A stretch of DNA of 64,000 bases from an uncultured Phascolarctobacterium sp. (GTDB taxonomy: Bacteria > Bacillota > Negativicutes > Acidaminococcales > Acidaminococcaceae): the NCBI GenBank assembly GCA_947630795.1, contig CANRJC010000008.1, forward strand, positions 1 to 64,000, given 5' to 3'. A model generated the notes under the pieces. The model saw only the letters and a program-made list of their open reading frames with translations. It was not told the DNA's origin and searched no databases. The position numbers and the translations under genes were made by a program. Below are positions 1-64,000 of this stretch, piece after piece. Within the stretch, counting starts at the first letter, position 1; every line of letters starts with the position of its first letter.

Positions 1-776
1 CTCCGCCTTCCGCATCATCGCTTTTATTGTAGCACAGCTGAACCCCCCCACAAGACTTTTTCAGTCGGAACTGAAAAATTTTTGTGAATTTTCGCGAACT
101 TTTGCAAAAAAATTTTAAGAGGCGCTTTTGCGCCTCTCATCTTTTGCGTTCGTCTTTCGCTTTTTGCTGTAGACTCTCGCTTTTTTATATGACCTTTATT
201 TTTTTACATCGAAGGCTGAGCAGCCCCTGCTTTTTCGCATCTACCTATGGCTGAGCGGCTTTCGCTTTTTCTTTTGACCCCGGGGTCGTGCGCCCTTTGC
301 TTTTTCCTGCGGGCTCGCTGCTAAGTGTGAGTACCTTTCCTGTTTTATCGCAACTTCGCGGCCGAGAGCCTCTTGTTTTTTCAAAAAGTCACTGCAGTTC
401 AGGCCCGAGCGTTAAAATTTCAAACTTTTTCAAAAAACCGGCGGTGCTTAGAGGTCACCTTTGAGCACCCTTCCTTCTTTCATTTTATCTGAGGCTTTTA
501 GGCCTAAACTTTTTCGAAAAAATTGCGCTTTTCGCACGGGAGCATCGAGCGCCTTTGCTTTTTTCTTTTGACCGAAGGTGTTATAGCCTCGTGCTTTTCC
601 CAAAAGGCGGGGCTGTCGAGGCTCACCCTATAAATTTTTTCTTCGTTTCGCTGTTGGCAGGGTGTTGCCGCTGTTGCTTTTTGCAAAAATTTTGCCCGCT
701 TTCTCGACATGAAAAAACTGGCGGTGCGCTTTTCTTTTTTTCCTTATTTTTGATGCAAATTACCTTGAGAATGTGT
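1..776. other. T-rich non-coding region upstream of nifJ
   Basis: No gene is supported here. The stretch is very T-rich on the + strand and made of loosely repeated pieces: short GC-rich words alternate with runs such as gctttttcttttgacc (near 263 and again near 556) and near-palindromes of the ctttttcaaaaa type. Open frames in it have low-complexity translations and no ribosome site. A similar style of sequence recurs at 17,565-17,808, so it may be a dispersed intergenic repeat of this genome. Confidence 0.5.
118..137. terminator. Perfect 8-bp hairpin, likely terminator
   Basis: An 8-bp perfect stem (118-125 with 130-137) closes a TTTT loop. On the minus strand it is followed by an AT-rich tract with a run of seven T. 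It could end a gene lying left of the window or act on both strands. Confidence 0.4.
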
Positions 777-805
777 TTTACAAAACCGCCCTGCGGTGAT
801 ATACT
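777..805 (+). promoter_or_regulatory. Sigma-A type promoter of nifJ
   Basis: TTTACA (777-782), a 17-bp spacer and TATACT (800-805), predicted start near 812. The leader holds a short hairpin (gcaccg pairing with cggtgc, about 820-841) before the ribosome site at about 873. The hairpin may be regulatory, but that is inference. Confidence 0.6.
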
Positions 806-885
806 AACGGTGAACTGGCACCGCCTGTTTTTACGGTGCGGCTTGATGCTTTTTTTATCATATTCCGGAAAGAAGGTTAGTTTCT

Positions 886-3800
886 ATGGCACACAAGAAA
901 ACCATGGACGGCAACACCGCGGCGGCTTATGTATCCTACGCCTTTACCGATGTTGCCGCTATCTACCCCATCACTCCTTCCTCCCCTATGGCCGAGGCAG
1001 TTGACGAGTGGTCCGCTCAGGGCACCAAGAACCTCTTCGGGCAAACGGTCCGGGTAGTGGAGATGCAGTCTGAGGCCGGCGCCTCCGGCGCTGTGCACGG
1101 CTCTTTGCAGGCCGGCGCTCTCACCACCACCTACACCGCTTCTCAGGGTCTGCTCTTGATGATCCCCAACATGTATAAGATCGCCGGCGAGATGCTCCCG
1201 GGTGTCTTCCATGTTTCCGCCAGAGCTCTGGCCACCAGCGCTCTCTCCATCTTCGGTGATCACCAAGACGTTATGGCCTGCCGTCAGACCGGCTTCGCCA
1301 TGCTGGCCGAAGGGAGCGTGCAGGAAGTTATGGACTTGGCCGGTGTGGCTCACCTTTCCGCCATCAAAGGCCGTATCCCCTTCCTGAACTTCTTCGACGG
1401 CTTCCGCACCTCTCACGAGATCCAAAAAGTCGAAGTCATCGAGTACGAAGATTTGGGCAAACTGCTGGACAGAGATGCTGTCACCGCTTTCAGGCAGCGT
1501 AGCCTCAACCCCGATGCCCCCGTGATGAGAGGCACCGCTCAAAACCCCGACATTTATTTCCAGACCCGCGAGGCCGTGAACAAATACTATCAGGCCCTGC
1601 CGGACATCGTAGAAGGCTACATGGCCGAGATCGGCAAGATCACCGGCCGTGAATATCATCTCTTCAATTACTATGGCGCTCCCGACGCTACCGACGTCAT
1701 CGTCATCATGGGCAGCGGAAGCGACACCGCCCGCACCGCCGCCGAAGCTTTGAACAAAGCCGGCCGCAAAGTGGGCGTAGTAGCCGTTCATCTCTATCGC
1801 CCCTTCTGCGCCGATCGTCTTTTGGCCGCCATCCCCGCCACTTGCAAACGCATCGCCGTGCTGGATCGCACCAAAGAGCCGGGCAGCCAAGGCGAGCCTC
1901 TCTACTTGGACGTATGCAGCGCCTTCAGCGGCTCGGGCCGCGACGTGAAGATCGTGGGCGGCCGCTACGGCATGGGCTCCAAAGAGTTCCTGCCTCGGGA
2001 CGTTGTTGCCGTTTACGACAACTTAGACGCTGCCGAGCCTAAGAACGGCTTCACCCTCTCCATCGTGGACGACATCACCCACCATTCTCTGCCCGCCGGC
2101 GAAGATATCGACGTTACCGTTCCCGGCACCACCGCCTGCAAGTTCTGGGGCCTGGGCAGCGACGGCACCGTAGGCGCCAACAAGAGCGCCATCAAGATCA
2201 TCGGCGACCACACCGATATGTACGCTCAGGGCTACTTCTCCTACGACTCCAAAAAGTCCGGCGGCGTTACCGTTTCGCATCTGCGTTTCGGTCACGACCC
2301 CATCATGCAGCCCTATCTCATCAATGCCGCCGATTTCGTAGCCGTGCATAATCAGTCTTACGTGACCAAATACAACGTTACCGAAGGCTTGAAGAAGGGC
2401 GGCATCCTCCTCTTGAACTGCAACTGGAGCGCAGCCGACCTGGAGAAAGAACTGCCCGGCGAGATGCGCCGCTTCATCGCCCAAAACGGTATCCATCTCT
2501 ATATCATCGACGCCGTGAAGATCGCGCAGGAGATCGGCCTGGGCGGCCGCATCAACATGATCATGCAGTCCGCCTTCTTCAAACTGGCCAACATCATCCC
2601 CGTGGCCGACGCCGTGAAATATTTGAAGGACGCCGTTGAACATTCTTACGGCAAGAAGGGCCAGAACGTCGTAGACATGAACAACAAGGCCATCGACCAA
2701 GGCATCGACGCCATCGTGAAGGTGGACGTGCCCGCCGCTTGGGCCGAAGCTGCCGACAGCCACGCTATCGGCGCCACCGGCAACGCTTTCATCGACAACA
2801 TTTTGGTGCCCGTGAATAGACTCGACGGCGATAAACTCCCCGTTTCCGCTCTTGAGCCTTATGCCGACGGCACCTTCCCCGTAGGCACCTCCGCTTACGA
2901 AAAGAGAGGCATCGCCATCAACGTGCCCGAGTGGCAGTCTGCCAACTGCATCCAGTGCAACCAGTGCGCCTTTGTCTGCCCCCATGCAGCCATCAGGCCT
3001 CTCTTGACCACCGCAGAAGAAGCGGCAGCCGCTCCCGCAGGTTTGGAGACCAAGCCCGCCGTAGGTGCCAAAGGCCTCAACTTCTCCATCGTCATCTCTA
3101 CGCTGGACTGCACCGGCTGCGGCAACTGCGCTCAGGTCTGCCCCGCCCCCAAGGCCAAGGCTTTGGTTATGAAACCGTTGGAGAGCCAGCTGCCTAAGAC
3201 CGCCGTTTGGGATTACGCAGTGAAAGACGTAGCTCCCAAAGCCAACCCCATGAATAAGAACACCGTGAAGGGCGTGCAGTTCGAGCAGCCCCTGCTGGAG
3301 TTCTCGGGGGCTTGCGCAGGCTGCGGCGAAACTCCTTACGCCAAGTTGGTCACCCAGCTCTTCGGCGACCGCATGATGATCGCCAACGCCACCGGCTGCA
3401 GCTCCATCTGGGGCGCTTCCGCACCCAGTATGCCCTACACCGTCAACAGCAAAGGCCACGGTCCTTCTTGGGGCAACTCCCTCTTTGAAGATAATGCCGA
3501 ATACGGCCTCGGCATGTGCGTAGGCGTTAAACAGGCTCGGGCCCACGCCGCCCTCTCGGCCAAAGAGCTCCTGGCCGGCGACATCCCCGAAGATCTGCGC
3601 TCTGCTCTCACCGCTTGGGTCGACGGCCTGAACGTGAGCGAAGGCACCAGAGAACGGGCCGATGCTTTGGCAGCCGCTTTGGAAAAGTACAAAGACAGTT
3701 GCGCCAAGTGCGCCGCTCTCTACGAGCAGAAACAATTCTTCGTTAAACGCAGCCACTGGATCTTCGGCGGCGACGGCTGGAGCTACGATATCGGCTACGG

Positions 3801-4398
3801 CGGACTGGACCACGTATTGGCCTCCGGCGAAAATGTCAACGTCCTCGTCTTCGATACCGAGGTATATTCCAACACCGGCGGTCAATCTTCCAAGTCCACT
3901 CCTACCGCTGCCATCGCCAAATTCGCAGCCAGCGGCAAAAAGACCAAGAAGAAAGACTTGGGCATGATGGCCATGAGCTACGGTTATGTTTACGTAGCCC
4001 AGATCTGCATGGGTGCCGACAAGAACCAGTGCCTGAAAGCCATCACCGAAGCCGAAGCTTACGACGGACCTTCTCTCATCATCGCCTACGCTCCCTGCAT
4101 CAACCACGGTCTGAAAGCAGGCATGGGCTGCAGCCAGCTGGAAGAGAAGAAAGCAGTAGAGTGCGGCTACTGGGCCACCTACCGCTACAACCCGGCTCTC
4201 AAAGAGCAGGGCAGGAACCCCTTCACTCTGGACAGCAAAGAACCCACTGCCAACTTCAGAGACTTCCTGATGGGCGAGGTGCGTTTCGCCTCCCTGCTGA
4301 AAGCCTTCCCCGACACTGCCGAGGGCCTCTTCGCCAAGACCGAGAAGGATGCCAAAGAGCGGCTGGCCGGCTACAAAAAGTTGGCTGGCAAAGAGTAA
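886..4398 (+). CDS. nifJ: Pyruvate:ferredoxin (flavodoxin) oxidoreductase
   Basis: Single-chain PFOR of 1170 aa, the usual length for this family. It converts pyruvate and CoA to acetyl-CoA and CO2, passing electrons to ferredoxin or flavodoxin in the cytoplasm. The N-terminal TPP-dependent part starts with the YPITPSSPMAE motif. Two 4Fe-4S ferredoxin clusters are visible: CIQCNQCAFVCP at about residue 688 and CTGCGNCAQVCP at about 742. The C-terminal TPP-binding part has ACAGCGETPY (about 810) and GDGWSYDIGYGG (about 963). ATG follows an AAGG-type ribosome site. It is a single-gene unit with its own promoter and terminator. It marks a fermentative anaerobe. Confidence 0.97.
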   Translation: MAHKKTMDGNTAAAYVSYAFTDVAAIYPITPSSPMAEAVDEWSAQGTKNLFGQTVRVVEMQSEAGASGAVHGSLQAGALTTTYTASQGLLLMIPNMYKIAGEMLPGVFHVSARALATSALSIFGDHQDVMACRQTGFAMLAEGSVQEVMDLAGVAHLSAIKGRIPFLNFFDGFRTSHEIQKVEVIEYEDLGKLLDRDAVTAFRQRSLNPDAPVMRGTAQNPDIYFQTREAVNKYYQALPDIVEGYMAEIGKITGREYHLFNYYGAPDATDVIVIMGSGSDTARTAAEALNKAGRKVGVVAVHLYRPFCADRLLAAIPATCKRIAVLDRTKEPGSQGEPLYLDVCSAFSGSGRDVKIVGGRYGMGSKEFLPRDVVAVYDNLDAAEPKNGFTLSIVDDITHHSLPAGEDIDVTVPGTTACKFWGLGSDGTVGANKSAIKIIGDHTDMYAQGYFSYDSKKSGGVTVSHLRFGHDPIMQPYLINAADFVAVHNQSYVTKYNVTEGLKKGGILLLNCNWSAADLEKELPGEMRRFIAQNGIHLYIIDAVKIAQEIGLGGRINMIMQSAFFKLANIIPVADAVKYLKDAVEHSYGKKGQNVVDMNNKAIDQGIDAIVKVDVPAAWAEAADSHAIGATGNAFIDNILVPVNRLDGDKLPVSALEPYADGTFPVGTSAYEKRGIAINVPEWQSANCIQCNQCAFVCPHAAIRPLLTTAEEAAAAPAGLETKPAVGAKGLNFSIVISTLDCTGCGNCAQVCPAPKAKALVMKPLESQLPKTAVWDYAVKDVAPKANPMNKNTVKGVQFEQPLLEFSGACAGCGETPYAKLVTQLFGDRMMIANATGCSSIWGASAPSMPYTVNSKGHGPSWGNSLFEDNAEYGLGMCVGVKQARAHAALSAKELLAGDIPEDLRSALTAWVDGLNVSEGTRERADALAAALEKYKDSCAKCAALYEQKQFFVKRSHWIFGGDGWSYDIGYGGLDHVLASGENVNVLVFDTEVYSNTGGQSSKSTPTAAIAKFAASGKKTKKKDLGMMAMSYGYVYVAQICMGADKNQCLKAITEAEAYDGPSLIIAYAPCINHGLKAGMGCSQLEEKKAVECGYWATYRYNPALKEQGRNPFTLDSKEPTANFRDFLMGEVRFASLLKAFPDTAEGLFAKTEKDAKERLAGYKKLAGKE

Positions 4399-4445
4399 CT
4401 TCCCACGCCTTTGACCTCTTTCGAAAAATATCCCTCACAAAACGC

Positions 4446-4477
4446 AGAGCCGGTGCCTCAAGCACCGGCTCTTTTTA
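4446..4477 (+). terminator. Rho-independent terminator of nifJ
   Basis: An 11-bp stem (4446-4456 with 4462-4472) around a 5-nt loop, followed by a T run. It sits 48 bp after the nifJ stop. Confidence 0.9.
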
Positions 4478-4523
4478 TTGCTTGATCCAAATTTTTGTCA
4501 AGCTGTCTTTATTTTTTGGGGTT

Positions 4524-4805
4524 TCATCGATCGAAGAGATCGCTGTGTGTGCCTGTCCTAGACAGTGTCAAGATCAAAAAATCGTCGTCAATACGATAGA
4601 TCAGCAACCAATCGGGTTGGATGTGGCACTCTCTGTGCCCCACCCATCGGCCTGTCAGCTCGTGATCCTTATTTTTTAAAGGTAAGGTCTCTCCTCTCGC
4701 CAAGGTCCTGATGATATCGTCTAAAAGATCTATATCTAACTGTCGCTTCATCATCAGCTTATAGTCTTTTTTGAAGCGAGCGGTCCAAATGATCTTTCGC
4801 TTCAT
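4524..4805 (-). CDS. YafQ/RelE-family mRNA interferase toxin
   Basis: A 93-aa basic protein of the RelE/YafQ superfamily, whose members cut mRNA on the ribosome. Its end, with LLIYRI followed by LTLSRTGTHSDLF, matches the YafQ C-terminal strand and catalytic His region. It overlaps the upstream antitoxin gene by 4 bp (ATGA), the standard toxin-antitoxin arrangement. Its sequence is complete, so the toxin is probably functional. Type II toxin-antitoxin pairs are known to move horizontally; here the pair is a two-gene island between nifJ and the LPS operon. Confidence 0.85.
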   Translation of the reverse strand: MKRKIIWTARFKKDYKLMMKRQLDIDLLDDIIRTLARGETLPLKNKDHELTGRWVGHRECHIQPDWLLIYRIDDDFLILTLSRTGTHSDLFDR

Positions 4806-5077
4806 TTTTTTAATTCACGCAGAGCTTCTTCTGCATCCTCGTAAAATTTTACATTTGGATCGTAAAGAAGTCTCTCTGCTTCTAAGAGAGCAGCTTCTGT
4901 CTCTTTGTTTGGTCTATCCAGGCGTACAGAAAAAGGAAAGCCCCCGGTGCGCAAAGATTGACGCAAAAAAACGTTTATGGCGGTCGAGAGACTGAGGCCC
5001 AATTCTCCGTAGAGACTTTCACACTGTTTTTTGATATTGCTGTCTACGCGCAAGCTGAAATTGATCGTTTCGGCCAT
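4802..5077 (-). CDS. RelB/DinJ-family antitoxin
   Basis: A 91-aa antitoxin. The N-terminal part (INFSLRVDSNIKKQCE, then GLSLSTAINVFLRQSL) is the ribbon-helix-helix DNA-binding region typical of DinJ/RelB. The C-terminal half should wrap the toxin. A clear AGGAGG precedes the ATG. The gene lies first in the pair and its promoter overlaps an inverted repeat, which fits autoregulation by the antitoxin or the complex. Confidence 0.87.
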   Translation of the reverse strand: MAETINFSLRVDSNIKKQCESLYGELGLSLSTAINVFLRQSLRTGGFPFSVRLDRPNKETEAALLEAERLLYDPNVKFYEDAEEALRELKK

Positions 5078-5097
5078 GGCTTTGCCTCCTTATTTTT

Positions 5098-5139
5098 ATA
5101 TTTCACTTAAATATTACTGCATTTGCGTGACAAAGTCAA
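5098..5139 (-). promoter_or_regulatory. Promoter and palindromic operator of the toxin-antitoxin pair
   Basis: On the minus strand TTGACT (5139-5134), a 17-bp spacer and TAATAT (5116-5111). An inverted repeat, ATATTT and AAATAT separated by 5 bp (5098-5114), overlaps the -10 box, as expected for an autoregulatory ribbon-helix-helix operator. Confidence 0.65.
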
Positions 5140-5218
5140 CTCAATAGACCGACATTGCACTTTTCGTCGAAGATCTCGCTCAACCTTGGCAAAAATTCAA
5201 AGTTTGCTCAAACAGCAC

Positions 5219-5265
5219 AGAAAAAAAGAGGTGTCCTCTGCGACATAGCGCCGCGAGAACACCTC
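5219..5265 (-). terminator. Terminator closing the LPS operon
   Basis: Read on the minus strand, a long hairpin with GAGGTGT/ACACCTC outer arms (5265-5228) is followed directly by seven T. It lies 18 bp after the stop of the last gene of the minus-strand operon. Confidence 0.85.
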
Positions 5266-5283
5266 ATCAGGCAAATTTTTTTC

Positions 5284-5910
5284 TTAGCCTTCTTGCCACT
5301 CATTCATGCAAGCAGCTGCCGCATCTTCCGTTTCTCCTTCCCACGCCGTCAAGCTGGCCAACATTTCATCATTCAGCTTGGCGTCTTCTGTGAAGGGCAG
5401 GTTCACTTCTACGTTGATCTCGGCGCAACTGAAAGCAGCCTTGGCCAAAAGAGCGGCGCACACCGCATCGCTCAAAAGTTGTCTGTTGCCTATCACCGCC
5501 ATACGTGCGGCGATGAGGGCACTGTCTTTGGCGGCTTCAGCTATAGCCAAAGGCACCTTGGCCGCTTTGGCCGCCGCTTCTCGACCGGCCTGCTGCCGTT
5601 TGGCCTTCTCTTCTTCTGTGCTCTTAGGCAATTTATATACCGCCATGAAGCCGGCGAAGGCGGCCGCATCTTCATCGGCCAGCCGTAAAAATCTCTCCCG
5701 CAGCGCCCCTGCCTCCGCCGTCAGCTGTGCTGCTTCTTCTTCCACAGCGGCATATTTTTCTTTGCCCAAGGTGAGGTTGCCGCACATAGAAGCAAGAGCA
5801 GCCGCTAAAGCACCTGCCACTGCCGCCGCTCCTCCTCCGCCGGGAGTAGGTGTCTTGCCTGCCAATTCTTCCAAAAAATCTTCCAACGTTTGCTTGCCTA
5901 TCTTTGCCAC
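5284..5910 (-). CDS. Cyclodeaminase/cyclohydrolase family protein (FTCD-C/FchA-like)
   Basis: About 208 aa of the formiminotetrahydrofolate cyclodeaminase / methenyl-THF cyclohydrolase (FchA) family. The N-terminal LEDFLEELAGKTPTPGGGGAAA glycine-rich segment and the following alanine-rich helices are characteristic. The likely role is one-carbon folate metabolism in the cytoplasm. The reading frame also has a GTG at 5919, but that lies only 1 nt from AAGGAG; the GTG at 5910 has normal spacing and is preferred. It is the last gene before the operon terminator, 75 bp after the YqgF-like gene. The exact reaction cannot be told from sequence alone. Confidence 0.8.
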   Translation of the reverse strand: MAKIGKQTLEDFLEELAGKTPTPGGGGAAAVAGALAAALASMCGNLTLGKEKYAAVEEEAAQLTAEAGALRERFLRLADEDAAAFAGFMAVYKLPKSTEEEKAKRQQAGREAAAKAAKVPLAIAEAAKDSALIAARMAVIGNRQLLSDAVCAALLAKAAFSCAEINVEVNLPFTEDAKLNDEMLASLTAWEGETEDAAAACMNEWQEG

Positions 5911-5984
5911 GATCGTCACGCTCCTTTTATGCGGGTCTATTTGAAAACTGCTTATGAAAAAGGCAGCCTCGCCCTTCTTCGGGA

Positions 5985-6416
5985 TCAGCTGCCCGTCTTT
6001 TTTGCCGCAAAACGCCGGGCCAGCACCAAAGCGGCGTAAGCATCAAGGGGCTCATCGGGAACTAAGAGCCCTTTAGGCAGCAATTTGCGCCAGCCTTCGG
6101 GCGGCCGCATTTCAAAATAAAGCTGCCTCGCTTCTTCGGTGCTGTGCTCTTCCTCCACCATGTGCAGGGGAAGTGCGGGCCACAGTGCCGCCAGCACCGC
6201 CGCCACCGCCTTATGATTGGTGCCGTCGCCCAGCACCAGCGCCGAAAGTTCTTTCATCTCTTCGAGCGAGGCCGCCAGTTTTGCCAAGTCCTCCTGCAAA
6301 GAGGCCGTGGGCAGCACCCGCAAGAGCAGCGGCGTCGCCTGTGTTCCCTTTATCTTTGTCAACGCCACGCCGGTCTTTTCTCTGCCGGGATCGACGGCCA
6401 AAAGGAGCTCAGCCAT
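5985..6416 (-). CDS. YqgF/RuvX-like RNase H-fold protein
   Basis: About 143 aa with the RNase H-fold opening AVDPGREKTGVAL, in which the Asp is the expected metal ligand. Later come GDGTNHK and PLDAYAALVLARR, with another acidic position. The family includes the pre-16S rRNA nuclease and Holliday-junction-like resolvases. The start at 6416 overlaps the preceding gene by 8 bp (ATGGCTGA), which supports it over a longer frame opening at 6479. The gene is more divergent than ordinary YqgF, so the rRNA-processing role is inference. Confidence 0.7.
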   Translation of the reverse strand: MAELLLAVDPGREKTGVALTKIKGTQATPLLLRVLPTASLQEDLAKLAASLEEMKELSALVLGDGTNHKAVAAVLAALWPALPLHMVEEEHSTEEARQLYFEMRPPEGWRKLLPKGLLVPDEPLDAYAALVLARRFAAKKTGS

Positions 6417-7581
6417 CCAGTCTCTCCACTGCCAGCCGCACCTGCACCGGTCCGGCCGTGCTGATATCATCCCGAGCATAAGCCTTCACCACTACCCTGC
6501 CGCCGGCCAAGCTGCGCAGATAATGACTGGCCTCGATCAAGGTGGCCGCATCCATGCTCCCCACCTTCCCGGTGAGCGGGTCGGGCAGCACCCCTGCCCC
6601 CACCGCTTTATGGTTCACGCTGCCCAAAAAGCGCATCAAGAGGGCATCGAAGCTGCCGTTGGGACTTTCTTCCTTATCCAATTCATACTCTTCGGCATAG
6701 ATCAATTCGTCTTTGGCGAAGACCAAATTGTTGTCCGTCAATTCGATATCGCACACTACCAATTCGCCCAGCATGATGTTGCCCAAGGTGCGGAGACGGA
6801 CCACTTTATCCGCTTTGCTGCCGTCCATCACCTCTATGGCCCTGCTCAAACTTTCCGAGCTCACCAAAAGCGCCTGTATCTTTTTGTTGTCTTCCTGCTT
6901 TTTAAAGCGCAGACGGCTCAAAACTATATCGTTGGCCCGCTGCAGCAGCACATTGAATTGCCGGATATTTTCTTCGTGGCTGCGGCCGCCCTTCATGATG
7001 GCTGCGCATACCACTTCGCCGCTCCTGTAGAAGATCTGCCCCTCGCGAAGATTGATGAGGCCTTGGCGCAGCCGCTCGGTGCTTTCTTCCAGTTCTTTCA
7101 CTTCGGCGGTGAGCTTATCCCGCGATTCGGTGAGTTGCTGCACCTCTCCCTGCGCCTGGCTGTATTTGCCGTTCAACCAGGCCACCCGGCTCTCCAATCT
7201 GTGCTGCTCTTCCTGGTTCTCGCGGATCGCTTCGTCCAAACGGGCCACTTCTTTGTTTTTTTCTTCCATATCCGCCTTGGCCTGCTCTAAACTTTGGGCC
7301 GCAACTTTTTTCTCTTCGTTCAAAGTGCGCAGCTCCTGCTGCAATTTGCCCATGCCGAAAAGAGCTGTGCGGGCGCTTTCCGAAGCGATGGCCATGGCGC
7401 CGATAGTGAGGACGGAAATGATGATGCCGCTCAAAACGCTCAGCAAAGTTGCGGTATACCTGGGCCTCAGCCCCAGCAGCGAAAGTTTCTGCTTGCCTAT
7501 TTTGCTGCCCATTTTGTCCGCTATGTAGGCGATCAAACCGCCCACCACAGCCATGACGATGATCAGTCTCAGTCCTACCAT
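6409..7581 (-). CDS. DUF3084 domain membrane-anchored coiled-coil protein
   Basis: A 390-aa protein. It opens with a membrane segment (RLIIVMAVVGGLIAYIADKMG), has a second one at about 45-65 (LLSVLSGIIISVLTIGAMAIA), then a long coiled coil (about 80-175) and a globular C-terminal half. This layout matches DUF3084, whose function is unknown. It sits between lptF-like and the YqgF-like gene in a co-directional operon, so a link to envelope or LPS transport is possible but only contextual. Confidence 0.75.
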   Translation of the reverse strand: MVGLRLIIVMAVVGGLIAYIADKMGSKIGKQKLSLLGLRPRYTATLLSVLSGIIISVLTIGAMAIASESARTALFGMGKLQQELRTLNEEKKVAAQSLEQAKADMEEKNKEVARLDEAIRENQEEQHRLESRVAWLNGKYSQAQGEVQQLTESRDKLTAEVKELEESTERLRQGLINLREGQIFYRSGEVVCAAIMKGGRSHEENIRQFNVLLQRANDIVLSRLRFKKQEDNKKIQALLVSSESLSRAIEVMDGSKADKVVRLRTLGNIMLGELVVCDIELTDNNLVFAKDELIYAEEYELDKEESPNGSFDALLMRFLGSVNHKAVGAGVLPDPLTGKVGSMDAATLIEASHYLRSLAGGRVVVKAYARDDISTAGPVQVRLAVERLDG

Positions 7582-7594
7582 GATGCTGCTCCCG

Positions 7595-8686
7595 TTAAAC
7601 GTTCTTTTTCTTCATCAAATAACAGCCGATGAACAAACATAAAATATTGGGCAGGCTGCAGGCCAGAAGAGGATTCATTATGCCTCCCTTGCCCAAACCG
7701 CTGGTGAGAGCCATAACAGCATAATAAAGGAAAATAACGATGATGGATATACCGAGACCGATGCCTGAAGAAGTACGCTGCTTTTGCGTGCCCAAGGCGG
7801 CGCCGATCATGGCGAAAAAGAAGCTGGCCAGAGGGATAGAAATACGCATGTAGATCTCACACCACTGCCGTGCAGTAGACTGCCTCTGCCTCTCCATCAT
7901 CCTGATCTGCTCCCGCAACTCCGCTATGGTCATCTCTTCGGGATCTTTTTGCTCCCAAGATATCTGCCGAGGAGAAACGTCCACCGGCAGCACCTGCTCG
8001 GCGAAGTGGGCGCTGGACTGGACGCCTTCTCCTTCCCCTATGGTATAAACGGTGCCGTCTAAAATGCGCCAATGGCCGTTTTGCCAAAAGCCTTCTTTGG
8101 CGGTCTGGATGCGGGCGATGTGTCCTTTTTCGAATTCTTCGATGGTGATGCCTTCCATCCGCCCTCTTTTTTCTTCGAACTTGCGGGCGTAAGTGATGCG
8201 CTGTTCATTGCCGCTGAAACTTTTGATGATGATGTGATCCTGACTGGTGGGCCTGCTTCTGTGCCTTATCTCGTAATTGAGGATGTTGCTCGCTTTATTT
8301 TTGGAAGGAGGCACCACTTTCTCCGCCCACACCAAACTGAACATGCTCACTATGAAGCCGATGACCAAGACCGGCGCCACGATGCGATAATAACTCACAC
8401 CGCTGGCCTTCATGGCCACGATCTCGCTGGAACCGGACAGTTTGCCGAAGGCCATGAGGGCCGCCAGCAGCATGGACATGGGAAAGGTATAGTTGATGAT
8501 CTCCGGCAGACTGTATAGAAAGAAACGCCCCACAGTATCCAGAGGTGCCCCGTACTTGGTGATGTATTGGGTGATCTTATAGAGCATGGTGCTGGCTATG
8601 AAGATGCTACTGAAAGCCGCCACGCCGAAGATGAAAGGATAGAACAATTCCTTCAGCACGTAGCGGTCTAGGATGCGGATGTGCAT
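7595..8686 (-). CDS. LptF/LptG-family LPS export permease
   Basis: A 363-aa inner-membrane protein. Three N-terminal membrane helices (from LKELFYPFIFGVAAFSS), a large periplasmic beta-jellyroll (about 130-260) and three C-terminal helices reproduce the LptF/LptG plan. With LptB it extracts LPS from the inner membrane and hands it to LptC. Only one permease gene is present here; many Negativicutes carry a single LptF/G-like gene, which would imply a homodimer, or a second copy may lie elsewhere. A strong AAGGAGG precedes the ATG. It lies 12 bp downstream of lptB. Confidence 0.88.
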   Translation of the reverse strand: MHIRILDRYVLKELFYPFIFGVAAFSSIFIASTMLYKITQYITKYGAPLDTVGRFFLYSLPEIINYTFPMSMLLAALMAFGKLSGSSEIVAMKASGVSYYRIVAPVLVIGFIVSMFSLVWAEKVVPPSKNKASNILNYEIRHRSRPTSQDHIIIKSFSGNEQRITYARKFEEKRGRMEGITIEEFEKGHIARIQTAKEGFWQNGHWRILDGTVYTIGEGEGVQSSAHFAEQVLPVDVSPRQISWEQKDPEEMTIAELREQIRMMERQRQSTARQWCEIYMRISIPLASFFFAMIGAALGTQKQRTSSGIGLGISIIVIFLYYAVMALTSGLGKGGIMNPLLACSLPNILCLFIGCYLMKKKNV

Positions 8687-8698
8687 GAATCGTCCTCC

Positions 8699-9418
8699 TT
8701 ACATGGAAAATTTGTCGCCCAAATAGAATTTGCGGGCCACCGGGTCGTTGGCGATGTGTTGGCTGTCGCCGTTGAGAAGAATTTTTCCCGAAGCCAATAT
8801 GTAAGCCTTATCCACTATAGTCAAAGTTTCTCTCACGTTGTGATCGGTGATGAGGATGCCTAAGCCCCGTTTGGCCAAGTGAGCTATCATGTCCTGCAGG
8901 TCGGCCACTGCGATGGGATCGATGCCTGCGAAGGGCTCGTCCAACAAGATGAAGGCGGGATCGGTACAAAGGGCCCGAGCTATCTCCACCCGCCGCCGTT
9001 CACCGCCCGAAAGAGACATGCCCAAGCTTTTCCGCACGTGGCCCAAAGCGAATTCGTCGATGAGCTCATTCATCTTTGCCCTTTGCGCTTCTATGCTCAA
9101 GGTGGTGGTCTCCAAAACGGCCAGCAGATTTTCTTCTACCGTCAATTTGCTGAAGACGGATGCTTCTTGAGGAAGATAGCTGATGCCCAGCCGAGCCCGC
9201 TGATACATGGCTAAGTGGCTGATATCTTGCCCGTCTAGGGTGACTATCCCGGCATCGGGCCGCTCGATGCCCACGATCATGTAGAAGATGGTGGTCTTGC
9301 CGGCGCCGTTGGGGCCCAAAAGCCCCACGATGCTTCCCTGCTCCACTTCGATGCTGGCCCCGTCCACCACGTTGCGGCCGTCATAAGTTTTTACCAAATT
9401 ATCGGTCCTGATGATCAA
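8699..9418 (-). CDS. lptB: LPS export ABC transporter ATPase LptB
   Basis: 239 aa, full length for LptB. Walker A GPNGAGKTT, Q-loop region YLPQEASVF, signature LSGGERRRVEIARAL, Walker B FILLDEPFAGIDP and the switch His (ITDHNVRETL) are all visible. It powers LPS extraction with the LptF-like permease encoded next. The start is TTG at 9418, with AGGAGA 7 nt upstream. A 118-bp spacer separates it from the lptA-like gene, longer than other gaps in the operon. Confidence 0.95.
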   Translation of the reverse strand: MIIRTDNLVKTYDGRNVVDGASIEVEQGSIVGLLGPNGAGKTTIFYMIVGIERPDAGIVTLDGQDISHLAMYQRARLGISYLPQEASVFSKLTVEENLLAVLETTTLSIEAQRAKMNELIDEFALGHVRKSLGMSLSGGERRRVEIARALCTDPAFILLDEPFAGIDPIAVADLQDMIAHLAKRGLGILITDHNVRETLTIVDKAYILASGKILLNGDSQHIANDPVARKFYLGDKFSM

Positions 9419-9536
9419 TGTTTTTCTCCTGATTTTTTTCTGCTCTTTTATCTGCGTCTTTTTCTTTGACGACTGCTGCCGTCAAAGAGCCGGTCGCGGC
9501 AAAAGATCCGCTCTTCTCTTTCATCCCGCCTTCGGC

Positions 9537-10385
9537 CTACTCTTCTTGCGATTTTTTTGCGTCCCTTTTTGCTCGATAAGAGGCCAAGATACCCTGCTCT
9601 TCTTTCGCTTCCTGTTTATTTTCCTGAGCAACGACCTCGGCTGCGGGGGCCGGCTCTTTCTTTTCCGGGATGTAGATGACCTTCACTCTGCCGTCGGCGG
9701 CGGCCTTGCTGTTGTTGGTGAGCCGCAAGGTGTTGCCCCGCACCAAGTTGCCGTCCTGAATGGCCTGAGCGTTCCCGATCAATTCTACGATCCCTCCGTC
9801 TTTTTCGGTATCGTAGATTGCCTTATCGGCGCTGCCGCTGAGCTTTCTCGCTTCGCTGGCAAAGGTGACGTTGCCGTAAGCATGTGCCAGACCGCCGGCC
9901 ATATCGTAGTCTATCTTATCGGCGTTGAGCACGCCGCCTTCTTCATCGGTGAGTTGGGCACGGCCCCCTTGGGTCTCGGCGTATTGTCTTTGGCGAAAAT
10001 AATCCACCCGAGGAGCGGTCAGGGTCTTGCCCTCCTTGTTCAGCAGGGCTTTGCCTCTGGCCGTCATGTCATTTTCATTGTACATGACGAATTCTTCGCA
10101 TTCCAAATGAGCGCCGTCTCTGTCGGCCACCACGCCGCCTTTTAAGATGCCGCTCTTGTCTTTGCTGTTGAAGTGAGCTTCGGCCCCTTTGGCGGTGCCC
10201 AATTCATCGGCCAGCACCACGTGCCCCTTGGCCGCTCCTTCACCGCTTTCGATATCATATTCCAATTGATCGGCCGTTACACTGAATTTAGCCTTCGGCT
10301 CTGCGGCATAGGCCGCTGTCGTCAGTGTCCCCAGCACCAACAAGAATGCCAGAGCTCTTCTCCATCTCTTTTGCCTTTCCATCAC
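9537..10385 (-). CDS. lptA: LptA/OstA-like periplasmic LPS transport protein
   Basis: 282 aa with an N-terminal signal peptide (ALAFLLVLGTLTTAAYAA, cut after AYA) and an OstA-like beta-jellyroll repeat region containing phrases such as DQLEYDIESGEGAAKGHVVL and NADKIDYDMAGG. This is the periplasmic bridge that carries LPS to the outer membrane. It is longer than E. coli LptA (about 185 aa) and has an extra Glu/Lys-rich tail. A GTG at 10385 overlaps the lptC stop by 4 bp; an ATG follows at once (10382). Confidence 0.85.
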   Translation of the reverse strand: MMERQKRWRRALAFLLVLGTLTTAAYAAEPKAKFSVTADQLEYDIESGEGAAKGHVVLADELGTAKGAEAHFNSKDKSGILKGGVVADRDGAHLECEEFVMYNENDMTARGKALLNKEGKTLTAPRVDYFRQRQYAETQGGRAQLTDEEGGVLNADKIDYDMAGGLAHAYGNVTFASEARKLSGSADKAIYDTEKDGGIVELIGNAQAIQDGNLVRGNTLRLTNNSKAAADGRVKVIYIPEKKEPAPAAEVVAQENKQEAKEEQGILASYRAKRDAKKSQEE

Positions 10386-10939
10386 TGCACCGCACCTTTC
10401 TCCACCTTGGCCTTGCCTCTCATCTTCAAGTGCTTGAATTCGGTGGTGGTCTCCGCCTCATCCCCCGTGGCCCGCCAGTCGTCTTTTACGATATCCACAT
10501 GGCCCTTGGCCTGAAGGAGCCCCCGGTTTTGTTTATAATCTACTCGATCCGCCTTTAAAGTTCCCCCCGTAGAAAGAACTGCCGTCACCCTGCCTTGCAG
10601 GCTGAAATCGTTTTGTTGCAGCTGAGCGCTGCCTCCGTCGGCCTTCACATCCATCACGCTGCCGTCTTTGCGAAAGACCTTGCCCTCTACGCCTTTCAGC
10701 AGCAGCCTCTTCCCGTTATCCAAGTGCTGCACTTCGTCCACATGGAACTGCCACAAGTTTTTCCCGTCCTGTTCCCGCTGCAGCACAGTATTTTTGACGA
10801 TGGCATTCACTCTCTCCGTCGGTTTTTCTTCCTCGACGGGAACTTGACCGCTGTAAAAGAGCCAAGCGATGACGCCGGCGGCAACCAGCAGGCCGGCGAC
10901 GATGCTCAGGATGGTCTTTTTATTTTCCATAGAGCTCAC
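10382..10939 (-). CDS. lptC: LPS export protein LptC
   Basis: About 185 aa: one N-terminal membrane anchor (TILSIVAGLLVAAGVIAWLF) and a periplasmic jellyroll with the LptC/OstA-like pattern (VEGKVFRKDGSVMDVKADGG). It receives LPS from the LptBF complex and passes it to LptA. The start is ambiguous. A GTG at 10939 overlaps the previous stop by 4 bp (GTGA) and lies 4 nt from AGGAGG; an ATG at 10930 lies 13 nt away. Confidence 0.85.
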   Translation of the reverse strand: MSSMENKKTILSIVAGLLVAAGVIAWLFYSGQVPVEEEKPTERVNAIVKNTVLQREQDGKNLWQFHVDEVQHLDNGKRLLLKGVEGKVFRKDGSVMDVKADGGSAQLQQNDFSLQGRVTAVLSTGGTLKADRVDYKQNRGLLQAKGHVDIVKDDWRATGDEAETTTEFKHLKMRGKAKVEKGAVQ

Positions 10940-11814
10940 TTTGCCTCCTCGTAGGGAGTGTTCCAACGATGTTGGAACCACAGCCAGTTGTCCGGATACT
11001 CTTTGATGACTTCTTCCACTGCTTTTGTATAAGCCAAGGTGATACGCAGGTCGTCTGCCTTGCGGTCCCCGGTGTCTTCATAACGGATGGGATCTTTTAC
11101 GATGGCCTGATGCCCGTAGCCGTCTTCTTTGCGAACGATGAAGATGGGGATGACCGGCGCATTGAATTTACGGGCAAAATAGGCCGGTCCCTGAGGCGTG
11201 GAAGCCATCTTTCCCAAAAAGGGAACGAAGATGCCGTCGTAGCCCCCGTCCTGATCGGCGATGAGGCCCAGCATCCTGCCCTTCTTCATGGCCCGGGCGC
11301 AGCCTAAGATCTCACTGGTGCCCCGAGCGAAGATCTCCTGTCCTACCCCTGTGCGCAGTTCGTTCATGAAATCGCTGTAGACCCGATTGGGCTGAGGCTT
11401 TTCCACTGCGCTGAGGGGAAAGCCGTTCAAAGCCAGGGCGGCGCCCAACCACTCCCAGTTATCCAGATGGCAGGCCAGCATCACTATGCCCCGCCCCTCG
11501 CTGAGGGTGTCCCACAAAAGTTGGGGACGATCAAAAGTCACCAACCCTCGGATGTTGTATTTGTTTAGGGTCGGCATGTATAAGATCTCCGTGAATGAGA
11601 TGCCCAAGTTGATGAAAAGTTTCCTGATGGTCTCCCGGGCCTTCTCTTCATCGTAGCCGAGCCGCTCTTTGATAGTCGCTTCTGCCCGCAGTCTCTGTTT
11701 TTTGGCTATGTGATAATAAAGACGGCCCAAGCCCTTGCCCAGCGGGACCAAAAGTTTATAGGGCAAGAGGCAGATCAAAAAGCTTAAAGTTTTCAGCGAA
11801 TAATATAAAAGCAT
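10936..11814 (-). CDS. Lipid A late acyltransferase (LpxL/LpxM/HtrB family)
   Basis: 292 aa with an N-terminal membrane helix and the acyltransferase H-x4-E motif in ACHLDNWEW. It should add a secondary acyl chain to Kdo-lipid A at the inner membrane. Its ATG directly follows the kdsC stop, and it lies between kdsC and lptC, as expected for a lipid A maturation step between Kdo synthesis and export. Which acyl position it modifies cannot be told. Confidence 0.88.
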   Translation of the reverse strand: MLLYYSLKTLSFLICLLPYKLLVPLGKGLGRLYYHIAKKQRLRAEATIKERLGYDEEKARETIRKLFINLGISFTEILYMPTLNKYNIRGLVTFDRPQLLWDTLSEGRGIVMLACHLDNWEWLGAALALNGFPLSAVEKPQPNRVYSDFMNELRTGVGQEIFARGTSEILGCARAMKKGRMLGLIADQDGGYDGIFVPFLGKMASTPQGPAYFARKFNAPVIPIFIVRKEDGYGHQAIVKDPIRYEDTGDRKADDLRITLAYTKAVEEVIKEYPDNWLWFQHRWNTPYEEAK

Positions 11815-12387
11815 TTATTGTCTGTCTCCGAAAAGAGAGCCTGTCGGTTCTCCCTCCTTAGATTTATTATAGGAGGCGACGGCATCTTGCCACAGCCCCC
11901 GTGCTTTCAGCAAAAATTCAACAGCTTGACGCACGGCCCCGCGGCCTCCTTGGGCCTCGGTGACAAGATCGGCCGCTTCTTTCACTTCCGAGGCGGCATC
12001 GGCAGGAGCAAATTTAAGACCTGCAGCGCAAAAAGCTGGCAGATCGTTGAGATCGTCTCCCATGTAGGCCACTTCTTCGCGAGAAAGGCCGAGCTCTTTG
12101 CTCAATTCATCGAGCTTGGCAAATTTATCTTTCACGTCTTGAAAGAGAAGTTTGACGCCGAGTTCTTGCAAACGTTTGGCTACGATGGCGCTCTTTCTGC
12201 CGGTGATGACGGCCACTTTCAGTCCCAGCCGCAAAGCAAGGCTTAGCCCCAACCCGTCTTTGGCGTTGAAACTTTTAAAAATTTCTCCTTCGGCAGCGAT
12301 ATTGATGCTGCCGTCGGTGAGCACGCCGTCCACATCTAGGGCCAAAAGGCGAATGGCAGCGGCTCTTTCTTTTAAAGTCAAAGTCAT
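11815..12387 (-). CDS. kdsC: 3-deoxy-D-manno-octulosonate 8-phosphate phosphatase KdsC
   Basis: 190-aa HAD-family phosphatase. The motifs are LLALDVDGVLTDG (nucleophile Asp), TGRKS and GDDLNDLPAF. It removes phosphate from Kdo-8-P to give Kdo. It overlaps kdsD by 4 bp (ATGA). The C-terminal tail, about 25 residues after ARGLWQD, is slightly longer than in typical KdsC. Confidence 0.93.
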   Translation of the reverse strand: MTLTLKERAAAIRLLALDVDGVLTDGSINIAAEGEIFKSFNAKDGLGLSLALRLGLKVAVITGRKSAIVAKRLQELGVKLLFQDVKDKFAKLDELSKELGLSREEVAYMGDDLNDLPAFCAAGLKFAPADAASEVKEAADLVTEAQGGRGAVRQAVEFLLKARGLWQDAVASYNKSKEGEPTGSLFGDRQ

Positions 12388-13358
12388 ACCACGCCCTGCC
12401 TTACAAGATCCGTCATGTGTAAGAGCCCCACGCAGCAGCCTTTTTCGTCTACTACCGGCAAAACAGTGACCGGTTTGGGTTTATTGCTCTCCATCAAATG
12501 CAGAGCCTCCGCAGCCAATTTGTCGGCGGTGATGGTCTTAGGCGCTTTGGTCATCACTTCGGTGACCGGGCAGGCCAAGAAACCTACGCCTTTGCGCAGG
12601 CCCCGGCGAATATCGCCGTCGGTGAGAAGGCCCAGCAATTTGCCTTTGTCGTCCACTACAGAGACAGCGCCCAAACCTTTGTCGGTGATGATGAAGAGAG
12701 CTTCCTGTACGGTGGTCCAGCCCCGCACCAAAGGATTTTCTTCTCCGCTATGCATGATGCGGCCCACGGTGAGCAACAGTTTGCGCCCCAAATTGCCGCC
12801 GGGATGGAAGACGGCGAACTGATTGGCCGTAAAATGATGACGCTCTAAAAGAGCCACTGCCAGTGCATCGCCGTAAGCCAAGAGAGCGGTTGTGCTGTTG
12901 GTGGGTGCTAAGCCCAAAGGACAGGCCTCCTTGCTCACGCCCACATCCAAAACAACGTCGGCATTCTTGGCCAAAGTGGAATTGCTCTTGCCTACCATGG
13001 CGATGATGCTGGCGCCGATGCGCCGCAAAGAAGGCAGGATGTTCAGCACTTCGGAAGTTTCGCCGCTGTTGGAGAGAGCCAGCACCACATCATTGGCGGT
13101 GACCATGCCCAAGTCGCCGTGGATAGCCTCAGCGGGATGAAGAAAGAGCGAAGGCGTGCCGGTGGAGGCCATAGTGGCCGCCAATTTACGGCCGATGAGG
13201 CCGGACTTGCCCATGCCGGTGACGATAACTCTTCCCGAAACGGAGAGGATCAAGTCGATGGCGGCGAGAAAGTGCTCGTCCACCCTTCCTTCCAATTCCA
13301 TGATGGCCTCCGCTTCCATGCGCAGGACTTCTTTTGCTTTATTGATGATATTTTCCAT
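12384..13358 (-). CDS. kdsD: Arabinose-5-phosphate isomerase KdsD
   Basis: 324 aa: an N-terminal SIS sugar-isomerase domain (RVIVTGMGKSGLIGRKLAAT, then LALSNSGETSEVLNILP) and two C-terminal CBS domains (about 205-320). It makes D-arabinose 5-phosphate from ribulose 5-phosphate, the first committed step to Kdo. Full length for the family. It lies 33 bp from kdsA and overlaps kdsC. Confidence 0.94.
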   Translation of the reverse strand: MENIINKAKEVLRMEAEAIMELEGRVDEHFLAAIDLILSVSGRVIVTGMGKSGLIGRKLAATMASTGTPSLFLHPAEAIHGDLGMVTANDVVLALSNSGETSEVLNILPSLRRIGASIIAMVGKSNSTLAKNADVVLDVGVSKEACPLGLAPTNSTTALLAYGDALAVALLERHHFTANQFAVFHPGGNLGRKLLLTVGRIMHSGEENPLVRGWTTVQEALFIITDKGLGAVSVVDDKGKLLGLLTDGDIRRGLRKGVGFLACPVTEVMTKAPKTITADKLAAEALHLMESNKPKPVTVLPVVDEKGCCVGLLHMTDLVRQGVV

Positions 13359-13391
13359 TTACTCTCACCCCGAGATCTTTTGCGAAAATTT

Positions 13392-14210
13392 TCAGCCGCG
13401 AACTATTTTGTCTATGGCGATGACATCTTGTAAAAGTTTTTTCAGATCATCCAACTTCACCATGTTGGGCCCGTCGGAAAGAGCTTGGGACGGGTCATCG
13501 TGGACCTCCAAGAAGAGACCGTCGATGCCTACCGCCGCCGCCGCCCGAGCCATGTGGGGCACATATTGGCTCTGGCCGCCGCTGGAAGTTCCCTGCCCGC
13601 CGGGGATCTGCACGCTGTGAGTGGCGTCCATCACCACCGGGTAGCCCAGCTCTCTCATGATCGCCAAGCCCCGCATATCCGTCACCAGCGTGTTGTAGCC
13701 GAAGCTTGAGCCTCGCTCTGTGAGGAGCAAATTCTTATTGCCTGCCTCTTCGACTTTTTTGATCACATTTTTCATATCCCAAGGCGCCAAAAATTGTCCC
13801 TTCTTCACGTTGACGGCCTTGCCGGTCTTGGCCGCAGCCCACACCAAGTCCGTCTGCCGGCAAAGAAAGGCCGGTATCTGCAGCACATCTACCACTTGCG
13901 CCGCTTCCTCCGCCTGATAAGGCTCGTGGATGTCGGTGATGACGGGGACCTGCAGATCTTTTTTGATCTGAGCCAAAATAGCCAAGCCTTCTTTTAAGCC
14001 CGGCCCTCTGAAAGAAGCATAAGAAGAGCGGTTGGCCTTATCGAAAGAAGCTTTGAAAACATAGGGGAGCCCCAGCTCCTCTGCGATAGCCTTGGTCCTG
14101 CGGCCGATGAGCAGACTGCGCTCATAGCCTTCCAAAACACAGGGACCCGCTATCAAAAGCAGAGGCTGCCCGGCTCCCACCGTATAATTTGCCACTTTCA
14201 CCAAGTTCAT
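13392..14210 (-). CDS. kdsA: 2-dehydro-3-deoxyphosphooctonate aldolase (Kdo-8-P synthase) KdsA
   Basis: 272 aa, full length. The family motifs are [37 protein letters not shown] and [11 protein letters not shown]. It condenses phosphoenolpyruvate with arabinose 5-phosphate. It overlaps kdsB by 4 bp, and the order kdsB-kdsA-kdsD-kdsC gives the whole route to CMP-Kdo in one operon. Confidence 0.96.
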
Positions 14211-14950
14211 GCCTTTTCCTCCTGTCGAGCGGCCAAAAGTGCGTTGACTCTGGCCAGATCCTCCGGGGTGTCCACCCCTACTCCCTGAAAATCGCCGGCT
14301 AAAACTTTGATCTTATATCCGTTTTCCAAAGCCCGCAACTGTTCCAAACTTTCCGCCCGTTCCAAAGGCGTTGGCTCTAAAGCTGCGTAATGCAATAAAA
14401 AGTCTCGCTGATAAGCGTAGATGCCTACATGTTTATAGACTTCATAATCGTCCGGTTTGTTGCGGGGATAGGGTATCAAACTGCGGCTGAAATAAAGAGC
14501 GTAGCCCTCAAGATCGCAGACTACTTTGACACAGGCCGGGTCGTGATAGTCTTCTTCGCTCAGCGGCGTCTTCATCGTCGCCATCACCAGTTTCGGTTCA
14601 TCGACGAAAGCTTGAGCCAAACGATCGATGATGGCAGGATCGATCATGGGCTCGTCTCCCTGCACGTTGACGATCACGTCCACGTCGGGATAAGCCTGAG
14701 CCACTTCTGCCAGCCGATCGGTGCCGGTAGGATGGTCGGCACGGGTCAGCATCACTTTGCCGCCGAAAGCAGTCACTGCGTCGGCCACTTTTTCGCTGTC
14801 GGTGGCTACCAAAACTTCCTGCGGCATTTTCGCTTTGGCCGCCTGTCGATAAACATGTTCTATCATGGGCTTCCCTGCGATCAACGCCAGAGGTTTCCCC
14901 GGCAAACGGGTAGAAGCATAACGGGCGGGGATGACGCACAGCACCTTCAT
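14207..14950 (-). CDS. kdsB: CMP-Kdo synthetase KdsB
   Basis: 247 aa. Cytidylyltransferase opening [16 protein letters not shown], then [10 protein letters not shown] and [10 protein letters not shown], all characteristic of KdsB. It activates Kdo with CTP for WaaA. The start lies 4 bp after the stop of the waaA-lpxK fusion, so the two are translationally close. Confidence 0.96.
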
Positions 14951-14954
14951 GATC

Positions 14955-17480
14955 TTATCTATGCTCCTTTGTGATGGCCTTAACGACGCACTCGTTGAAC
15001 TTATCGGCGCCTTCGGTCACCAATATCTCCATGCTCAAAATGTAGAGAGGTATCTCTCTTTTGGAATAGATGAATTCCGCCGGTATCTTTACGGCATCTT
15101 TGGTGGTGGCCACCATGGCCACCGCTTTCAGGCTCTTCGCTCTTTCACTGATATATTGCATCTCCACCATGCCGTAATCGTGATGGTCGGGATAACGGAC
15201 CGATTCTAAAATGTTGAGACCGATGGTGGCCAGAGTCTGTTCGAAAGAAGAAGGGTTGCCGATTGCAGAAAAGACCATGACGCTCTGCCCTTTCAGATCT
15301 TCCAAACTCTTCGCCCTGCCGCCTATGCTCTTGTACCAATCGCCGATCTCCACGAAGTTGCGGGGATGGTGGACGGACTCGATGACGGGAGCACGATCGT
15401 TATATTGAGCGATCTTTTCCCGCAATTGATTGTGATCCAGCAGACTGCTTTGATCTGCCTTCGTCAACAGAAAGAGGTCGCCTCTGTCCAAATTGGCCAG
15501 AGGTTCGCGCAAAATGCCGCGAGGCAACACGCAACCGTTGCCGAACATGGTGCGGGTATCCACCAGCACTACGTCCAGATCTCTCTTCAACTGCCAGTGT
15601 TGATAGCCGTCGTCCATGATGATTACCTGAGCCTGCAGTTTATCCACAGCATAGCGGCCGGTAACGGCTCTGTTCTTGCCGATGATGACCGGCACTCCCG
15701 GCAGGGTCTTGGCCATGAGATAGGCTTCGTCGCCTGCTTCGTATGCTGTCATAAAGATCTTTTCGCCGTTGGAGACCACGCCGATGTCTTCGGCCCAATG
15801 AGAGCGGTAGCCGCGGTTCAGGATGACCACTTTATAGCCCATGCTCTGCACCAACTGAGCCATTTTCTGCGCAGTGGGGGTCTTGCCCGTGCCGCCTACG
15901 GTGATATTGCCGATGGAGATGACGCAGCAGGGCAGCTCTGCCTGCCTCAAAAGACCGATCTTATAGAGAGAAAGCTTGCAGCTGACGCCGAAAGCGTAAA
16001 GGTAGCTGATCAGCCGCAAGAAGGCCAGCAACAGCCAGCCGGAGAAAGAAGTGTCCGTCCCGTAAGCCAAATTGTAAATGTATTGGATGATGGCATCGGC
16101 ATGGCGCAGCTGTCCTCCCCCTTCGTCCGTAAGATTGCGGGCGTTGACGGGATAATTGCTGTAGACCTTGCCCGGCACAGAGGTGAGGTCAAGGATCTCT
16201 TTCAAATAACTTATGCTCTTGACATCGGCGCCCCGATTATCCTTTATCACTTGGATGGAGGCAGCGCCCATGGCCTCCCGCCGTTCTTTGTTGCCTAAAA
16301 TGTCCAGCATCTCGGCGGTGAGCTCGCTGCGGCTCCCCACCATTTTGCAGGCCTTCACCTTGCTCAAAAGAGCGTAGGAATCTTTGAAGTTCTGCATGCT
16401 GGGCCCCACTAAGATGGGTTTGGCGTGGGCGGCCGGCTCTAACACGTTGTGGCCGCCGGTGCCGCTGAAAGAACCGCCGACGAAGACCACGTCGCCTACG
16501 GCGTAGATGCGGCCCAATTCGCCGATGGTGTCCAAAACGAGGACGGGATAGGCCTTCCTCTCTCCTTCCTGCCCCGCCATCACGCTGCGGTAGCCCACCT
16601 CGTAGCCGAATTTGCCGGCCAAGGAAGCCACGTCTTTGGCACGGCCCGGTTTACGGGGAGCGATGACCAGGCGGGCATCGTGATATTTTTGCCTGATGGC
16701 CTTAAAGGATTCCAAAAGTATTTTTTCTTCGCCGGGGTGAGTGGAGCCGGCCACGATCACGGGATAGGCAGTGTCCAAGCCCAGTTCCTCTCGATATTTG
16801 GCCAGATCTTCCGGGGTGACCTCAGCATAAGTTTGGTCGAATTTGGTGTTGCCGGTGATGAAAACTTTTCTGGGATCGGCACCCAGATGGGTGATATAAT
16901 CGGCGTCGATGCTGGACTGCATGCAGAAGCGGCTGACGCTGTCCAAAATATCCTGCCAGATGCCGAAAAGATAGCGGTAGCTGCGCACCGACTTTTCGCT
17001 GATACGGCCGTTGACCATCATGACCGGGATGTGCCTCTCTCTGATAGAGCGTAAAAAGTTAGGCCACAACTCCGTCTCCACCGGCATGAAGATGCCGGGG
17101 TGGATGCGCCGCACCATGCTCTCCGCCACGAAGGGCAAGTCCAAAGGGAAATAGATGATGGCATCGGCCTCGGGGATGATCTGTTTGGCCATATTGTAGC
17201 CGCCCACAGTGAAAGCACTCACCAGCACGGCCCGCTCCGGCATCACCCGGCGTATCTGTTTCACCAGCGGACTGGTGGCCACGATCTCGCCGACGCTGGC
17301 TCCGTGGATCCAAATGCAGTCGCGGCCCGCTACTTTGGCTATCTCTTCGTCTTTCACCCGGCCCACGCTCTGCTTGAAGCGTTTGGCGAAACCTTTTTCG
17401 GTAAAAAGACGGTAAGTGTAGTAGGGGATGACGAAAAAAATGAAGACCAGTATCACTAAGATGTTGTAGATGATATACAT
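14955..17480 (-). CDS. Fused Kdo transferase (WaaA) and tetraacyldisaccharide 4'-kinase (LpxK)
   Basis: About 841 aa carrying two normally separate enzymes. Residues 1 to about 415 are a WaaA/KdtA glycosyltransferase: N-terminal membrane anchor, IWIHGASVGEI, and the GT-B C-terminal VGGSFSGTGGHNVLEPAAH. The C-terminal half is LpxK, with SIGNITVGGTGKTPTAQ (Walker A) at about 528. It would phosphorylate the lipid A precursor and add Kdo in one polypeptide at the inner membrane. Start 17480 follows a GAGGT ribosome site; the longer frame start lacks one. It is the first gene of the operon, directly behind a promoter. Such fusions are reported for some Negativicutes; that is recalled, not checked. 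Confidence 0.93.
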   Translation of the reverse strand: MYIIYNILVILVFIFFVIPYYTYRLFTEKGFAKRFKQSVGRVKDEEIAKVAGRDCIWIHGASVGEIVATSPLVKQIRRVMPERAVLVSAFTVGGYNMAKQIIPEADAIIYFPLDLPFVAESMVRRIHPGIFMPVETELWPNFLRSIRERHIPVMMVNGRISEKSVRSYRYLFGIWQDILDSVSRFCMQSSIDADYITHLGADPRKVFITGNTKFDQTYAEVTPEDLAKYREELGLDTAYPVIVAGSTHPGEEKILLESFKAIRQKYHDARLVIAPRKPGRAKDVASLAGKFGYEVGYRSVMAGQEGERKAYPVLVLDTIGELGRIYAVGDVVFVGGSFSGTGGHNVLEPAAHAKPILVGPSMQNFKDSYALLSKVKACKMVGSRSELTAEMLDILGNKERREAMGAASIQVIKDNRGADVKSISYLKEILDLTSVPGKVYSNYPVNARNLTDEGGGQLRHADAIIQYIYNLAYGTDTSFSGWLLLAFLRLISYLYAFGVSCKLSLYKIGLLRQAELPCCVISIGNITVGGTGKTPTAQKMAQLVQSMGYKVVILNRGYRSHWAEDIGVVSNGEKIFMTAYEAGDEAYLMAKTLPGVPVIIGKNRAVTGRYAVDKLQAQVIIMDDGYQHWQLKRDLDVVLVDTRTMFGNGCVLPRGILREPLANLDRGDLFLLTKADQSSLLDHNQLREKIAQYNDRAPVIESVHHPRNFVEIGDWYKSIGGRAKSLEDLKGQSVMVFSAIGNPSSFEQTLATIGLNILESVRYPDHHDYGMVEMQYISERAKSLKAVAMVATTKDAVKIPAEFIYSKREIPLYILSMEILVTEGADKFNECVVKAITKEHR

Positions 17481-17535
17481 TAAGCAGACCTCGCCGAGAT
17501 TTTCAGAGGATCGGATCACATAATGATGCCATATT

Positions 17536-17564
17536 ATTCTACCACAAAAGCCGCTGTCTTACAA
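17536..17564 (-). promoter_or_regulatory. Promoter of the Kdo/lipid A/Lpt operon
   Basis: On the minus strand TTGTAA (17564-17559), a 17-bp spacer and TAGAAT (17541-17536), about 55 bp before the waaA-lpxK start. No comparable promoter is visible in the short gaps downstream, so the operon probably runs to the terminator at 5,219-5,265. Confidence 0.65.
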
Positions 17565-17808
17565 GGTCGAGCGCCGGCACCGAGGTTTTTTTCAAAAAAG
17601 TCACGACCGAAAAGTCTGTGCATTTTTCTCTCGCATTTTTCGAAAAAAACTCGCGAACTTCATCGCCTCCGTCGCAGATCTTTGCTCATTTTAAAAAGCC
17701 GTGAGCTTTTTGAAAAATGTCGCCGCTCTCGCCGTCATGGTCGCAGATCTTTGCTCGTTTTAAAAAAGTGCGCTGTCAAAGTGCGAGGCTTTTACGTTTC
17801 GCCTCGTC
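17565..17808. repeat. Intergenic direct repeat in T/A-rich spacer
   Basis: A 27-bp direct repeat (17671-17697 and 17740-17766) differs at one base; its core reads tcgcagatctttgctc and then ttttaaaaa. Around it are near-palindromes such as ttttttcaaaaaa. No gene is supported. The composition resembles the region at 1-776. Confidence 0.55.
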
Positions 17809-17837
17809 TTGCAAAGGGAGTGGCGAAAAGTTATAAT
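17809..17837 (+). promoter_or_regulatory. Promoter of the AlkA-like gene
   Basis: TTGCAA (17809-17814), a 17-bp spacer and TATAAT (17832-17837). The gene's ribosome site (AAGGAGG, about 17872) follows 35 bp later. Confidence 0.75.
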
Positions 17838-17884
17838 GAGAGAGTAATCCGGTCTCATCTCGATCGTAAATAAGGAGGCTGACC

Positions 17885-18508
17885 ATGTGCCAGGCACCCG
17901 ATTGGTCCCAAGGAGATCGCTATCTGCGGGAAAATGTTCCCGTTCTCGCTCCCCTTATCGCTAAATACAGCCCCTGCCCTCTCAAGCCGCAGCCGAAAGA
18001 GAATCGTTTTTCCGTTTTGCTCACCGGCATCGTGGCGCAACAGCTGCCGCCCGAGGCCTCGCAGGAGATAATGGTGAGGCTGGGAGACTTTCTCGGCCGT
18101 CCCATACAGCCCGATAAACTGGCCGCCGCTTCTGTCGATGAGCTTCGGCAGCTGGGCCTGCGGCAGCAGAAGATCGATTATGCCAAAGGCTTTGCTGCCG
18201 CCTGCCTCGACGGCCGCGTCAAAACGGATACTTTCGACGAACTGTCGGACAAAGACATCGTCAAACAGCTCCTCTGTGTGCGGGGGCTGGGCCAGTGGAC
18301 CATCGAGATGTTTTTGCTCTTGGGCCTGTGCCGCACCGACGTGGTGCCCAGCGCCGACTTCATCTTCAAAAAAGAATTGCAGCGCTTGCTCGACCTTCCG
18401 CAGTTGCCCAAGCGGGGCCTCATCAATAAATTGACGGAAAGTTGGCGGCCTTGGCGTTCTCTGGCGGTGTGGTATTTGTGGCAGCACGCTGCCTCTAAAA
18501 CAAAATAA
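17885..18508 (+). CDS. DNA-3-methyladenine glycosylase II-like (AlkA/HhH-GPD family)
   Basis: 207-aa HhH-GPD base-excision glycosylase. The helix-hairpin-helix is LLCVRGLGQWTIEMFLLLGL and the catalytic Asp is in VVPSADFIFKKEL. It lacks the N-terminal domain of E. coli AlkA, as short bacterial homologues do. It would remove alkylated purines from DNA. It is a single gene on the + strand between two minus-strand operons, with its own promoter and a likely shared terminator. Confidence 0.85.
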   Translation: MCQAPDWSQGDRYLRENVPVLAPLIAKYSPCPLKPQPKENRFSVLLTGIVAQQLPPEASQEIMVRLGDFLGRPIQPDKLAAASVDELRQLGLRQQKIDYAKGFAAACLDGRVKTDTFDELSDKDIVKQLLCVRGLGQWTIEMFLLLGLCRTDVVPSADFIFKKELQRLLDLPQLPKRGLINKLTESWRPWRSLAVWYLWQHAASKTK

Positions 18509-18541
18509 GCTCGTCTTATCTCAGCTCTTTCAAAAATTTTT

Positions 18542-18570
18542 AAGGGGCATCTCTTTTCGAGGCGCCCCTT
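18542..18570. terminator. Hairpin between convergent genes, likely bidirectional terminator
   Basis: A 12-bp stem with one mismatch (18542-18553 with 18559-18570), flanked by T/A-rich sequence on both sides, lies between the convergent AlkA-like and rlmI-like genes. Confidence 0.6.
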
Positions 18571-18577
18571 GTGCTTT

Positions 18578-19801
18578 TCAGATGACTTGGAAAATATAAA
18601 ATTTTAAATAAGCTGTCTCCGGCACTCGCCAAAGAATGGGATGGTCCGGGCTCTGCTGCCTGGCTTCTATCTGCCTGAGGCTCACCGCCGCTTCCCCCGC
18701 CGCTTCTTCCAGCATGTTCCTGAAATGTTCTTCCTTCACGAAGTGAGAGCAGGAGCAGGTGGCCAGATAACCTCCCCGAGGCAACAGCTTCATGGCTTTT
18801 TGATTGATCTCCTTATAGCCTCGCAGAGCGTTGGCTAAAGTGTTGCTGCTTTTGGTGAAGGCCGGTGGGTCTAAAATGATGAAGTCGTAGTCTTTGCTGT
18901 GCTTCTCCGTCAATTCCGTCAAAAGATCGAAGACATTGGCTTGACGAAAACGAATGAAGCCGCCATAGCCGTTTTCTTTTGCGGTCTGCTCTGCCAGTCT
19001 CAAAGCTTCGCCGCTGATGTCCGCCGCCGTCACCGCTGCGGCTCCTCCTCGGGCCGCATTGAGGGCAAAGGAGCCGGTGTGGGTGAAAAGATCCAGCACT
19101 CTTCTTCCCCGAGCGAGGCGGGCCACTGCCTGCCGATTGTATTTTTGGTCCAAAAAGAAACCGGTCTTCTGTCCCTTGGCCACGTCCACCCGATAACGCA
19201 GACCGTTTTCCACGATGACGGCTGCCGCATCCCCCGGCTGCGGCGTGAGAGAAGAAGCGAACCAGCCCGTACCCTGCTCCAAACCTTCCAGTTCTCTGAT
19301 CTTCACGTCGTTGCGTTGGTAGAGCCCGCGGATGACCTGACCTCTTTCCCGCAAGAGGGTGATGAGCAGTTCGAAGATCGGTTCCTTGCGCCGCTCTATG
19401 CCCAAAGAGAGCACCTGAGCCACCAGCACATCGTCGAAACGATCCACGGTGAGGCCGGGGAAGCCGTCAGCTTCTCCGAAGAGCAAACGGCAGCAGCGAA
19501 AGTCTTCCGGGGGCAGCACCTGCTGCCGATAGTCCAAGGCCCAAGCGAGGCGCCGCCGCCAAAAAGCTTCGTCGAAAGTATCGTTGGCATTGGCAGACAG
19601 CAGCCGCACTCTGATCTTAGAGGTGTCGTTGACCAAGCCGCTCCCCAAATATTTTCCTTTGGGGGAAAGAACGTCTACGATGTCGCCCTGAGCGTAACTT
19701 CCTTCGGTTTTGACTACTTCTGCCCCAAAGACCCAAGGGTGGCCGCGGCGGACCGCCCGTTCTCCTTTGGCGGTGAGAAAAAATCGCGCGTACTTTCTCA
19801 T
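18578..19801 (-). CDS. Class I SAM-dependent rRNA methyltransferase (RlmI-like)
   Basis: 407 aa: an N-terminal PUA domain (from RHPWVFGAEVVKTEGSYAQGD), a central EEHD-like segment and a Rossmann methyltransferase domain (VLDLFTHTGSFALNAARGG, then FIILDPPAFTKSS, then LATCSCSHFV). The PPAF and CSCS motifs point to m5C methylation of 23S rRNA, as by RlmI at C1962. The start follows the lepA stop by 13 bp, so the two are probably cotranscribed. Confidence 0.88.
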   Translation of the reverse strand: MRKYARFFLTAKGERAVRRGHPWVFGAEVVKTEGSYAQGDIVDVLSPKGKYLGSGLVNDTSKIRVRLLSANANDTFDEAFWRRRLAWALDYRQQVLPPEDFRCCRLLFGEADGFPGLTVDRFDDVLVAQVLSLGIERRKEPIFELLITLLRERGQVIRGLYQRNDVKIRELEGLEQGTGWFASSLTPQPGDAAAVIVENGLRYRVDVAKGQKTGFFLDQKYNRQAVARLARGRRVLDLFTHTGSFALNAARGGAAAVTAADISGEALRLAEQTAKENGYGGFIRFRQANVFDLLTELTEKHSKDYDFIILDPPAFTKSSNTLANALRGYKEINQKAMKLLPRGGYLATCSCSHFVKEEHFRNMLEEAAGEAAVSLRQIEARQQSPDHPILWRVPETAYLKFYIFQVI

Positions 19802-19814
19802 CCTCTGCCCCCGT

Positions 19815-21611
19815 CTATTTCATCTGCAGCACGGCCATGAAAGCTTCTTGCGGCAGCTCCACGCTGCCCACCTGCTTCATTCGTTTCTTGCCTTCTTTTT
19901 GTTTTTCCAAAAGTTTGCGCTTGCGGCTGATGTCGCCGCCGTAACATTTGGCCAGCACATCTTTACGCAGAGCTTTCACGTTTTCCCTGGCGATGATCTT
20001 GCTGCCCACCGCCGCCTGCACCGGTATCTCGAACAATTGCCGAGGGATGAGGCTGCGCAATCTTTCCACCAGCTGCCGCCCCCGATACTTGGCTTCTTCT
20101 TTGTGGACGATGGCGGAAAGAGCGTCCACCGGTTCCCCGTTCAAAAGGATGTCCACCTTCACCAAGTCGGAGCGGCGGTAACCGCTGAGCTCATAATCCA
20201 AAGAGGCGTAGCCGCGGCTGCAGGATTTCAAGCGATCGAAATAATCGTAGATGATCTCGCTGAGAGGCAGGGCATAGTGGAGCATCACCCGGTTGTCGTC
20301 CAGATAAGTCATGTTGGCATATTCGCCCCGCTTCTCTTGGCTCAGCTCCATCACCGGCCCCACATAATCTTTGGGCACGATGACGGTAGCGTTCACGTAG
20401 GGTTCTTCCACGTGATCGATCAAGGTCGGGTCCGGGAAGTTGGAAGGATTGTCTACCAATTCAGCGTCGCCGTTGGTGCGGAAAACTTCGTAGATGACGT
20501 TGGGCGCCGTGGTGATGAGAGTAAGACCGTATTCTCTCTCCAATCTTTCTTTCACCACATCCATGTGTAAAAGGCCCAAAAAACCGCAGCGAAAACCGAA
20601 GCCCAAAGCGCTGCTGGTCTCGGGCTCGAAGAGGAGAGACGCATCGTTGAGCTGCAATTTTTCCAGTGCTTCTTTCAAATTATCGTAATCGTTGTTTTCC
20701 ACCGGGTAGAGCCCGCAATACACCATGGGCGTGGCCCGGCGATAACCGGGCAAAGGTTTGGCGGCGGGCCGTTGGGCATCCGTGACAGTGTCGCCCACTC
20801 GAGCTTCCCCCACCGTGCGAATGGCAGCGGTGATGAAGCCCACCTGCCCGCAGGACAATTCTTCCACTGCGACAGGTGTGGGGCGAAAGATGCCTACCTC
20901 CGTCACTTCGAATTCGGCCCCCGTAGCCATGAGGAGTATCTTGCTCCCCTTTTGCAAACGCCCCTGCATCAAACGCACGTAGAGGACCACGCCTTTATAA
21001 GGATCGAATTTAGAATCGAAGATGAGCGCCTGCAAGGGCTCTTGGGGCGAGCCCTGCGGCGGCGGGATGCGCTGCACTATGGCTTCCAGCACGTCCTCGA
21101 TGCCCTGGCCCGTCTTGGCAGAACAAAGCACAGCATCGCTCGAGTCGAGGCCGATCACCTCTTCGATCTCCTGCTTCACCCGCTCCGGGTCGGCGCTGGG
21201 CAGATCTATCTTGTTGATGATCGGGATGATCTCAAGATCGTTTTCCAAGGCGAGATAAACATTGGCCAAAGTTTGCGCTTCGATGCCCTGACTGGCGTCT
21301 ATCACCAAAAGAGCTCCCTCGCAGGCCGCCAGCGCCCGGGACACTTCGTAATTGAAATCCACGTGGCCCGGGGTATCGATGAAGTTCAGCATATATTCTT
21401 CTCCGTCGGCGGCTCGGTAAATGCCCCGCACTGCCTGGGCCTTGATGGTTATGCCTCGCTCTCTCTCCAGATCCATCGAGTCCAATATCTGTTCTTCCAT
21501 CTCTCTTTTCGTGAGGACGCCGGTGGCTTCTATCAATCTGTCTGCCAGAGTAGATTTACCGTGATCGATGTGGGCGATAATGGAAAAATTGCGGATGTGC
21601 CTCTGCTCCAT
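19815..21611 (-). CDS. lepA: Elongation factor 4 (LepA), translational GTPase
   Basis: 598 aa with the start at 21611, the usual LepA length; an upstream extension to 21818 would add 69 low-similarity residues and is rejected. G1 [11 protein letters not shown]3 DTPGHVDF and G4 NKIDLPSA are intact, and the C-terminal LepA-specific domain begins at about 490. It acts on ribosomes during elongation or assembly. It lies downstream of rpsT, separated from it by a terminator. Confidence 0.97.
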
Positions 21612-21766
21612 CTTCCCTTGCTCCGCTCCTTCTTGTTTCTCATCTCGTGATCTTGCGCGCCGAGCTCTGTGTTGCTCCGTTGATTTTTCGCTCGCTCGTT
21701 CATTCATTATAGCATTCGCGGCCTGCGGGGCGCAACAAAAACCCCGCTTTGCTAAAAAGCAGCCAA

Positions 21767-21802
21767 TAAAAAAAGGACCCGCCCCCTCACGGAAGGCAGG
21801 TC
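21767..21802 (-). terminator. Terminator after rpsT
   Basis: On the minus strand GACCTGCC (21802-21795) pairs with GGCGGGTC, including one G-U pair, and is followed by seven T. It lies just after the rpsT stop and upstream of lepA. Confidence 0.85.
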
Positions 21803-21814
21803 TTACGCTTTTCT

Positions 21815-22078
21815 TCATGCCATGGCGTTTACTTTTTTTGCCAATCTGGATTTTTTCCGAGCAGCTGCGTTCTTATGGATGATGCCTTTGCGGGCCACTT
21901 TATCTAAAAGGGAAGTAGCTGTCACTAATTTAGCGGCCGCCTCTTCTTTGGCGCCGGCTGCTACCGAGGCCTCTACCTTACGGGCTGCATTGCGCACCCG
22001 AGACTTGGCGGCGCTGTTGGCAGCCTTGCGCAGGGCGTCGCTCTTCACGCTGCGGATGGAAGACTTGATATTAGGCAA
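21815..22078 (-). CDS. rpsT: 30S ribosomal protein S20
   Basis: 87 aa, highly basic, with the S20 signature ([20 protein letters not shown], then [15 protein letters not shown]). It binds 16S rRNA early in 30S assembly. The start codon is TTG (22078-22076), with AGGAGGT placed 8-9 nt upstream. E. coli rpsT also starts with UUG, where it contributes to autogenous control. It is a single-gene unit with its own promoter and terminator. Confidence 0.97.
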
Positions 22079-22113
22079 GTAGATTCACCTCCTGAACTTT
22101 TCTACGCCATAAG

Positions 22114-22142
22114 ATTGTACCACAGTAAAAAGACGAAAGCAA
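22114..22142 (-). promoter_or_regulatory. Promoter of rpsT
   Basis: On the minus strand TTGCTT (22142-22137), a 17-bp spacer and TACAAT (22119-22114), about 35 bp before the TTG start. Confidence 0.7.
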
Positions 22143-22265
22143 GCCCTTTCGAAAATTTTCTTGAAGCCGCATGCCCGTCCGTTCATAGTTGCGATGAACC
22201 AAAAAGATCGCAGAACTTTTCGTTCTTGCTTTTGCCAAATTTCTTCGCTATCAGCCGTGCCACGC

Positions 22266-23033
22266 TTACCAGAGCCCCTCTTGCCGAAAAGCCGCAGCAT
22301 TGCCGTTTTCCATCGTCACATAAACGAAGGCGTTGCCGTACTGCCACAGCCAATCGTCCTGCCGGACCGTGTTTTTGCCTTTTACTACCGTGCTGCCTTT
22401 CAAATAAGTGCCCGGCATCTTGAAATTGTCCCGCACCTGCCGGTAGGTCCAGCCTTTTTGCAAACGACGAAAAGCCGGCAGAGTGAAGTCGAAGGTGCCC
22501 TTCCCCGTGGTGATCAGTTTGTATTCGTGCTCATAACCCAAGGCGGCATCGGTCATAGCGAGGCGGACAGCATTGATGCGGCTGTCCAATGCCGGCTGAG
22601 GCTTCGCCTCTTTCCCCTGCCGCACCGTATTATCCAAAAGCCCAATCAAAGCATCGAGATAGCGTTTGGCATAATTGGCCTGACGAAAATAGGGAAGGAG
22701 GGTGTCTCGAGGATCTAACAATTTTTCTCTTAAAGCCTTGGCTTTTGGGAGAAATTCGGCGGCCACCGCCCCCTCTTCTTTACGGCGAGCATCTCCTTGG
22801 CTCTTTAAGGCTTTAAGACGGGCGTCAAAATTTTCGGCGAGCTCAAGCGCCGGCTTCATCACCTGTTGATGCATCTTTACCGGTTGCTCCTCGGGCTTAT
22901 TCTGCCCCAGCAAAGTTGGCAGCAGATTGATGCTGTAAAAGGGCTGGGCCGGTCTGATCTTGTCTTCGTTTTTGCTGCAACCGACGCTGAAGAGAAGCAG
23001 ACCCGCCAGAGCAGCCGCCACCGTTCTTCTCAT
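22266..23033 (-). CDS. Putative lipoprotein with BamE/SmpA-like C-terminal end
   Basis: About 255 aa. A lipobox (LLLFSVGC, Cys at about 19) follows a short basic N-terminus, so it should be an outer- or inner-membrane lipoprotein. The middle is helical and Ala/Lys/Glu-rich. The end (GWTYRQVRDNFKMPGTY, then DDWLWQYGNAFVYVTMENG) has the spacing of the BamE/SmpA two-helix, three-strand fold; this is inference from pattern only. Start 23033 overlaps the waaL-like stop by 4 bp with AGGAGG upstream, so it is cotranscribed with the ligase. Function unknown. Confidence 0.7.
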   Translation of the reverse strand: MRRTVAAALAGLLLFSVGCSKNEDKIRPAQPFYSINLLPTLLGQNKPEEQPVKMHQQVMKPALELAENFDARLKALKSQGDARRKEEGAVAAEFLPKAKALREKLLDPRDTLLPYFRQANYAKRYLDALIGLLDNTVRQGKEAKPQPALDSRINAVRLAMTDAALGYEHEYKLITTGKGTFDFTLPAFRRLQKGWTYRQVRDNFKMPGTYLKGSTVVKGKNTVRQDDWLWQYGNAFVYVTMENGNAAAFRQEGLW

Positions 23034-24208
23034 TTGTTTTCCTCCTGAGCCATGGTGAAGGCTCCCGCCAAGAACCAAAAGATACGCATGGGAGCTCCGA
23101 AGTTGCTGTCGAACATGAAGAATATCATCAGGGCCGCCGTGCCCGACGTCAACATCAGGGCGTAAGGATCTTTATTTTTCAGATAGGCCCTCAGGTTGCT
23201 GCCCAAGACCCAAAGGTAAAGATAAAGCAACCCCGCCAGACCGATGGGCCCGTTTTCGATCAGAGTGTTGATGTAAACATTATGAACGTGATGCCAGTGA
23301 AGCTGGATACTGGGAGTGGAATAGCGCTCAGCATAGTATCTTTCGCAGACGGCACCATACTGTCCCATCCCCACTCCCAAAGGATGCTCCATAAACATAA
23401 TCATGCCTATATTCCACATATGGATACGGCCGATGTTGGAGAGATCGTCGCGGGTATTGCCTATGCTGAAAAACGATTTGCCATACTGTGCATTGGTTGC
23501 AAAGAAACTTATCAATATAGCCGCACAGCAGAAAAAGCAAAGAGCTTTTTTTGTGTTCTTATAAATATAAGGCAGACTGGCTAACGGCACTGTGATGAGG
23601 ATGCTCACCCAAGAAGCTCTGCTACCACAAGCTATACTGCCGGCCAAGATCGCCGCCAGCAACACCGCACCCCCCCATCTCTCCTTTTTTTTAAAGCTCT
23701 CGTCCAAACAAACGACAGCCAGTACAGGCGCCAAAAGCGCACAGAGAAAGCCTAAAAAATTCGGGTGCCCTCTCAAGCCCGTCGCCCTTACTAAACTGTT
23801 CTGCATCACAGTGGTCTGATAGACAGCCGCACCGCAATCGGCTAAGTAACCGACCATCATGGCGATAAAGGCCGACCGCAACTTTTCCATGTTTCTTATG
23901 GCTAGGGTGCCTATCAGCACCGGCGCCGTATAATATAGGCATTGGGTGGCATAACTTACGAAGGAGGAAGCGCTGTCATAACTGAAGATCACACCTGGCA
24001 GCATGCAAAGGCAATATATCCCTATAGCCCGCAACAGAGTCCTGCTCCGCTCGGGGAGAGGCGAGAGCCGCCCTGATCTTTTATCACAATAGATGATGCA
24101 AAGGGTGAGAGCTATGGTCAGGCCCCAGCAGACGCTGCCCACGCCCACCGCTGCCCGCTGGGTCAGAAGGGCCAAGCTCAAAAAAATAAGTGCGGCCTTA
24201 CGCAACAC
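23030..24208 (-). CDS. O-antigen ligase-like membrane protein (WaaL/Wzy_C family)
   Basis: About 392 aa with some eleven predicted membrane helices and the large-loop motif WHHVHNVYINTLIENGPIGL typical of WaaL/O-antigen ligases. It would join O-antigen or another polymer to lipid A-core in the periplasm. An O-antigen polymerase is an alternative. The start is uncertain: GTG at 24214 touches the ribosome site, whereas GTG at 24208 lies 5 nt from AAGGGG. It is cotranscribed with the lipoprotein downstream. Confidence 0.82.
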   Translation of the reverse strand: MLRKAALIFLSLALLTQRAAVGVGSVCWGLTIALTLCIIYCDKRSGRLSPLPERSRTLLRAIGIYCLCMLPGVIFSYDSASSFVSYATQCLYYTAPVLIGTLAIRNMEKLRSAFIAMMVGYLADCGAAVYQTTVMQNSLVRATGLRGHPNFLGFLCALLAPVLAVVCLDESFKKKERWGGAVLLAAILAGSIACGSRASWVSILITVPLASLPYIYKNTKKALCFFCCAAILISFFATNAQYGKSFFSIGNTRDDLSNIGRIHMWNIGMIMFMEHPLGVGMGQYGAVCERYYAERYSTPSIQLHWHHVHNVYINTLIENGPIGLAGLLYLYLWVLGSNLRAYLKNKDPYALMLTSGTAALMIFFMFDSNFGAPMRIFWFLAGAFTMAQEENK

Positions 24209-24238
24209 AGTCACCCCTTCTCAAAAACGTTCCCCACG

Positions 24239-24268
24239 ATTATACAACAGCGGCCCATGATAAAGCAA
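24239..24268 (-). promoter_or_regulatory. Promoter of the waaL-like gene
   Basis: On the minus strand TTGCTT (24268-24263), an 18-bp spacer and TATAAT (24244-24239). The 330 bp between this promoter and the IS30 remnant (24,269-24,595) show no gene; they are AT-rich and probably mixed chromosome and insertion-element debris. Confidence 0.7.
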
Positions 24269-24595
24269 GGAAAATCGGCCGCAGCAGCGTGAAGGCCTGC
24301 GGTGCGAACGCCGAAATTACTTTGATCTGTCCTGGGCGTATATAAGGCGCCTACATTGTAGCACACATTCACCCCCACAAGTTTTTGGGGGAAATTTTTC
24401 GCAGTTTCTTGAAGATAGATTTACGCAGCATTTTCCCAAAAGAGCGGAGAAACATATTTTTCTTTTTTAAGAGGACTGTTCTTTTTGTAAATTGCAAGAA
24501 CAAGTAGTACACTTCGTGATAGAAATTTTAACCACAAAAACCTTGGTCATGTATGGTTTCCGTAGAGTCATCCATGAGCGAGGTTGCCGTAGCCG

Positions 24596-25690
24596 TTAAG
24601 ATGTGTAAATGGCGTCCAGAAATTCGTTGAACAGTTCTTCCGGTGTGCGGTATCCCAGTTTCTTTCGATGCCTAGCTGTTCAGCAGGTCTAAAGCTATCA
24701 GGATGTCCTCATCGGTGTATGTTTCCAGAAAGGCTCCCTTTGGGACAAATGCTCGGAACAGACTATTGTGGCATTCGTTCTGTGCTCTCTCCCAAGAAGT
24801 ATATAGATGAGCAAAGTATACCTTTGTACCGTACTGCTCTGCTTGAAAGAAATCTGCGAACTCGGAGCCGTTGTCCACCGTAATGGTTTTGAATATATCG
24901 GAGAAAAGCGGTCCGAATTCTTCCCAGAGATTGACGATGGCGTTTATCACATTGCGGCTGGTTTTCCAAAGTACGTGGATAGAGATATAGTTATTCGTTA
25001 GCTTCTCCAACAAGGTGAGGATAACAGCTTTCTTTCCTGATCGTCTGCCGACAACGATATCACCCTCCCAGTGACCAGTCTCGGTTCCAGCCACCACAAT
25101 TACAAAGCGCTCGGAAATACTTATGCCGTAATACCTCTTACCTTCTCTGACCCTATACTTCCTGCTCTTCCGTTTAACCGCCTCCAGCATTCTATCATAT
25201 GTATCTGCAATTTTCGGTCCAAATCATATTGTATAGGGTATGAGTGTAAACCATCTTATCGACAGAAAACAGACCATGTTTTTTGCGTAACCGTAGCAGT
25301 CATCTAAAGACCGCTTTTTTCTCGCTCCTTCTTTACCAGCCAGCTAAGGAATTTACCGCACTGTTGCCCTTTGCTGTGCATGTGGCAAATTGCCCGGTGT
25401 TCTAGGTAGACTCCCTCTCCCAGTTTTGCAGAATAATTTGGATGTAGCTCCTTGTTATTCTTGCGGGGCGGAATGCCTCGCTTCAACTCATTGGCAACTG
25501 TACTAGGAGAGCACTCGATGCTTCGAGCCATAGCTATGTTGGAAAGTCCATGATGCTTTAATACCTGAATAGCGCCTCGATCTTCTCTGCAAAAGTGCTG
25601 TCCCCTCTTGCGTTCTGACAGAGATGTGATACAAGAGTGGCGGTTTATATTGATTGTCTCCTAATAGTAGATGGTTTTTGTTTATATTCA
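24596..25690 (-). pseudogene. Decayed IS30-family transposase
   Basis: Pieces of one IS30 transposase lie in order but in different frames. The N-terminus (SLSERKRGQHFCREDRGAIQ, then GLSNIAMARSIECSPSTVAN) is the IS30 helix-turn-helix. A middle piece (HGLFSVDKMVYTHTLYNM) sits in another frame near 25,230-25,290. The catalytic core (ETGHWEGDIVVGRRSG, then TVDNGSEFADF) spans 24,672-25,190. After LDLLNS* a one-base shift restores RHRKKLGYRTPEELFNEFLD to the stop at 24596. The expected ATG region reads ATC/ATA. At least three frameshifts make it inactive. Clear terminal inverted repeats were not found by eye. Confidence 0.85.
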
Positions 25691-25856
25691 TTCTACCACA
25701 GGGCGTCTCTATGGGCTTCCTATTTTCTAATTTAAGTGTCCAATTTGATTTTACAATCAACCAAATTTTTCGGCTTTTCCTCTTGTCAAAATTTTCTTGA
25801 CAAGTTTTCATAAACCCGCTATAATTACTGTTGTTCCACATGATGGGACCTGATAT

Positions 25857-25943
25857 GCCGAAGTGGCGGAATTGGCAGACGCACTTGACTCAAAATCAAG
25901 CGGTCTTGCGACCGTGCCGGTTCGAGTCCGGCCTCCGGCACCA
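25857..25943 (+). tRNA. tRNA-Leu (anticodon CAA)
   Basis: 87 nt with encoded CCA. The anticodon stem CTTGA/TCAAG holds the loop CTCAAAA (anticodon CAA). There is a long variable arm and a T arm GCCGG-TTCGAGT-CCGGC. The acceptor stem GCCGAAG/CTCCGGC has one A-C mismatch (5:68), where E. coli has A-U. The tRNA is the boundary between chromosome and prophage, and the mismatched base lies in the 3' half, which a phage would supply on integration. Confidence 0.95.
25919..25943 (+). other. Probable left attachment site in the tRNA 3' end
   Basis: Phage genes start right after the tRNA, and tRNA 3' ends are classical targets of tyrosine integrases. The core should lie within the T arm and 3' acceptor strand. 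The matching right site and the integrase are not in the window, so the core length is unknown. Confidence 0.55.
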
Positions 25944-26026
25944 TTGAATACCAACGGTTCCGAGGATTTCCCTCCAGCCGTTGGTTTTCTTTTTCTCGAT
26001 TTTTGACATCCATTTTGACATCCAAC

Positions 26027-26053
26027 AAAAAAGAGGCCCTGCTTTCGCAGGGC
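26027..26053 (-). terminator. Terminator at the left prophage end
   Basis: On the minus strand GCCCTGC-GAAA-GCAGGGC (26053-26036), then CTC and a T run (to 26027). It follows the DUF739-like gene and shields the tRNA region from phage transcription. Confidence 0.85.
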
Positions 26054-26058
26054 TTTTA

Positions 26059-26268
26059 TTAGTCGTCTTTTTCGTCGAAGAAGTAACTCGGTATTTCTTC
26101 TCTTTTGATTTCGAGGGCTTTGACTGCTTTCAAAATATCTTCCCTCTTCCATGTGGTCTGCCCGTTTAGCTTCCGCCCTATCAGCACCGGGTGCATGCCG
26201 ACTTTTTCTGCGAAAGCCTTATCGCTTCCGGCGACCTCTCTGATTCGCCCTTTTAGCTTATTAAACAT
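26059..26268 (-). CDS. Phage DUF739-like helix-turn-helix protein
   Basis: 69 aa. It resembles the small phage regulators of the DUF739 type: FNKLKGRIREVAGSDKAFAE, a helix-turn-helix with LIGRKLNGQTTWKREDI, and the ending SYFFDEKDD. Members are usually found in lysogeny modules. The ATG at 26268 overlaps the preceding stop (TGATG) and lies 5 nt after AGGGGG. Its target is unknown; the repeat array at 27,479-27,528 is one candidate. Confidence 0.7.
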   Translation of the reverse strand: MFNKLKGRIREVAGSDKAFAEKVGMHPVLIGRKLNGQTTWKREDILKAVKALEIKREEIPSYFFDEKDD

Positions 26269-26714
26269 CACAGCCCCCTGTGGACGTTATGGCCCGCTTC
26301 TCTAGCCGCTTTTCTTGCGGCCTTCTCTGCTTCTCTCTCCTGCTCCAGCTTGACCTGCGCTTCTCTGCACCTTTTGACAGCCTCGCTATATTCGTCATGC
26401 CTATGCTCCAATTGATGAGCTGGGATATAATCACCGCCCTCTTCCCATGCGCCTTTGGTGAATCGTTCATTCGCATTAGGAACGGCGTCCCCTCTGAAGT
26501 CATCGGAGCGGGCCACCAGCACGGAAGAATCGCAGTTCTCAACAAAGATGCGCTCTTTGATTTTCCCGAACGCCAAACGAAGAATGTCTTTTGCTTCTTC
26601 GATGCTGTCAGCCACGACCAGCCGTTCTACCAGCACCCGCTTTTTATCGGCCCGGCTCGGATCATCCATGAAAAAGCCCACTTTGTAAATTTTTTGCTCT
26701 TTTGCGTACCTCAT
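26268..26714 (-). CDS. Phage accessory protein of unknown function
   Basis: 148 aa, not recognised. The N-terminal half (KIYKVGFFMDDP, then VLVERLVVADSIEEAKDIL) looks like a small alpha/beta domain and the C-terminal third is a charged helix (about 105-140). AGGAG precedes the ATG. It is the middle gene of a three-gene unit transcribed separately from the late operon. Confidence 0.6.
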   Translation of the reverse strand: MRYAKEQKIYKVGFFMDDPSRADKKRVLVERLVVADSIEEAKDILRLAFGKIKERIFVENCDSSVLVARSDDFRGDAVPNANERFTKGAWEEGGDYIPAHQLEHRHDEYSEAVKRCREAQVKLEQEREAEKAARKAAREAGHNVHRGL

Positions 26715-26731
26715 TTTTCCTTCTCCTCTCT

Positions 26732-26986
26732 TTAGCGTAATACTACGATTTGGCTTTTCGGCAGCCAGCAGTTCCAGCCTTTTACGCTCGTGCCAGTGAT
26801 GAAGCCGGTGTGAAGATTAACTTTGATTGCCTTTTCAGTTTCGGCGATGATGTTGGCGAGGCATCCAATGTATCCCTCAGTCTCTGCACTTTCTTTATCT
26901 ACCCAAAGATGATGAAGTTTCGCTTCAGCTTTGGTCTTATTGTACAGCCACTCTTTGATTTCGATTTTTACGGTTCCGCTCATCAT
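26732..26986 (-). CDS. Small phage accessory protein of unknown function
   Basis: 84 aa, not recognised. It has no membrane segment and mixed charge, and a predicted beta-rich second half (KVNLHTGFITGTSVKGWNCWLPKSQIVVL). A GGAAGGAAAG ribosome site precedes two adjacent ATGs. It is the first gene after the promoter at 27,449-27,478, though a terminator-like hairpin lies between. Confidence 0.55.
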   Translation of the reverse strand: MMSGTVKIEIKEWLYNKTKAEAKLHHLWVDKESAETEGYIGCLANIIAETEKAIKVNLHTGFITGTSVKGWNCWLPKSQIVVLR

Positions 26987-27100
26987 TTTTCTTTCCTTCC
27001 TTTCGTGGGGCTTTCCTTCCCCTTTCTGATTATAATTATAAACTATTTCGTTAATTTTGTCAACGCTTTTTCTAAAAATTTTTTAGATTTTTTCGCGAAT

Positions 27101-27129
27101 TTGCTTTTCTTTTTTGAGCGTGCTATAAT
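27101..27129 (+). promoter_or_regulatory. Plus-strand promoter opposing the prophage genes
   Basis: TTGCTT (27101-27106), a 17-bp spacer and TATAAT (27124-27129). It points away from the accessory genes into a stretch with no + strand gene but several strong hairpins. Confidence 0.6.
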
Positions 27130-27135
27130 AAAAGT

Positions 27136-27346
27136 GCTTAGGGTTTCATTTGTGTATCTCCAGTTTGTCCCCCGGCGGATTCGTCCCCGGGGGCCTCCCC
27201 CCAAAATTGCGGCGTGCGTTCACGGATGCACGTCTGGGCAACAGGCTCCGGCAGGTTGCCCTCTAATAGCCAACTCCTTTTCATCATCCATTTTTCATAA
27301 TCTTTTCCTTTCGACAAAAGGCCTCGGTTGCAGCCGGGGCCTTTTG
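27136..27346 (+). ncRNA. Candidate structured small RNA
   Basis: About 210 nt bounded by the promoter above and a terminator hairpin (27316-27346). The predicted stems are CCCCCGG/CCGGGGG, GTGC/GCAC and GGGCAAC/GTTGCCC, each with a short loop. No RNA family is recognised. An open frame of about 50 codons on the opposite strand (starting MMKRSWLLEGN) covers the same bases, so protein coding on the minus strand is the alternative. Confidence 0.35.
27316..27346. terminator. Strong hairpin terminator
   Basis: The arms AAAAGGCC-TCGG and CCGGGGCCTTTT (27316-27346) have A and T runs on the two sides, so it can work in both directions. Confidence 0.7.
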
Positions 27347-27355
27347 CTTTGCCAA

Positions 27356-27442
27356 AATAAAAAGTCCCCCCGTGGTCCGCAGTGGTTTGATTGCCATCAG
27401 GATTTACACCATTCTCAAACCCTTATGCGTGGGGGGCGCCAT
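27356..27442 (-). ncRNA. Candidate small RNA or attenuator hairpin
   Basis: Starting just after the minus-strand promoter, about 85 nt fold into a long interrupted hairpin: CCCCCC/GGGGGG, CGCA/TGCG, then GGTTTGA/TCAAACC. A T-rich tail follows (GGGGGGACTTTTTATTTT). It looks like either a free small RNA with a terminator, or an attenuator in the leader of the three accessory genes. Confidence 0.4.
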
Positions 27443-27448
27443 GTGTTC

Positions 27449-27478
27449 ATTATACCATGTTCAGTTAGCGCAAGTCAA
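27449..27478 (-). promoter_or_regulatory. Promoter of the accessory module
   Basis: On the minus strand TTGACT (27478-27473), an 18-bp spacer and TATAAT (27454-27449); predicted start near 27442. The -35 box directly abuts a tandem repeat array. Confidence 0.75.
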
Positions 27479-27528
27479 CTGGTCGAAACTGCTCGAAACT
27501 GCTCGAAACTAGGCGGGTTTACTCGAAA
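27479..27528. repeat. Tandem 10-bp repeats next to a promoter, operator-like
   Basis: Read on the minus strand, AGTTTCGAGC, AGTTTCGAGC and AGTTTCGACC are consecutive, with a further GTTTCGAG copy about 10 bp upstream. The array ends at the -35 box. A 10-bp period puts all copies on one face of the helix, as in an activator or repressor binding array. Confidence 0.65.
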
Positions 27529-27552
27529 CAAAAAGCCCCTCTTTCGAGGGGC
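27529..27552 (-). terminator. Terminator of the late operon
   Basis: On the minus strand GCCCCTC-GAAA-GAGGGGC (27552-27535), then five T. It lies 80 bp after the last lysis gene and separates the late operon from the accessory module. Confidence 0.9.
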
Positions 27553-27631
27553 CGAAGTTTCAACGGGGTCGTGGTCGTCAAAAAGAAGTTAGCGCTTTGA
27601 GTTGAAACGAAAAAACTCAATATCCCCGCCG

Positions 27632-28060
27632 TCACTTCATTACTAAGCAGAGCAGAAGGATGCAGCTAAGGCCGTATGCCATGCTCCGTTGGTGGCGGAG
27701 CCTATCTTTTGTCCGCTTCGCCTCTGCCTCGTATGCTATCAATGATTCGTTGGCTGTCGTCAATGAGTCGGCGGTCTGCCTGTTCATCGCCGATAAGGTC
27801 TTTAATCTCTCGTTGAGCTTGTCCAAGTCGGCCCTCGCCTGCTTCAAGTCGGCTGTCGATCGCTCCAGCTTGTTGCCCAGCTCTATCAATCTCTGCTCTC
27901 TGCTCTCTGAGCGTGTCCGCAGCTCGGTCAAGGTCGCCTCTAACTGCGTCAGCTCCGCTTCCGTCACCGTCATCTCTGCCCCATGAGCAGAGCCAGCGAA
28001 CAAGAGAATACAAGCCAACGCCGCTAAGAAGTATTTGCAAAACGGAAAATACCTTTTCAA
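27632..28060 (-). CDS. Spanin-like lysis protein, frame B (overlaps another gene)
   Basis: 142 aa starting at TTG (28060). It has an N-terminal signal or anchor (YFLAALACILLFAGSAHGA, possible cut after HGA), a long heptad-rich coiled coil (about 30-115) and a C-terminal membrane segment (GLSCILLLCLV). This is the shape of a periplasm-spanning lysis protein, needed in a host with an outer membrane. It shares the ribosome site AAGGGGG with the frame A gene, whose ATG is 4 nt upstream. No lipobox is convincing, so it is not a classical Rz1. Location after amidase and holin supports a lysis role. Confidence 0.55.
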   Translation of the reverse strand: MKRYFPFCKYFLAALACILLFAGSAHGAEMTVTEAELTQLEATLTELRTRSESREQRLIELGNKLERSTADLKQARADLDKLNERLKTLSAMNRQTADSLTTANESLIAYEAEAKRTKDRLRHQRSMAYGLSCILLLCLVMK

Positions 28061-28064
28061 ACAT
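27702..28064 (-). CDS. Membrane-anchored coiled-coil lysis protein, frame A (overlaps another gene)
   Basis: About 120 aa from ATG 28064, 5 nt after AAGGGGG. It has an N-terminal membrane segment (VFSVLQILLSGVGLYSLV) and then an acidic/basic coiled-coil region rich in D, R, A and Q, as in i-spanins of the Rz type. It is entirely contained within the span of the frame B gene apart from its first bases. Either frame could be the real one, but both have a sensible start, a membrane segment and phage-like composition. Dual coding would parallel the nested Rz/Rz1 genes of lambda. Confidence 0.5.
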   Translation of the reverse strand: MFEKVFSVLQILLSGVGLYSLVRWLCSWGRDDGDGSGADAVRGDLDRAADTLREQRAEIDRAGQQAGAIDSRLEAGEGRLGQAQREIKDLIGDEQADRRLIDDSQRIIDSIRGRGEADKR

Positions 28065-28099
28065 AAAAACCCCCTTCAGACGCACGAGATTGAGCGTAG

Positions 28100-28181
28100 A
28101 GAGGCCCTTGCCTCTTTTTGAACAAGTTCTTCATGAAAGTCTAGAAACGGCCCTCAGCGGTCAATTCTGCGGGCCGTTTTT
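28100..28181 (+). terminator. Two plus-oriented terminator-like hairpins
   Basis: AGAGGC-CCTT-GCCTCT with five T (28100-28119), and AAACGGCCC/GGGCCGTTT with T run (28145-28181). Both have their T run on the + strand, opposite to the phage genes, so they could stop antisense transcription. They lie in the gap between the amidase and the spanin-like genes. Confidence 0.4.
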
Positions 28182-28707
28182 AGAGCATAGCGTCCGTGAT
28201 TCCTCTTGCTATCGCTCTTGCCATTTCATCTTGCCAATCCGGGTCTGAGAGCCACGCTTCCTCTGTTGGGTTCGATATAAAAGCGCACTCCACCAGACAG
28301 GCGGGAGCGTCCGTGTACTTCGTCACATACAGACCGCCCTGCTTTATGCCTCGGTCAAACAGGTCGGGGAATGTGCAGACGACTTGATGTTCGATACACG
28401 CCGCCAGCTTCTGAGCAAGAATGGACGGCGAACGGTTCACCCACACTTCAAAGCCGTTGGCGGTCGGAGAGCAAAATGAATTGCAGTGAATCGAAACAAA
28501 GAAGTCTGCGCCAAAGCGATTGCTTTCCTCGCAGACTTTTTCCAAGCTGTCATCTTGCAAGAGGGCAACTTCCTGCCCCGCTTCTTCAAGGTAGCGTTTC
28601 ACCGCCTTGCCGATGATAGCCGCCACATTCGCTTCCTGCGTGCCGAATGTGCCAATCGCCCCGGGGTCTATCCCCGGCGCATGTCCGGGGTTGATGAATA
28701 CTTTCAC
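28180..28707 (-). CDS. N-acetylmuramoyl-L-alanine amidase (Amidase_3), endolysin
   Basis: About 175 aa. The zinc and catalytic positions of Amidase_3 are visible: His in INPGHAPG, Glu in GTQEANVA, His in VSIHCNSF and Glu in LVECAFISNP. It cuts the peptide from MurNAc in peptidoglycan to release phage. The start is GTG 28707, preceded by AGGGGGG; an upstream extension to 28809 has no ribosome site and overlaps a small gene. No signal peptide is seen, so it needs a holin, and two candidate genes lie just upstream. Confidence 0.9.
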   Translation of the reverse strand: MKVFINPGHAPGIDPGAIGTFGTQEANVAAIIGKAVKRYLEEAGQEVALLQDDSLEKVCEESNRFGADFFVSIHCNSFCSPTANGFEVWVNRSPSILAQKLAACIEHQVVCTFPDLFDRGIKQGGLYVTKYTDAPACLVECAFISNPTEEAWLSDPDWQDEMARAIARGITDAML

Positions 28708-28720
28708 TCCCTCGCCCCCC

Positions 28721-28840
28721 TTACAGGCCGAAGTAATGATGAAGTGCGCCAAGGGCAAAGCCCACGATGAAAGCCACGCCGATGCAGGCGTATGCGTTCT
28801 TGTAAACAAGGGTGTCGATTTTGTTCCTCAATTCTTCCAT
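28721..28840 (-). CDS. Small single-span membrane protein, holin or lysis accessory
   Basis: 39 aa beginning MEELRNKIDTLVY, with one membrane helix (ACIGVAFIVGFALGALHHYF) carrying glycine-zipper spacing. It lies between the holin-like and amidase genes; AAGGTAAACACT precedes the ATG. It may be a second holin subunit or an antiholin. Confidence 0.6.
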   Translation of the reverse strand: MEELRNKIDTLVYKNAYACIGVAFIVGFALGALHHYFGL

Positions 28841-28845
28841 AGTGT

Positions 28846-29106
28846 TTACCTTCTTTCTTTTTCTTCAAGCCGCTTGCCTATCTCACCCTGTGGTGTATTG
28901 TAACGGCTGTTGATGTACTTGTTCCCCAATTGAATAATCACCGCCCCGCCTGTGGCGGTCGCAAACGAAGAATAGTTGCCCCACTCTTTCCCCATAAACG
29001 CCAGGCCCAGCGATACGATGATGAACGCTACATACCCCGCTGTTGAGAGAATACGGGTCAGCGAATACACGCCGCCCTCTTTGAATAGGTCTAATATCTT
29101 CTCCAC
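28846..29106 (-). CDS. Holin-like membrane protein
   Basis: 86 aa with two membrane helices (about 17-37, VAFIIVSLGLAFMG; about 45-62, ATGGAVIIQLGNKYI) and a charged C-terminus. Its position directly before the small membrane protein and the amidase supports a holin role, forming the inner-membrane lesion. It starts next to the stop of the XhlA-like gene. Confidence 0.7.
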   Translation of the reverse strand: MEKILDLFKEGGVYSLTRILSTAGYVAFIIVSLGLAFMGKEWGNYSSFATATGGAVIIQLGNKYINSRYNTPQGEIGKRLEEKERR

Positions 29107-29415
29107 TCAAAAGCCCCCTCTCTTGAAGAAGTAGCCAAGGGCAAGGCCAAGCAAGACGGTCACCACGTGCGTGGTCGCTGTGCGCCACATCTCACCGTCC
29201 CTTGCCTCTATTCGAGCAAGGCGATCGCTCTGCTCTTTCAGTTCCTCGCAGATAGTCTTGACTGATTGCGTCAATCGGTCTACCGATACCAAGAGGGTGT
29301 CCAGTTTTTCTACTTTTGATTCAAGAAGATCGATTCGCTTATGGATTCTTTTATGCTCGGCGGTCATGTTCTCTTTATATTCTTCATGTTCGCCGCGGGT
29401 CAATGCGCTGTCCAT
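29107..29415 (-). CDS. XhlA-like haemolysin/holin accessory protein
   Basis: 102 aa: a soluble heptad-rich N-terminal part (about 15-75) and one C-terminal membrane helix (TTHVVTVLLGLALGYFF) with a basic end. This is the XhlA layout known from PBSX-type lysis cassettes. GGGGGTGAG lies 7 nt before the ATG. Confidence 0.65.
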   Translation of the reverse strand: MDSALTRGEHEEYKENMTAEHKRIHKRIDLLESKVEKLDTLLVSVDRLTQSVKTICEELKEQSDRLARIEARDGEMWRTATTHVVTVLLGLALGYFFKRGGF

Positions 29416-29419
29416 GTTC

Positions 29420-29563
29420 TCACCCCCTCAGCTTCTCGCGTTCTTCCTCGACCGCCTTGATTTCTGCTTCATATGCAGTCACCGCCTTGTGCTGTTCCAG
29501 CTCGTTCACCAATAGGCGGATAAGACGGCCTTGCCGTTCTATCAAGTCTGCCAGATCATTCAT
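29420..29563 (-). CDS. Small phage coiled-coil protein
   Basis: 48 aa starting MNDLADLIERQGRL, a single charged helix. Its ATG overlaps the previous stop (ATGA), so it is translationally coupled. Short helical proteins at this place after the tail-fibre module are common in Firmicute phages; the function is not known. Confidence 0.65.
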   Translation of the reverse strand: MNDLADLIERQGRLIRLLVNELEQHKAVTAYEAEIKAVEEEREKLRG

Positions 29564-29808
29564 TCGTATATCCTCGCTGTCTGCGGCTGTGCGTCAAGCT
29601 CTTTTATCTGCTCCTTCAGGCGGTCTATCTCATCTCGCCATGCTTGCCGCTTTTCGTGAAGCTCGTTCACATTATATGGCATCGGTGCGCCTATAAGATA
29701 AGACTCGTAGCATTTAATTACTTTCCAGTCGCCGTATTCGGAAACAGGCGATGTCAGATAGCTTGTCAGGTCGAAAATTCTCTGTTGGAGCTGTTCTCTT
29801 TCGTCCAT
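29560..29808 (-). CDS. Small phage tail-region protein
   Basis: 82 aa: heptad-rich ends with a central segment EYGDWKVIKCYESYLIGAPMPYN. The pattern matches small proteins often found just after tail-fibre genes in Firmicute prophages. It overlaps the end of the reverse transcriptase gene by 43 bp in another frame, suggesting that the DGR genes sit in front of an older fibre-accessory gene. Confidence 0.65.
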   Translation of the reverse strand: MDEREQLQQRIFDLTSYLTSPVSEYGDWKVIKCYESYLIGAPMPYNVNELHEKRQAWRDEIDRLKEQIKELDAQPQTARIYE

Positions 29809-30998
29809 ATTCTCATCTCCTTTTTGAACGTCTTTTGAAAAAGCCGTTTGATTTTATAAAGTTTTGCCCTGCTGTGAAACTTCCTGTAAGAGCCTAGCCA
29901 GCCGCTGAAGCAGTTTAGAATGTGAGAAAAATCCATGCGCCCTTGTTCCAAAAGGCAGCGGTAGGTCGTTATTCTTCGCCTGCCTCGGCGAATGGTGCTT
30001 GAATGTACTCTTTTAATGATTCGTCCTGTGTCGGTCAGGGTGTAGTTGACCTTCAAAAAAGTGTGCGTGCGACGAATGGGCCTTATCGTTGTTTTCTTTT
30101 TATTGACGAATATTCCCAGCCGCTTACAAATGCGCTCTACCTCTTGAAGCCTTGCCTCGGCCTCGGCTCTGCCATTGGCGATAAGGTATAGGTCGTCCAT
30201 ATACCTGCCGTAATATTTCATGCTCTTAACGATTTTGATATAAGTATCGATCTCGTTCGGGTAGAATATCCCGCATATCTGCGATACATGGAAGCCCACA
30301 CCCAAAGACTTTGCCGCCATTTTATCTTGCGTTGCAATGCGGAGTTTTCTCAGCTCCACGCTGTTCAGGACAATGTTGTTGATGCTTTTAAATTCTTCAT
30401 CGCTTAAATGTGACACATTCAACTTGAAGCTATCCACCGTTTGCTCTACAAAGGCCATAGCCCCTGCGTCAAGACATCGCCGAAACTGGGTCTTGCAAAC
30501 ATCGTGAAGGATGTTGTCAAAATATTTGCTGAAGTCCACTTGTACCACATAGGCATTTTCTCCGTATTCTTTGTACGCTTTTTGCAGGTGAATGGCAAAA
30601 CGCTTTCTGCCTCGACTCGTCCCCCGCTTTTTCAAACTTGCCCAGTTATCATAAATCAATCTCGGGGCGATGATGGGCTCCAACACATTATCATTGAAAG
30701 AGCGTTGGGCTACCCTATCTCTTATGGGCTGCGCTCTTATCAATCGTTCCCGCCCTCTTTCGTGCAGGATAAAATTTTGCGTGTCTTGTTGTTTATAAGT
30801 TCCGCTCAAGAGTTCTTTTCGGAGCTTGCAAATATTGAGCAATAAATTAGATTCAAAGCGTTGCACGCTCTCTTTCCAGCCTGTTTCTTTTTTCGCCATT
30901 TGAAAAGCAGACAAAAGGGAATTTGCGTCCGCCACTTTTTCAATTTGCCCAACGCTCCCGACGGCGTTTATAGTATTACTGTTCGTAAACAAATACAT
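29766..30998 (-). CDS. DGR reverse transcriptase
   Basis: About 410 aa. RT motifs: catalytic Asp in VVQVDFSKYFDNI (about 152-164), LGVGFHVSQICGIF (about 232-245) and YGRYMDDLYLIANG (about 264-277). The VGFHVSQ string fits the [ILV]GxxxSQ motif that marks DGR reverse transcriptases rather than group II intron or retron enzymes. A basic C-terminal thumb follows (from RRTHTFLKVNYTL). It copies the template RNA with adenine errors to make the cDNA for the variable repeat. ATG 30998 lies 5 nt from AAGG; a GTG at 31001 is the alternative. Confidence 0.95.
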   Translation of the reverse strand: MYLFTNSNTINAVGSVGQIEKVADANSLLSAFQMAKKETGWKESVQRFESNLLLNICKLRKELLSGTYKQQDTQNFILHERGRERLIRAQPIRDRVAQRSFNDNVLEPIIAPRLIYDNWASLKKRGTSRGRKRFAIHLQKAYKEYGENAYVVQVDFSKYFDNILHDVCKTQFRRCLDAGAMAFVEQTVDSFKLNVSHLSDEEFKSINNIVLNSVELRKLRIATQDKMAAKSLGVGFHVSQICGIFYPNEIDTYIKIVKSMKYYGRYMDDLYLIANGRAEAEARLQEVERICKRLGIFVNKKKTTIRPIRRTHTFLKVNYTLTDTGRIIKRVHSSTIRRGRRRITTYRCLLEQGRMDFSHILNCFSGWLGSYRKFHSRAKLYKIKRLFQKTFKKEMRIWTKENSSNREFST

Positions 30999-31085
30999 CA
31001 CCGCCTTGGTGTTCCCCTGTTAAGGGCAGGGTCGATTCTCCTTATTTGCGGCAGTCACAGCAGCGACGGCTAAAAGACTGTCCAG

Positions 31086-31203
31086 ATAATCGGGCGCACG
31101 CCATTGAGGTTGGAAGCGTTGTTCGTATTGGCATCGCCGTTGTTGTTGACATTAGCGAACGCCGTACAGGAAGCCACAGCGGTGAGCCAGAAGGGGCAGC
31201 GCG
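31086..31203 (-). repeat. DGR template repeat (TR)
   Basis: 118 bp that align without gaps to 31832-31949 (offset 746). On the coding strand 24 template bases are A; 16 of them differ in the variable repeat. Of the other 94 bases only 4 differ (31107, 31149, 31162, 31168). In the frame of the target gene the template reads nine Asn codons (AAY), the usual DGR design. It lies in the spacer between the Avd-like and RT genes and should be the core of a template RNA. Confidence 0.95.
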
Positions 31204-31230
31204 CATGTTATAGAATCGGCCCTTGTATCG

Positions 31231-31803
31231 TTATTGAGAAGTTTTCTTTTTAATTGCCTGCAATATTTTATTACCTGATTTCTTCCAGCCTTTTAAGAGT
31301 TCAAGCTCTTTTTGTATCAGCTCTACAAACGGCATATATTTGTTTGCGTCGACAGGCAAATCATCTATCGCCGCTTGAAAGGTCTGTAAAAGCTGATAGC
31401 AGGTCGCTATCGCCTTTGACTGAAATTGCCGTCGAAATTCCCATTCCTTCTCGGTCGAAGGATATATCGAATTGGCAAACACGATACTGTCAAGTAAATC
31501 GTATAAATTCTTCAACGTCCTTTCTCTGTAATGCTCTACCAACCACAGAGGAAATTCCGCTTCAACATCTATTCCGTATTTTTGGCATAATGAGAAGAAG
31601 GCTTCCTTATCTTCTTCGTTGAATTTTGCCGCTCTCGAAAACACTCTTAAGTCTCTCAGAGTGTTTTTCACGCCAAAGTCTCTCAGCAAAAGTTTTACAA
31701 GCCTTCGTCGCAGTTTGTAATAAGTGTTCAAAAATTCCAACTTAGACTGCGACCGCTCTCCGGCAGGAACGCTCAATTTGACCACCTTCTTCCTCCGCCG
31801 CAT
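31231..31803 (-). CDS. Avd-like DGR accessory protein with N-terminal extension
   Basis: 190 aa. The C-terminal about 115 residues are all-helical and fit the four-helix Avd/bAvd family, ending with a basic ELELLKGWKKSGNKILQ segment. Avd forms a barrel that binds RT and template RNA. Common Avd proteins are near 120-130 aa; here about 70 extra residues (from KLEFLNTYYKLRRRLVKLLL) precede. The ATG at 31803 lies in the loop of a hairpin; a GTG at 31785 after AGGA is an alternative start. Assignment rests on position plus helical pattern. Confidence 0.75.
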   Translation of the reverse strand: MRRRKKVVKLSVPAGERSQSKLEFLNTYYKLRRRLVKLLLRDFGVKNTLRDLRVFSRAAKFNEEDKEAFFSLCQKYGIDVEAEFPLWLVEHYRERTLKNLYDLLDSIVFANSIYPSTEKEWEFRRQFQSKAIATCYQLLQTFQAAIDDLPVDANKYMPFVELIQKELELLKGWKKSGNKILQAIKKKTSQ

Positions 31804-31813
31804 GAAGCGGCGG
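31795..31813 (-). promoter_or_regulatory. Hairpin/cruciform downstream of the variable repeat
   Basis: A perfect 7-bp GC stem, CCGCCGC/GCGGCGG, with a 5-nt loop, starts 18 bp past the end of the variable repeat. DGR targets need such a hairpin or cruciform for efficient retrohoming (shown for BPP-1). It also contains the Avd ATG, so it could affect Avd translation. Confidence 0.7.
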
Positions 31814-31818
31814 GATTG

Positions 31819-33321
31819 CTAGTTAATTACAATAAGCGGGCGCACGCCAGTGGGGGAGGAAGCGAGGCTCGCAGCGGCATCGCCGCTGCCGTAGGCAGCA
31901 GCGAACGACGTACGGGAAGCCACAGCGGTGAGCCAGAAGGGGCAGCGCGGATGATGCGGGTCATGCCACCACCAGCCCTTGAATCTGAAGAAGGGCAGTT
32001 GACTTGCTGCGTGGCAGTTGTCGTAATAGTGTGATGCGGCAATTGCGCCGCCGTAGACCTGCGCCTCGGTCATCAGAGTGACTTTTGCGTCGCTCCACGC
32101 AGTTGCAGAAGAAGCTCCGGGCCACCCGCCGTTTCCGCCCGCAGGGGCGGTGGCGTTCACCGCTGTGGTGAGCCGCACTCTGCGCTGCACTAAGTGCGCG
32201 CCGAGAATGGAAAGATAGCGGGTAATGAAACCCCATTTATCGATTTCCCCTTCCCCTGGCGCTTCGCTGTTGAGCCATTGATGAAGCTCGCTTTTTGCAT
32301 ATCCGCCCTCTGAGGTGTTGGTGGAGTTCATGCGGCGGAGGAGGCGTTTCTCGCTGTCGGTGTTGCTTTCCGTTTTATCCCAAAGAATCCCATGGGGGAT
32401 AAGCGAAAGGTGGTGTGTCGTCGTAGACGGTCCTTGGTCGCCTCTGCGAAACTCAGTATCAAAGCCCGCAATCTGCCAGTCTTGAAGGCCGTCTATTTCA
32501 TTAGCGTAAATCTGAATAATGTTCCCGACTTTCAAGTCGCCGTAATCGCCTTGCTTGATTTTGTAAGTGTTGGAAAAGTCATCAACATCTTTGGAACTGT
32601 TCAAGGTAGCGACCACTTTTTCTTCAAAGTAAGAGTTGTGGTCGTAGGGTAAGCCCAACGCCTCTAAGAGCTGTCGAACGTTCGGGTTTGCCAAGCCGCC
32701 CGAAAGAGCCTGCTGAACGGTCGCCCAGCTCCCCCCGCCTGTCAGGACTTTGTTTTGCTCGCCCGCTTTGGGGGCGGGAACGTAGCCTCTTGCTCCGGCT
32801 TCCTCGGCGGTAGCGCCGTCAAAATCTTCAATTTCCAAGCTCTCAACGATCGTTTGAATATTCTCGGCATATCTTTCCGCATTTGCCGCAGAGCTGGCGG
32901 CGGCGGCGGTGTTTGCTTCGGCGCTTTCGGCGGCATTGGCGGCGTTTTGCGCTGCTTTGGAAGCGGTGCTTGCGGCACTAGAGGCGGTTTCTGCCGCCTG
33001 TTGCGCCTTGGCAGAAGCTCCTTTTGCGCTGTTCGCCGCCTCGAGTGCGGTGTCTGCCGCTTCTTTTGCATCCTCGCCCGCCTGTTGTGCTCTTCCTGCG
33101 GCTTTTTGAGATTCTCGCGCCGCTTTCTCTGCATTTTGCGCCGCTTCTCTTGCGGCGGTGCTTGCTTGCTGAGCGGCGTTGGCGGCTCCTTGCGCACTTT
33201 CAATCGCTACAACAATGCGCTCCCCCATGTCGTTAATGGCGTCCTCGGTTTGCTGTTCGAACGCCTTGCCGCTAAGTTTCCCCTCTAAGGGTTGATATTG
33301 GAATTTGCTATATTCGCTCAT
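31819..33321 (-). CDS. DGR target: tail-fibre protein with variable C-terminus
   Basis: 500 aa. A short N-terminal tail-attachment part is followed by an Ala/Glu-rich trimeric-coil-like stalk (about 40-165), a linker, then a globular receptor domain (about 240-500), probably of the C-type-lectin/formylglycine-enzyme fold used by DGR targets. Residues about 458-497 (from RCPFWLTAVAS to GVRPL) are the variable repeat, exposed at the end of the domain. The variable region should decide host-receptor choice. AAAGGAG precedes the ATG. The stop lies 11 bp past the variable repeat. Confidence 0.93.
   Translation of the reverse strand: MSEYSKFQYQPLEGKLSGKAFEQQTEDAINDMGERIVVAIESAQGAANAAQQASTAAREAAQNAEKAARESQKAAGRAQQAGEDAKEAADTALEAANSAKGASAKAQQAAETASSAASTASKAAQNAANAAESAEANTAAAASSAANAERYAENIQTIVESLEIEDFDGATAEEAGARGYVPAPKAGEQNKVLTGGGSWATVQQALSGGLANPNVRQLLEALGLPYDHNSYFEEKVVATLNSSKDVDDFSNTYKIKQGDYGDLKVGNIIQIYANEIDGLQDWQIAGFDTEFRRGDQGPSTTTHHLSLIPHGILWDKTESNTDSEKRLLRRMNSTNTSEGGYAKSELHQWLNSEAPGEGEIDKWGFITRYLSILGAHLVQRRVRLTTAVNATAPAGGNGGWPGASSATAWSDAKVTLMTEAQVYGGAIAASHYYDNCHAASQLPFFRFKGWWWHDPHHPRCPFWLTAVASRTSFAAAYGSGDAAASLASSPTGVRPLIVIN
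31832..31949 (-). repeat. DGR variable repeat (VR)
   Basis: The 118-bp copy of the template at the 3' end of the fibre gene. The nine template Asn codons read A, Y, G, S, A, S, L, S and T here. The GC-rich 3' end (GGCGTGCGCCCG) is identical in both copies and should be the initiation-of-homing region. Confidence 0.95.
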
Positions 33322-33332
33322 TGTTTGCTCCT

Positions 33333-34178
33333 TTAGAAGAAAATGAACAGTAGGTTGATGGATCTCGGACGTCCGGAAGGTAGGCTTTTGTAAGTTGTAT
33401 TAACGTTCATTTGTGTGCCTGCCGCAATATTGGCAGTAAAAGTAGCGATGTCCGAGCCGGTATGCGTTTCGCTGTGACCATATTTATCGTGCGAAATTCC
33501 AAAAGACGAAGATAAGCTGACCGACGTGCCGCCTTTCCATGATAAAGTGATTGTGCTGGTGTGTGTTCCATTCTCCTTACCGGTCTGACCGAAATTCGTG
33601 TCTTGAAAACAAATAAAGCCTTTGCAATTGATGGGGACGGTTATCTGCCCGCTCCCCTTTCCGTTAATGGGTGTAATTTTTAAGGCCACGGCGCTGGTGA
33701 CGCTTTTCTTTACTTCCTCGATAGCCGCTTGCAATTCTTTTTTTGCCGCGGCAAGTTCATCTTCTATATTCTTTTTGGTTGGTGCTCCGATGTAATCTAA
33801 AAGCGCCACCCAATAATTGGCATCCGTGCCAGGCGTTTTTGCCCCGCCCTGCGTTGGGCCGTTTGCTTTTTTGCAAACATAAAGAACATTATTATACATA
33901 ACCATGGCAGGGACGGGATAATCTATACTATCTTGCCATGTAAACAATCCGCCCGATTGTGCCCAGAAAGCAAAATTTGATAGCCAAAACAAAATACCAT
34001 TAAAGTCTTGCCTTTGCGGAGGCAGCCCGCCATTGATTATAGGTTGCTCAGTTATTGCGGGGAAGCCATCTTTTAAAGACGCAAGCCCACTTTCAGCCGA
34101 AGCTATTTCGGGTATGATGTTTTTGCTTCCCGAATTGGCAAAAGGTTGCTTCATTACTTGCGGCAAAGTCGGTAACAT
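33333..34178 (-). CDS. Tail-fibre-like protein
   Basis: 281 aa. The N-terminal part (MLPTLPQVMKQPFANSG, then FNGILFWLSNFAFWAQSGG) is typical of phage tail-fibre or tail-needle proteins attached to baseplates, with VLYVCKKANG as a repeat-like fibre motif. The C-terminal 100 residues are Ser/Thr/Gly-rich beta structure. It starts on the last base of the preceding stop, and the DGR target follows 11 bp later, so the two may form one fibre complex. Confidence 0.75.
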   Translation of the reverse strand: MLPTLPQVMKQPFANSGSKNIIPEIASAESGLASLKDGFPAITEQPIINGGLPPQRQDFNGILFWLSNFAFWAQSGGLFTWQDSIDYPVPAMVMYNNVLYVCKKANGPTQGGAKTPGTDANYWVALLDYIGAPTKKNIEDELAAAKKELQAAIEEVKKSVTSAVALKITPINGKGSGQITVPINCKGFICFQDTNFGQTGKENGTHTSTITLSWKGGTSVSLSSSFGISHDKYGHSETHTGSDIATFTANIAAGTQMNVNTTYKSLPSGRPRSINLLFIFF

Positions 34179-34840
34179 TATTCTTGCTCCTCTCTTTGTA
34201 TATATGATCCATCCCAGAACGTCCCCTGATTAAAGGGCTGAAGCCCGGAATGCAAAAAACCGAATGTGCCATTCACGTCAAACGCTATCAAATCCCAGCC
34301 TACGCCAGCGCCGAGGCATAGTGTTCCGCCTAATTTAAAAAGCGCCACTTCCATAGGCGTGACGTGGCCGTTTATATACCACCTGACCACCATGGGGGTC
34401 TGGTTGTAATACATCTCCCCATTTTTCATTTCAGTTATTACTGGAACAATACCGGGCGGCGCGTCGGGGTATAATAACTTCATCATTTTATTTAACGTTG
34501 CCCCGCTTGCGTCGGTTATATTCGCCAATGCTTTGTAAATCAAAAGCCGTCGATAATCATCATCGCCCAAAGTTACTCGTTGTCCATCGTCAAGCATTAC
34601 GGAACGTTCAAGATTAATTATTTTCCCCCAAACGTCAAGCCCTTTCCCAGTTGCCGTTTCAATGTTTACGATATTTTTATAAAAGGTCTTTATGTCCGCC
34701 TCTGGGGAAATATTTTCTCGAAAATCCCACAACAGTTTTAAAATCGTAGGGCTAGCGGCATATTGCGATTGAATATAAGGTTGCAATTCTGCCCTTATAT
34801 TATCATCGGCTCTTACATTGTCTTCGCTGTAAAAATCCAT
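34178..34840 (-). CDS. DUF2612 baseplate-associated protein
   Basis: 220 aa matching the DUF2612 pattern (GKGLDVWGKIINLER, then YRRLLIYKALANITDASGATLN). Members lie between baseplate J and tail-fibre genes and probably play the part of the P2 gpI wedge-tip protein. It fits its place two genes before the fibre. Confidence 0.8.
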   Translation of the reverse strand: MDFYSEDNVRADDNIRAELQPYIQSQYAASPTILKLLWDFRENISPEADIKTFYKNIVNIETATGKGLDVWGKIINLERSVMLDDGQRVTLGDDDYRRLLIYKALANITDASGATLNKMMKLLYPDAPPGIVPVITEMKNGEMYYNQTPMVVRWYINGHVTPMEVALFKLGGTLCLGAGVGWDLIAFDVNGTFGFLHSGLQPFNQGTFWDGSYIQREEQE

Positions 34841-34842
34841 TT

Positions 34843-36033
34843 TTACTTCTCCATGGCGATCTCTATATCCGCTGCGCTTAATACAGGCATTTTGTCAAGC
34901 GGTATTTCTACTTCGCTTTTCAGATCTCCGTTTTTGGGGTATGCTATCGTTACGCTTCGCAAGGTTTCATGCCCTGCGTCGATGATATGCTTATAAAATC
35001 TTGAAGCGTAAACAGTATCGCCCATTTTTACACGCGGATAGTCGGAATATTCGCCGTTAAAATTAGCGAGGATGATTCCTTTGATTTCTGCCGCCGCTTC
35101 CTCAGTCGGACTTCCTTCGCCGTCTAAAATTACTTTGACTTTAACGGCCTCTGCCGTTGGAGTCTGATAATAGTATATTTGTTCAGTAGAATTAACTTCA
35201 TCTAAAAATTCAACTTTTGTATTCCCGGCCGTCCCGCACCCTGCATCAAGTTTTTCATGCATAACTTTGCCTATTTCCAACTGGTCTCCGCCATAGACCG
35301 ACAAATAAACAGAATGGCTCGGTATGCTAACGCCTTTTTTTGTAACCGGGTCATTCGTTCTGTTTTGTTCTATTTTACAGGCTACGACACCGGCAAGATT
35401 ATTTACCGTTCCTTCTACAGCTTCGGCAAGCCCATGCGCATTTTTCGCAACGCTCGCGGCCCGCCTTGCTTCAAACTCCGATTGTGTTTCTTGCTCTCTA
35501 CCGGTCAAGCCCGGGCTTTTATTTGTTACGCTGTCCCAGCCGGGAATAACGGTGATGATCTTATTTACAGCCCCTGCATCTACAACGATCGTTCCGTAAA
35601 CGCTGCAACGAAAGAGGCATTCACAAGTGCCGTCTTCGCCGATCGTTGCCCCGATAACCTTATTGTAAAAAGTGTGCCCTTGCTCATCTTGCACTATTGC
35701 TCCATAGGGTATAACCGTGCCTTGTAAGCCCCTGCACTCTACGGTCACCATGGTGGGCTGCTCTATTTTTCGTTCTAAGAAGTAAACTTTTCCTAAAGCA
35801 TCTTGGAAAAGCCCTGTTGCGCCCGCCGGATTAAAGGAATTTGCCAATTTTAAAATTTCTGCGTCTTTTTCAGCCACCAAAGCGGCCATGCCATCAATAA
35901 GCTGCCCTGCGGGGGTTTCAGGGTCAGTATTTAAATCCCCGCCAAAAGCTTCTCGCCATTGAGTCGCAATGGCTTCTCTTATCTCTCCTGTATCCTGTAC
36001 TTTTAATCCTTTTTCGGGTGCAAATTCGATCAT
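34843..36033 (-). CDS. Baseplate J-like protein
   Basis: 396 aa of the baseplate J/gp47 family: IREAIATQWREAFGGDLNTDPETPAGQLID at the N-terminus, then GATGLFQDALGKVYFL and TGREQETQSEFEARRAAS. It forms the wedge of a contractile-tail baseplate. It directly follows the gp25-like gene, the usual order. Confidence 0.93.
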   Translation of the reverse strand: MIEFAPEKGLKVQDTGEIREAIATQWREAFGGDLNTDPETPAGQLIDGMAALVAEKDAEILKLANSFNPAGATGLFQDALGKVYFLERKIEQPTMVTVECRGLQGTVIPYGAIVQDEQGHTFYNKVIGATIGEDGTCECLFRCSVYGTIVVDAGAVNKIITVIPGWDSVTNKSPGLTGREQETQSEFEARRAASVAKNAHGLAEAVEGTVNNLAGVVACKIEQNRTNDPVTKKGVSIPSHSVYLSVYGGDQLEIGKVMHEKLDAGCGTAGNTKVEFLDEVNSTEQIYYYQTPTAEAVKVKVILDGEGSPTEEAAAEIKGIILANFNGEYSDYPRVKMGDTVYASRFYKHIIDAGHETLRSVTIAYPKNGDLKSEVEIPLDKMPVLSAADIEIAMEK

Positions 36034-36042
36034 TTTTGTGCC

Positions 36043-36399
36043 TCACATTTCTATAGCTACGGTCGCCCCGTTTTCCAGCGTTATAAGAATGCGCCCTTCT
36101 ATTATTCGCCCATTTTCTGAATATTCCAGTTGCGGGTCGCAATCGGCCACGCCTTCTACATTCATTACCGCTTGTTTTAAACGATTTGAAAAAACTGATT
36201 GCGATGCTTCGTAATCTTGCCCCAGCTCTGCGCTAAAATGCGGTATGCCTTTCGTGGCATTAAAATATGCATCATTGACAAAGAGCCGTGCCGCATTAGC
36301 GGCGCTCTGCGCTATTGCGTACTCCCCTTCTGTTGTTGCTATTCGCCCGTTTCCGTCAAGGCAAATGTCCCAATTTTCATTTAATAGAAGATTTTTCAA
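36043..36399 (-). CDS. Baseplate wedge protein (gp25/GPW-like)
   Basis: About 118 aa, from TTG 36399 placed 6 nt after a GGGGGG ribosome site; a frame start at 36474 would overlap the spike gene by 65 bp and lacks such a site. ATTEGEYAIAQSAANAARLFVND, then KGIPHFSAELGQ and a beta-rich end resemble the gp25/DUF2634-type wedge proteins. It precedes the baseplate J gene. Confidence 0.75.
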   Translation of the reverse strand: MKNLLLNENWDICLDGNGRIATTEGEYAIAQSAANAARLFVNDAYFNATKGIPHFSAELGQDYEASQSVFSNRLKQAVMNVEGVADCDPQLEYSENGRIIEGRILITLENGATVAIEM

Positions 36400-36409
36400 A
36401 ATATCCCCC

Positions 36410-37021
36410 CTAATGAGCGGAGCTGGTTTCTCCGTGTACGCCTGTATGGGTATGGTTCGATAAGCTATGCCCATTCCCTATAATATCGCCTGTGGCCGTC
36501 ATTTTGCCATTAAGAGTAATGTCGCCGTTTATAGTTATTCCGTTCGTGGCAGTCAAAATCGCTTTCTTCTCTTGCGTCAATTCCAAAAAGGTTGCAGGCT
36601 TTTGGTTTAGGAAACCGCCGATGTAAAAGCCATCTGATAAACTGTGCCGCCTATGGCTCCCGGGCTGTTGCGGTTCTTTAGTTCCTGCTGTCACAGTCGA
36701 AGAATCAGCATGAGCAAATACAGCGAGGCCAATATCCCCCGGAATGGGGTCTATTATTAATGCGCAAATGCCGCCTTGTATTCTGCTATATGGTAAATGA
36801 TATAAAGTTGCAGGCGCAACTGCTTGCCCATCTCCGGCGACGAACGAAACTAAGGGCAATGCATCAACGTGGCCTGTTGTTTCCCCAGGGTATGCCGCCA
36901 TTACCTTTACCGGAATAGCTGTTGCCATTTGCGCCGTTGCTGTTTCAATCAAAAATTGAAGGGCATTTAATTGGCTATTCCCGGTATAGATATTCTTTTT
37001 CCCTTGTACAGCATCGCTCAT
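36410..37021 (-). CDS. Gp138-like membrane-puncturing spike protein
   Basis: About 203 aa: an N-terminal OB-like domain (VKVMAAYPGETTGHVDALPLV), a beta-helical middle (GITINGDITLNGKMTATGDI) and the tip NHTHTGVHG, whose His residues bind iron in such spikes. It pierces the outer membrane on contraction. The ATG at 37021 overlaps the previous stop (ATGA). Confidence 0.87.
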   Translation of the reverse strand: MSDAVQGKKNIYTGNSQLNALQFLIETATAQMATAIPVKVMAAYPGETTGHVDALPLVSFVAGDGQAVAPATLYHLPYSRIQGGICALIIDPIPGDIGLAVFAHADSSTVTAGTKEPQQPGSHRRHSLSDGFYIGGFLNQKPATFLELTQEKKAILTATNGITINGDITLNGKMTATGDIIGNGHSLSNHTHTGVHGETSSAH

Positions 37022-37869
37022 TCGGCCCACGCTCCGTTTAATCTTGTTGCCCACGTTCCCCCGGGCTTATTCGCTTCTAATGCGTGTTCTATTTTGGTTA
37101 TTTTCCAAACGCCGGAAGCATTCGGTAAAATGGTCTTTAATTCAAAAAAACCTCCTAATTCAAAATTGGGGTTATACAACGCTTTGCATTGAATACCGTC
37201 ATTTGTAAAAGAAGGATAGCCCAACAATCCGCTTTCGGCCGATAGTAAAATCGCCTTGTCTTTCGGCCTATCGAATGGTTGTATTATAAATTTTCGGTCA
37301 TCTATTAAAAGGTCTATACCTGTTTGTTTCGCTAAAGTGCGGGCTTTCAATATGGGGGATCCGGCGAATACGCAATTCGCAACGCTGGCGGTAATACCTC
37401 TGTTTTCAAAATCATATAACGCTTCTTTTGCGAATTGTTTCATTAAGTATTCTATTGTGGTTTCGCCCTGTACCGATACCGGCGCGCTCGGCAATTGGTT
37501 CGCATAATATCCCGCTTTTGCTTCGATTTTAAAAGAAGCCGCTCCGTCGTTGTTTAAAGCCGGAACAGCAGAAGAAATTTCCCCTTCAAACACAACATCA
37601 AGGCTTTGCCTTTTTGCCCCTGCTTCTATCTTTATAACATTATTGAAAGTCTGCAATTGTCGAAACGCCAAAACGGTCAGCTGTTGCATAGTTTCAAGAT
37701 TCATGTTATCTATCGTGACCGTTGCTTTATTCATCTCAGATCCACCAGGTTTTGAAACTGAAACGCTAATAGGCAAGCCCTCGATCGTTACGGCATTGCC
37801 GCCGCTCTTAAAAACTCCCTCTCGCATTATCGCCGTTATTCTAATGGCTTTTTCAGTAAAACTGCTCAT
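37018..37869 (-). CDS. Baseplate hub protein
   Basis: 283 aa. It resembles the gp27/gp44-like hub proteins of small contractile tails (TIDNMNLETMQQLTVLAFRQ, then ARTLAKQTGIDLLIDDRKFIIQP). It should link the tube to the spike encoded next and overlaps that gene by 4 bp. The identification rests on pattern and order. Confidence 0.7.
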   Translation of the reverse strand: MSSFTEKAIRITAIMREGVFKSGGNAVTIEGLPISVSVSKPGGSEMNKATVTIDNMNLETMQQLTVLAFRQLQTFNNVIKIEAGAKRQSLDVVFEGEISSAVPALNNDGAASFKIEAKAGYYANQLPSAPVSVQGETTIEYLMKQFAKEALYDFENRGITASVANCVFAGSPILKARTLAKQTGIDLLIDDRKFIIQPFDRPKDKAILLSAESGLLGYPSFTNDGIQCKALYNPNFELGGFFELKTILPNASGVWKITKIEHALEANKPGGTWATRLNGAWAE

Positions 37870-38171
37870 TCTTCCACCTCGTAAAACAAGACAAACCTTG
37901 TGCCTAATTCAGAATATTGCGGCGGGGTGCCCTTGCCCTCTAAGTCTGAAAAATACAACAGTCCCTTGAAATAAGGCGTAGGATATTGCAAAAGGTTGGA
38001 ATCGCAAAGACAAATAAAGCCCGTCCTTACGTCCTCGCCATCAACTGATAAGTCCATGAACAAAAAAGCGCCCTTCTGGTAAAAATGAAAGGTGCAGTTT
38101 TGCTCATTTAAAACAATATTGAAAATTTGGTTCGGTATAGCTTGAATCGGAATTACTTGCACGCTCACCAC
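37866..38171 (-). CDS. Baseplate plug-like protein (DUF6983 type)
   Basis: 101 aa, beta-rich: QAIPNQIFNIVLNEQNCTFHF, then LLYFSDLEGKGTPPQYSELGTRFVLFY. This pattern, a small protein with a G-x(n)-LG-x-RF-LFY end next to the hub gene, matches the baseplate plug family. It overlaps both neighbours. Confidence 0.65.
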   Translation of the reverse strand: MVSVQVIPIQAIPNQIFNIVLNEQNCTFHFYQKGAFLFMDLSVDGEDVRTGFICLCDSNLLQYPTPYFKGLLYFSDLEGKGTPPQYSELGTRFVLFYEVEE

Positions 38172-38749
38172 TCCGTCATGCTTTTTAGTATTGATTTGCT
38201 TTTGTTCCCTGCCGCCGCCTGTGTATTCGTGGGGTTCTGCGGGCTAGCCGTCCCAGTATTTGTAGCCGAGGCATCCGATGCATTCTTAGCGTCTGTCGCC
38301 AAAATTGTGCTCACATCTACGGTGCTATATGCGACTTCGGCCTCTCTGATCTCCACGAAATCCGCATTAACATATAGAACGCCCAGCCCATCGTCCATGC
38401 TCATTTGATAGTCAAAAGACTGAAGCGTCATTTTTTGAAATTCTCTAATAGGCGTAATTATTGAGAAAAAAGAAACTGCCGTTTTTAACTTCTCTAATCT
38501 GTCTATCACTGATTGAAGAAAGCTATCTGTGCCGGAATATCCCAAAACGGCGGCAACGCTCAGCGGCTCGGTGACTTTGTTGTAGCTTACAAAAGAGCCT
38601 TTTTCAATCGGTTCTGATACAGCCTTACCGCCGGATGTTACTCGAATATCCATAACAGCGCCATCCGGCAAAACCGCCCCGCCCTTCTCATCCGAAAAGG
38701 CCCAGCGGGGTTTTTGCTTTAAATTCTTACTATATGAGAAAATGCTCAT
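38165..38749 (-). CDS. Tail-hub/Dit-like baseplate protein
   Basis: 194 aa. The first 150 residues are beta-rich (GGKAVSEPIEKGSFVSYNKV, then LEKLKTAVSFFSIITPIREF); the tail is a Thr/Asn/Ala-rich linker. Position after the tape measure and before hub and spike suggests a distal-tail-like ring. Function assigned mostly by order. Confidence 0.55.
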   Translation of the reverse strand: MSIFSYSKNLKQKPRWAFSDEKGGAVLPDGAVMDIRVTSGGKAVSEPIEKGSFVSYNKVTEPLSVAAVLGYSGTDSFLQSVIDRLEKLKTAVSFFSIITPIREFQKMTLQSFDYQMSMDDGLGVLYVNADFVEIREAEVAYSTVDVSTILATDAKNASDASATNTGTASPQNPTNTQAAAGNKSKSILKSMTEW

Positions 38750-38753
38750 GCCC

Positions 38754-40268
38754 TCACCCGCTATATGCTACATTAGCATTGGCAACAATATCCGCTGTAG
38801 TGTCACCCACAGCTGCCGCAACAGCTTGCGGGTCGCTTGCTCCGTTGATGTTGTTCGTCTGATTTATAACTGTGCTATGCTGGCTATTGTCGGTGCTGGT
38901 GTTGTTGTTCGTGCCGCCATTATCCAACGCAAGCCTTGCCGGAACGCCCCCGCCGAAGCCCGCCGCTAATTTTACGTAAGCTTCCAGCGGGCTTTTTATA
39001 GCTTGCCATAAGCCGGAAAACGTCTTTTTGATAGCCTCTATAATCCCCATAATGCGGTCTTTAAAGCCATCAATAGCTGCAAGCATGCTTGCCCATGCCT
39101 CGCTATTGCCCGTTTTTAGAAATTGTAGGAAATTATAAAAGATTTTCAACGAATCCACAAGCAGGCCCACGATATTTTTTACAAAGTCAAGCCCGCCCCG
39201 GAATGCGTCTTTTATTCCTTCCCACGAAAGCGCAACGCCGTTTTTCAAGCTGTCAAAAATCTTTTTTGCGTTCTCAACATCTCCGAAGATGGCTTGCCAA
39301 AATTCGCCCAGGGCGCTTTCGCCGCCGTCCATCCATGTGAGAAAATCGTCTAGCAGCAGCCCCAGAGCCGCAAGCGCCGCAATAACGGCTCCGATTGGCG
39401 ATAACATGAAGGCCTTCGTGAACGTTGCCGCCGCTTTTGCCGCGCTTATAAGGCTTGCCGCTACCTCTTTACCCACTACAACAGCCACAGCAGTTAAAAT
39501 AGGCATAAGCAAGCCGATGTGCTGGGCCAAATAAGACAACGCTTCGGCAACTGTTTTGGCGACTGGAGCCAATAATCGGAACAACGGCAAAAACAGCATT
39601 TTCCCGGCTCGGCTCAATTCATTTATGGCGCTCGTAAAATCCTTTGCCGTCTTTGCGTCTTCTTTCGTATAAACGCCCAGCTTTTTTATATGCTCCATTT
39701 GGGCATTTATAGCGCTCCCGCCCTGTTGAAGCCATGCTACTATATCGCCATTGCCTATGCCTATCTTCTTGCCAATACCGGACGCCATTTGCCCATCCAT
39801 GCCATTTAAAGCGTCGGCTAATTCCAAAGCATATTGCTCTGTGGATTTTAACTCGCCTTTAGCATCTCGGACGGACGGAAGCAACCCTTTTTCGATAAAT
39901 TCATAAAGCCCGCCGCTCTGATTAAAATCGGCATCGATGATCCAATTATTCAAATCGGTAAAGAATTTGCCGATTTCCTCAGTCGCTACGCCCGCTTCTT
40001 CTGCGCTCCCTTGCCACGCCTGTAAAGCCTCCATGTTAATGCCGAGCGAACGGCTCAGGCGGTCGATCTGTACGATCTCCCCGCTTACTTGTCTTATAAA
40101 TTCGCCCGAAGCTACAGCCGCCAAAGTCGGAGCGACAACGCTTGTAAATAAATTTTTTAAGCCGGAAGTTACAGTTGTGGTAGCTGCTTTAATATTTTTT
40201 TCCACATCTGTGGTGTCTAGTTTTAATGCTATAAAAATTTGGTCAACAATACCGGGTTTATCTGCCAT
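38754..40268 (-). CDS. Tail tape measure protein
   Basis: 504 aa, helical, with central membrane-like stretches (LMPILTAVAVVVGKEVAASL, then LSPIGAVIAALAALGLLLDDF) and amphipathic ends. Small for a tape measure, so it predicts a short tail (about 75 nm if 0.15 nm per residue). It lies after the tail chaperone frameshift gene, which it overlaps by 11 bp. Confidence 0.88.
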   Translation of the reverse strand: MADKPGIVDQIFIALKLDTTDVEKNIKAATTTVTSGLKNLFTSVVAPTLAAVASGEFIRQVSGEIVQIDRLSRSLGINMEALQAWQGSAEEAGVATEEIGKFFTDLNNWIIDADFNQSGGLYEFIEKGLLPSVRDAKGELKSTEQYALELADALNGMDGQMASGIGKKIGIGNGDIVAWLQQGGSAINAQMEHIKKLGVYTKEDAKTAKDFTSAINELSRAGKMLFLPLFRLLAPVAKTVAEALSYLAQHIGLLMPILTAVAVVVGKEVAASLISAAKAAATFTKAFMLSPIGAVIAALAALGLLLDDFLTWMDGGESALGEFWQAIFGDVENAKKIFDSLKNGVALSWEGIKDAFRGGLDFVKNIVGLLVDSLKIFYNFLQFLKTGNSEAWASMLAAIDGFKDRIMGIIEAIKKTFSGLWQAIKSPLEAYVKLAAGFGGGVPARLALDNGGTNNNTSTDNSQHSTVINQTNNINGASDPQAVAAAVGDTTADIVANANVAYSG

Positions 40269-40886
40269 TTTTTGCTTCCTCGAAAGCTCGATGCTCGTTT
40301 ATTGAATTAACTACTACTATCTCGTAAAGGTCTAAAAGGTCTTTGTAACTGTAAATCGTTTGCAATTCATAAAGCGTGGCCAGCCTTTTAGAGGTGACCA
40401 CGCCTATCATTGCATTTACATTCGGATAGGTTTCTTGAATGTAATGGACGGCTCCTTCTGGGGTTGGGCATTCAGCCCTTTCTGAAAAAAAGCGAAATTG
40501 ACCTTCAGCGCCTCAAATCTCAATCTGTAAAGCGTTCCCACTTCTCCTACGATGCTATCAATGTTTTCTTGATTGCAAGGCGTGGAAAAATTCGGGTTGT
40601 TTTTTTCGGGAATATGCTCGCAACACTCTAGTAGCTCATTATAAAGTGGTTCAATTTTTTCATAAGGAAGCGCGCTGAAAATTTGAAACAGCTCATCGTA
40701 AATATTTCCGCTTGTCAGCCGCCCTTCTAAATCTTTCAACGAAGCGCCTTTGGCGCTGGCGGTGTTTGAAAGCACCGCCAGCAACCTATTCAGCCAACGC
40801 TCGCCCTTTGTTGCGGGCATTTGCGTAATCCTAAAAGTAAGCTCTCCGCCATCTTCTCTTATGGATACGATTTTAGACTCCCGCAT
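40258..40886 (-). CDS. Tail assembly chaperone, with -1 frameshift extension
   Basis: The zero-frame product is 156 aa (40886-40416). At the heptamer T TTT TTT a -1 slip joins a second frame that stays open to 40258 and gives about 209 aa. The extension (ERAECPTPEGAVHYIQETYP, then SKRLATLYELQTIYSYKDLL) has the look of the G-T type extension of other long-tailed phages. The two products chaperone the tape measure. The extension has no ribosome site at its own ATG in good position, which favours frameshifting. Confidence 0.82.
40485..40491 (-). other. Slippery heptamer for -1 frameshifting
   Basis: T_TTT_TTT in the zero frame of the chaperone gene (codons GCT TTT TTT CAG). It fits the X XXY YYZ rule. 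Confidence 0.75.
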
Positions 40887-41311
40887 TATCTCACGCTTTC
40901 AAAATCAAAAGTGTACTGAATAGGCGCAAGGGTCTGCTGTACATCCGCCAGCAACTTGCCCGTCTTTAATACGCCGTTCGAATACGTTAAGACTTTCCCG
41001 ACAGCAGGCAGGGTTATAACGAAAGTCACAGGGTAAACCGTCCTGTTGCTCCTAATGGCCTTAATTAAGGTGTCCATGGCTACTATAGATGGACTTGACG
41101 GCTCCAGCGTTACGGTCAAGGTTTTAATCTGGTCGATGTATCCGGCCACCATTTGCCCATCCACGCCCATGCGAGTTTCGGCGAAAGTTTCATCTCCCTG
41201 GGTTACTACTGCATCGGTGCTGAATTGCTCTAATCTTACGCCTTGCGGGAAAAGTTTTTCAACTTTCATGATAACAACCGCATTTGCGGCAGTAATGTTT
41301 CTGTTTTTCAT
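40886..41311 (-). CDS. Tail tube protein
   Basis: 141 aa, beta-rich, with FAETRMGVDGQMVAGYIDQIKT and PIQYTFDFESVR. Short tube-like proteins of this type (DUF3277-like) lie directly after DUF3383 sheath genes. It forms the inner tube of the contractile tail. Its stop overlaps the start of the chaperone. Confidence 0.75.
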   Translation of the reverse strand: MKNRNITAANAVVIMKVEKLFPQGVRLEQFSTDAVVTQGDETFAETRMGVDGQMVAGYIDQIKTLTVTLEPSSPSIVAMDTLIKAIRSNRTVYPVTFVITLPAVGKVLTYSNGVLKTGKLLADVQQTLAPIQYTFDFESVR

Positions 41312-41323
41312 TTCTCTGCCTCC

Positions 41324-42814
41324 TTACAATACAGCAGTAACAGGAAGATTGATTTTATGAACGCTGCCGCCGTAGGTGTACCACAGGCCGCAAATCGGGC
41401 TTTCGCGTTCCGCTCTTACGCTCGCCCCCGGGTCGCTCACTTGCAAATAATAACCATCAGTGAAAATTTGGCTTGCGACATCTTCGCCGATCTCAGCGTA
41501 AAGCTCGGCCTTTTGCGCTTCACTCAATTCAACGCCCGGCTCTATTGCTCCGTTGGTCAACGCCCTGTTAATGGGGTCTGCGCACCATGCACGAATGAGC
41601 GTATAGCCCTCATCCGTATATGGAACACGCCCGCTTTGATTCAGCCCTTCTATGATTGCTACTTGCAAGGCGTTTCTGATCCACAAGTTGCCGAGGAAAG
41701 CGTCTACAAACTCAAACTGGCCGCTGATCATTTTACCTTGATAGTAGAAAATGAAATCATCGTTGCGGGTCGCATACCGCCCATAAAAGTTGGCGTTCAT
41801 CTCCAAAAGGTTGCTTGCGGCGATTTCGTCAATAACACTTGCGTTCAATCCGCTCTGCGATTTAAAAGCGAAAGTAACAAGCCCATTCGTCCTGTCCCAA
41901 TCAATAGACGCGGCGATCGCCATTACTAAAACGGCGTGGTCTACATCGCCGAAAGTCAAAATAACACCCTCGGGCTTGCTTTCTGCAAGCTTGTGCGGCA
42001 AGTTCTCTTGATTAGTTATGTTGCTATCCGCTTCTTTCTCCGTCCAAGGGCAATAAAGATATTCTACATTTTGATCGTTTGCCCATTTCGCAAAGCCCAG
42101 CGCCACCTCGTCTTCTGCGCTTTCCAACGTGGTAAAACTTACCCAATTGGTCTGCAAAGCGATAATGCTGTTCATGTTTTCTTCGGGACTCAGCTCATCG
42201 CTGCCCTTGGAAACAACAGCCCCCGCTTCAGTCGTCAAGCCCAGTGTGGTTGCCGCATCGCTCTCATCGGCGGGCAAAACTGCCGAAGTCGCCCCGGTCG
42301 TCCCCGAAGTTACTATATACGCATTTAAATTACTATTGTAAACAGCCGTAACATTGCCGCTATCTGCTTTGTTCAAAGCTTCTGCCAGAGCTTTGGCTAC
42401 ATCGCTTTCGTTACTGCAGCTGCCGAAGTTCAAAGATTCGGCGGTCACGTCTTTGCCGTCAACGGAAAGTTTTACGCTCCCTGCGCTGATTTCCTTCAGA
42501 TCTTCCAGCGGCGCAGCCGTTCCCCCTAACAACGCTCCGGCGATAGCTGTTTTCACAAGCCGTGCAAAATGCAAACGGCGAGGCTTTTTAAAGCTGTTAT
42601 CGTATCCCAGAAAATACTTCACAGCTGCCAAATATTCTTTGCTATCCAGCCCGAAGTATGCTCCGACAGCGGCTTTCGAGGTAAAAGCCAAAGTGCCCGG
42701 GAAAACGCACAAGGGGTTTTCAGTCAAAATAAGTCCCGAAATTTCCAAGTCGGTGCCGCCTGCGCTTATAACTCTAGGCGAAATGGTAACAATTTGACTT
42801 GCGGGAATTGCCAT
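41324..42814 (-). CDS. Tail sheath protein (DUF3383 family)
   Basis: About 496 aa with the DUF3383 pattern (PASQIVTISPRVISAGGTDLE, later GYTLIRAWCADPINRALTNG and AERESPICGLWYTYGGSVH). It forms the contractile sheath and proves a myovirus-like tail. ATG 42814 is preceded by AAAGGAG. The middle (about 125-230) is a Ser/Ala-rich beta insertion, probably surface exposed. Confidence 0.87.
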   Translation of the reverse strand: MAIPASQIVTISPRVISAGGTDLEISGLILTENPLCVFPGTLAFTSKAAVGAYFGLDSKEYLAAVKYFLGYDNSFKKPRRLHFARLVKTAIAGALLGGTAAPLEDLKEISAGSVKLSVDGKDVTAESLNFGSCSNESDVAKALAEALNKADSGNVTAVYNSNLNAYIVTSGTTGATSAVLPADESDAATTLGLTTEAGAVVSKGSDELSPEENMNSIIALQTNWVSFTTLESAEDEVALGFAKWANDQNVEYLYCPWTEKEADSNITNQENLPHKLAESKPEGVILTFGDVDHAVLVMAIAASIDWDRTNGLVTFAFKSQSGLNASVIDEIAASNLLEMNANFYGRYATRNDDFIFYYQGKMISGQFEFVDAFLGNLWIRNALQVAIIEGLNQSGRVPYTDEGYTLIRAWCADPINRALTNGAIEPGVELSEAQKAELYAEIGEDVASQIFTDGYYLQVSDPGASVRAERESPICGLWYTYGGSVHKINLPVTAVL

Positions 42815-42819
42815 TTTTA

Positions 42820-43332
42820 TCACTCCTTTATTTTATGATGGGCATCAATATTTTCAACGGTCGCCCTAACGTTTTCAGCATATTCTTCCGCCACATTCAC
42901 CTCATCCCAAGCCGTTAAATACAAACTGACACGGCAACGGTGAATGTATTGTTCGGTTAGATCCACATAAGGCAAATAAGATATATCCGTTGCGTAGTTC
43001 AACGCAATGTTTCTTTTCTCAAAGAATCGAGCGGCTATATAAGAGCGCCCAAGCGTGGCTATTGTTGCCGCTCGCATTCTTGCTTTCTCTTGCCTGATAT
43101 TGCAAAAGTCTATATCGAATACGTATTGGCGCAGGGTTTTTGTTTTAACTTCATCTCTGCCCCATTCGTTGACGTTCGTGCCGATCCTCTCGGCATTCGC
43201 CAAAGAATACACGGTAAAGTCTTGCGATTCCGGCAAAGATAATCTATTTGAATATCCCCGGAAAAGGCGTTCCTGCGTCACCCCCGGGGCATATTTTAAA
43301 ATAAAATCATTGACCGCCGTAAACATCTTCAT
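42820..43332 (-). CDS. Phage tail-completion/neck protein, LIC12616-like
   Basis: About 170 aa; it overlaps the previous gene by 26 bp. Start 43332 follows GGTGGG. The phrases FILKYAPGVTQERLFRGYSN and YVFDIDFCNIRQEKARMRAA are seen in neck or tail-terminator type proteins placed just before sheath genes. The exact role is not established. Confidence 0.6.
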   Translation of the reverse strand: MKMFTAVNDFILKYAPGVTQERLFRGYSNRLSLPESQDFTVYSLANAERIGTNVNEWGRDEVKTKTLRQYVFDIDFCNIRQEKARMRAATIATLGRSYIAARFFEKRNIALNYATDISYLPYVDLTEQYIHRCRVSLYLTAWDEVNVAEEYAENVRATVENIDAHHKIKE

Positions 43333-43756
43333 CCCACCAATCGCTTTTTGAAAAATCCGGCGGGGTGAGCTGTTGCGTGATTCCCACATTTGCCCAGCCG
43401 TCCCAGCTCCAATCTTCCATTACTGTAGTAATCAGCCACCAGCTGCCGTCATAACGCTTTAAGAAGTCCCCCGCCCGCAGTTTTGCCCGATGCACGCCCG
43501 CAACCGGAAGATCTAAATCGGAATACAAAAACGCTTGCAGGCTTGCTTTTGTGTCACCCATCCGTTCAAGGTGATTTAAAGCCTGGGAGTCTAGAGGTTG
43601 GACGCTTGCCATCACGGTCTGCGGCGGGCGATACTTTGCTTTCGCAACGCCTTTGATGTTCTTTTGCCCTTCGGCCTGATAAAGTTCGCATTCTTCATCC
43701 GGGTGCAAGGCAGTTATTATGCCTCGGGCAACATGGTGTAAATTCACTCCCATCAT
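43307..43756 (-). CDS. Head-tail connector-region protein
   Basis: 149 aa, not firmly recognised. Beta-rich with YRPPQTVMASVQPLDSQALN and AGDFLKRYDGSWWLITTVME. Order (after a HK97 gp10-like gene, before a neck protein) suggests a stopper or tail-joining component. The ATG overlaps the previous stop by 4 bp. Confidence 0.6.
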   Translation of the reverse strand: MMGVNLHHVARGIITALHPDEECELYQAEGQKNIKGVAKAKYRPPQTVMASVQPLDSQALNHLERMGDTKASLQAFLYSDLDLPVAGVHRAKLRAGDFLKRYDGSWWLITTVMEDWSWDGWANVGITQQLTPPDFSKSDWWDEDVYGGQ

Positions 43757-44265
43757 ACCTTTTTCACCTCATAGCCTACAGAGCTGATCATTGTGCCGGA
43801 GTCTATCAAGACTTGCATAGGGTCTATCGCTTCGACGTGCTTACCTTTTCTAGCCCTAGCTGCTTTGCGCATTATAGTCTTTTCACTATTCGGCCTCGGC
43901 TTGTCATGCGGCCATTTTTGTATAGTCCGCTTTACATCTCCAACGGCTACTAGCGCCGCTGCCTCGTAAGCCTTCATCATATTAGCTTGCGTTATATGCC
44001 CGCTTGCAATAAGATGTTGCCTTATCCCTTTCGCCCATTTTTTTACGTTTTTTCGTTCGGTTTCTTTCAAAAATGGACGCGGCGGATTGCCGTTAAATCC
44101 ATACTCGTTGCAATAGGCTACATAAGCAACGCTCATGTTGCTGTCGGGATAAGTCGCGCGGTCTAGGAATCCCACGCGGGCTATAACTTTCATGCTGGCA
44201 AGCCTGCGCAGTCGTTCTTCCAGCTTTTCTCCGCCTTTTGTGTGCTTAAATGTGACGGTAGGCAT
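43753..44265 (-). CDS. HK97 gp10-like/minor tail protein
   Basis: 170 aa: GEKLEERLRRLASMKVIARVGF, then NEYGFNGNPPRPFLKETERK and a basic end. The G-x-PPRPFL phrase is a hallmark of gp10-like head-tail joining or minor tail proteins. It overlaps the DUF4054 gene by 20 bp. Confidence 0.75.
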   Translation of the reverse strand: MPTVTFKHTKGGEKLEERLRRLASMKVIARVGFLDRATYPDSNMSVAYVAYCNEYGFNGNPPRPFLKETERKNVKKWAKGIRQHLIASGHITQANMMKAYEAAALVAVGDVKRTIQKWPHDKPRPNSEKTIMRKAARARKGKHVEAIDPMQVLIDSGTMISSVGYEVKKV

Positions 44266-44620
44266 TGTATCTTACCCCTATGCGATATTTTGCGGTAGCT
44301 TGCCAAAACATAGTCCCGCATTGCGTTGCTCCGTACCACTTTGCATTATTGGCAAAAGGCGTGACCGAAACGCTTACTTTGCCCTCGCTTGCGCTGGTGA
44401 TATTTCCTACGAGGGTATTGCCGTTCGCTTTTAATGTGGCGATGTGGCATATCAACATATAGAGCAGCAGTTTGCGCTCCTCTAAGTCTTTCACAAGAGA
44501 AGCGCAACTGTTGTCCAGTAAGAGGCAAGCGGCCTTGAAATACAATTCAAGCGTGCTATCTTCAAGCGTTTTAAATTCTGGATATAAGGTTTTAAATTCT
44601 TCCGAATTAAAAGTCACCAT
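44246..44620 (-). CDS. DUF4054 head-tail connector protein
   Basis: 124 aa: FKTLYPEFKTLEDSTLELYFKAACLLLDN, then LYMLICHIATLKANG and a beta-rich end. This matches DUF4054, an adaptor-like protein at the portal ring. Location between capsid and tail genes agrees. Confidence 0.8.
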   Translation of the reverse strand: MVTFNSEEFKTLYPEFKTLEDSTLELYFKAACLLLDNSCASLVKDLEERKLLLYMLICHIATLKANGNTLVGNITSASEGKVSVSVTPFANNAKWYGATQCGTMFWQATAKYRIGVRYNAYRHI

Positions 44621-44622
44621 TT

Positions 44623-45069
44623 TTAATTAAGCGGCTCGCTGTTCCTTGCCGCCTGAGGGTCTACAGGCTCTAAGCCGTGGCGCAAATCTTTTCTTTCCTT
44701 GGCCTCGGCTCTTGCGTTCGCCGAAGTGGAATCGAAAATGCGTTCTTCTTTAATATCGCTCATATAACCATAAACCGTTTTGATGTATTCCCAATCGCTT
44801 TTTAATACATTAGCGGTGATTCCATAAGCCCCAATGGGAATAACGCCTCTGTCTGCTCCGATGAGCGGGGTGTTGTTCCCATTGATGGTTACGGTGTGGA
44901 ATTTTCCGCTTTTATCAGGGACGTTAAACTTTCTAGCATGGGGAATGTTTGCGCAAATAACAACAGTATCGTTCTTCTCGGTCAAAATCTCATCGGTAAC
45001 TCCAACTACATCGCCGCTCTGAACGTCCTGTTTGATTTCTTCTGCTTTTGCGGTTTTTCTTCTTGCCAT
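44623..45069 (-). CDS. Phage structural-region protein of unknown function
   Basis: 148 aa, not recognised by name. Lys/Glu-rich N-terminus, beta-rich middle (TVVICANIPHARKFNVPDKS, then PIGAYGITANVLKSDWEYIK) and a charged C-terminal tail. It follows the major capsid gene after a hairpin, where small head-completion proteins are common. Confidence 0.6.
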   Translation of the reverse strand: MARRKTAKAEEIKQDVQSGDVVGVTDEILTEKNDTVVICANIPHARKFNVPDKSGKFHTVTINGNNTPLIGADRGVIPIGAYGITANVLKSDWEYIKTVYGYMSDIKEERIFDSTSANARAEAKERKDLRHGLEPVDPQAARNSEPLN

Positions 45070-45084
45070 TTCTTTAATTCCTCC

Positions 45085-45115
45085 TTAAAAGAGAAGGGCG
45101 AGTTTCCTCGCCCTT
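45085..45115 (-). terminator. Hairpin after the capsid gene, attenuator or terminator
   Basis: On the minus strand AAGGGCGAG-GAAA-CTCGCCCTT (45115-45094) and then TCTCTTTT. A 9-bp perfect stem directly after the capsid stop would raise capsid mRNA relative to the tail genes. Confidence 0.65.
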
Positions 45116-45121
45116 GATTAA

Positions 45122-46150
45122 TTAGCAAACGCCGTCCATTACGGCGATAGCGTAAGGATAGTAAACGATTGCGCCATAGGTGCCGGCTACAAACTTCTGG
45201 TCGTAGTAGCTGGTATGAGGCACAATACGCATTGCGCGCATCTTGTCGGAATATCCCAGCTGTGCGGTAGCACGGCCCTTTACATTCGTGGCTATAAGCA
45301 CAACGCTGTCGCTCAATTCCGGCAAAGTCACGAAACGAATGTTAGTGAAATATTTTTGCAACATATCTTTGACGGAAATGTTGTAGTCGGTGGCTTTACC
45401 CAGCAGCACATTCACTTCCGGGGGAACGCACAACACAAGGTCGCTTTTTTCGTCGATGTTGCCTTTGGAATTGGCGAACAATTCAGCGGCCAGCCGGAGA
45501 ATATCCTCGTAAATGTGGCGAGTGTTCTTGTCTTCCCATTTTACGATTTTGCCGTCTTCGGTCGCCTTGCCGCTCTCATTCAATGCGGTAGGGGTAATTG
45601 CGGCGGGAATATTGGGGTCATTCAACAAGCCGTAAATCTGCTTTCCGGCAACGCCCAGCAAGTAGAAGCGGTTTGCGTCGATATCCAACACGGTAGCGGC
45701 GCTCAGTTGTTTCTCGCTAGCAAGATTGATCAAAGCGCGGCCGGAAACAGCCACCTCTCTGTCGCCGTAGCGGATATGAGTCTGATAAACATAATTTTCC
45801 CTATAAGGGTAACTTACATTTACGTCAGAGGTTGCTCCGTTGCCAAAGTCGGTGTAAGGAGTGGTGCGGCCTGCCATCTCAATGGCTTTAAACAAAGCAC
45901 CGGTTTCGCTCCAATCGCCCTTCTTTACTTCGCCGAAAATCTCTCTTGCGTTGGTAGGTGCAGTCAAAACTTCAATCACACCGGGATCCACAAAAGTGGA
46001 AAGGATAGCAGGAACGCCTGCAGTCGGAGTAGTGACCAGAGCTGCATCCTGCGCTAATTTGTCTGCATTCTCAGAGGTGATAAAGCCTTTGGCCTCGTCA
46101 AAGACAATGCCTTTGGCCTTCATCATCATCATGGCCTGTCTTTCGTTCAT
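45122..46150 (-). CDS. Major capsid protein (DUF2184 family)
   Basis: 342 aa with the DUF2184/HK97-like pattern: FVDPGVIEVLTAPTNAREIFG, then GDREVAVSGRALINLASEKQ and MRAMRIVPHTSYYDQKFVAG. It builds the phage head shell. Followed by a strong hairpin and preceded by the decoration protein gene. Confidence 0.88.
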   Translation of the reverse strand: MNERQAMMMMKAKGIVFDEAKGFITSENADKLAQDAALVTTPTAGVPAILSTFVDPGVIEVLTAPTNAREIFGEVKKGDWSETGALFKAIEMAGRTTPYTDFGNGATSDVNVSYPYRENYVYQTHIRYGDREVAVSGRALINLASEKQLSAATVLDIDANRFYLLGVAGKQIYGLLNDPNIPAAITPTALNESGKATEDGKIVKWEDKNTRHIYEDILRLAAELFANSKGNIDEKSDLVLCVPPEVNVLLGKATDYNISVKDMLQKYFTNIRFVTLPELSDSVVLIATNVKGRATAQLGYSDKMRAMRIVPHTSYYDQKFVAGTYGAIVYYPYAIAVMDGVC

Positions 46151-46169
46151 CTTCTAAGCATCCCCTTTC

Positions 46170-46667
46170 TTAGTGTTTGGAAATAATGGCTATTTCGCCC
46201 TTTGCGGCGCTAGTTGCATATACCCAGCCGGTATCTACAATATTTTGGCCCTCTTTGCCGACTTCCTCAGTCTTTACGACCTCGCCGGAAACGGCATCGA
46301 CAAGCACCCGCGTGCCTTTGGTGACCTTCTCCACACTCTCGGGAACTTCAATGCAGAAGTCGCCGTTTACGTGAACGCTTACGTTGTAGCCTTTGGGAAC
46401 AACAAAAGCCTCTGCCTCATCAATAGCGCAAAACGGGGTATTTGCCTCACGTGCGACAAAGCCCAAAGGCTTGTCTGCGGGGGTTTTGCTTCCGCAAGAT
46501 TTTACGGCTCCCTCTACCTCGGGGTCATCCCAGCAGAAAGCACCGACTTTAACATCTTCGCTTGCGAATTTGCCGATTGCGGTAGTAACCACAGGGTTCA
46601 CGCTCGCAAAACCGCCAGGCACTCCAACTGCGGGTCTTTCTAATACTTTAATCTGAAAAGTTGCCAT
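46170..46667 (-). CDS. Capsid cement/decoration-like protein
   Basis: 165 aa, beta-rich: FQIKVLERPAVGVPGGFASV, KPLGFVAREANTPFCAIDE, and DTGWVYATSAAKGEIAIISK. The pattern and its position between the DUF2213 protein and the capsid gene match structural cement (DUF2190-like) proteins. Confidence 0.72.
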   Translation of the reverse strand: MATFQIKVLERPAVGVPGGFASVNPVVTTAIGKFASEDVKVGAFCWDDPEVEGAVKSCGSKTPADKPLGFVAREANTPFCAIDEAEAFVVPKGYNVSVHVNGDFCIEVPESVEKVTKGTRVLVDAVSGEVVKTEEVGKEGQNIVDTGWVYATSAAKGEIAIISKH

Positions 46668-46678
46668 TTTATCACTCC

Positions 46679-48664
46679 TTACTGAATTTTAGCAAGACGG
46701 TCAAATGCCGCTTTAGTCTTTTCGTCAAAGCCTTTCATGGCGGTATCGCCCACAACATATTTTTGCTTGGTTCCCAACAACACGTCAATCATGCCCTTAT
46801 AAGCGGCTTTCGGGTAAGCCGTCGGGTCTTGACCTGCTACCCTCAAAGCGAAGGCGTAAATGTCCTCTGCGCTATCGAAGGCCATAACATCATTGATATC
46901 GCCGACAATGCCGCGGACTTTGCGGGCGGCTTGATTGAGGGCACGGAAATTAGTTTTTACCTGCTCCCGCACCTTAGCGGCAGTATCTGCAGCCAGCGCT
47001 TCAATGTCGGGTTTTTGCTCGCCCTGTTTCAGGCCAGCTTCGTAGCCCGCTTTAAACTTGGGATCTTTCAAAAGCTCATCCAGATCTTCGTCATCGCTCG
47101 CAGGCTCCTCGGGTTGCTCCGGCTCAGCAACAGGCTCATCATCGGCAGCGGGTTCTGTTCCGACTTCAATTTCTGCCTCGGGTTCAGCCTCGCTGTCATC
47201 AACCTCTGCGCCTTTCAGTTTAGTCAATACTCCGATATAGAGGTTTTTGGTTTCCTCATCAAGCCCGGGCATAAACTTCTCAACGATAGCTGCAACATCC
47301 GCATCGTCGTCAATATCAAGCCCGACTTCTTTGGGGTCATAGCCCTCCACCTGCGCTTCGATGACGTTCAAGGCTTTCTGGAATCCGGCAGCCAAAATCT
47401 CTGCTGCTTCGATACCCAGATTAGCGTCTTGTGCCATTCCGTAACGGCGGCGCTTAAATGCCATTACTTTCTTTCTGTTCATTGATCCTTCACTCCTTTT
47501 AATTATTTTCTGCGGCATGGAATCGACAACGGCAACATCATGCCCCGCCCTGCCCTCTGCCACTAATGCAACATGGTTCCCGGCGATATTGCGCATTATA
47601 AAATCATAATGCACTTTTTCGCCGCTTTCGTCCTCAAATTCCCCGCTCTTAAATTCCGGGATAAAGCGATAAGCGCAACTTATCTCTCTTGCGCTCCCGT
47701 CTTGTATTGCCTTTATCGCTTCTGCGTCCGTAATGCTCAGGCTGTTTTTCAAATATGGGCTTTCAAAAACAGCGTCCGTCCCTGTGCTTCCTACGGTGTA
47801 CTCTTTTGCCGGGGATTCTGCGTTGATTTCGTGATGGTCAAGCAATACCGGCAGGCCGTTAAAGGTTGCCGCACTCTTTTTTAATTCTTCCGGGTCACGC
47901 AGGCCGTAATAAATCGCGTTCCCGTCAAGGCCCGCTTCCTGCCAACCCGGTATTTCGTTTCCCAGATACGGATTGACGCATGCTTTTGAAATGGGGGTCA
48001 TTGAAACATGCAAATAACCGTTGCTGTCTATCGTTCGGCAGCTCTCTTTACTGTCTAATGCCAAAAGATTATTCATTATGTTTTCCTCTTTCATTTTCAA
48101 AATCTCTTTGCTATCCTCGCCCGGAAGTGCGGCAAAGGGTATTCCTTTTTGCGGCTTGTGATATTCCCCCGTCCAGTTGTCTATATAGCCGCCGTCTATT
48201 TGTCTATAGCCTCGGCCTTCTTTCTGGCGGTATGATAAATAGGTGCGGCTCGTGCTTCCGTCTGGTGATTGCCATTGTTTAACGCTTAATTTCCCGCCCC
48301 TCGGTTCCCCCGTTATCGGGTTAGGGCGGTCTGCCCATGCTTGCGCCGCCGCTATCCGCTCATTCGTCTTGCTTACGGCTGCCGCCGAAGGCCCGCCCCC
48401 GCTTGCCGCTTGTTTTGCTCTTGCGCTTTTCGTCTTTTCTCGTTCCTGCCGTGCTTGCTCCATTTTCTCAATGGCACTTTTCGGCACCCATGTCGTCACG
48501 GTCACATCGTGTTCACCATCGGGTGTTTCTCCATGAACGGCAACGCGCACGGCCTTTTCGGTCTGGGTCAGCACTTCTATTTCTTGCGGTTTTTGCAAAA
48601 CCGCTCTTTGAACGCCGCTGTATTTTTCGGTAACGAAACTAGGTAAGCCGTTCCTTTTTATCAT
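46679..48664 (-). CDS. DUF2213 head-maturation protein, main part
   Basis: 661 aa in this frame. An N-terminal charged domain (MIKRNGLPSFVTEKYSG onward) is followed by the DUF2213 domain (about 205-350: NGYLHVSMTPISKACVNPYL, NGLPVLLDHHEIN, SAREISCAYRFIPE), a likely prohead protease domain, then a scaffold-like acidic coiled region (about 440-560). The true N-terminus lies in another frame upstream (48,639-48,815). Translation would need a restart or frame repair. Protease and scaffold in one chain is common in this phage type. Confidence 0.82.
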   Translation of the reverse strand: MIKRNGLPSFVTEKYSGVQRAVLQKPQEIEVLTQTEKAVRVAVHGETPDGEHDVTVTTWVPKSAIEKMEQARQEREKTKSARAKQAASGGGPSAAAVSKTNERIAAAQAWADRPNPITGEPRGGKLSVKQWQSPDGSTSRTYLSYRQKEGRGYRQIDGGYIDNWTGEYHKPQKGIPFAALPGEDSKEILKMKEENIMNNLLALDSKESCRTIDSNGYLHVSMTPISKACVNPYLGNEIPGWQEAGLDGNAIYYGLRDPEELKKSAATFNGLPVLLDHHEINAESPAKEYTVGSTGTDAVFESPYLKNSLSITDAEAIKAIQDGSAREISCAYRFIPEFKSGEFEDESGEKVHYDFIMRNIAGNHVALVAEGRAGHDVAVVDSMPQKIIKRSEGSMNRKKVMAFKRRRYGMAQDANLGIEAAEILAAGFQKALNVIEAQVEGYDPKEVGLDIDDDADVAAIVEKFMPGLDEETKNLYIGVLTKLKGAEVDDSEAEPEAEIEVGTEPAADDEPVAEPEQPEEPASDDEDLDELLKDPKFKAGYEAGLKQGEQKPDIEALAADTAAKVREQVKTNFRALNQAARKVRGIVGDINDVMAFDSAEDIYAFALRVAGQDPTAYPKAAYKGMIDVLLGTKQKYVVGDTAMKGFDEKTKAAFDRLAKIQ

Positions 48665-48815
48665 GTCGGCATGGGTCTTGGGTTTGGAAAGTTGATTGAC
48701 TTTTTGCCCTGTAAACTTCCCCCCCCATCCCGGCTTTTATTTCTCCGGTGCTTGTATCTAATTTGACTTTGGCGCCATTTATCGTGCGCCAATCATCCTC
48801 ATCGTAAACTTTCAT
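48639..48815 (-). CDS. Out-of-frame N-terminal piece of the DUF2213 protein
   Basis: 58 aa starting MKVYDEDDWRTINGAKVKLD, overlapping the head-morphogenesis stop by 4 bp (ATGA), which is clearly the natural start. At a run of eight G (48,719-48,726) the frame ends up wrong. With seven G it would read GMGGKFTGQKVNQLSKPKTH and continue straight into MIKRNGLPSF. Mutation, slippage or a sequencing error are all possible. Confidence 0.75.
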   Translation of the reverse strand: MKVYDEDDWRTINGAKVKLDTSTGEIKAGMGGEVYRAKSQSTFQTQDPCRHDKKERLT

Positions 48816-49609
48816 GGCTCCTCGCTTTCTTCAAATCCTGGCATTATCACTTCAAATTGACAGTTGCAATATATCAGCTCCCCGGGCTTTACCCACTTGC
48901 CTTCAGCTTCATCATATAAGCCTTTGTCAAGGTCAAAAACTTTGCCGTCCATGTGCTTATGAGTTATGCGGGCACTGAATTTGCCCGGAACATGAAGCCA
49001 CCGCCCCCGCCTTGCTCCGCAAGCCGTTGCGTTAGCGATCGCAAGCGCCTGAGTCGCCTTTTGCGTCTGATCTCTTGATAATAGAGCCGCATGGTTTGCG
49101 GTCGTATCCCCTATCTGCCGCAATGTTTTTTTGAAAAACTGCGCCAGCGAATAACGGTCTTGGCCTTTTTTGAAGGCTACCGTCACCGCCGTTTGCACTC
49201 TTTTCAAATACTGTTGAGGAATCGCCCTGATTAAATTAACATTCGCCTCAACTATTGCATCAATGGCCGCTTGCTTTTCATCGCTAAATGTCGGAGTTAT
49301 GGAAAAGCCTATTGCTTTTAACTTATTCATTATTTGGGCTTGCGTTCGCTTGTCGGTCTTGCTGGCCAGCCATTTTGCCAATTGCCGCCCTCGGGAAAGA
49401 TAACGTCTGTACCATTTTTCGCGCATCGCCTTCATGATCTGCGCCACGCTTATAGGCAGAGCGTCTTGCGCCATTTCTTTTTCGGCAAAAGTCATGATCT
49501 CTCTTTCGACTTCCTCTTGCATCTCTTTGCCTAATTTCAAAAGCTCTTTCCTGAATGCAAGCTCGTAAGCGATGCTGGGCCTTGACCTGCCGAAAGTGCG
49601 CTTTTTCAT
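48812..49609 (-). CDS. Phage head morphogenesis protein (SPP1 gp7/Mu F-like)
   Basis: 265 aa. The C-terminal domain (SRDQTQKATQALAIANATAC, then RITHKHMDGKVFDLDKGLYD and PGELIYCNCQFEV) is the minor head protein pattern with its conserved Cys. It binds the portal and helps start head assembly. It lies 3 bp after the portal gene. Confidence 0.85.
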   Translation of the reverse strand: MKKRTFGRSRPSIAYELAFRKELLKLGKEMQEEVEREIMTFAEKEMAQDALPISVAQIMKAMREKWYRRYLSRGRQLAKWLASKTDKRTQAQIMNKLKAIGFSITPTFSDEKQAAIDAIVEANVNLIRAIPQQYLKRVQTAVTVAFKKGQDRYSLAQFFKKTLRQIGDTTANHAALLSRDQTQKATQALAIANATACGARRGRWLHVPGKFSARITHKHMDGKVFDLDKGLYDEAEGKWVKPGELIYCNCQFEVIMPGFEESEEP

Positions 49610-49612
49610 TTG

Positions 49613-51001
49613 CTATTCCTCGCTCGGGTCGAACTCCGGCAACGGCGCTTGTTCTTCCGGCGGCGCATATGGGTCTAAGCCGTCAAGCCCGCTCTCAGGG
49701 TCTTCAATCAATTTTTGCCGTGCTTCTTCCGGCGCTATGATGTCGGCATTTACCAGTCCTAATAGGGTATTAGCCTTTGCCGCATTATTGTTAATTTTTG
49801 CGGTCTTGTCTTCCTCGGAGAGCGGCGCAAATTTAAATTCAATGGTCTTGTCAATATCGCCGAAGGCATTTACTTGCAAGACTTTCAATAAGCGCTCCAT
49901 CGGCTCATTGAACATCTTGCGCTGCAAGCCCTCGATGTTGTCGTAATGGTTCCGAAGGTCACTGTCGCCTGTGTTGAATCCCGCCGGGGATATTCCCCAC
50001 ATTTTTGTCACAGGCTCATTAAACATCGCCGCCACATATTCTTGCGCTTGTCTTACTAAATCAGTCACGCCCGCCAGCGAAGTTGTCATTACTACTAAAT
50101 CTTCACTCTCTCGGTCTATTGTGGCACAGCCGTCATTGTCGCGGTTTTGGATGAAATATTGTATGCGGCGGTTCAATGCGTCGTCCATGCCGCCCGATAA
50201 TATCTGGCTCATGTCTGTTTTGAATACCGTTAAAGCGTATTTTTTCAATAACCGCCCTGCCGCTTCTCTGCAGCCTGTATAATGCGCTACTGCATCAAGC
50301 ACTTTTTGCGCCAAAGGAAGCCCGAAGAAATTATAGGCAGGCTTCAACAAGGACGGCAGATTGTTCTCGCTGAAATATAAGAATCTGCTTTCATGTACTG
50401 GGATGCCCTGCACATACCACATCATCGGCTTGAAATAATCGCTCTCCATGGGGTTTGTCGAATTATACCGCCCCGGCGATACCATGAACGGCTCAATGAT
50501 TTTCAAGCCTCGCAAACTACCCGCCGCAAAAGTCTGCGCCGTTAAAGTCAGAGGATTTGCAAGCTCGCTAACGTCCGCTCCGGTGTCTATAAATATGAGG
50601 CACCCGCCATAATACCCAGTTAAGGCCGCCGCTTGATTGAATAGATCCCGCACTTTAACTCTTGTTAATTCCTTCTCCAGCCTGTCTACTCGCTCTTGCG
50701 CATCTTCGCCGATCACTTCGCCCCATTTGCGGGTCATTTCATCTGCTCTTGTTTCTACCCCTGCCCTTATCAGCCCATTTTGCGCCAGCCCCGTCAATAT
50801 ATCATAGCCAGGGAATAGCGGTATGCCCTCTGCGCTCAATTCCCGCAAAGAGTGTGTCAACATATCCGAAACAGGAGCAAAGCACGAATCAAGCGCAAGT
50901 CTTTCTTCTTGTGATAGTCCGCCGAGGGAATGCGGTATATTGTAATCATCTGCCGTTAAGAAACGACGCTTGTTGGTGGTAATTTCAGGGTTTATCTTCA
51001 T
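49613..51001 (-). CDS. Phage portal protein (DUF1073 type)
   Basis: About 462 aa from ATG 51001 (GGAGAAG 8 nt upstream); an N-terminal extension to 51133 is not supported. The DUF1073 pattern: SELSAEGIPLF-like start, MTRKWGEVIGEDAQERVDRL, ALTGYYGGCLIFIDTG and FNTGDSDLRNHYDNIEGLQR. It forms the packaging channel at one head vertex. Confidence 0.87.
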   Translation of the reverse strand: MKINPEITTNKRRFLTADDYNIPHSLGGLSQEERLALDSCFAPVSDMLTHSLRELSAEGIPLFPGYDILTGLAQNGLIRAGVETRADEMTRKWGEVIGEDAQERVDRLEKELTRVKVRDLFNQAAALTGYYGGCLIFIDTGADVSELANPLTLTAQTFAAGSLRGLKIIEPFMVSPGRYNSTNPMESDYFKPMMWYVQGIPVHESRFLYFSENNLPSLLKPAYNFFGLPLAQKVLDAVAHYTGCREAAGRLLKKYALTVFKTDMSQILSGGMDDALNRRIQYFIQNRDNDGCATIDRESEDLVVMTTSLAGVTDLVRQAQEYVAAMFNEPVTKMWGISPAGFNTGDSDLRNHYDNIEGLQRKMFNEPMERLLKVLQVNAFGDIDKTIEFKFAPLSEEDKTAKINNNAAKANTLLGLVNADIIAPEEARQKLIEDPESGLDGLDPYAPPEEQAPLPEFDPSEE

Positions 51002-51141
51002 TTTTATCTTCTCCGTGTTTTTCCTATGGGCTATGTTAAAATTCACAAATGCCGATTTTTGTGGGGTTTTGTATTCGCTCAGGCTAATTATTGTGGTATT
51101 CGTCCTTTTTATATGGAACCTGTAAAAATTCATATTCTGAT

Positions 51142-52566
51142 CTACGCCATTCTGCGTAAAATCAACGGGTTTATTCTCATTTTTGCCCGCTCCGTTACCT
51201 TTTCCGCAATTCCCGTCAAGGTGTCTTCAGCATCATCGTGAGCGTTCTTGCCTTCTCGCTGATACTTCATTAAATCCTCGTAAAAATCGGGCCATTTCTC
51301 TTTCCAATTAGCGGGAAAGTAAATATGCTCCATTATCCACGTGGCGTTTGATAGAATCCTTGCTCTCTTGTTTGCGCCTTGATGAAACCATTGCACCCGT
51401 GTCTTGTTCCATCCCGCTCTGTCTAATAGTGTTTTCACATTTCGCGCAAAACCTCTGCCGCCATTGTTGCTTTCGATGTCCGCTATATTCACTTCATTCT
51501 CAATCAGCATTTGTGCCAATTTCGGTTCCGTTTCTTCCATAGGCGCTTTGGTGAAAAGCACATTAAGCAAATAGGCTTCTTTGTTGTATATTCCGTAATT
51601 TATCGAACAAAGATAATCCGCCCCGGTATCGGCAGTATCTGTGTAATTTTTCACAGCTTCGAAAAGCGGCTTGCCGGTGTGGTCTGTAGGTATAGCTTCA
51701 TAAGTTTTGAATGTGCTGTAAAGGCGGCCCTGAATATCTATCGGCTCTTGTTGATAGTTTGCGTTGAAAATATCCGCTCCCATCGTCAGCCGCTTGAATT
51801 CGTATTCTTCGGCGTTCATGATCTCATCGCAAAGCATATGGCCGTCATCTGCTTTTGCCTTATATTTTATAACGACAACTTTTTTCCCGATCTGCGTAAA
51901 ATGCTCGATAGCTCGGCCCGCTAAATCATTTGTCGCCCAGCGCGTCATTATGATCAGGATCTTTCCGCCTTGCTCTAGCCTAGAAAGCATTGTATCGGTA
52001 AACCAACGCCATTGCTCGGCCTTCACTATGTCATTGTATGCTTCTTTTGCGTTCTTCAGAAGGTCATCAATCAAAAGTAGATTGCAGCCGAAGCCCGTCG
52101 CCGTTCCGCTCGGAGAAGTCGCAAGATAATTGTTGTATCCGCCTTCTAAACTCCAAAGGTTCATTGCTCCGTCCCCTTGCCTTATCGCTACGCCCGGGAA
52201 AATGTCGCTATAAACGGCTTTCAGCGCATCTGCTTTTGCCTCGCTTATCGAATTTCGCACGCTTTTTGAGAATGTCATTGAAAGCGTTTCATTGTAACTT
52301 CCTGTTATGATCTTTTTTGTTCGGTCTTTCCCCAAAGCCCACTCCACGAGCAGCTGCGCTGTCCGACTCTTTCCTGTGCGCGGCGGCATATTGCAGATTA
52401 AGACATCTCCCTCACTTTCCAGAAAGGCTTGCATTTGGGCGCATAAATCGACAATGTAAGTCCTTTCCGCTTTGTAAAAGTCGGGGGCTTTTAATTCGCA
52501 ATATTTGAAAAAGCGTCGCCTCGCCATTTCGCATTTTGCGCCGAATTTCAAAAAATCACGGCTCAT
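51142..52566 (-). CDS. Terminase large subunit
   Basis: About 474 aa. The Walker A is NMPPRTGKSRTAQ; NLLLIDDLLKNAKEA is the Walker B area; ILIIMTRWATNDLAG is the coupling motif; and the nuclease-domain acidic residues lie in TDTADTGADY and DIESNNGGRG. It cuts and packages phage DNA. It overlaps the small subunit by 11 bp. Confidence 0.95.
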   Translation of the reverse strand: MSRDFLKFGAKCEMARRRFFKYCELKAPDFYKAERTYIVDLCAQMQAFLESEGDVLICNMPPRTGKSRTAQLLVEWALGKDRTKKIITGSYNETLSMTFSKSVRNSISEAKADALKAVYSDIFPGVAIRQGDGAMNLWSLEGGYNNYLATSPSGTATGFGCNLLLIDDLLKNAKEAYNDIVKAEQWRWFTDTMLSRLEQGGKILIIMTRWATNDLAGRAIEHFTQIGKKVVVIKYKAKADDGHMLCDEIMNAEEYEFKRLTMGADIFNANYQQEPIDIQGRLYSTFKTYEAIPTDHTGKPLFEAVKNYTDTADTGADYLCSINYGIYNKEAYLLNVLFTKAPMEETEPKLAQMLIENEVNIADIESNNGGRGFARNVKTLLDRAGWNKTRVQWFHQGANKRARILSNATWIMEHIYFPANWKEKWPDFYEDLMKYQREGKNAHDDAEDTLTGIAEKVTERAKMRINPLILRRMA

Positions 52567-52933
52567 TCGCAATTTTCTTCAACTCTTCCTCTGTTAGATT
52601 CGCAAATGGATTGCGGAAATTTACGGTCTGGTCTACAACTTGCAAGTCTTTTTGCCCGAGCCATTGTTTACCCAGCCAAATAGCCATTGTTGCGTTGCTT
52701 CTGGCAAGCTCATATTGAAAACGGCGTAAAGATACTTTGCCCGGCGCGGAATACATTGCAAACGCTTCGTTGAATTTCATGCCTAGCTCTCGTATGCACC
52801 AATGTTCTATTGTCCTTTGGTCGCATTCATAAAAATAAGCGATTTCTTGCAGTGTGCATTGTAATCCGCATAAGCTCTTAAATTCTCTTTCGTTTATTTC
52901 TTTTCTCGGTCGACCTACTGATCTTCTTGTCAT
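52556..52933 (-). CDS. Terminase small subunit
   Basis: 125 aa: an N-terminal RRSVGRPRKEI basic stretch, a helix-turn-helix (CTLQEIAYFYECDQRTIEHW) and a C-terminal helix that ends NLTEEELKKIANEP, close to the part that contacts the large subunit. It recognises the packaging start. Confidence 0.87.
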   Translation of the reverse strand: MTRRSVGRPRKEINEREFKSLCGLQCTLQEIAYFYECDQRTIEHWCIRELGMKFNEAFAMYSAPGKVSLRRFQYELARSNATMAIWLGKQWLGQKDLQVVDQTVNFRNPFANLTEEELKKIANEP

Positions 52934-52986
52934 TTTCCCTGCTTCTTGTCTAGTATTTGTCGTCTGATAAAGCCCTAAGTTAACTA

Positions 52987-53754
52987 TTACACCCCTCGCA
53001 ACGGTATTTTAATAATAGGGTTGTAATCAAATATTCTCTTACTGTTCTTGTCGATTCGTACAATATCTTGTCCCCATTTTTTCTGAAGTAAGGCTAGCTG
53101 CTCTTTTTCTTTTTTCATTGTCCGAATGCTTGCGCACCCGCCCTTTTGCTCACTTTGGCGTACTATGTAACTTAAAAAATTAACTCTAAGGCACCCACGA
53201 TATTTGTTGCATTGTTGCAACGTCATATCATAATCTTCTTTTAACGGCAATCTCTCATCATACAATAATTCATTCCTTTTTATAAACGCCTGAAATGGCC
53301 CGCCTAAATATGCGGAAAAGGAAAGCGGTATTGTATTCTTATATGCCCTAGGCTCTTTTGTGCAATTTACGCCCCACATTTTAAAGCCCAAATCACGGCA
53401 AACTTCACTGTATTTTTGTATAATTTCATAAATCTCTTCGCTTTTTAATGACCTCTGCGCCATTTTCGCTGGGTCGTCTTTATCCTGTTCCCATATCAAA
53501 AATTTCTGGTAATCATCATCAACAATAATTACGGCTTCTGCTTCATTTTCAAATTCTTTTTTCAATATATAATTGCGGATTCTGCATAAATTCCCCTGAA
53601 CCCCCTTAGGGCAAGAAACAATCGTTGCTCTTAGGTTCTGCCTTTTGTATTCATCAGCTTCAGCTTCATCTACATATACCTTGGCATAGGGCATTAACTT
53701 TAGCGTTTCTACTTTCGGTCTTTTGTAGCTTGGTATGCATATGCTGATATTCAT
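52987..53754 (-). CDS. TET-associated-type glycosyltransferase (TAGT-like)
   Basis: 255 aa of GT-A fold: ISICIPSYKRPKVETLKL, a GNLCRIRNYILKK helix, the metal-binding VIIVDDDYQKFL and SAYLGGPFQAFIKRNELL, then KEDYDMTLQQ. The pattern fits the TAGT family described in phages, thought to add sugars to modified DNA bases. No TET/JBP dioxygenase is visible in this window, so the acceptor is unclear. The ATG overlaps the ParB-like stop (ATGA), so the two are coupled. Confidence 0.7.
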   Translation of the reverse strand: MNISICIPSYKRPKVETLKLMPYAKVYVDEAEADEYKRQNLRATIVSCPKGVQGNLCRIRNYILKKEFENEAEAVIIVDDDYQKFLIWEQDKDDPAKMAQRSLKSEEIYEIIQKYSEVCRDLGFKMWGVNCTKEPRAYKNTIPLSFSAYLGGPFQAFIKRNELLYDERLPLKEDYDMTLQQCNKYRGCLRVNFLSYIVRQSEQKGGCASIRTMKKEKEQLALLQKKWGQDIVRIDKNSKRIFDYNPIIKIPLRGV

Positions 53755-54332
53755 TTTCCGCTCCCACGCAATTTATTTAACGTTTCCATTCCGTCTAAAA
53801 CTCGAGCAACGCCAAATGCTCCATTTTTGTTTTTCTTGCTCTCTATTTCTAATAATGTCACCGCATTAAGCCAATCTATTGTCGTTTTAAACTGCAATAT
53901 AACATAATTGTTTTCTTCGCCTAAAATTTCAGCAAATTCTTCTTCCGGTGGATCTTCTTCCTCATCTTTGCTAATTTCAAAGCCGAAAACGCTCATGTCT
54001 AGGTTTTTTATCTCCCCTATTTCTAACGCAAGCTCTCCGCTTTTCCATTTCGCATATTCTGCCACTTTGTTATCAGCCAATCTAAACGCCTTTATTTGCT
54101 CAGGCGTCAAATCGTCTGCGATAATGCAAGGTACTTTTTCTATTTTTAGTTGCTTTGCAGCTTTCCATCTAGTGTGGCCAGCCACAATCACCCCCCCATT
54201 ATCAATTACGATCGGCACTTTAAATCCAAATTCTTTAATGCTATTTGCAACATATTGTACTGCCTTATCATTCTTTCGAGGGTTATTCTTATAGGGTTTT
54301 AACTCGCTTACTTTTTTCTCAATAATTTGCAT
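53751..54332 (-). CDS. ParB/Srx-domain protein
   Basis: About 193 aa. The ParB N-terminal nuclease-like domain is clear (LKPYKNNPRKNDKAVQYVAN, VIVAGHTRWKAAKQLKI, RLADNKVAEYAKW). In many phages this domain is fused to a DNA methylase; here it is short and ends with an unrecognised 60-residue part. Start 54332 has GGGAG 8 nt upstream. Cotranslated with the TAGT-like gene, so it may target or license DNA modification. Confidence 0.82.
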   Translation of the reverse strand: MQIIEKKVSELKPYKNNPRKNDKAVQYVANSIKEFGFKVPIVIDNGGVIVAGHTRWKAAKQLKIEKVPCIIADDLTPEQIKAFRLADNKVAEYAKWKSGELALEIGEIKNLDMSVFGFEISKDEEEDPPEEEFAEILGEENNYVILQFKTTIDWLNAVTLLEIESKKNKNGAFGVARVLDGMETLNKLRGSGK

Positions 54333-54491
54333 ACATTTGCTCCCATGCTTTAATAACAAAAGCGACGCATTACACGCCGCCTAAGTGGAGGAATAAGAAT
54401 GGGCAGTTTGCCCCGCCCTCGTCCTTGCGTATTCAGTTCATGATACCATTTTAGCACGCCGATTTTGCGATTTCTCCCGGACTTTTTGAAA

Positions 54492-54965
54492 TTATTCCCA
54501 TTCTCCCTTTATGAGTCCGACCTTGATTGCGATTATCGCAACATCATTCAAGAAGCTGTCCACACGCTCATAGTACATCGATTCACCTATCGCCAAGAAT
54601 GAGCAGGTAGCCTCCGGCCTTTGGTGCTTGAAATATCTTCTCCGCACCAGCTTCCCTGTGAAGTCGCCTTCGTAGTGCTTCAGGCAGTCGTCTAATACCG
54701 TCACCCACTTCTGCGGGCGATGGACTGTAAACTTCTCGCCCCTTTTGGTGGTGACGGTCACGCTCGGTATCTCCGACAGATTGTGCGCCGCTTTGTTCCC
54801 GGTCGGGTCAGGCGGGGAATATCCCACGTCCCCCGTCCTCCCGCCGGTGTCCTCTTTCTCGTATTCGGCAACGGCTATCGCTTTCTTGATAGCGTTTAGA
54901 TTGTAAAACATCTTGTCAATGAAGCGTTTAGTCCGCTTGGTGATTATCTTCCCCGAATACGCCAT
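54492..54965 (-). CDS. Phage late transcription regulator, RinA/ArpU-like
   Basis: 157 aa: TKRFIDKMFYNLNAIKKAIA, then HNLSEIPSVTVTTKRGEKFT and the C-terminal FLAIGESMYYERVDSFLNDV. The C-terminal helix-turn-helix and the place between early genes and terminase fit the ArpU/RinA late-gene activators. The downstream gap (54,360-54,491) could hold its promoter target; none is obvious. Confidence 0.65.
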   Translation of the reverse strand: MAYSGKIITKRTKRFIDKMFYNLNAIKKAIAVAEYEKEDTGGRTGDVGYSPPDPTGNKAAHNLSEIPSVTVTTKRGEKFTVHRPQKWVTVLDDCLKHYEGDFTGKLVRRRYFKHQRPEATCSFLAIGESMYYERVDSFLNDVAIIAIKVGLIKGEWE

Positions 54966-54969
54966 TCTG

Positions 54970-57693
54970 TCACTCCGTTAAATCCGTAACTTTGCATCCA
55001 AAGAGGTCTGCCATTCTGATTAGCGTGCTGGAGCGTAGCGCTGCCGGCTCGCCTCTTATGACTTTCCACAGCGTCCCCGTTTTGGCGCTTTCTCCATAAA
55101 TCGCTTTTACGGCAGCGCCTGTACTTAGCCCGCTTTCTTCAAACTTCGCTCGTATCTTCTCGGGCGAATATCGTCCGTGTTCTTGCAACTCACCGCCCTG
55201 CTGCACTATCGTCTTATGGCAAGGCTTTCTCCAATCTTCAGGGTTATGGCGATACACCCTTATCACCGCGCTAACGCTCGGCGGTAATCCCACGATTGCT
55301 CTTTTGGCGGCTTCTAAATAATTTGTCGCCGTCACCCAAAAGCTGTCATTGATGTCATTTGTCAGCAAAAAGATTTTATACCTGCGCTCGTTCGACTTCG
55401 GTTTCGGCAGTTCTTCTTGCTTCGGCATTACGATGCGTTTTTTCGGCACCTGTTTTTTCATCTGCTGTTTCGGCGGCACCACATTCTTTTTCAGCGTGCC
55501 GCCTCTCGCCAATCTTACCAATATCGGCTCGCCCTGCTTCGGCGTGCCGCCTCTCACCATGAATGGCTCACCTGCGAACGGCAACGCCGCCAATTTCTTG
55601 CTCGCCTCTTGCGCTTTCCAAAAATCAGCGCACGGCACCCGCCAAGCTTGCCCTTGATTGAATGTGTCTCTGCCCAGACCGTAGGCCACTATCGCCACCC
55701 CCCCATAATTCCCTGCGGGGTTAGGAGCAAAAGCCTCTAGCGTCCTGCTGGTGTCCGTCTCATACACATTAGCTCGGCTGTTTATCGTGCCCTCACTTGT
55801 GAACCTTACATCGTAGGTACGAACAATCAACGGCCGATTGTTGCCGCTGGTTCCAAGGAAACTGGTGAGACTTGGGGAGATGCCTTTCTGGTCTGTGTAT
55901 CGGCTATCTAAACTGTGGTTTTCAAAGATTTCAACTGCGCTTCCAGAGCCATTTTCAACAGAGGCGGGAGCGGTTTGTTCTTTGCAGCTGCCCTTCGCAG
56001 TATTCCTTGGCAAGCCGTACTCGTCAAATAATATCTTGGGGGCGGATTGTCCTCTAAAATCTGCGACAAGAAAGATGCGCTTGCGTCTTTGGGGTACTCC
56101 CCAATACTGAGCGTCAAGTAGTCTCCAGGCAACCGAGTAACCGTCTGCCATGATTGCCCCTGCTGGCGGCCACTTCTTAGGTCTAGGAACATGAGCCCCT
56201 TTGTCGCAGACTTTGCAGAAGGCTTCAAGGACTTGTCGGAAGTCCTCTCCCCCATGGGAACTTCGGCTTCCGTCAACATTTTCCCAAACAGCGAATCTTG
56301 GATATACTCCATTTGTGGCCTCCCTCATTTCCTCAACAATGCGGACGGCCTCAAAAAACAGCCCGCTTCGTGATCCTTCCAGCCCTGCCCGCTTTCCGGC
56401 CAGTGATAAGTCTTGACAGTTGTGAACGACAATACCTTCTGCAATATAGCTTTGGTCATCTTCCACAGCAATGTTGTACACAACAATAGCCGTTCTCCCT
56501 TCTCTCACATCTCGCACCTTATAGTAACTGTGTAGGTCGTCATGATAATGCACTCGGGTTTTCGATTTTGTTAAGGCCACTTGATAATTATCATGTATTG
56601 AGCAAGGTCTTCCCTCTATCGTGCAAGTCCCCTTAGCAACGGTCTTGTATACGGTGCTTGAATAGCCCAGCGTTTCTCCCAAAAGACGAATACCATGAGC
56701 CAAAGCCTTGCTGCTTGTGCTTATTTTGAATTTATCCGGAGCAAGCCGCCACCCATCAGAGTCTATCAAGCCTTTAAGCAATGCAACTCTGTACTCTTTC
56801 GCCATACCTAAGGCCCACGCAGGAAGTCGTTTCCCCAATGCCCCATGTCCGAAGTTATCAACTAACCATTTGCACAAAACCTGCGAAGTGAATTTAACTT
56901 TCGTGCAGGTTCGCTCTACGCTTACAGAATATTTCTTCGATAGCGGAGCGATAGTTGCTATAATCTCATCTGCTTTATCGTGAGAGTCGCAAAGGAAAAT
57001 CGTGTTAAAGGTTTGCCCTGCCGGTCTGTCGGGCCGTTGTCCCGTTCTCACATACCCATCTCCTAGCCATCTTCCGACAAAATAAAACAATTGCTCAGAA
57101 ATAGGTGGCATTTCCTTTTGGTGTGCGTTCACCGTTCTCTCTATGGGTATCGTTAAGTCGGGAATATTCAGCGGAACGGCCCATAACTTACCTCTCATGT
57201 TCCCCGCCGGGAACCAAGCCGATTTGGACAAAGAAGTCTTATACCCTCTAGGGCGGGTACCCCATTTGCGAATTAGGTAAGCCGCATATATGGGATGATT
57301 CGCCGTACATTCCAGCCCGTAATGATTTCCCTTTAACACGATTGTGTCGGCAGTTTTGCGCCCGCTTGCAATAACCTTCTTCCATCGGCTTTTATGCGTC
57401 AAAACCATATCGCCTACTTTGACTTCCTCGATAGGTTTGTACCCTTCGGCGGTCAATACCAATGTACCGGCGGGGAAGCATGGGCTGCCGAACGTCACCA
57501 CATCCACGGGTCGCAATTTGCCGCCGTGGATCTTCGCCACATCGCCCAAATGTTTCATGCCGGGAAAGCGTTTGCGTGTGACTTTAATGGGGAACGGCTC
57601 AACTTCGCTCGCATATATCGGCGTTATGCCCTGCCTCTGAGCCGCCAAAGGGAAGCCCCCCGAGCCGTCAAACAGGCTCATCATCGTCAACAT
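54970..57693 (-). CDS. C5-cytosine DNA methyltransferase interrupted by an intein
   Basis: About 907 aa before splicing. Motif I SLFDGSGGFPLAAQRQG, motif IV GSPC/CQDLSLAGKRAG, motif VI WENVDG and motif VIII QRRKRIFLVAD are present. An intein of about 354 residues splits motif IV. After splicing about 553 aa remain. The usual motif IX/X end (an RxLTxxExxRLQGFP-type stretch) is not visible; instead there is a Lys/Pro-rich linker (about 735-775) and a C-terminal helix-turn-helix-like part (from SPEKIRAKFEESGLSTGAAV). The start is ATG 57693 after GGGGG, with GTG 57699 as alternative. Confidence 0.88.
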   Translation of the reverse strand: MLTMMSLFDGSGGFPLAAQRQGITPIYASEVEPFPIKVTRKRFPGMKHLGDVAKIHGGKLRPVDVVTFGSPCFPAGTLVLTAEGYKPIEEVKVGDMVLTHKSRWKKVIASGRKTADTIVLKGNHYGLECTANHPIYAAYLIRKWGTRPRGYKTSLSKSAWFPAGNMRGKLWAVPLNIPDLTIPIERTVNAHQKEMPPISEQLFYFVGRWLGDGYVRTGQRPDRPAGQTFNTIFLCDSHDKADEIIATIAPLSKKYSVSVERTCTKVKFTSQVLCKWLVDNFGHGALGKRLPAWALGMAKEYRVALLKGLIDSDGWRLAPDKFKISTSSKALAHGIRLLGETLGYSSTVYKTVAKGTCTIEGRPCSIHDNYQVALTKSKTRVHYHDDLHSYYKVRDVREGRTAIVVYNIAVEDDQSYIAEGIVVHNCQDLSLAGKRAGLEGSRSGLFFEAVRIVEEMREATNGVYPRFAVWENVDGSRSSHGGEDFRQVLEAFCKVCDKGAHVPRPKKWPPAGAIMADGYSVAWRLLDAQYWGVPQRRKRIFLVADFRGQSAPKILFDEYGLPRNTAKGSCKEQTAPASVENGSGSAVEIFENHSLDSRYTDQKGISPSLTSFLGTSGNNRPLIVRTYDVRFTSEGTINSRANVYETDTSRTLEAFAPNPAGNYGGVAIVAYGLGRDTFNQGQAWRVPCADFWKAQEASKKLAALPFAGEPFMVRGGTPKQGEPILVRLARGGTLKKNVVPPKQQMKKQVPKKRIVMPKQEELPKPKSNERRYKIFLLTNDINDSFWVTATNYLEAAKRAIVGLPPSVSAVIRVYRHNPEDWRKPCHKTIVQQGGELQEHGRYSPEKIRAKFEESGLSTGAAVKAIYGESAKTGTLWKVIRGEPAALRSSTLIRMADLFGCKVTDLTE
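56419..57480 (-). mobile_element. Intein with LAGLIDADG homing endonuclease in methyltransferase motif IV
   Basis: Block A CFPAGTLVLTAEGYKPIEEV with Cys1, block B GLECTANHPIYA (TxxH), endonuclease blocks FVGRWLGDGY and LLKGLIDSDGW (each with the catalytic Asp), block F VYNIAVEDDQSYIAEG and block G VVHN followed by Cys+1. All splicing residues are intact, so it should splice. The +1 Cys is the methyltransferase's own catalytic cysteine. Confidence 0.95.
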
Positions 57694-57779
57694 AGCCACG
57701 CCCCCAATGCCAGCAGGAAGCCGAATACCACCGCCGTCACGATGCAGGCTATCTTAAACTCCAGAAGCCAATCGTCCAT
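57687..57779 (-). CDS. Very small membrane protein
   Basis: 30 aa starting MDDWLLEFKI, with one membrane helix (ACIVTAVVFGFLLALGAWL). It overlaps the start of the methyltransferase gene in another frame. Ribosome site weak (AAGGAGGCAAGTAAACC, about 10 nt). Function unknown. Confidence 0.5.
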   Translation of the reverse strand: MDDWLLEFKIACIVTAVVFGFLLALGAWLC

Positions 57780-57782
57780 GGT

Positions 57783-57983
57783 TTACTTGCCTCCTTCGGT
57801 AAGGTGTAAAAGCACTCTAGCTTCTTCATCAATGCCTATTATGATGTGCCTTAAGCAGGCTTTGTTATTAGCAATATCTTTAGCGTATTCCCTTGCTTGC
57901 ACCGCTTTGGAAAGTAAGTTGTCAAGAGCGTAGCGAATCAGGCGTTCTCTTCCGTCTTGGGTCAGATTTAATTCAATCCTCAT
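57783..57983 (-). CDS. Small phage early protein
   Basis: 66 aa, not recognised: RIELNLTQDGRERLIRYALD, mostly helical, then IIIGIDEEARVLLHLTEGG. AGGAGG lies upstream of the ATG. It overlaps the end of the preceding small gene by 11 bp. Confidence 0.6.
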   Translation of the reverse strand: MRIELNLTQDGRERLIRYALDNLLSKAVQAREYAKDIANNKACLRHIIIGIDEEARVLLHLTEGGK

Positions 57984-58165
57984 CGTCTACCTCCTCGTCG
58001 AGCAAATTCTCAATCTCGGCAAGATACTCCCTGCAGTATTTCACAACACTCCGCACGCTTAGTTCTGTTGCGTAATCGTTCAACAGGGCGTGCTTCTCGT
58101 ATGCGCACTTCCATTCGATAAGGCCGAAATAATATCCGATGTCACCGGCCTTGGTCCTTTTTCAT
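57973..58165 (-). pseudogene. Small early gene with apparent one-base frameshift
   Basis: The ATG at 58165 overlaps the previous stop (ATGA) but its frame ends after 7 codons (MKKDQGR). One base later a protein-like frame runs to 57973: AGDIGYYFGLIEWKCAYEKH, then RSVVKYCREYLAEIENLLDE. Removing one G near 58,150 would join them. A short product from TTG about 30 codons in is an alternative. Confidence 0.5.
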
Positions 58166-58377
58166 TCTGCCACCGTCCTTTCGACATCCAGCAGCTCAAG
58201 CAAGAAGGCTTTGGTGTCCCTCTCGACGCACTCCTCGCAATACTGCTTGCCCGTATGGTCATCTCTGTACACCGCATCACCTCTGAGGATGTAATCTTCG
58301 CACCGCTCGCACCGCCCGCATATCATCTGCGGCGGCGGAGAAAAGCGGGGGTCGCTTCGATTGAACATTGTGGTCAT
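58162..58377 (-). CDS. Small zinc-ribbon-like phage protein
   Basis: 71 aa with two CxxC pairs (CGRCERC, CEEC) that probably bind zinc: MICGRCERCEDYILRGDAVY, then KQYCEECVERD. It overlaps the radical SAM gene stop by 4 bp. Function unknown; similar short proteins lie in phage early regions. Confidence 0.7.
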   Translation of the reverse strand: MTTMFNRSDPRFSPPPQMICGRCERCEDYILRGDAVYRDDHTGKQYCEECVERDTKAFLLELLDVERTVAE

Positions 58378-59258
58378 CTCCTTAAGCTCCTTTGGTATGA
58401 AGCGAAATTAGGTAAGCTGTAAAAAATCTTTCGATTGTTTACATACCGCTGTAAATCCCTTGTCGCCCTCGGAGCGGTCTGCTTATTGTAAACCATCACA
58501 TAAGGGCTATACCCGATGTCTCGGAGTTTCTCTACCCGATAAATGTCCTGCTCGTAAGAGCTGTTGAAATTGCACAGAACATAAACAATCGCATTATGCT
58601 TAGAAGTTTTGAACACATTACGATACTCTTTTAGTTTTTTGAAAGTGGTCTTATCGTCTGGATTATCCCAAGCAAAATGCAGAGAAGTATATTTTAGTCG
58701 GTTGATTGCCCTTGCTTTTTCGTCGGTCATCAAGCGAATGTCAAGCCCCTGTGTAAAATCCACCTCGGCTTTGCTTTCGGCAAGCTGCCCCAGAAGGTCA
58801 GCCCAGTCGGGACAAGCAAGAAGGTTTGGGTCAAGCAAAGTGATCTTTTTTTGCCCGTTCCAAAAGTCTTTGAGGTCAGCCACCCTCTTTGCCCGCAAGC
58901 CCTCTTTCTTCCCGACGATGCAGAACGCACACCCTCTTGGGCATCCTCGGGTCAAAAAGCCGTAGGCTGTGTCGGTGATCCCATAGAGCGAATAATCGGG
59001 GAATTGCCGCTCTGCCTCCTCCGGCAGTTTGCTTGATAAATCGTAGCCTGTACCCCCCCTTATGAGCTGCTCCGTCTGATATGCTTGCACATCATCTCGC
59101 GAGAAGGTAAACACTTTCGCCATGTAGACTTTATCGTAAGGCTCTAGGGAATTTGCCCATTCAACGAAGTCACCATTCTTTTTGTGATAAGCCGACAACT
59201 TCATCAACGCTAGGTTCGGGAAGCGGTGTCCGTCCACATCTACAAGCCCTATTCGCAT
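58374..59258 (-). CDS. Phage-encoded radical SAM protein
   Basis: 294 aa. The 4Fe-4S motif is C-x3-C-x2-C in FLTRGCPRGCAFCIVGKK (about 109-126). The preceding part (MRIGLVDVDGHRFPNLALMK) looks like a truncated cobalamin-binding-type Rossmann fold and the rest a partial TIM barrel (LDPNLLACPDWADLLGQL, then VDFTQGLDIRLM). The substrate is unknown; nucleic-acid modification is possible given the nearby DNA-modification genes, but this is context only. Confidence 0.83.
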   Translation of the reverse strand: MRIGLVDVDGHRFPNLALMKLSAYHKKNGDFVEWANSLEPYDKVYMAKVFTFSRDDVQAYQTEQLIRGGTGYDLSSKLPEEAERQFPDYSLYGITDTAYGFLTRGCPRGCAFCIVGKKEGLRAKRVADLKDFWNGQKKITLLDPNLLACPDWADLLGQLAESKAEVDFTQGLDIRLMTDEKARAINRLKYTSLHFAWDNPDDKTTFKKLKEYRNVFKTSKHNAIVYVLCNFNSSYEQDIYRVEKLRDIGYSPYVMVYNKQTAPRATRDLQRYVNNRKIFYSLPNFASYQRSLRR

Positions 59259-59262
59259 GGTG

Positions 59263-59445
59263 TCACAACACCCCCAAAGTTATCGCTCCCAGCACCGCCG
59301 TGCCGATTATTGCGCCGATGATAGCACCCACTAATGCCGCCGCTCCAGCTATCGCCGAAATGTGGCGACTGTGGGCAAGCATGGTCGCTATCGCAAGGCG
59401 GTCTTGTTCGCATAATGCTATCGCTACAAATTTCTCATCGTTCAT
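59263..59445 (-). CDS. Small glycine-zipper membrane protein
   Basis: 60 aa: a soluble start MNDEKFVAIALCEQD and a membrane hairpin with Gly/Ala zippers (AIAGAAALVGAIIGAIIGTA). The ATG overlaps the HNH gene stop (ATGA). Function unknown. Confidence 0.65.
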   Translation of the reverse strand: MNDEKFVAIALCEQDRLAIATMLAHSRHISAIAGAAALVGAIIGAIIGTAVLGAITLGVL

Positions 59446-60134
59446 TTTTCGTTTCCCTTTCGTTTTAGCTTGTAAATCCGGCAGAGGGTCTTGTCCAGCT
59501 TCACCCCGCCGGGGAAATGGTATTTTTCGTTGAAAGACTGCCGCCCCATGGTGTGCGCCTCGGTGTGATGTTCTCGGCACAGAGGCAAGACTTCAAGCCC
59601 TTCGTGGATTATCTCTTCACGGTCACGGCCCATTCCCACGGTGTCTACATGGTGAAGGTCTGCCCTCTTGCCGCACACGGCGCACTTCTTATTGATGAGG
59701 CATTGATAGATATAATCGGCGATGTCGTCTACATACTGAATGAGCGGCACCTTACAAGGAATATCCCACTCAAGCATGAACGCCACCAAAAACCGCTGGA
59801 AAGCGCACACAAGACTCATCGGAGCGTTCGACAGGGAGAAGATGCTGTCTGCCGTTTCCTCGAAGTTTTCGGCAAGGAATTTCAGCTTCATGTATTCCTT
59901 CGTCCTGTCACGGCCCTCGCCTACGTAATCTGCTATCTCGGCGATAAGAGCGTAGCACGCTCGGCGCTGTTTGTCCGACAGCGGCCTGCTGTCGATGAGC
60001 TGAATCTTGCATTCACGATAATCCCGCCTCAGCATCGTAGGCCAGTCGGTGTACTTCGCCTTAATGGTCAACTCGCCGCTCCGTTCATCGTAGTCGGTGA
60101 CGGTGCCGGTGATAACATCAAACGCTGTCTTCAA
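59442..60134 (-). CDS. HNH-type phage nuclease/recombination protein (HNHc_6-like)
   Basis: 230 aa. The N-terminal part (ITGTVTDYDERSGELTIKAK, then SDKQRRACYALIAEIADYVG) resembles NinB-type phage recombination proteins; the C-terminal CAVCGKRADLHHVDTVGMGR and PLCREHHTEAHTMG is an HNH motif with zinc cysteines. It overlaps rusA by 17 bp. The start is probably TTG 60134, very close to GGAG. Confidence 0.8.
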   Translation of the reverse strand: MKTAFDVITGTVTDYDERSGELTIKAKYTDWPTMLRRDYRECKIQLIDSRPLSDKQRRACYALIAEIADYVGEGRDRTKEYMKLKFLAENFEETADSIFSLSNAPMSLVCAFQRFLVAFMLEWDIPCKVPLIQYVDDIADYIYQCLINKKCAVCGKRADLHHVDTVGMGRDREEIIHEGLEVLPLCREHHTEAHTMGRQSFNEKYHFPGGVKLDKTLCRIYKLKRKGNEK

Positions 60135-60513
60135 TCTCCGTCACCTCGACTTCGACACGTGGATTAGCGCTGTATCGCTTGTTCACGGTCAACGACACCA
60201 CGTGCGAATCATCGCTATAAGCTACGCCGTTCAAGCCGTCCAGAATGATTTTGGCGATGTTGTCAACGTCCGGCTTGACTTTGGGCCGGATAACGCCCTG
60301 CTTCGCTTCAGCTTTCTTCGCACTTTTCGGAATATCGAAGAAAGCGTCAATGGTGACGATCACTTCGCCCTCCAGCAGCTTGCCTTTGCTCGCCTTGTAG
60401 ATGAGGCCCACCACCCGCTCATAATTCGCCGTATCAGGCGGCGTGTAAACTACGCCTCTTGCAAATCTCGGACGGGCCTTGCCTTGCGGTGGCCCTACAA
60501 TGGTGAATTTCAT
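60118..60513 (-). CDS. rusA: RusA-family Holliday junction resolvase
   Basis: 131 aa, full length. GPPQGKARPRFARG at the N-terminus and the acidic catalytic cluster in VKPDVDNIAKIILDGLNG and AYSDDSHV. It resolves junctions formed during phage recombination. The start overlaps the previous gene stop. Confidence 0.93.
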   Translation of the reverse strand: MKFTIVGPPQGKARPRFARGVVYTPPDTANYERVVGLIYKASKGKLLEGEVIVTIDAFFDIPKSAKKAEAKQGVIRPKVKPDVDNIAKIILDGLNGVAYSDDSHVVSLTVNKRYSANPRVEVEVTEIEDSV

Positions 60514-61010
60514 AACGTTCTCCCTTCCAGTTGATTCAGCCTTTTGCCCATCAGAGCCAGCACCTTCTCGCCCTCATGCTTGCCCCGCCGCCGCTGGCAC
60601 ACCTGCTCATAAATGTTGCGGAGCTGGGCCTTGACGGTGGTGATGTTCGCCGAAAGCGTCATCTGGAGGTCATTCCAGCCGTATGCATTGACCGCCTCGG
60701 CTATCTCGGGCCGGGAAAACTGCGGAGTGTGGCCCCATGGTGTAGACTGCATCGCTTTCTCGATTTCGGTCAACGCCTCGGGCCAGCTTGCATATTCGCT
60801 GCCGCCTACTTCATGGGCCGCTTCAATTATCTCGGCGATGGACGGCAGAAACTTGCTTTGCCTCATCAATCTGCGGCAGGTCACATCCAGCACATCTGCG
60901 GGAATATCCGCCAGCTCGTCAGCGTAGATCTTCATGCGGGTCATTTCGCCCTCTCTCGAAAAAGCTGCGAAAAGGCGCATGATAGCCGCCGCTTTTAACT
61001 CCTTATCCAT
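60510..61010 (-). CDS. Phage replication accessory protein, helicase loader/inhibitor-like
   Basis: 166 aa, helical: MRLFAAFSREGEMTRMKIYADELADIPADVLD, then CRRLMRQSKFLPSIAEIIEA. This pattern resembles the G39P-type helicase loader or DnaB-partner proteins found after DnaD-like initiators. It overlaps the initiator stop by 8 bp. Confidence 0.65.
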   Translation of the reverse strand: MDKELKAAAIMRLFAAFSREGEMTRMKIYADELADIPADVLDVTCRRLMRQSKFLPSIAEIIEAAHEVGGSEYASWPEALTEIEKAMQSTPWGHTPQFSRPEIAEAVNAYGWNDLQMTLSANITTVKAQLRNIYEQVCQRRRGKHEGEKVLALMGKRLNQLEGRTL

Positions 61011-61866
61011 CGTCCGCTCCTTTCATGTGGTTCACCAATTCATTGAACGCTCCCCGCAGCTTGGTCTGTGGATCTTCAGCGCTCTCCCATCGTCGCTTAT
61101 TCAGCCAAGTTGTGGGGAGCGGGATAAAGTCGCCGTTATCTCGTGTCCATTGTTTACTCCTCTTATCTGCTTCAAGCCCCGCCATGATTGCATTGAATGT
61201 TTCCGCCGAAGGCTTGATTTTTTTGAACGCTTTCAGCGCAACTTCACGGTCACGCTTTCGGTTGCATTTTGGGTAAGCGTCCCAAAATTTTTCAAACATG
61301 ACCTCGATAGCGGGTTTGGCTTCGCCCCTTGTGGGGGGTATGGGGGGTAATATATTCTCCTCTCTTTTCCTCTCCTCTCCTCTCCTCTCCTCTCTAGCGT
61401 TACATTCTGTTACATCAGCGTTACAAGGCGTGTTACATTTTGTTACAGGTGCGTTACAAGGCGTGTTACATTTTGTTACAGGTGCGTTACAAGGCGTTTC
61501 TTCGGAAGTTTCAGCCTTTTTTTCTCGGTACTGCCGTACTCTTTCAGCCCCCATCGTCCGCTTTTTCGCCTCTAACGCCATGCCGTACTGATCCCAGTCG
61601 TGGAGAACATACCCGTTTTCCGTTTCATCGACAAAGCCAGATTTTACCAGTGCCGTCAAAAAATCGCCGTCGCCGTTGTACCCTGCCGCTTCTGCGATTT
61701 CATACGGCTCATAATTCGATAAATCGCCGCTTAATTCGTAAGTGGTAGCCCACCACCAAAGGCAGAGAAGATGCCCGAGGGCTTCTGCGTTGGAAATGTT
61801 CAACGCCCTCATTAGTCTTTTTGTTTTTGGGTGGTCTCTTAATTCGCTGCACGCTTGAATCCACAT
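61003..61866 (-). CDS. Phage replication initiator, DnaD-like
   Basis: About 287 aa from ATG 61866. The N-terminal winged-helix-like part (DHPKTKRLMRALNISNAEAL, then SDLSNYEPYEIAEAAG) and the C-terminal LNKRRWESAEDP end are typical of phage initiators. The middle holds an 11-residue tandem repeat (TPCNAPVTKCN twice, then TPCNADVTECN) encoded by DNA repeats likely to be the origin. Then a charged stretch and EKFWDAYPKCNRKRDREVALKAFKKI, the classical replication-protein C-terminal motif. Confidence 0.8.
   Translation of the reverse strand: MWIQACSELRDHPKTKRLMRALNISNAEALGHLLCLWWWATTYELSGDLSNYEPYEIAEAAGYNGDGDFLTALVKSGFVDETENGYVLHDWDQYGMALEAKKRTMGAERVRQYREKKAETSEETPCNAPVTKCNTPCNAPVTKCNTPCNADVTECNAREERRGEERKREENILPPIPPTRGEAKPAIEVMFEKFWDAYPKCNRKRDREVALKAFKKIKPSAETFNAIMAGLEADKRSKQWTRDNGDFIPLPTTWLNKRRWESAEDPQTKLRGAFNELVNHMKGADDG
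61396..61497. repeat. Candidate phage replication origin: GTTACA iterons
   Basis: Two perfect 33-bp repeats (61418-61450, 61451-61483), a partial third (61484-61497) and a degenerate copy before. GTTACA occurs nine times, with start-to-start spacing of 10, 11 or 12 bp. On the left lies a pyrimidine tract built from tcctc repeats (61,360-61,395). Repeats inside the initiator gene recall the lambda O iterons. Confidence 0.65.
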
Positions 61867-61913
61867 AAGCACTCTTCCTGCGGGGCGGTTGTCTGCCGCC
61901 CCGCTTCTCCCTC

Positions 61914-62687
61914 TTAGAATGGCACCTCGTTCATCTTGTCCAGCATCTCCATCGCCGCCCGCCACGCTACGGCAGTCAGCTCGTTGCTTGACTTGATTCC
62001 GATATCTGCGTAAATCTGCTGGATAGCTTTTTGCCCCGCCTCTTTGCCGCCGTGAATTTCTTTAGCCTTTTCAAAGAGCTGCTTTATCTGCTCTTTGGTC
62101 GCCATGCCGTTTTCTTGCTCCGGCACAGGTGCCTTCGGCGGCTCTTTCGGCGGCTCCGTTTTCGCTTCGGCTTTCGGCGGGTTTATCTTCGCCCCCAGCT
62201 TATAGCGCACGTTGCCTTTTTTGTCCACAATAACCAGCTCGTTTATCTCTCGGCGGTCATTGTAGCCGATATGCGCTACGGTGAAGCGGGTCTTGAGTTT
62301 TCCGTTTTCGACTTCATCTTTATTCAGCCACACTTTGATGAACGGAGCTGAGTATAGCTCTCGGCCTATGCCTACGTTGAAGCCCGCCCTTTTGAAAGCG
62401 TCTGAGGCTTGGCCTTTCTCCTGCTCCGTGTTCGACTCAACGCCTACGTCCTGCTTTCGCACCCATTCTTTCTTCTCGTTGTCCCAAAGGTCGATGGAGC
62501 AGAATAGGTTGCCAGCGATCACTTCGTGCGTTCTTCGCCAATTCAGCGGGCCGAATGTGTCATCAAGGATTCGCATATCTACCCTTGCGCTTTTATAGAG
62601 CAAGAGAATAACGCTATCGCTGTTCTTGCTCATGCTCTGCACACGGCAGTCAATATCGTCTGCAGTCAAGAGTGGGATCTCTTTCAT
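61914..62687 (-). CDS. Rad52/Sak-like single-strand annealing protein
   Basis: About 257 aa. The annealing core has RILDDTFGPLNWRRTHEVIA, then EKGQASDAFKRAGFNVGIGRELY, the phrase seen in phage Rad52/Sak-type proteins. After a Lys/Pro-rich linker (about 170-195) comes a C-terminal helical part (MATKEQIKQLFEKAKEIHGG). It lies beside Gp157-like and SSB genes. Start 62687 with GAGGTG upstream. Confidence 0.78.
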   Translation of the reverse strand: MKEIPLLTADDIDCRVQSMSKNSDSVILLLYKSARVDMRILDDTFGPLNWRRTHEVIAGNLFCSIDLWDNEKKEWVRKQDVGVESNTEQEKGQASDAFKRAGFNVGIGRELYSAPFIKVWLNKDEVENGKLKTRFTVAHIGYNDRREINELVIVDKKGNVRYKLGAKINPPKAEAKTEPPKEPPKAPVPEQENGMATKEQIKQLFEKAKEIHGGKEAGQKAIQQIYADIGIKSSNELTAVAWRAAMEMLDKMNEVPF

Positions 62688-62695
62688 GTCGCACC

Positions 62696-63181
62696 TCACT
62701 TGATCGTCATGCTCACCGTTTCAACGATCTGAACTCCGTCTATCTTCGCCCCGCCTTTGATAGCTTCTTTTAATGCGGTCTTGTCCGGGGCTAAAGTAAC
62801 TTTGACGAATTGCGCCGGAAGATCTTCAGTGAGGCAGGTCACGTCGACTTTTGAAGAGCGGCGATAAGCGATATTCGCTTTCGGCGACTTGAATTTTTCG
62901 CCGTTCAACTGCCGTTCAAGATACCCTTTCAGGCTTTCGGCCCTGCCTTCGATTGCTTCTTTTCGCTTTTGTAGATTTTTGATTTCTGCGGCGATTGCGG
63001 CAGCCTCGGCGGTCATCTCTTTGTAGACGACGGCGCAACCTTCGATTTTCTCATCTCGGGCAAGCTGAAGATTTTCGATGTTCTCTAAGCTGAAAATCTC
63101 GCCGTTTTCTTCGTCAATGAAGCGGTCTGTCTGCCCTTCCAAGAGGGCACGGAGGCCCTCGTTAATCTGATACAGCTTCAT
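62696..63181 (-). CDS. Siphovirus Gp157-like protein
   Basis: 161 aa: a first helix (KLYQINEGLRALLEGQTDRF), a long coiled coil (about 50-95) and NGEKFKSPKANIAYRRSSKVD, the Gp157 hallmark. The family is linked to phage recombination; its mechanism is unknown. It overlaps the previous gene by 20 bp. Confidence 0.87.
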   Translation of the reverse strand: MKLYQINEGLRALLEGQTDRFIDEENGEIFSLENIENLQLARDEKIEGCAVVYKEMTAEAAAIAAEIKNLQKRKEAIEGRAESLKGYLERQLNGEKFKSPKANIAYRRSSKVDVTCLTEDLPAQFVKVTLAPDKTALKEAIKGGAKIDGVQIVETVSMTIK

Positions 63182-63536
63182 CTAATTCGCCCTCCTCCGG
63201 CTCGAACGGCAGCTTTTCTTCTTCTTCCTCGCCATCTCTCGGCGGCGTGTAGCCTTTGTCTTGCTCGCTGAAAATGGCGTAGAAGCAAATGCCGTTGACG
63301 AAGATTTCTTTCTTATTCAGAGGTCTTTTGAAATAATCGCCGTAAGACGGAAACCAGCTTTGGCGGTCTGCCGCCATTCCAAAAAGCGCATCATAGCCGA
63401 ACGGGTGCAGATAGACCGCATCGTTGCCGATTTGGTACACATACTCGGAGAAGAAAGCCGCCTTCACATACATCTTGCACAGCTTTTTTACGATTTGCTT
63501 TTTTTGGTCATCTGTGAGATAATCTACATGAATCAT
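63162..63536 (-). CDS. Phage early protein of unknown function
   Basis: 124 aa, aromatic-rich (VKAAFFSEYVYQIGNDAVYL, then FGYDALFGMAADRQSWFPSY), with an acidic tail (about 100-124). Not recognised. It lies between SSB and Gp157-like genes in the recombination block. Confidence 0.6.
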   Translation of the reverse strand: MIHVDYLTDDQKKQIVKKLCKMYVKAAFFSEYVYQIGNDAVYLHPFGYDALFGMAADRQSWFPSYGDYFKRPLNKKEIFVNGICFYAIFSEQDKGYTPPRDGEEEEEKLPFEPEEGELDEAVSD

Positions 63537-63583
63537 CTTGACTACTCCTTTTCTTTTCCCTGGCTTTTGCCGGGGTTCTTTTT

Positions 63584-63967
63584 TTAGAACGGAATATCTT
63601 CATCAAGTTCCACAGGCGTGCCCAGCTGTTCAACGCTCTCGCTCTTGTCGCCCTTCTTCTCGATGAAGTAGAAGTCGTTCACAACAACGTCAGTCGCCAG
63701 CCTTTTGGCTCCGCTCTTGTCGTTGTATTCCCTGAATTGCACACGGCCCTCAATCAAGGCCCTTTGCCCTTTGGCGAAGTATTTTGCGAAAGCCTCGCCC
63801 CTCTTGTCCCAGAGCGTGCAGTTGAAAAAATCCGTTTCTTTCTTTTGGCCCTTATTGAACACAGGGCGGTCAACTGCCAGCGTGAAAGAGCATACGCTCT
63901 TGCCGCTCTGCGTGCTTCGCAATTCAGGGTCTTTCGTCAATCTGCCTAAGAGTGTGATTTTATTCAT
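63584..63967 (-). CDS. ssb: Single-stranded DNA-binding protein
   Basis: 127 aa, OB fold: NKITLLGRLTKDPELRSTQS, CSFTLAVDRP, TDFFNCTLWDKRGEAFAKYF, KGQRALIEGRVQ, and the acidic tip DEDIPF that recruits partner proteins. Phage-encoded copy within the recombination cluster. GGAGGTG precedes the ATG. Confidence 0.95.
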   Translation of the reverse strand: MNKITLLGRLTKDPELRSTQSGKSVCSFTLAVDRPVFNKGQKKETDFFNCTLWDKRGEAFAKYFAKGQRALIEGRVQFREYNDKSGAKRLATDVVVNDFYFIEKKGDKSESVEQLGTPVELDEDIPF

Positions 63968-64000
63968 CTTTTCACCTCCAGCGGATAAGTCAGCACTTCT
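63964..64000 (-). CDS. C-terminal end of an upstream phage gene (partial)
   Basis: The last codons of an open frame that runs off the window (ending EVLTYPLEVKR*). Its stop overlaps the SSB ATG (ATGA), as is common in this operon. Nothing can be said of its function. Confidence 0.4.
   Translation of the reverse strand, partial: EVLTYPLEVKR

Follow-up and report, generated by a model that had tools for sequence, protein, structure and literature searches.

Two near repeats beside a reverse transcriptase gene raise the question of whether the prophage found in this stretch of DNA (64,000 nucleotides, hereafter the window) varies one of its own proteins by mutagenic retrohoming and, if so, what its machinery recognises at the site that is rewritten. 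Judged from the sequence, a complete diversity-generating retroelement (DGR) is confirmed in the window, in the order known from BPP-1: target gene with the variable repeat (VR), hairpin, Avd gene, template repeat (TR) and reverse transcriptase (RT).

Composition of the cassette

All parts of the cassette are on the minus strand. The target gene (31819..33321) predicts a protein of 500 aa with an alanine-rich N-terminal part and a C-terminal, putatively C-type-lectin-like domain that ends in the VR (31832..31949 in the repeat alignment, the match reaching 31953). The VR is at the 3′-end of this gene and is closed by an IMH-like GC-rich block (31837..31849) with an identical copy in the TR (31091-31103), as expected of a DGR. 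The target-site hairpin (31795..31813) separates the target gene from avd (31231..31776; 181 aa), for which TTG at 31776 is the most likely start rather than ATG at 31803. The TR (31086..31203, the match reaching 31207) is followed by the RT gene (29766..31001), which predicts 411 aa from a GTG, with an ATG at 30998, and carries the motifs VGFHVSQ, which is of the xGxxxSQ type, and YMDD. The Avd-like product matches PHROG 3206, 'Avd protein of DGR' (E 8.7e-7), and its structure model overlays BPP-1 Avd (4dwl_D, 8ub8_C); a Pfam search with the same protein gave no match. The BPP-1 record (NC_005357) has mtd with the VR, avd, TR and brt in the same order. The RT motifs, the Avd-like gene and the BPP-1 order had all been named in an earlier note on this DNA, and each is found here. 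An Rfam scan of 29500-33500 gave no match.

Realignment of TR and VR reproduced the 118 nt ungapped match that the note had described, with differences at 16 of the 24 template A and 4 of the 94 other bases on the coding strand (Fisher one-sided p = 1.1e-10), and with all nine template AAY (Asn) codons altered in the VR. A repeat search extended the pair to 122 nt (31086-31207 and 31832-31953); over this length the differences number 16 at the 25 template A and 5 at the 97 other sites. The last A difference, next to the IMH-like block, is A in the TR (31090) and C in the VR (31836); because 5 of the 10 relatives compared that have a pair show this A and C in the corresponding positions, the difference probably represents a fixed IMH*/IMH mark, which leaves 15 of 23. 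BPP-1 shows the same A-specific pattern (22 differences, 18 of them at its 25 template A), and shares the Avd fold and a GC-rich hairpin after the VR. The window cassette differs in its Avd, which at 181 aa includes an additional helical stretch, in its RT and target, which are distant from those of BPP-1, and in its host. A search of the window's own genome gave six matches, two of them strong (the TR and the VR) and the remaining four with E of at least 0.056. A second target in this genome was rejected, as the strong matches are only TR and VR.

The prophage and its target protein

The DGR is inside a 42.5-kb contractile-tailed prophage with a 56-bp tRNA-Leu direct repeat at its boundaries. 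The left attachment repeat (25888..25943, plus strand) is the 3′ part of a tRNA-Leu gene (25857-25943), and the second (contig 68304-68359) is outside the window. The integrase (contig 66994-68172) and an S24 repressor (contig 65513-66154) are in the prophage interior. Genes for a baseplate J-like protein (34843..36033, minus strand; profile matches) and the contractile tail sheath (41324..42823, minus strand) are accompanied by terminase, portal, protease, major head protein, tape measure, baseplate, amidase endolysin and holin-like genes. Attachment repeats, integrase, repressor, sheath, baseplate and head genes are those of a temperate contractile-tailed phage, in agreement with the prophage assigned earlier. 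No nucleotide match was found in phage records, in which the RT is at most 33% identical to the best 20 of 55 matches, and six peptide patterns found no relative of the baseplate gene at 34843-36033 in viral contigs.

A transposase gene (rve domain; 24672-25190, minus strand) adjoins the tRNA-Leu end of the prophage. A 909 aa ORF (54970-57699, minus strand) predicts a C-5 cytosine DNA methyltransferase split by an apparent intein, with Hint and LAGLIDADG domains between the methylase stretches. Next to this methyltransferase and a ParB-like gene is a TET-associated glycosyltransferase (TAGT) gene (52987-53754, minus strand), a neighbourhood that perhaps serves phage DNA modification.

Genes on the host side predict a KpsF/GutQ (kdsD-like) isomerase, an O-antigen ligase domain, and a protein matching Kdo transferase below and LpxK above the cut-off. 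These bear out the diderm part of the earlier assignment to a 'diderm Firmicute, probable Negativicute'; a Negativicute host is consistent with them but unproven, and a search for a 16S gene found none.

The target is likely a tail fibre, and the neighbouring gene (33333..34178, minus strand) has tail-fibre PHROG matches. The model of the C-terminal domain of the target resembles C-type lectins; the chains of Mtd and TvpA are not among the matches to this domain, an absence that excludes nothing, and the match of the target gene to the DUF6273 profile is below the cut-off. Tentaclins, the DUF6273/C-lec targets described in the available part of PMC10743442, have a hypermutated C-lec-like domain that includes the VR, but there the domain is N-terminal, before Ig-like domains, whereas the putative counterpart in the window is C-terminal on an alanine-rich fibre-like protein.

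Taken together, this is very probably a complete prophage DGR whose mutagenic retrohoming is predicted to vary the receptor-binding tip of what is likely a tail fibre, and whose lineage-specific machinery would recognise a hairpin with a loop of 5 nt. By analogy with BPP-1, the TR transcript would be copied by the RT with Avd into cDNA carrying random bases opposite A, and this cDNA would take the place of the VR beside the hairpin and the IMH block. In the C-type-lectin-like domain the nine Asn codons, and a few more, would change on a fixed scaffold.

State of the repeat pair and comparison with relatives

DGRs are an established class, as the earlier note had said, with >30,000 reported in a survey (available text of PMC8144416). 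An RT match was found in 29 of 200 related genomes, including that of the window, though not all of these matches are DGRs. The suggestion that this DGR may not have been described holds for the window copy in the literature searched; among its relatives, however, DGRs are no rarity. An A-biased TR/VR pair is present in 106 of the 131 loci examined and absent from 25. Summed over the best pair per locus, the differences affect 1598 of the 3108 template A and 105 of the 8033 remaining sites, a ratio that is partly built in, as the pair search demanded 65% of mismatches at A. All six of the other same-family loci with an RT match carry such a pair (L022 with only 4 mismatches). The DGR RTs of same-family genomes G016, G025, G027, G029, G046 and G053 occupy several distant places in the RT tree, from which it follows that DGRs entered the host family more than once. 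As a prophage DGR the window copy is thus ordinary, as its host family and class hold others.

Other arrangements were seen among the loci. L037 and L118 have one TR and two VRs in the same locus, L098 and L101 have the VR after TR and RT rather than before, and a DGR RT match in L009 (G154:C42) contains one in-frame TGA.

The closest comparisons are with DGRs of gut Firmicutes and rumen Treponema phages (for example L106 Clostridium sp., L111 Lachnospiraceae, L118 Treponema ruminis), which share the RT lineage, a long Avd, the C-terminal target domain and, in most, a hairpin with a 5-6-nt loop. They differ from the window in their hosts, in their RTs (∼36-46% identical) and, mostly, in having fewer non-A differences. 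Variation between near-identical copies could be followed in the 68 locus pairs listed with nearly the same TR. In six of these the 300 nt upstream of the VR are identical or differ at a single site, yet the VRs differ (L033/L040, L029/L106, L060/L063, L046/L047, L109/L110 and L034/L107), and over the six 82 of 147 template-A, 4 of 441 other and 1 of 1800 flank sites differ. Changes in these relatives fall mainly at template A, where the note had expected them. Seven further pairs with nearly the same TR show zero differences. The RTs of L029, L106, L109, L110, L034 and L107 are 42-46% identical to that of the window.

In the window pair itself, the fraction of non-A mismatches (5/97) is the second highest of the 106 cassettes, for which the median is 0, and all five alter the encoded residue. 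The pair is therefore either intact but not fresh, or more error-prone than its kin. Strain-level copies of the target were not found, the best 6 of 16 matches being 34-36% identical over 54-55% of the query. The earlier label 'active-type' is thus upheld only in that the parts are intact; given the non-A fraction, and with no strain-level copy of the target found, it does not extend to recent homing.

The non-A differences would also be expected if the DGR once diversified its target but no longer homes, leaving the VR to drift. A second feature on the side of decay is that a helix seen after the TR in relatives was not found in the window. In an anchored scan of the 100 nt after the TR, 19 of 26 loci had a helix of at least 5 bp, whereas with swapped arms 193 of 650 did. 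In relatives (for example L138, L139, L111 and L130) an AAGGA-like box comes after this helix, an anchored rule to which the window does not conform. The helix in the relatives possibly corresponds to the spacer RNA to which RT-Avd binds in BPP-1 (available text of PMC12875486). A free helix scan after the TR showed no clear gain over shuffles (30/32 native, 2423/3200 shuffled), and RNAalifold on a MAFFT alignment of the region gave 0 pairs. Against decay, the RT, avd and target frames are open, the RT motifs are intact, and hairpin, IMH-like block, prophage genes and attachment repeats are all present. Loss of homing is a rather unlikely, if serious, alternative.

The target-site hairpin and its loop

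The hairpin at 31795-31813, CCGCCGC-TTCAT-GCGGCGG, was absent from the earlier note. It has a 7-bp stem of G/C pairs only (z -3.3 vs shuffles) and a 5-nt loop. In BPP-1 a GC-rich inverted repeat after the VR is needed for efficient homing (Guo et al. 2011, PMC3240598). According to the available text of that paper, stems of 7-10 bp with GRNA loops of 4 nt are common to the phage DGRs compared, and activity fell to near background when the BPP-1 loop was changed to CTTT or lengthened by 2 nt. The window hairpin has the GC-rich stem of this length after the VR, but its loop is TTCAT rather than a GRNA tetraloop; the BPP-1 control in the same scan gave GAAA. A lineage-specific loop class is also known from archaeal DGRs, with GRA triloops (available text of PMC4372165), but there the 3-nt-loop hairpin is inside the target gene, whereas that of the window, with 5 nt, is after it.

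Hairpins follow the VR in 75 of 106 loci, compared with 51 of 2120 random places. Removal of near-duplicates left 63 cassettes including BPP-1, 44 with a hairpin and 19 without. The 44 loops comprise 30 of 5 nt, 6 of 6 nt and 8 of 4 nt (6 of these GRNA), so that 36 have 5-6-nt loops, and 27 of the 36 end RT. Five-base loops are more frequent after the VR than in hairpins elsewhere in the same loci (30/44 vs 106/697, p 6e-14), and those after the VR more often end [AG]T (22/30 vs 9/106, p 5e-12). In the RT tree, every five-base loop (29) and every six-base loop (6) whose RT is included belongs to one 46-row set (SH-aLRT 98), together with two GRNA loops (L040 and L135) and two other 4-nt loops. 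Outside this set are BPP-1, L141, L017 and L018, all GRNA.

A prediction of loop class fixed beforehand was examined in held-out loci, found with four new window-side RTs and one BPP-1-side RT as queries. These gave 180 new loci, of which 67 were kept once 28 that lacked a pair, 82 near-duplicates and 3 that could not be assigned to a side had been removed. On the window side (41 cassettes, 30 hairpins), 22 loops are of 5-6 nt, with 16 of the 22 ending [AG]T, and the remainder are six 4-nt loops (3 GRNA), one 7-nt and one 8-nt. On the BPP-1 side (26 cassettes, 20 hairpins) there are 18 4-nt loops (16 GRNA), two 3-nt loops and none of 5-6 nt. The prediction held (22/30 vs 0/20, Fisher p 1.3e-7). 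The commonest loop was CTTGT on the held-out window side (9/30) and TTTAT in the discovery set.

Longer ORFs between the repeats go with 5-6-nt loops in both the discovery (36 vs 6, p 6e-4) and held-out (22 vs 18, p 7e-5) sets. Avd length is not claimed as the cause: it and the loop class both track RT lineage, and lengths of 148-210 aa are also seen in the six held-out cassettes of the window side that have a 4-nt loop.

These loop data are read as a putative lineage-specific second homing-site code. From the comparison, the machinery of this lineage would recognise a hairpin whose loop has 5 nt and in most cases ends RT, rather than a GRNA tetraloop. Put more broadly, and with a little under an even chance of being right, there may be at least two orthogonal DGR homing-site codes: a GRNA tetraloop on the BPP-1 side, and, in a large phage lineage including the window, a hairpin with a C-rich 5′ arm and a five-base loop (CTTGT or alike, ending RT) that would be read by its own RT/Avd complex, with an extra helical insert in Avd.

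Alternatively, the hairpin might be a terminator or control avd expression, and its loop class would then say nothing about homing. Its GC-rich stems and its place between the target stop codon and the avd start are compatible with such a role. However, a T-tract follows only 1 of 43 hairpins, the position is that of the BPP-1 homing hairpin, and loop class tracks RT lineage; this explanation is unlikely. A pair of repeats varying the tail gene by gene conversion or recombination, with no reverse transcription, would account for two near repeats 746 bp apart but is very improbable, already contradicted by the concentration of differences at the A of one copy, and DGR-type RT and Avd genes adjoin and relatives show the same A bias. 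That the RT is of a defence or group II type and the repeats coincidental is scarcely credible, as the NCBIfam group II, DRT and retron models match only weakly, all falling well short of their cut-offs (the best scores 72.8 bits where 300 are required), the motif is that of DGRs, and in a quick tree with no retron or DRT rows the RT groups, as the note had anticipated, with that of BPP-1 and with further RTs that have a TR/VR pair, separately from four QGGxxSP RTs.

Since prophage DGRs are established, novelty is limited to the loop class of the hairpin. No five-base DGR hairpin loop, and no DGR named from the host class, was found in the literature searched, mostly listings and passages of freely available papers; the main text of PMC8144416 makes no mention of hairpins. 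If one lineage has a different loop class, DGR lineages would have diverged in how they recognise the target. For annotation, the loop is a marker by which the two can be told apart, and it makes testable which component reads the loop.
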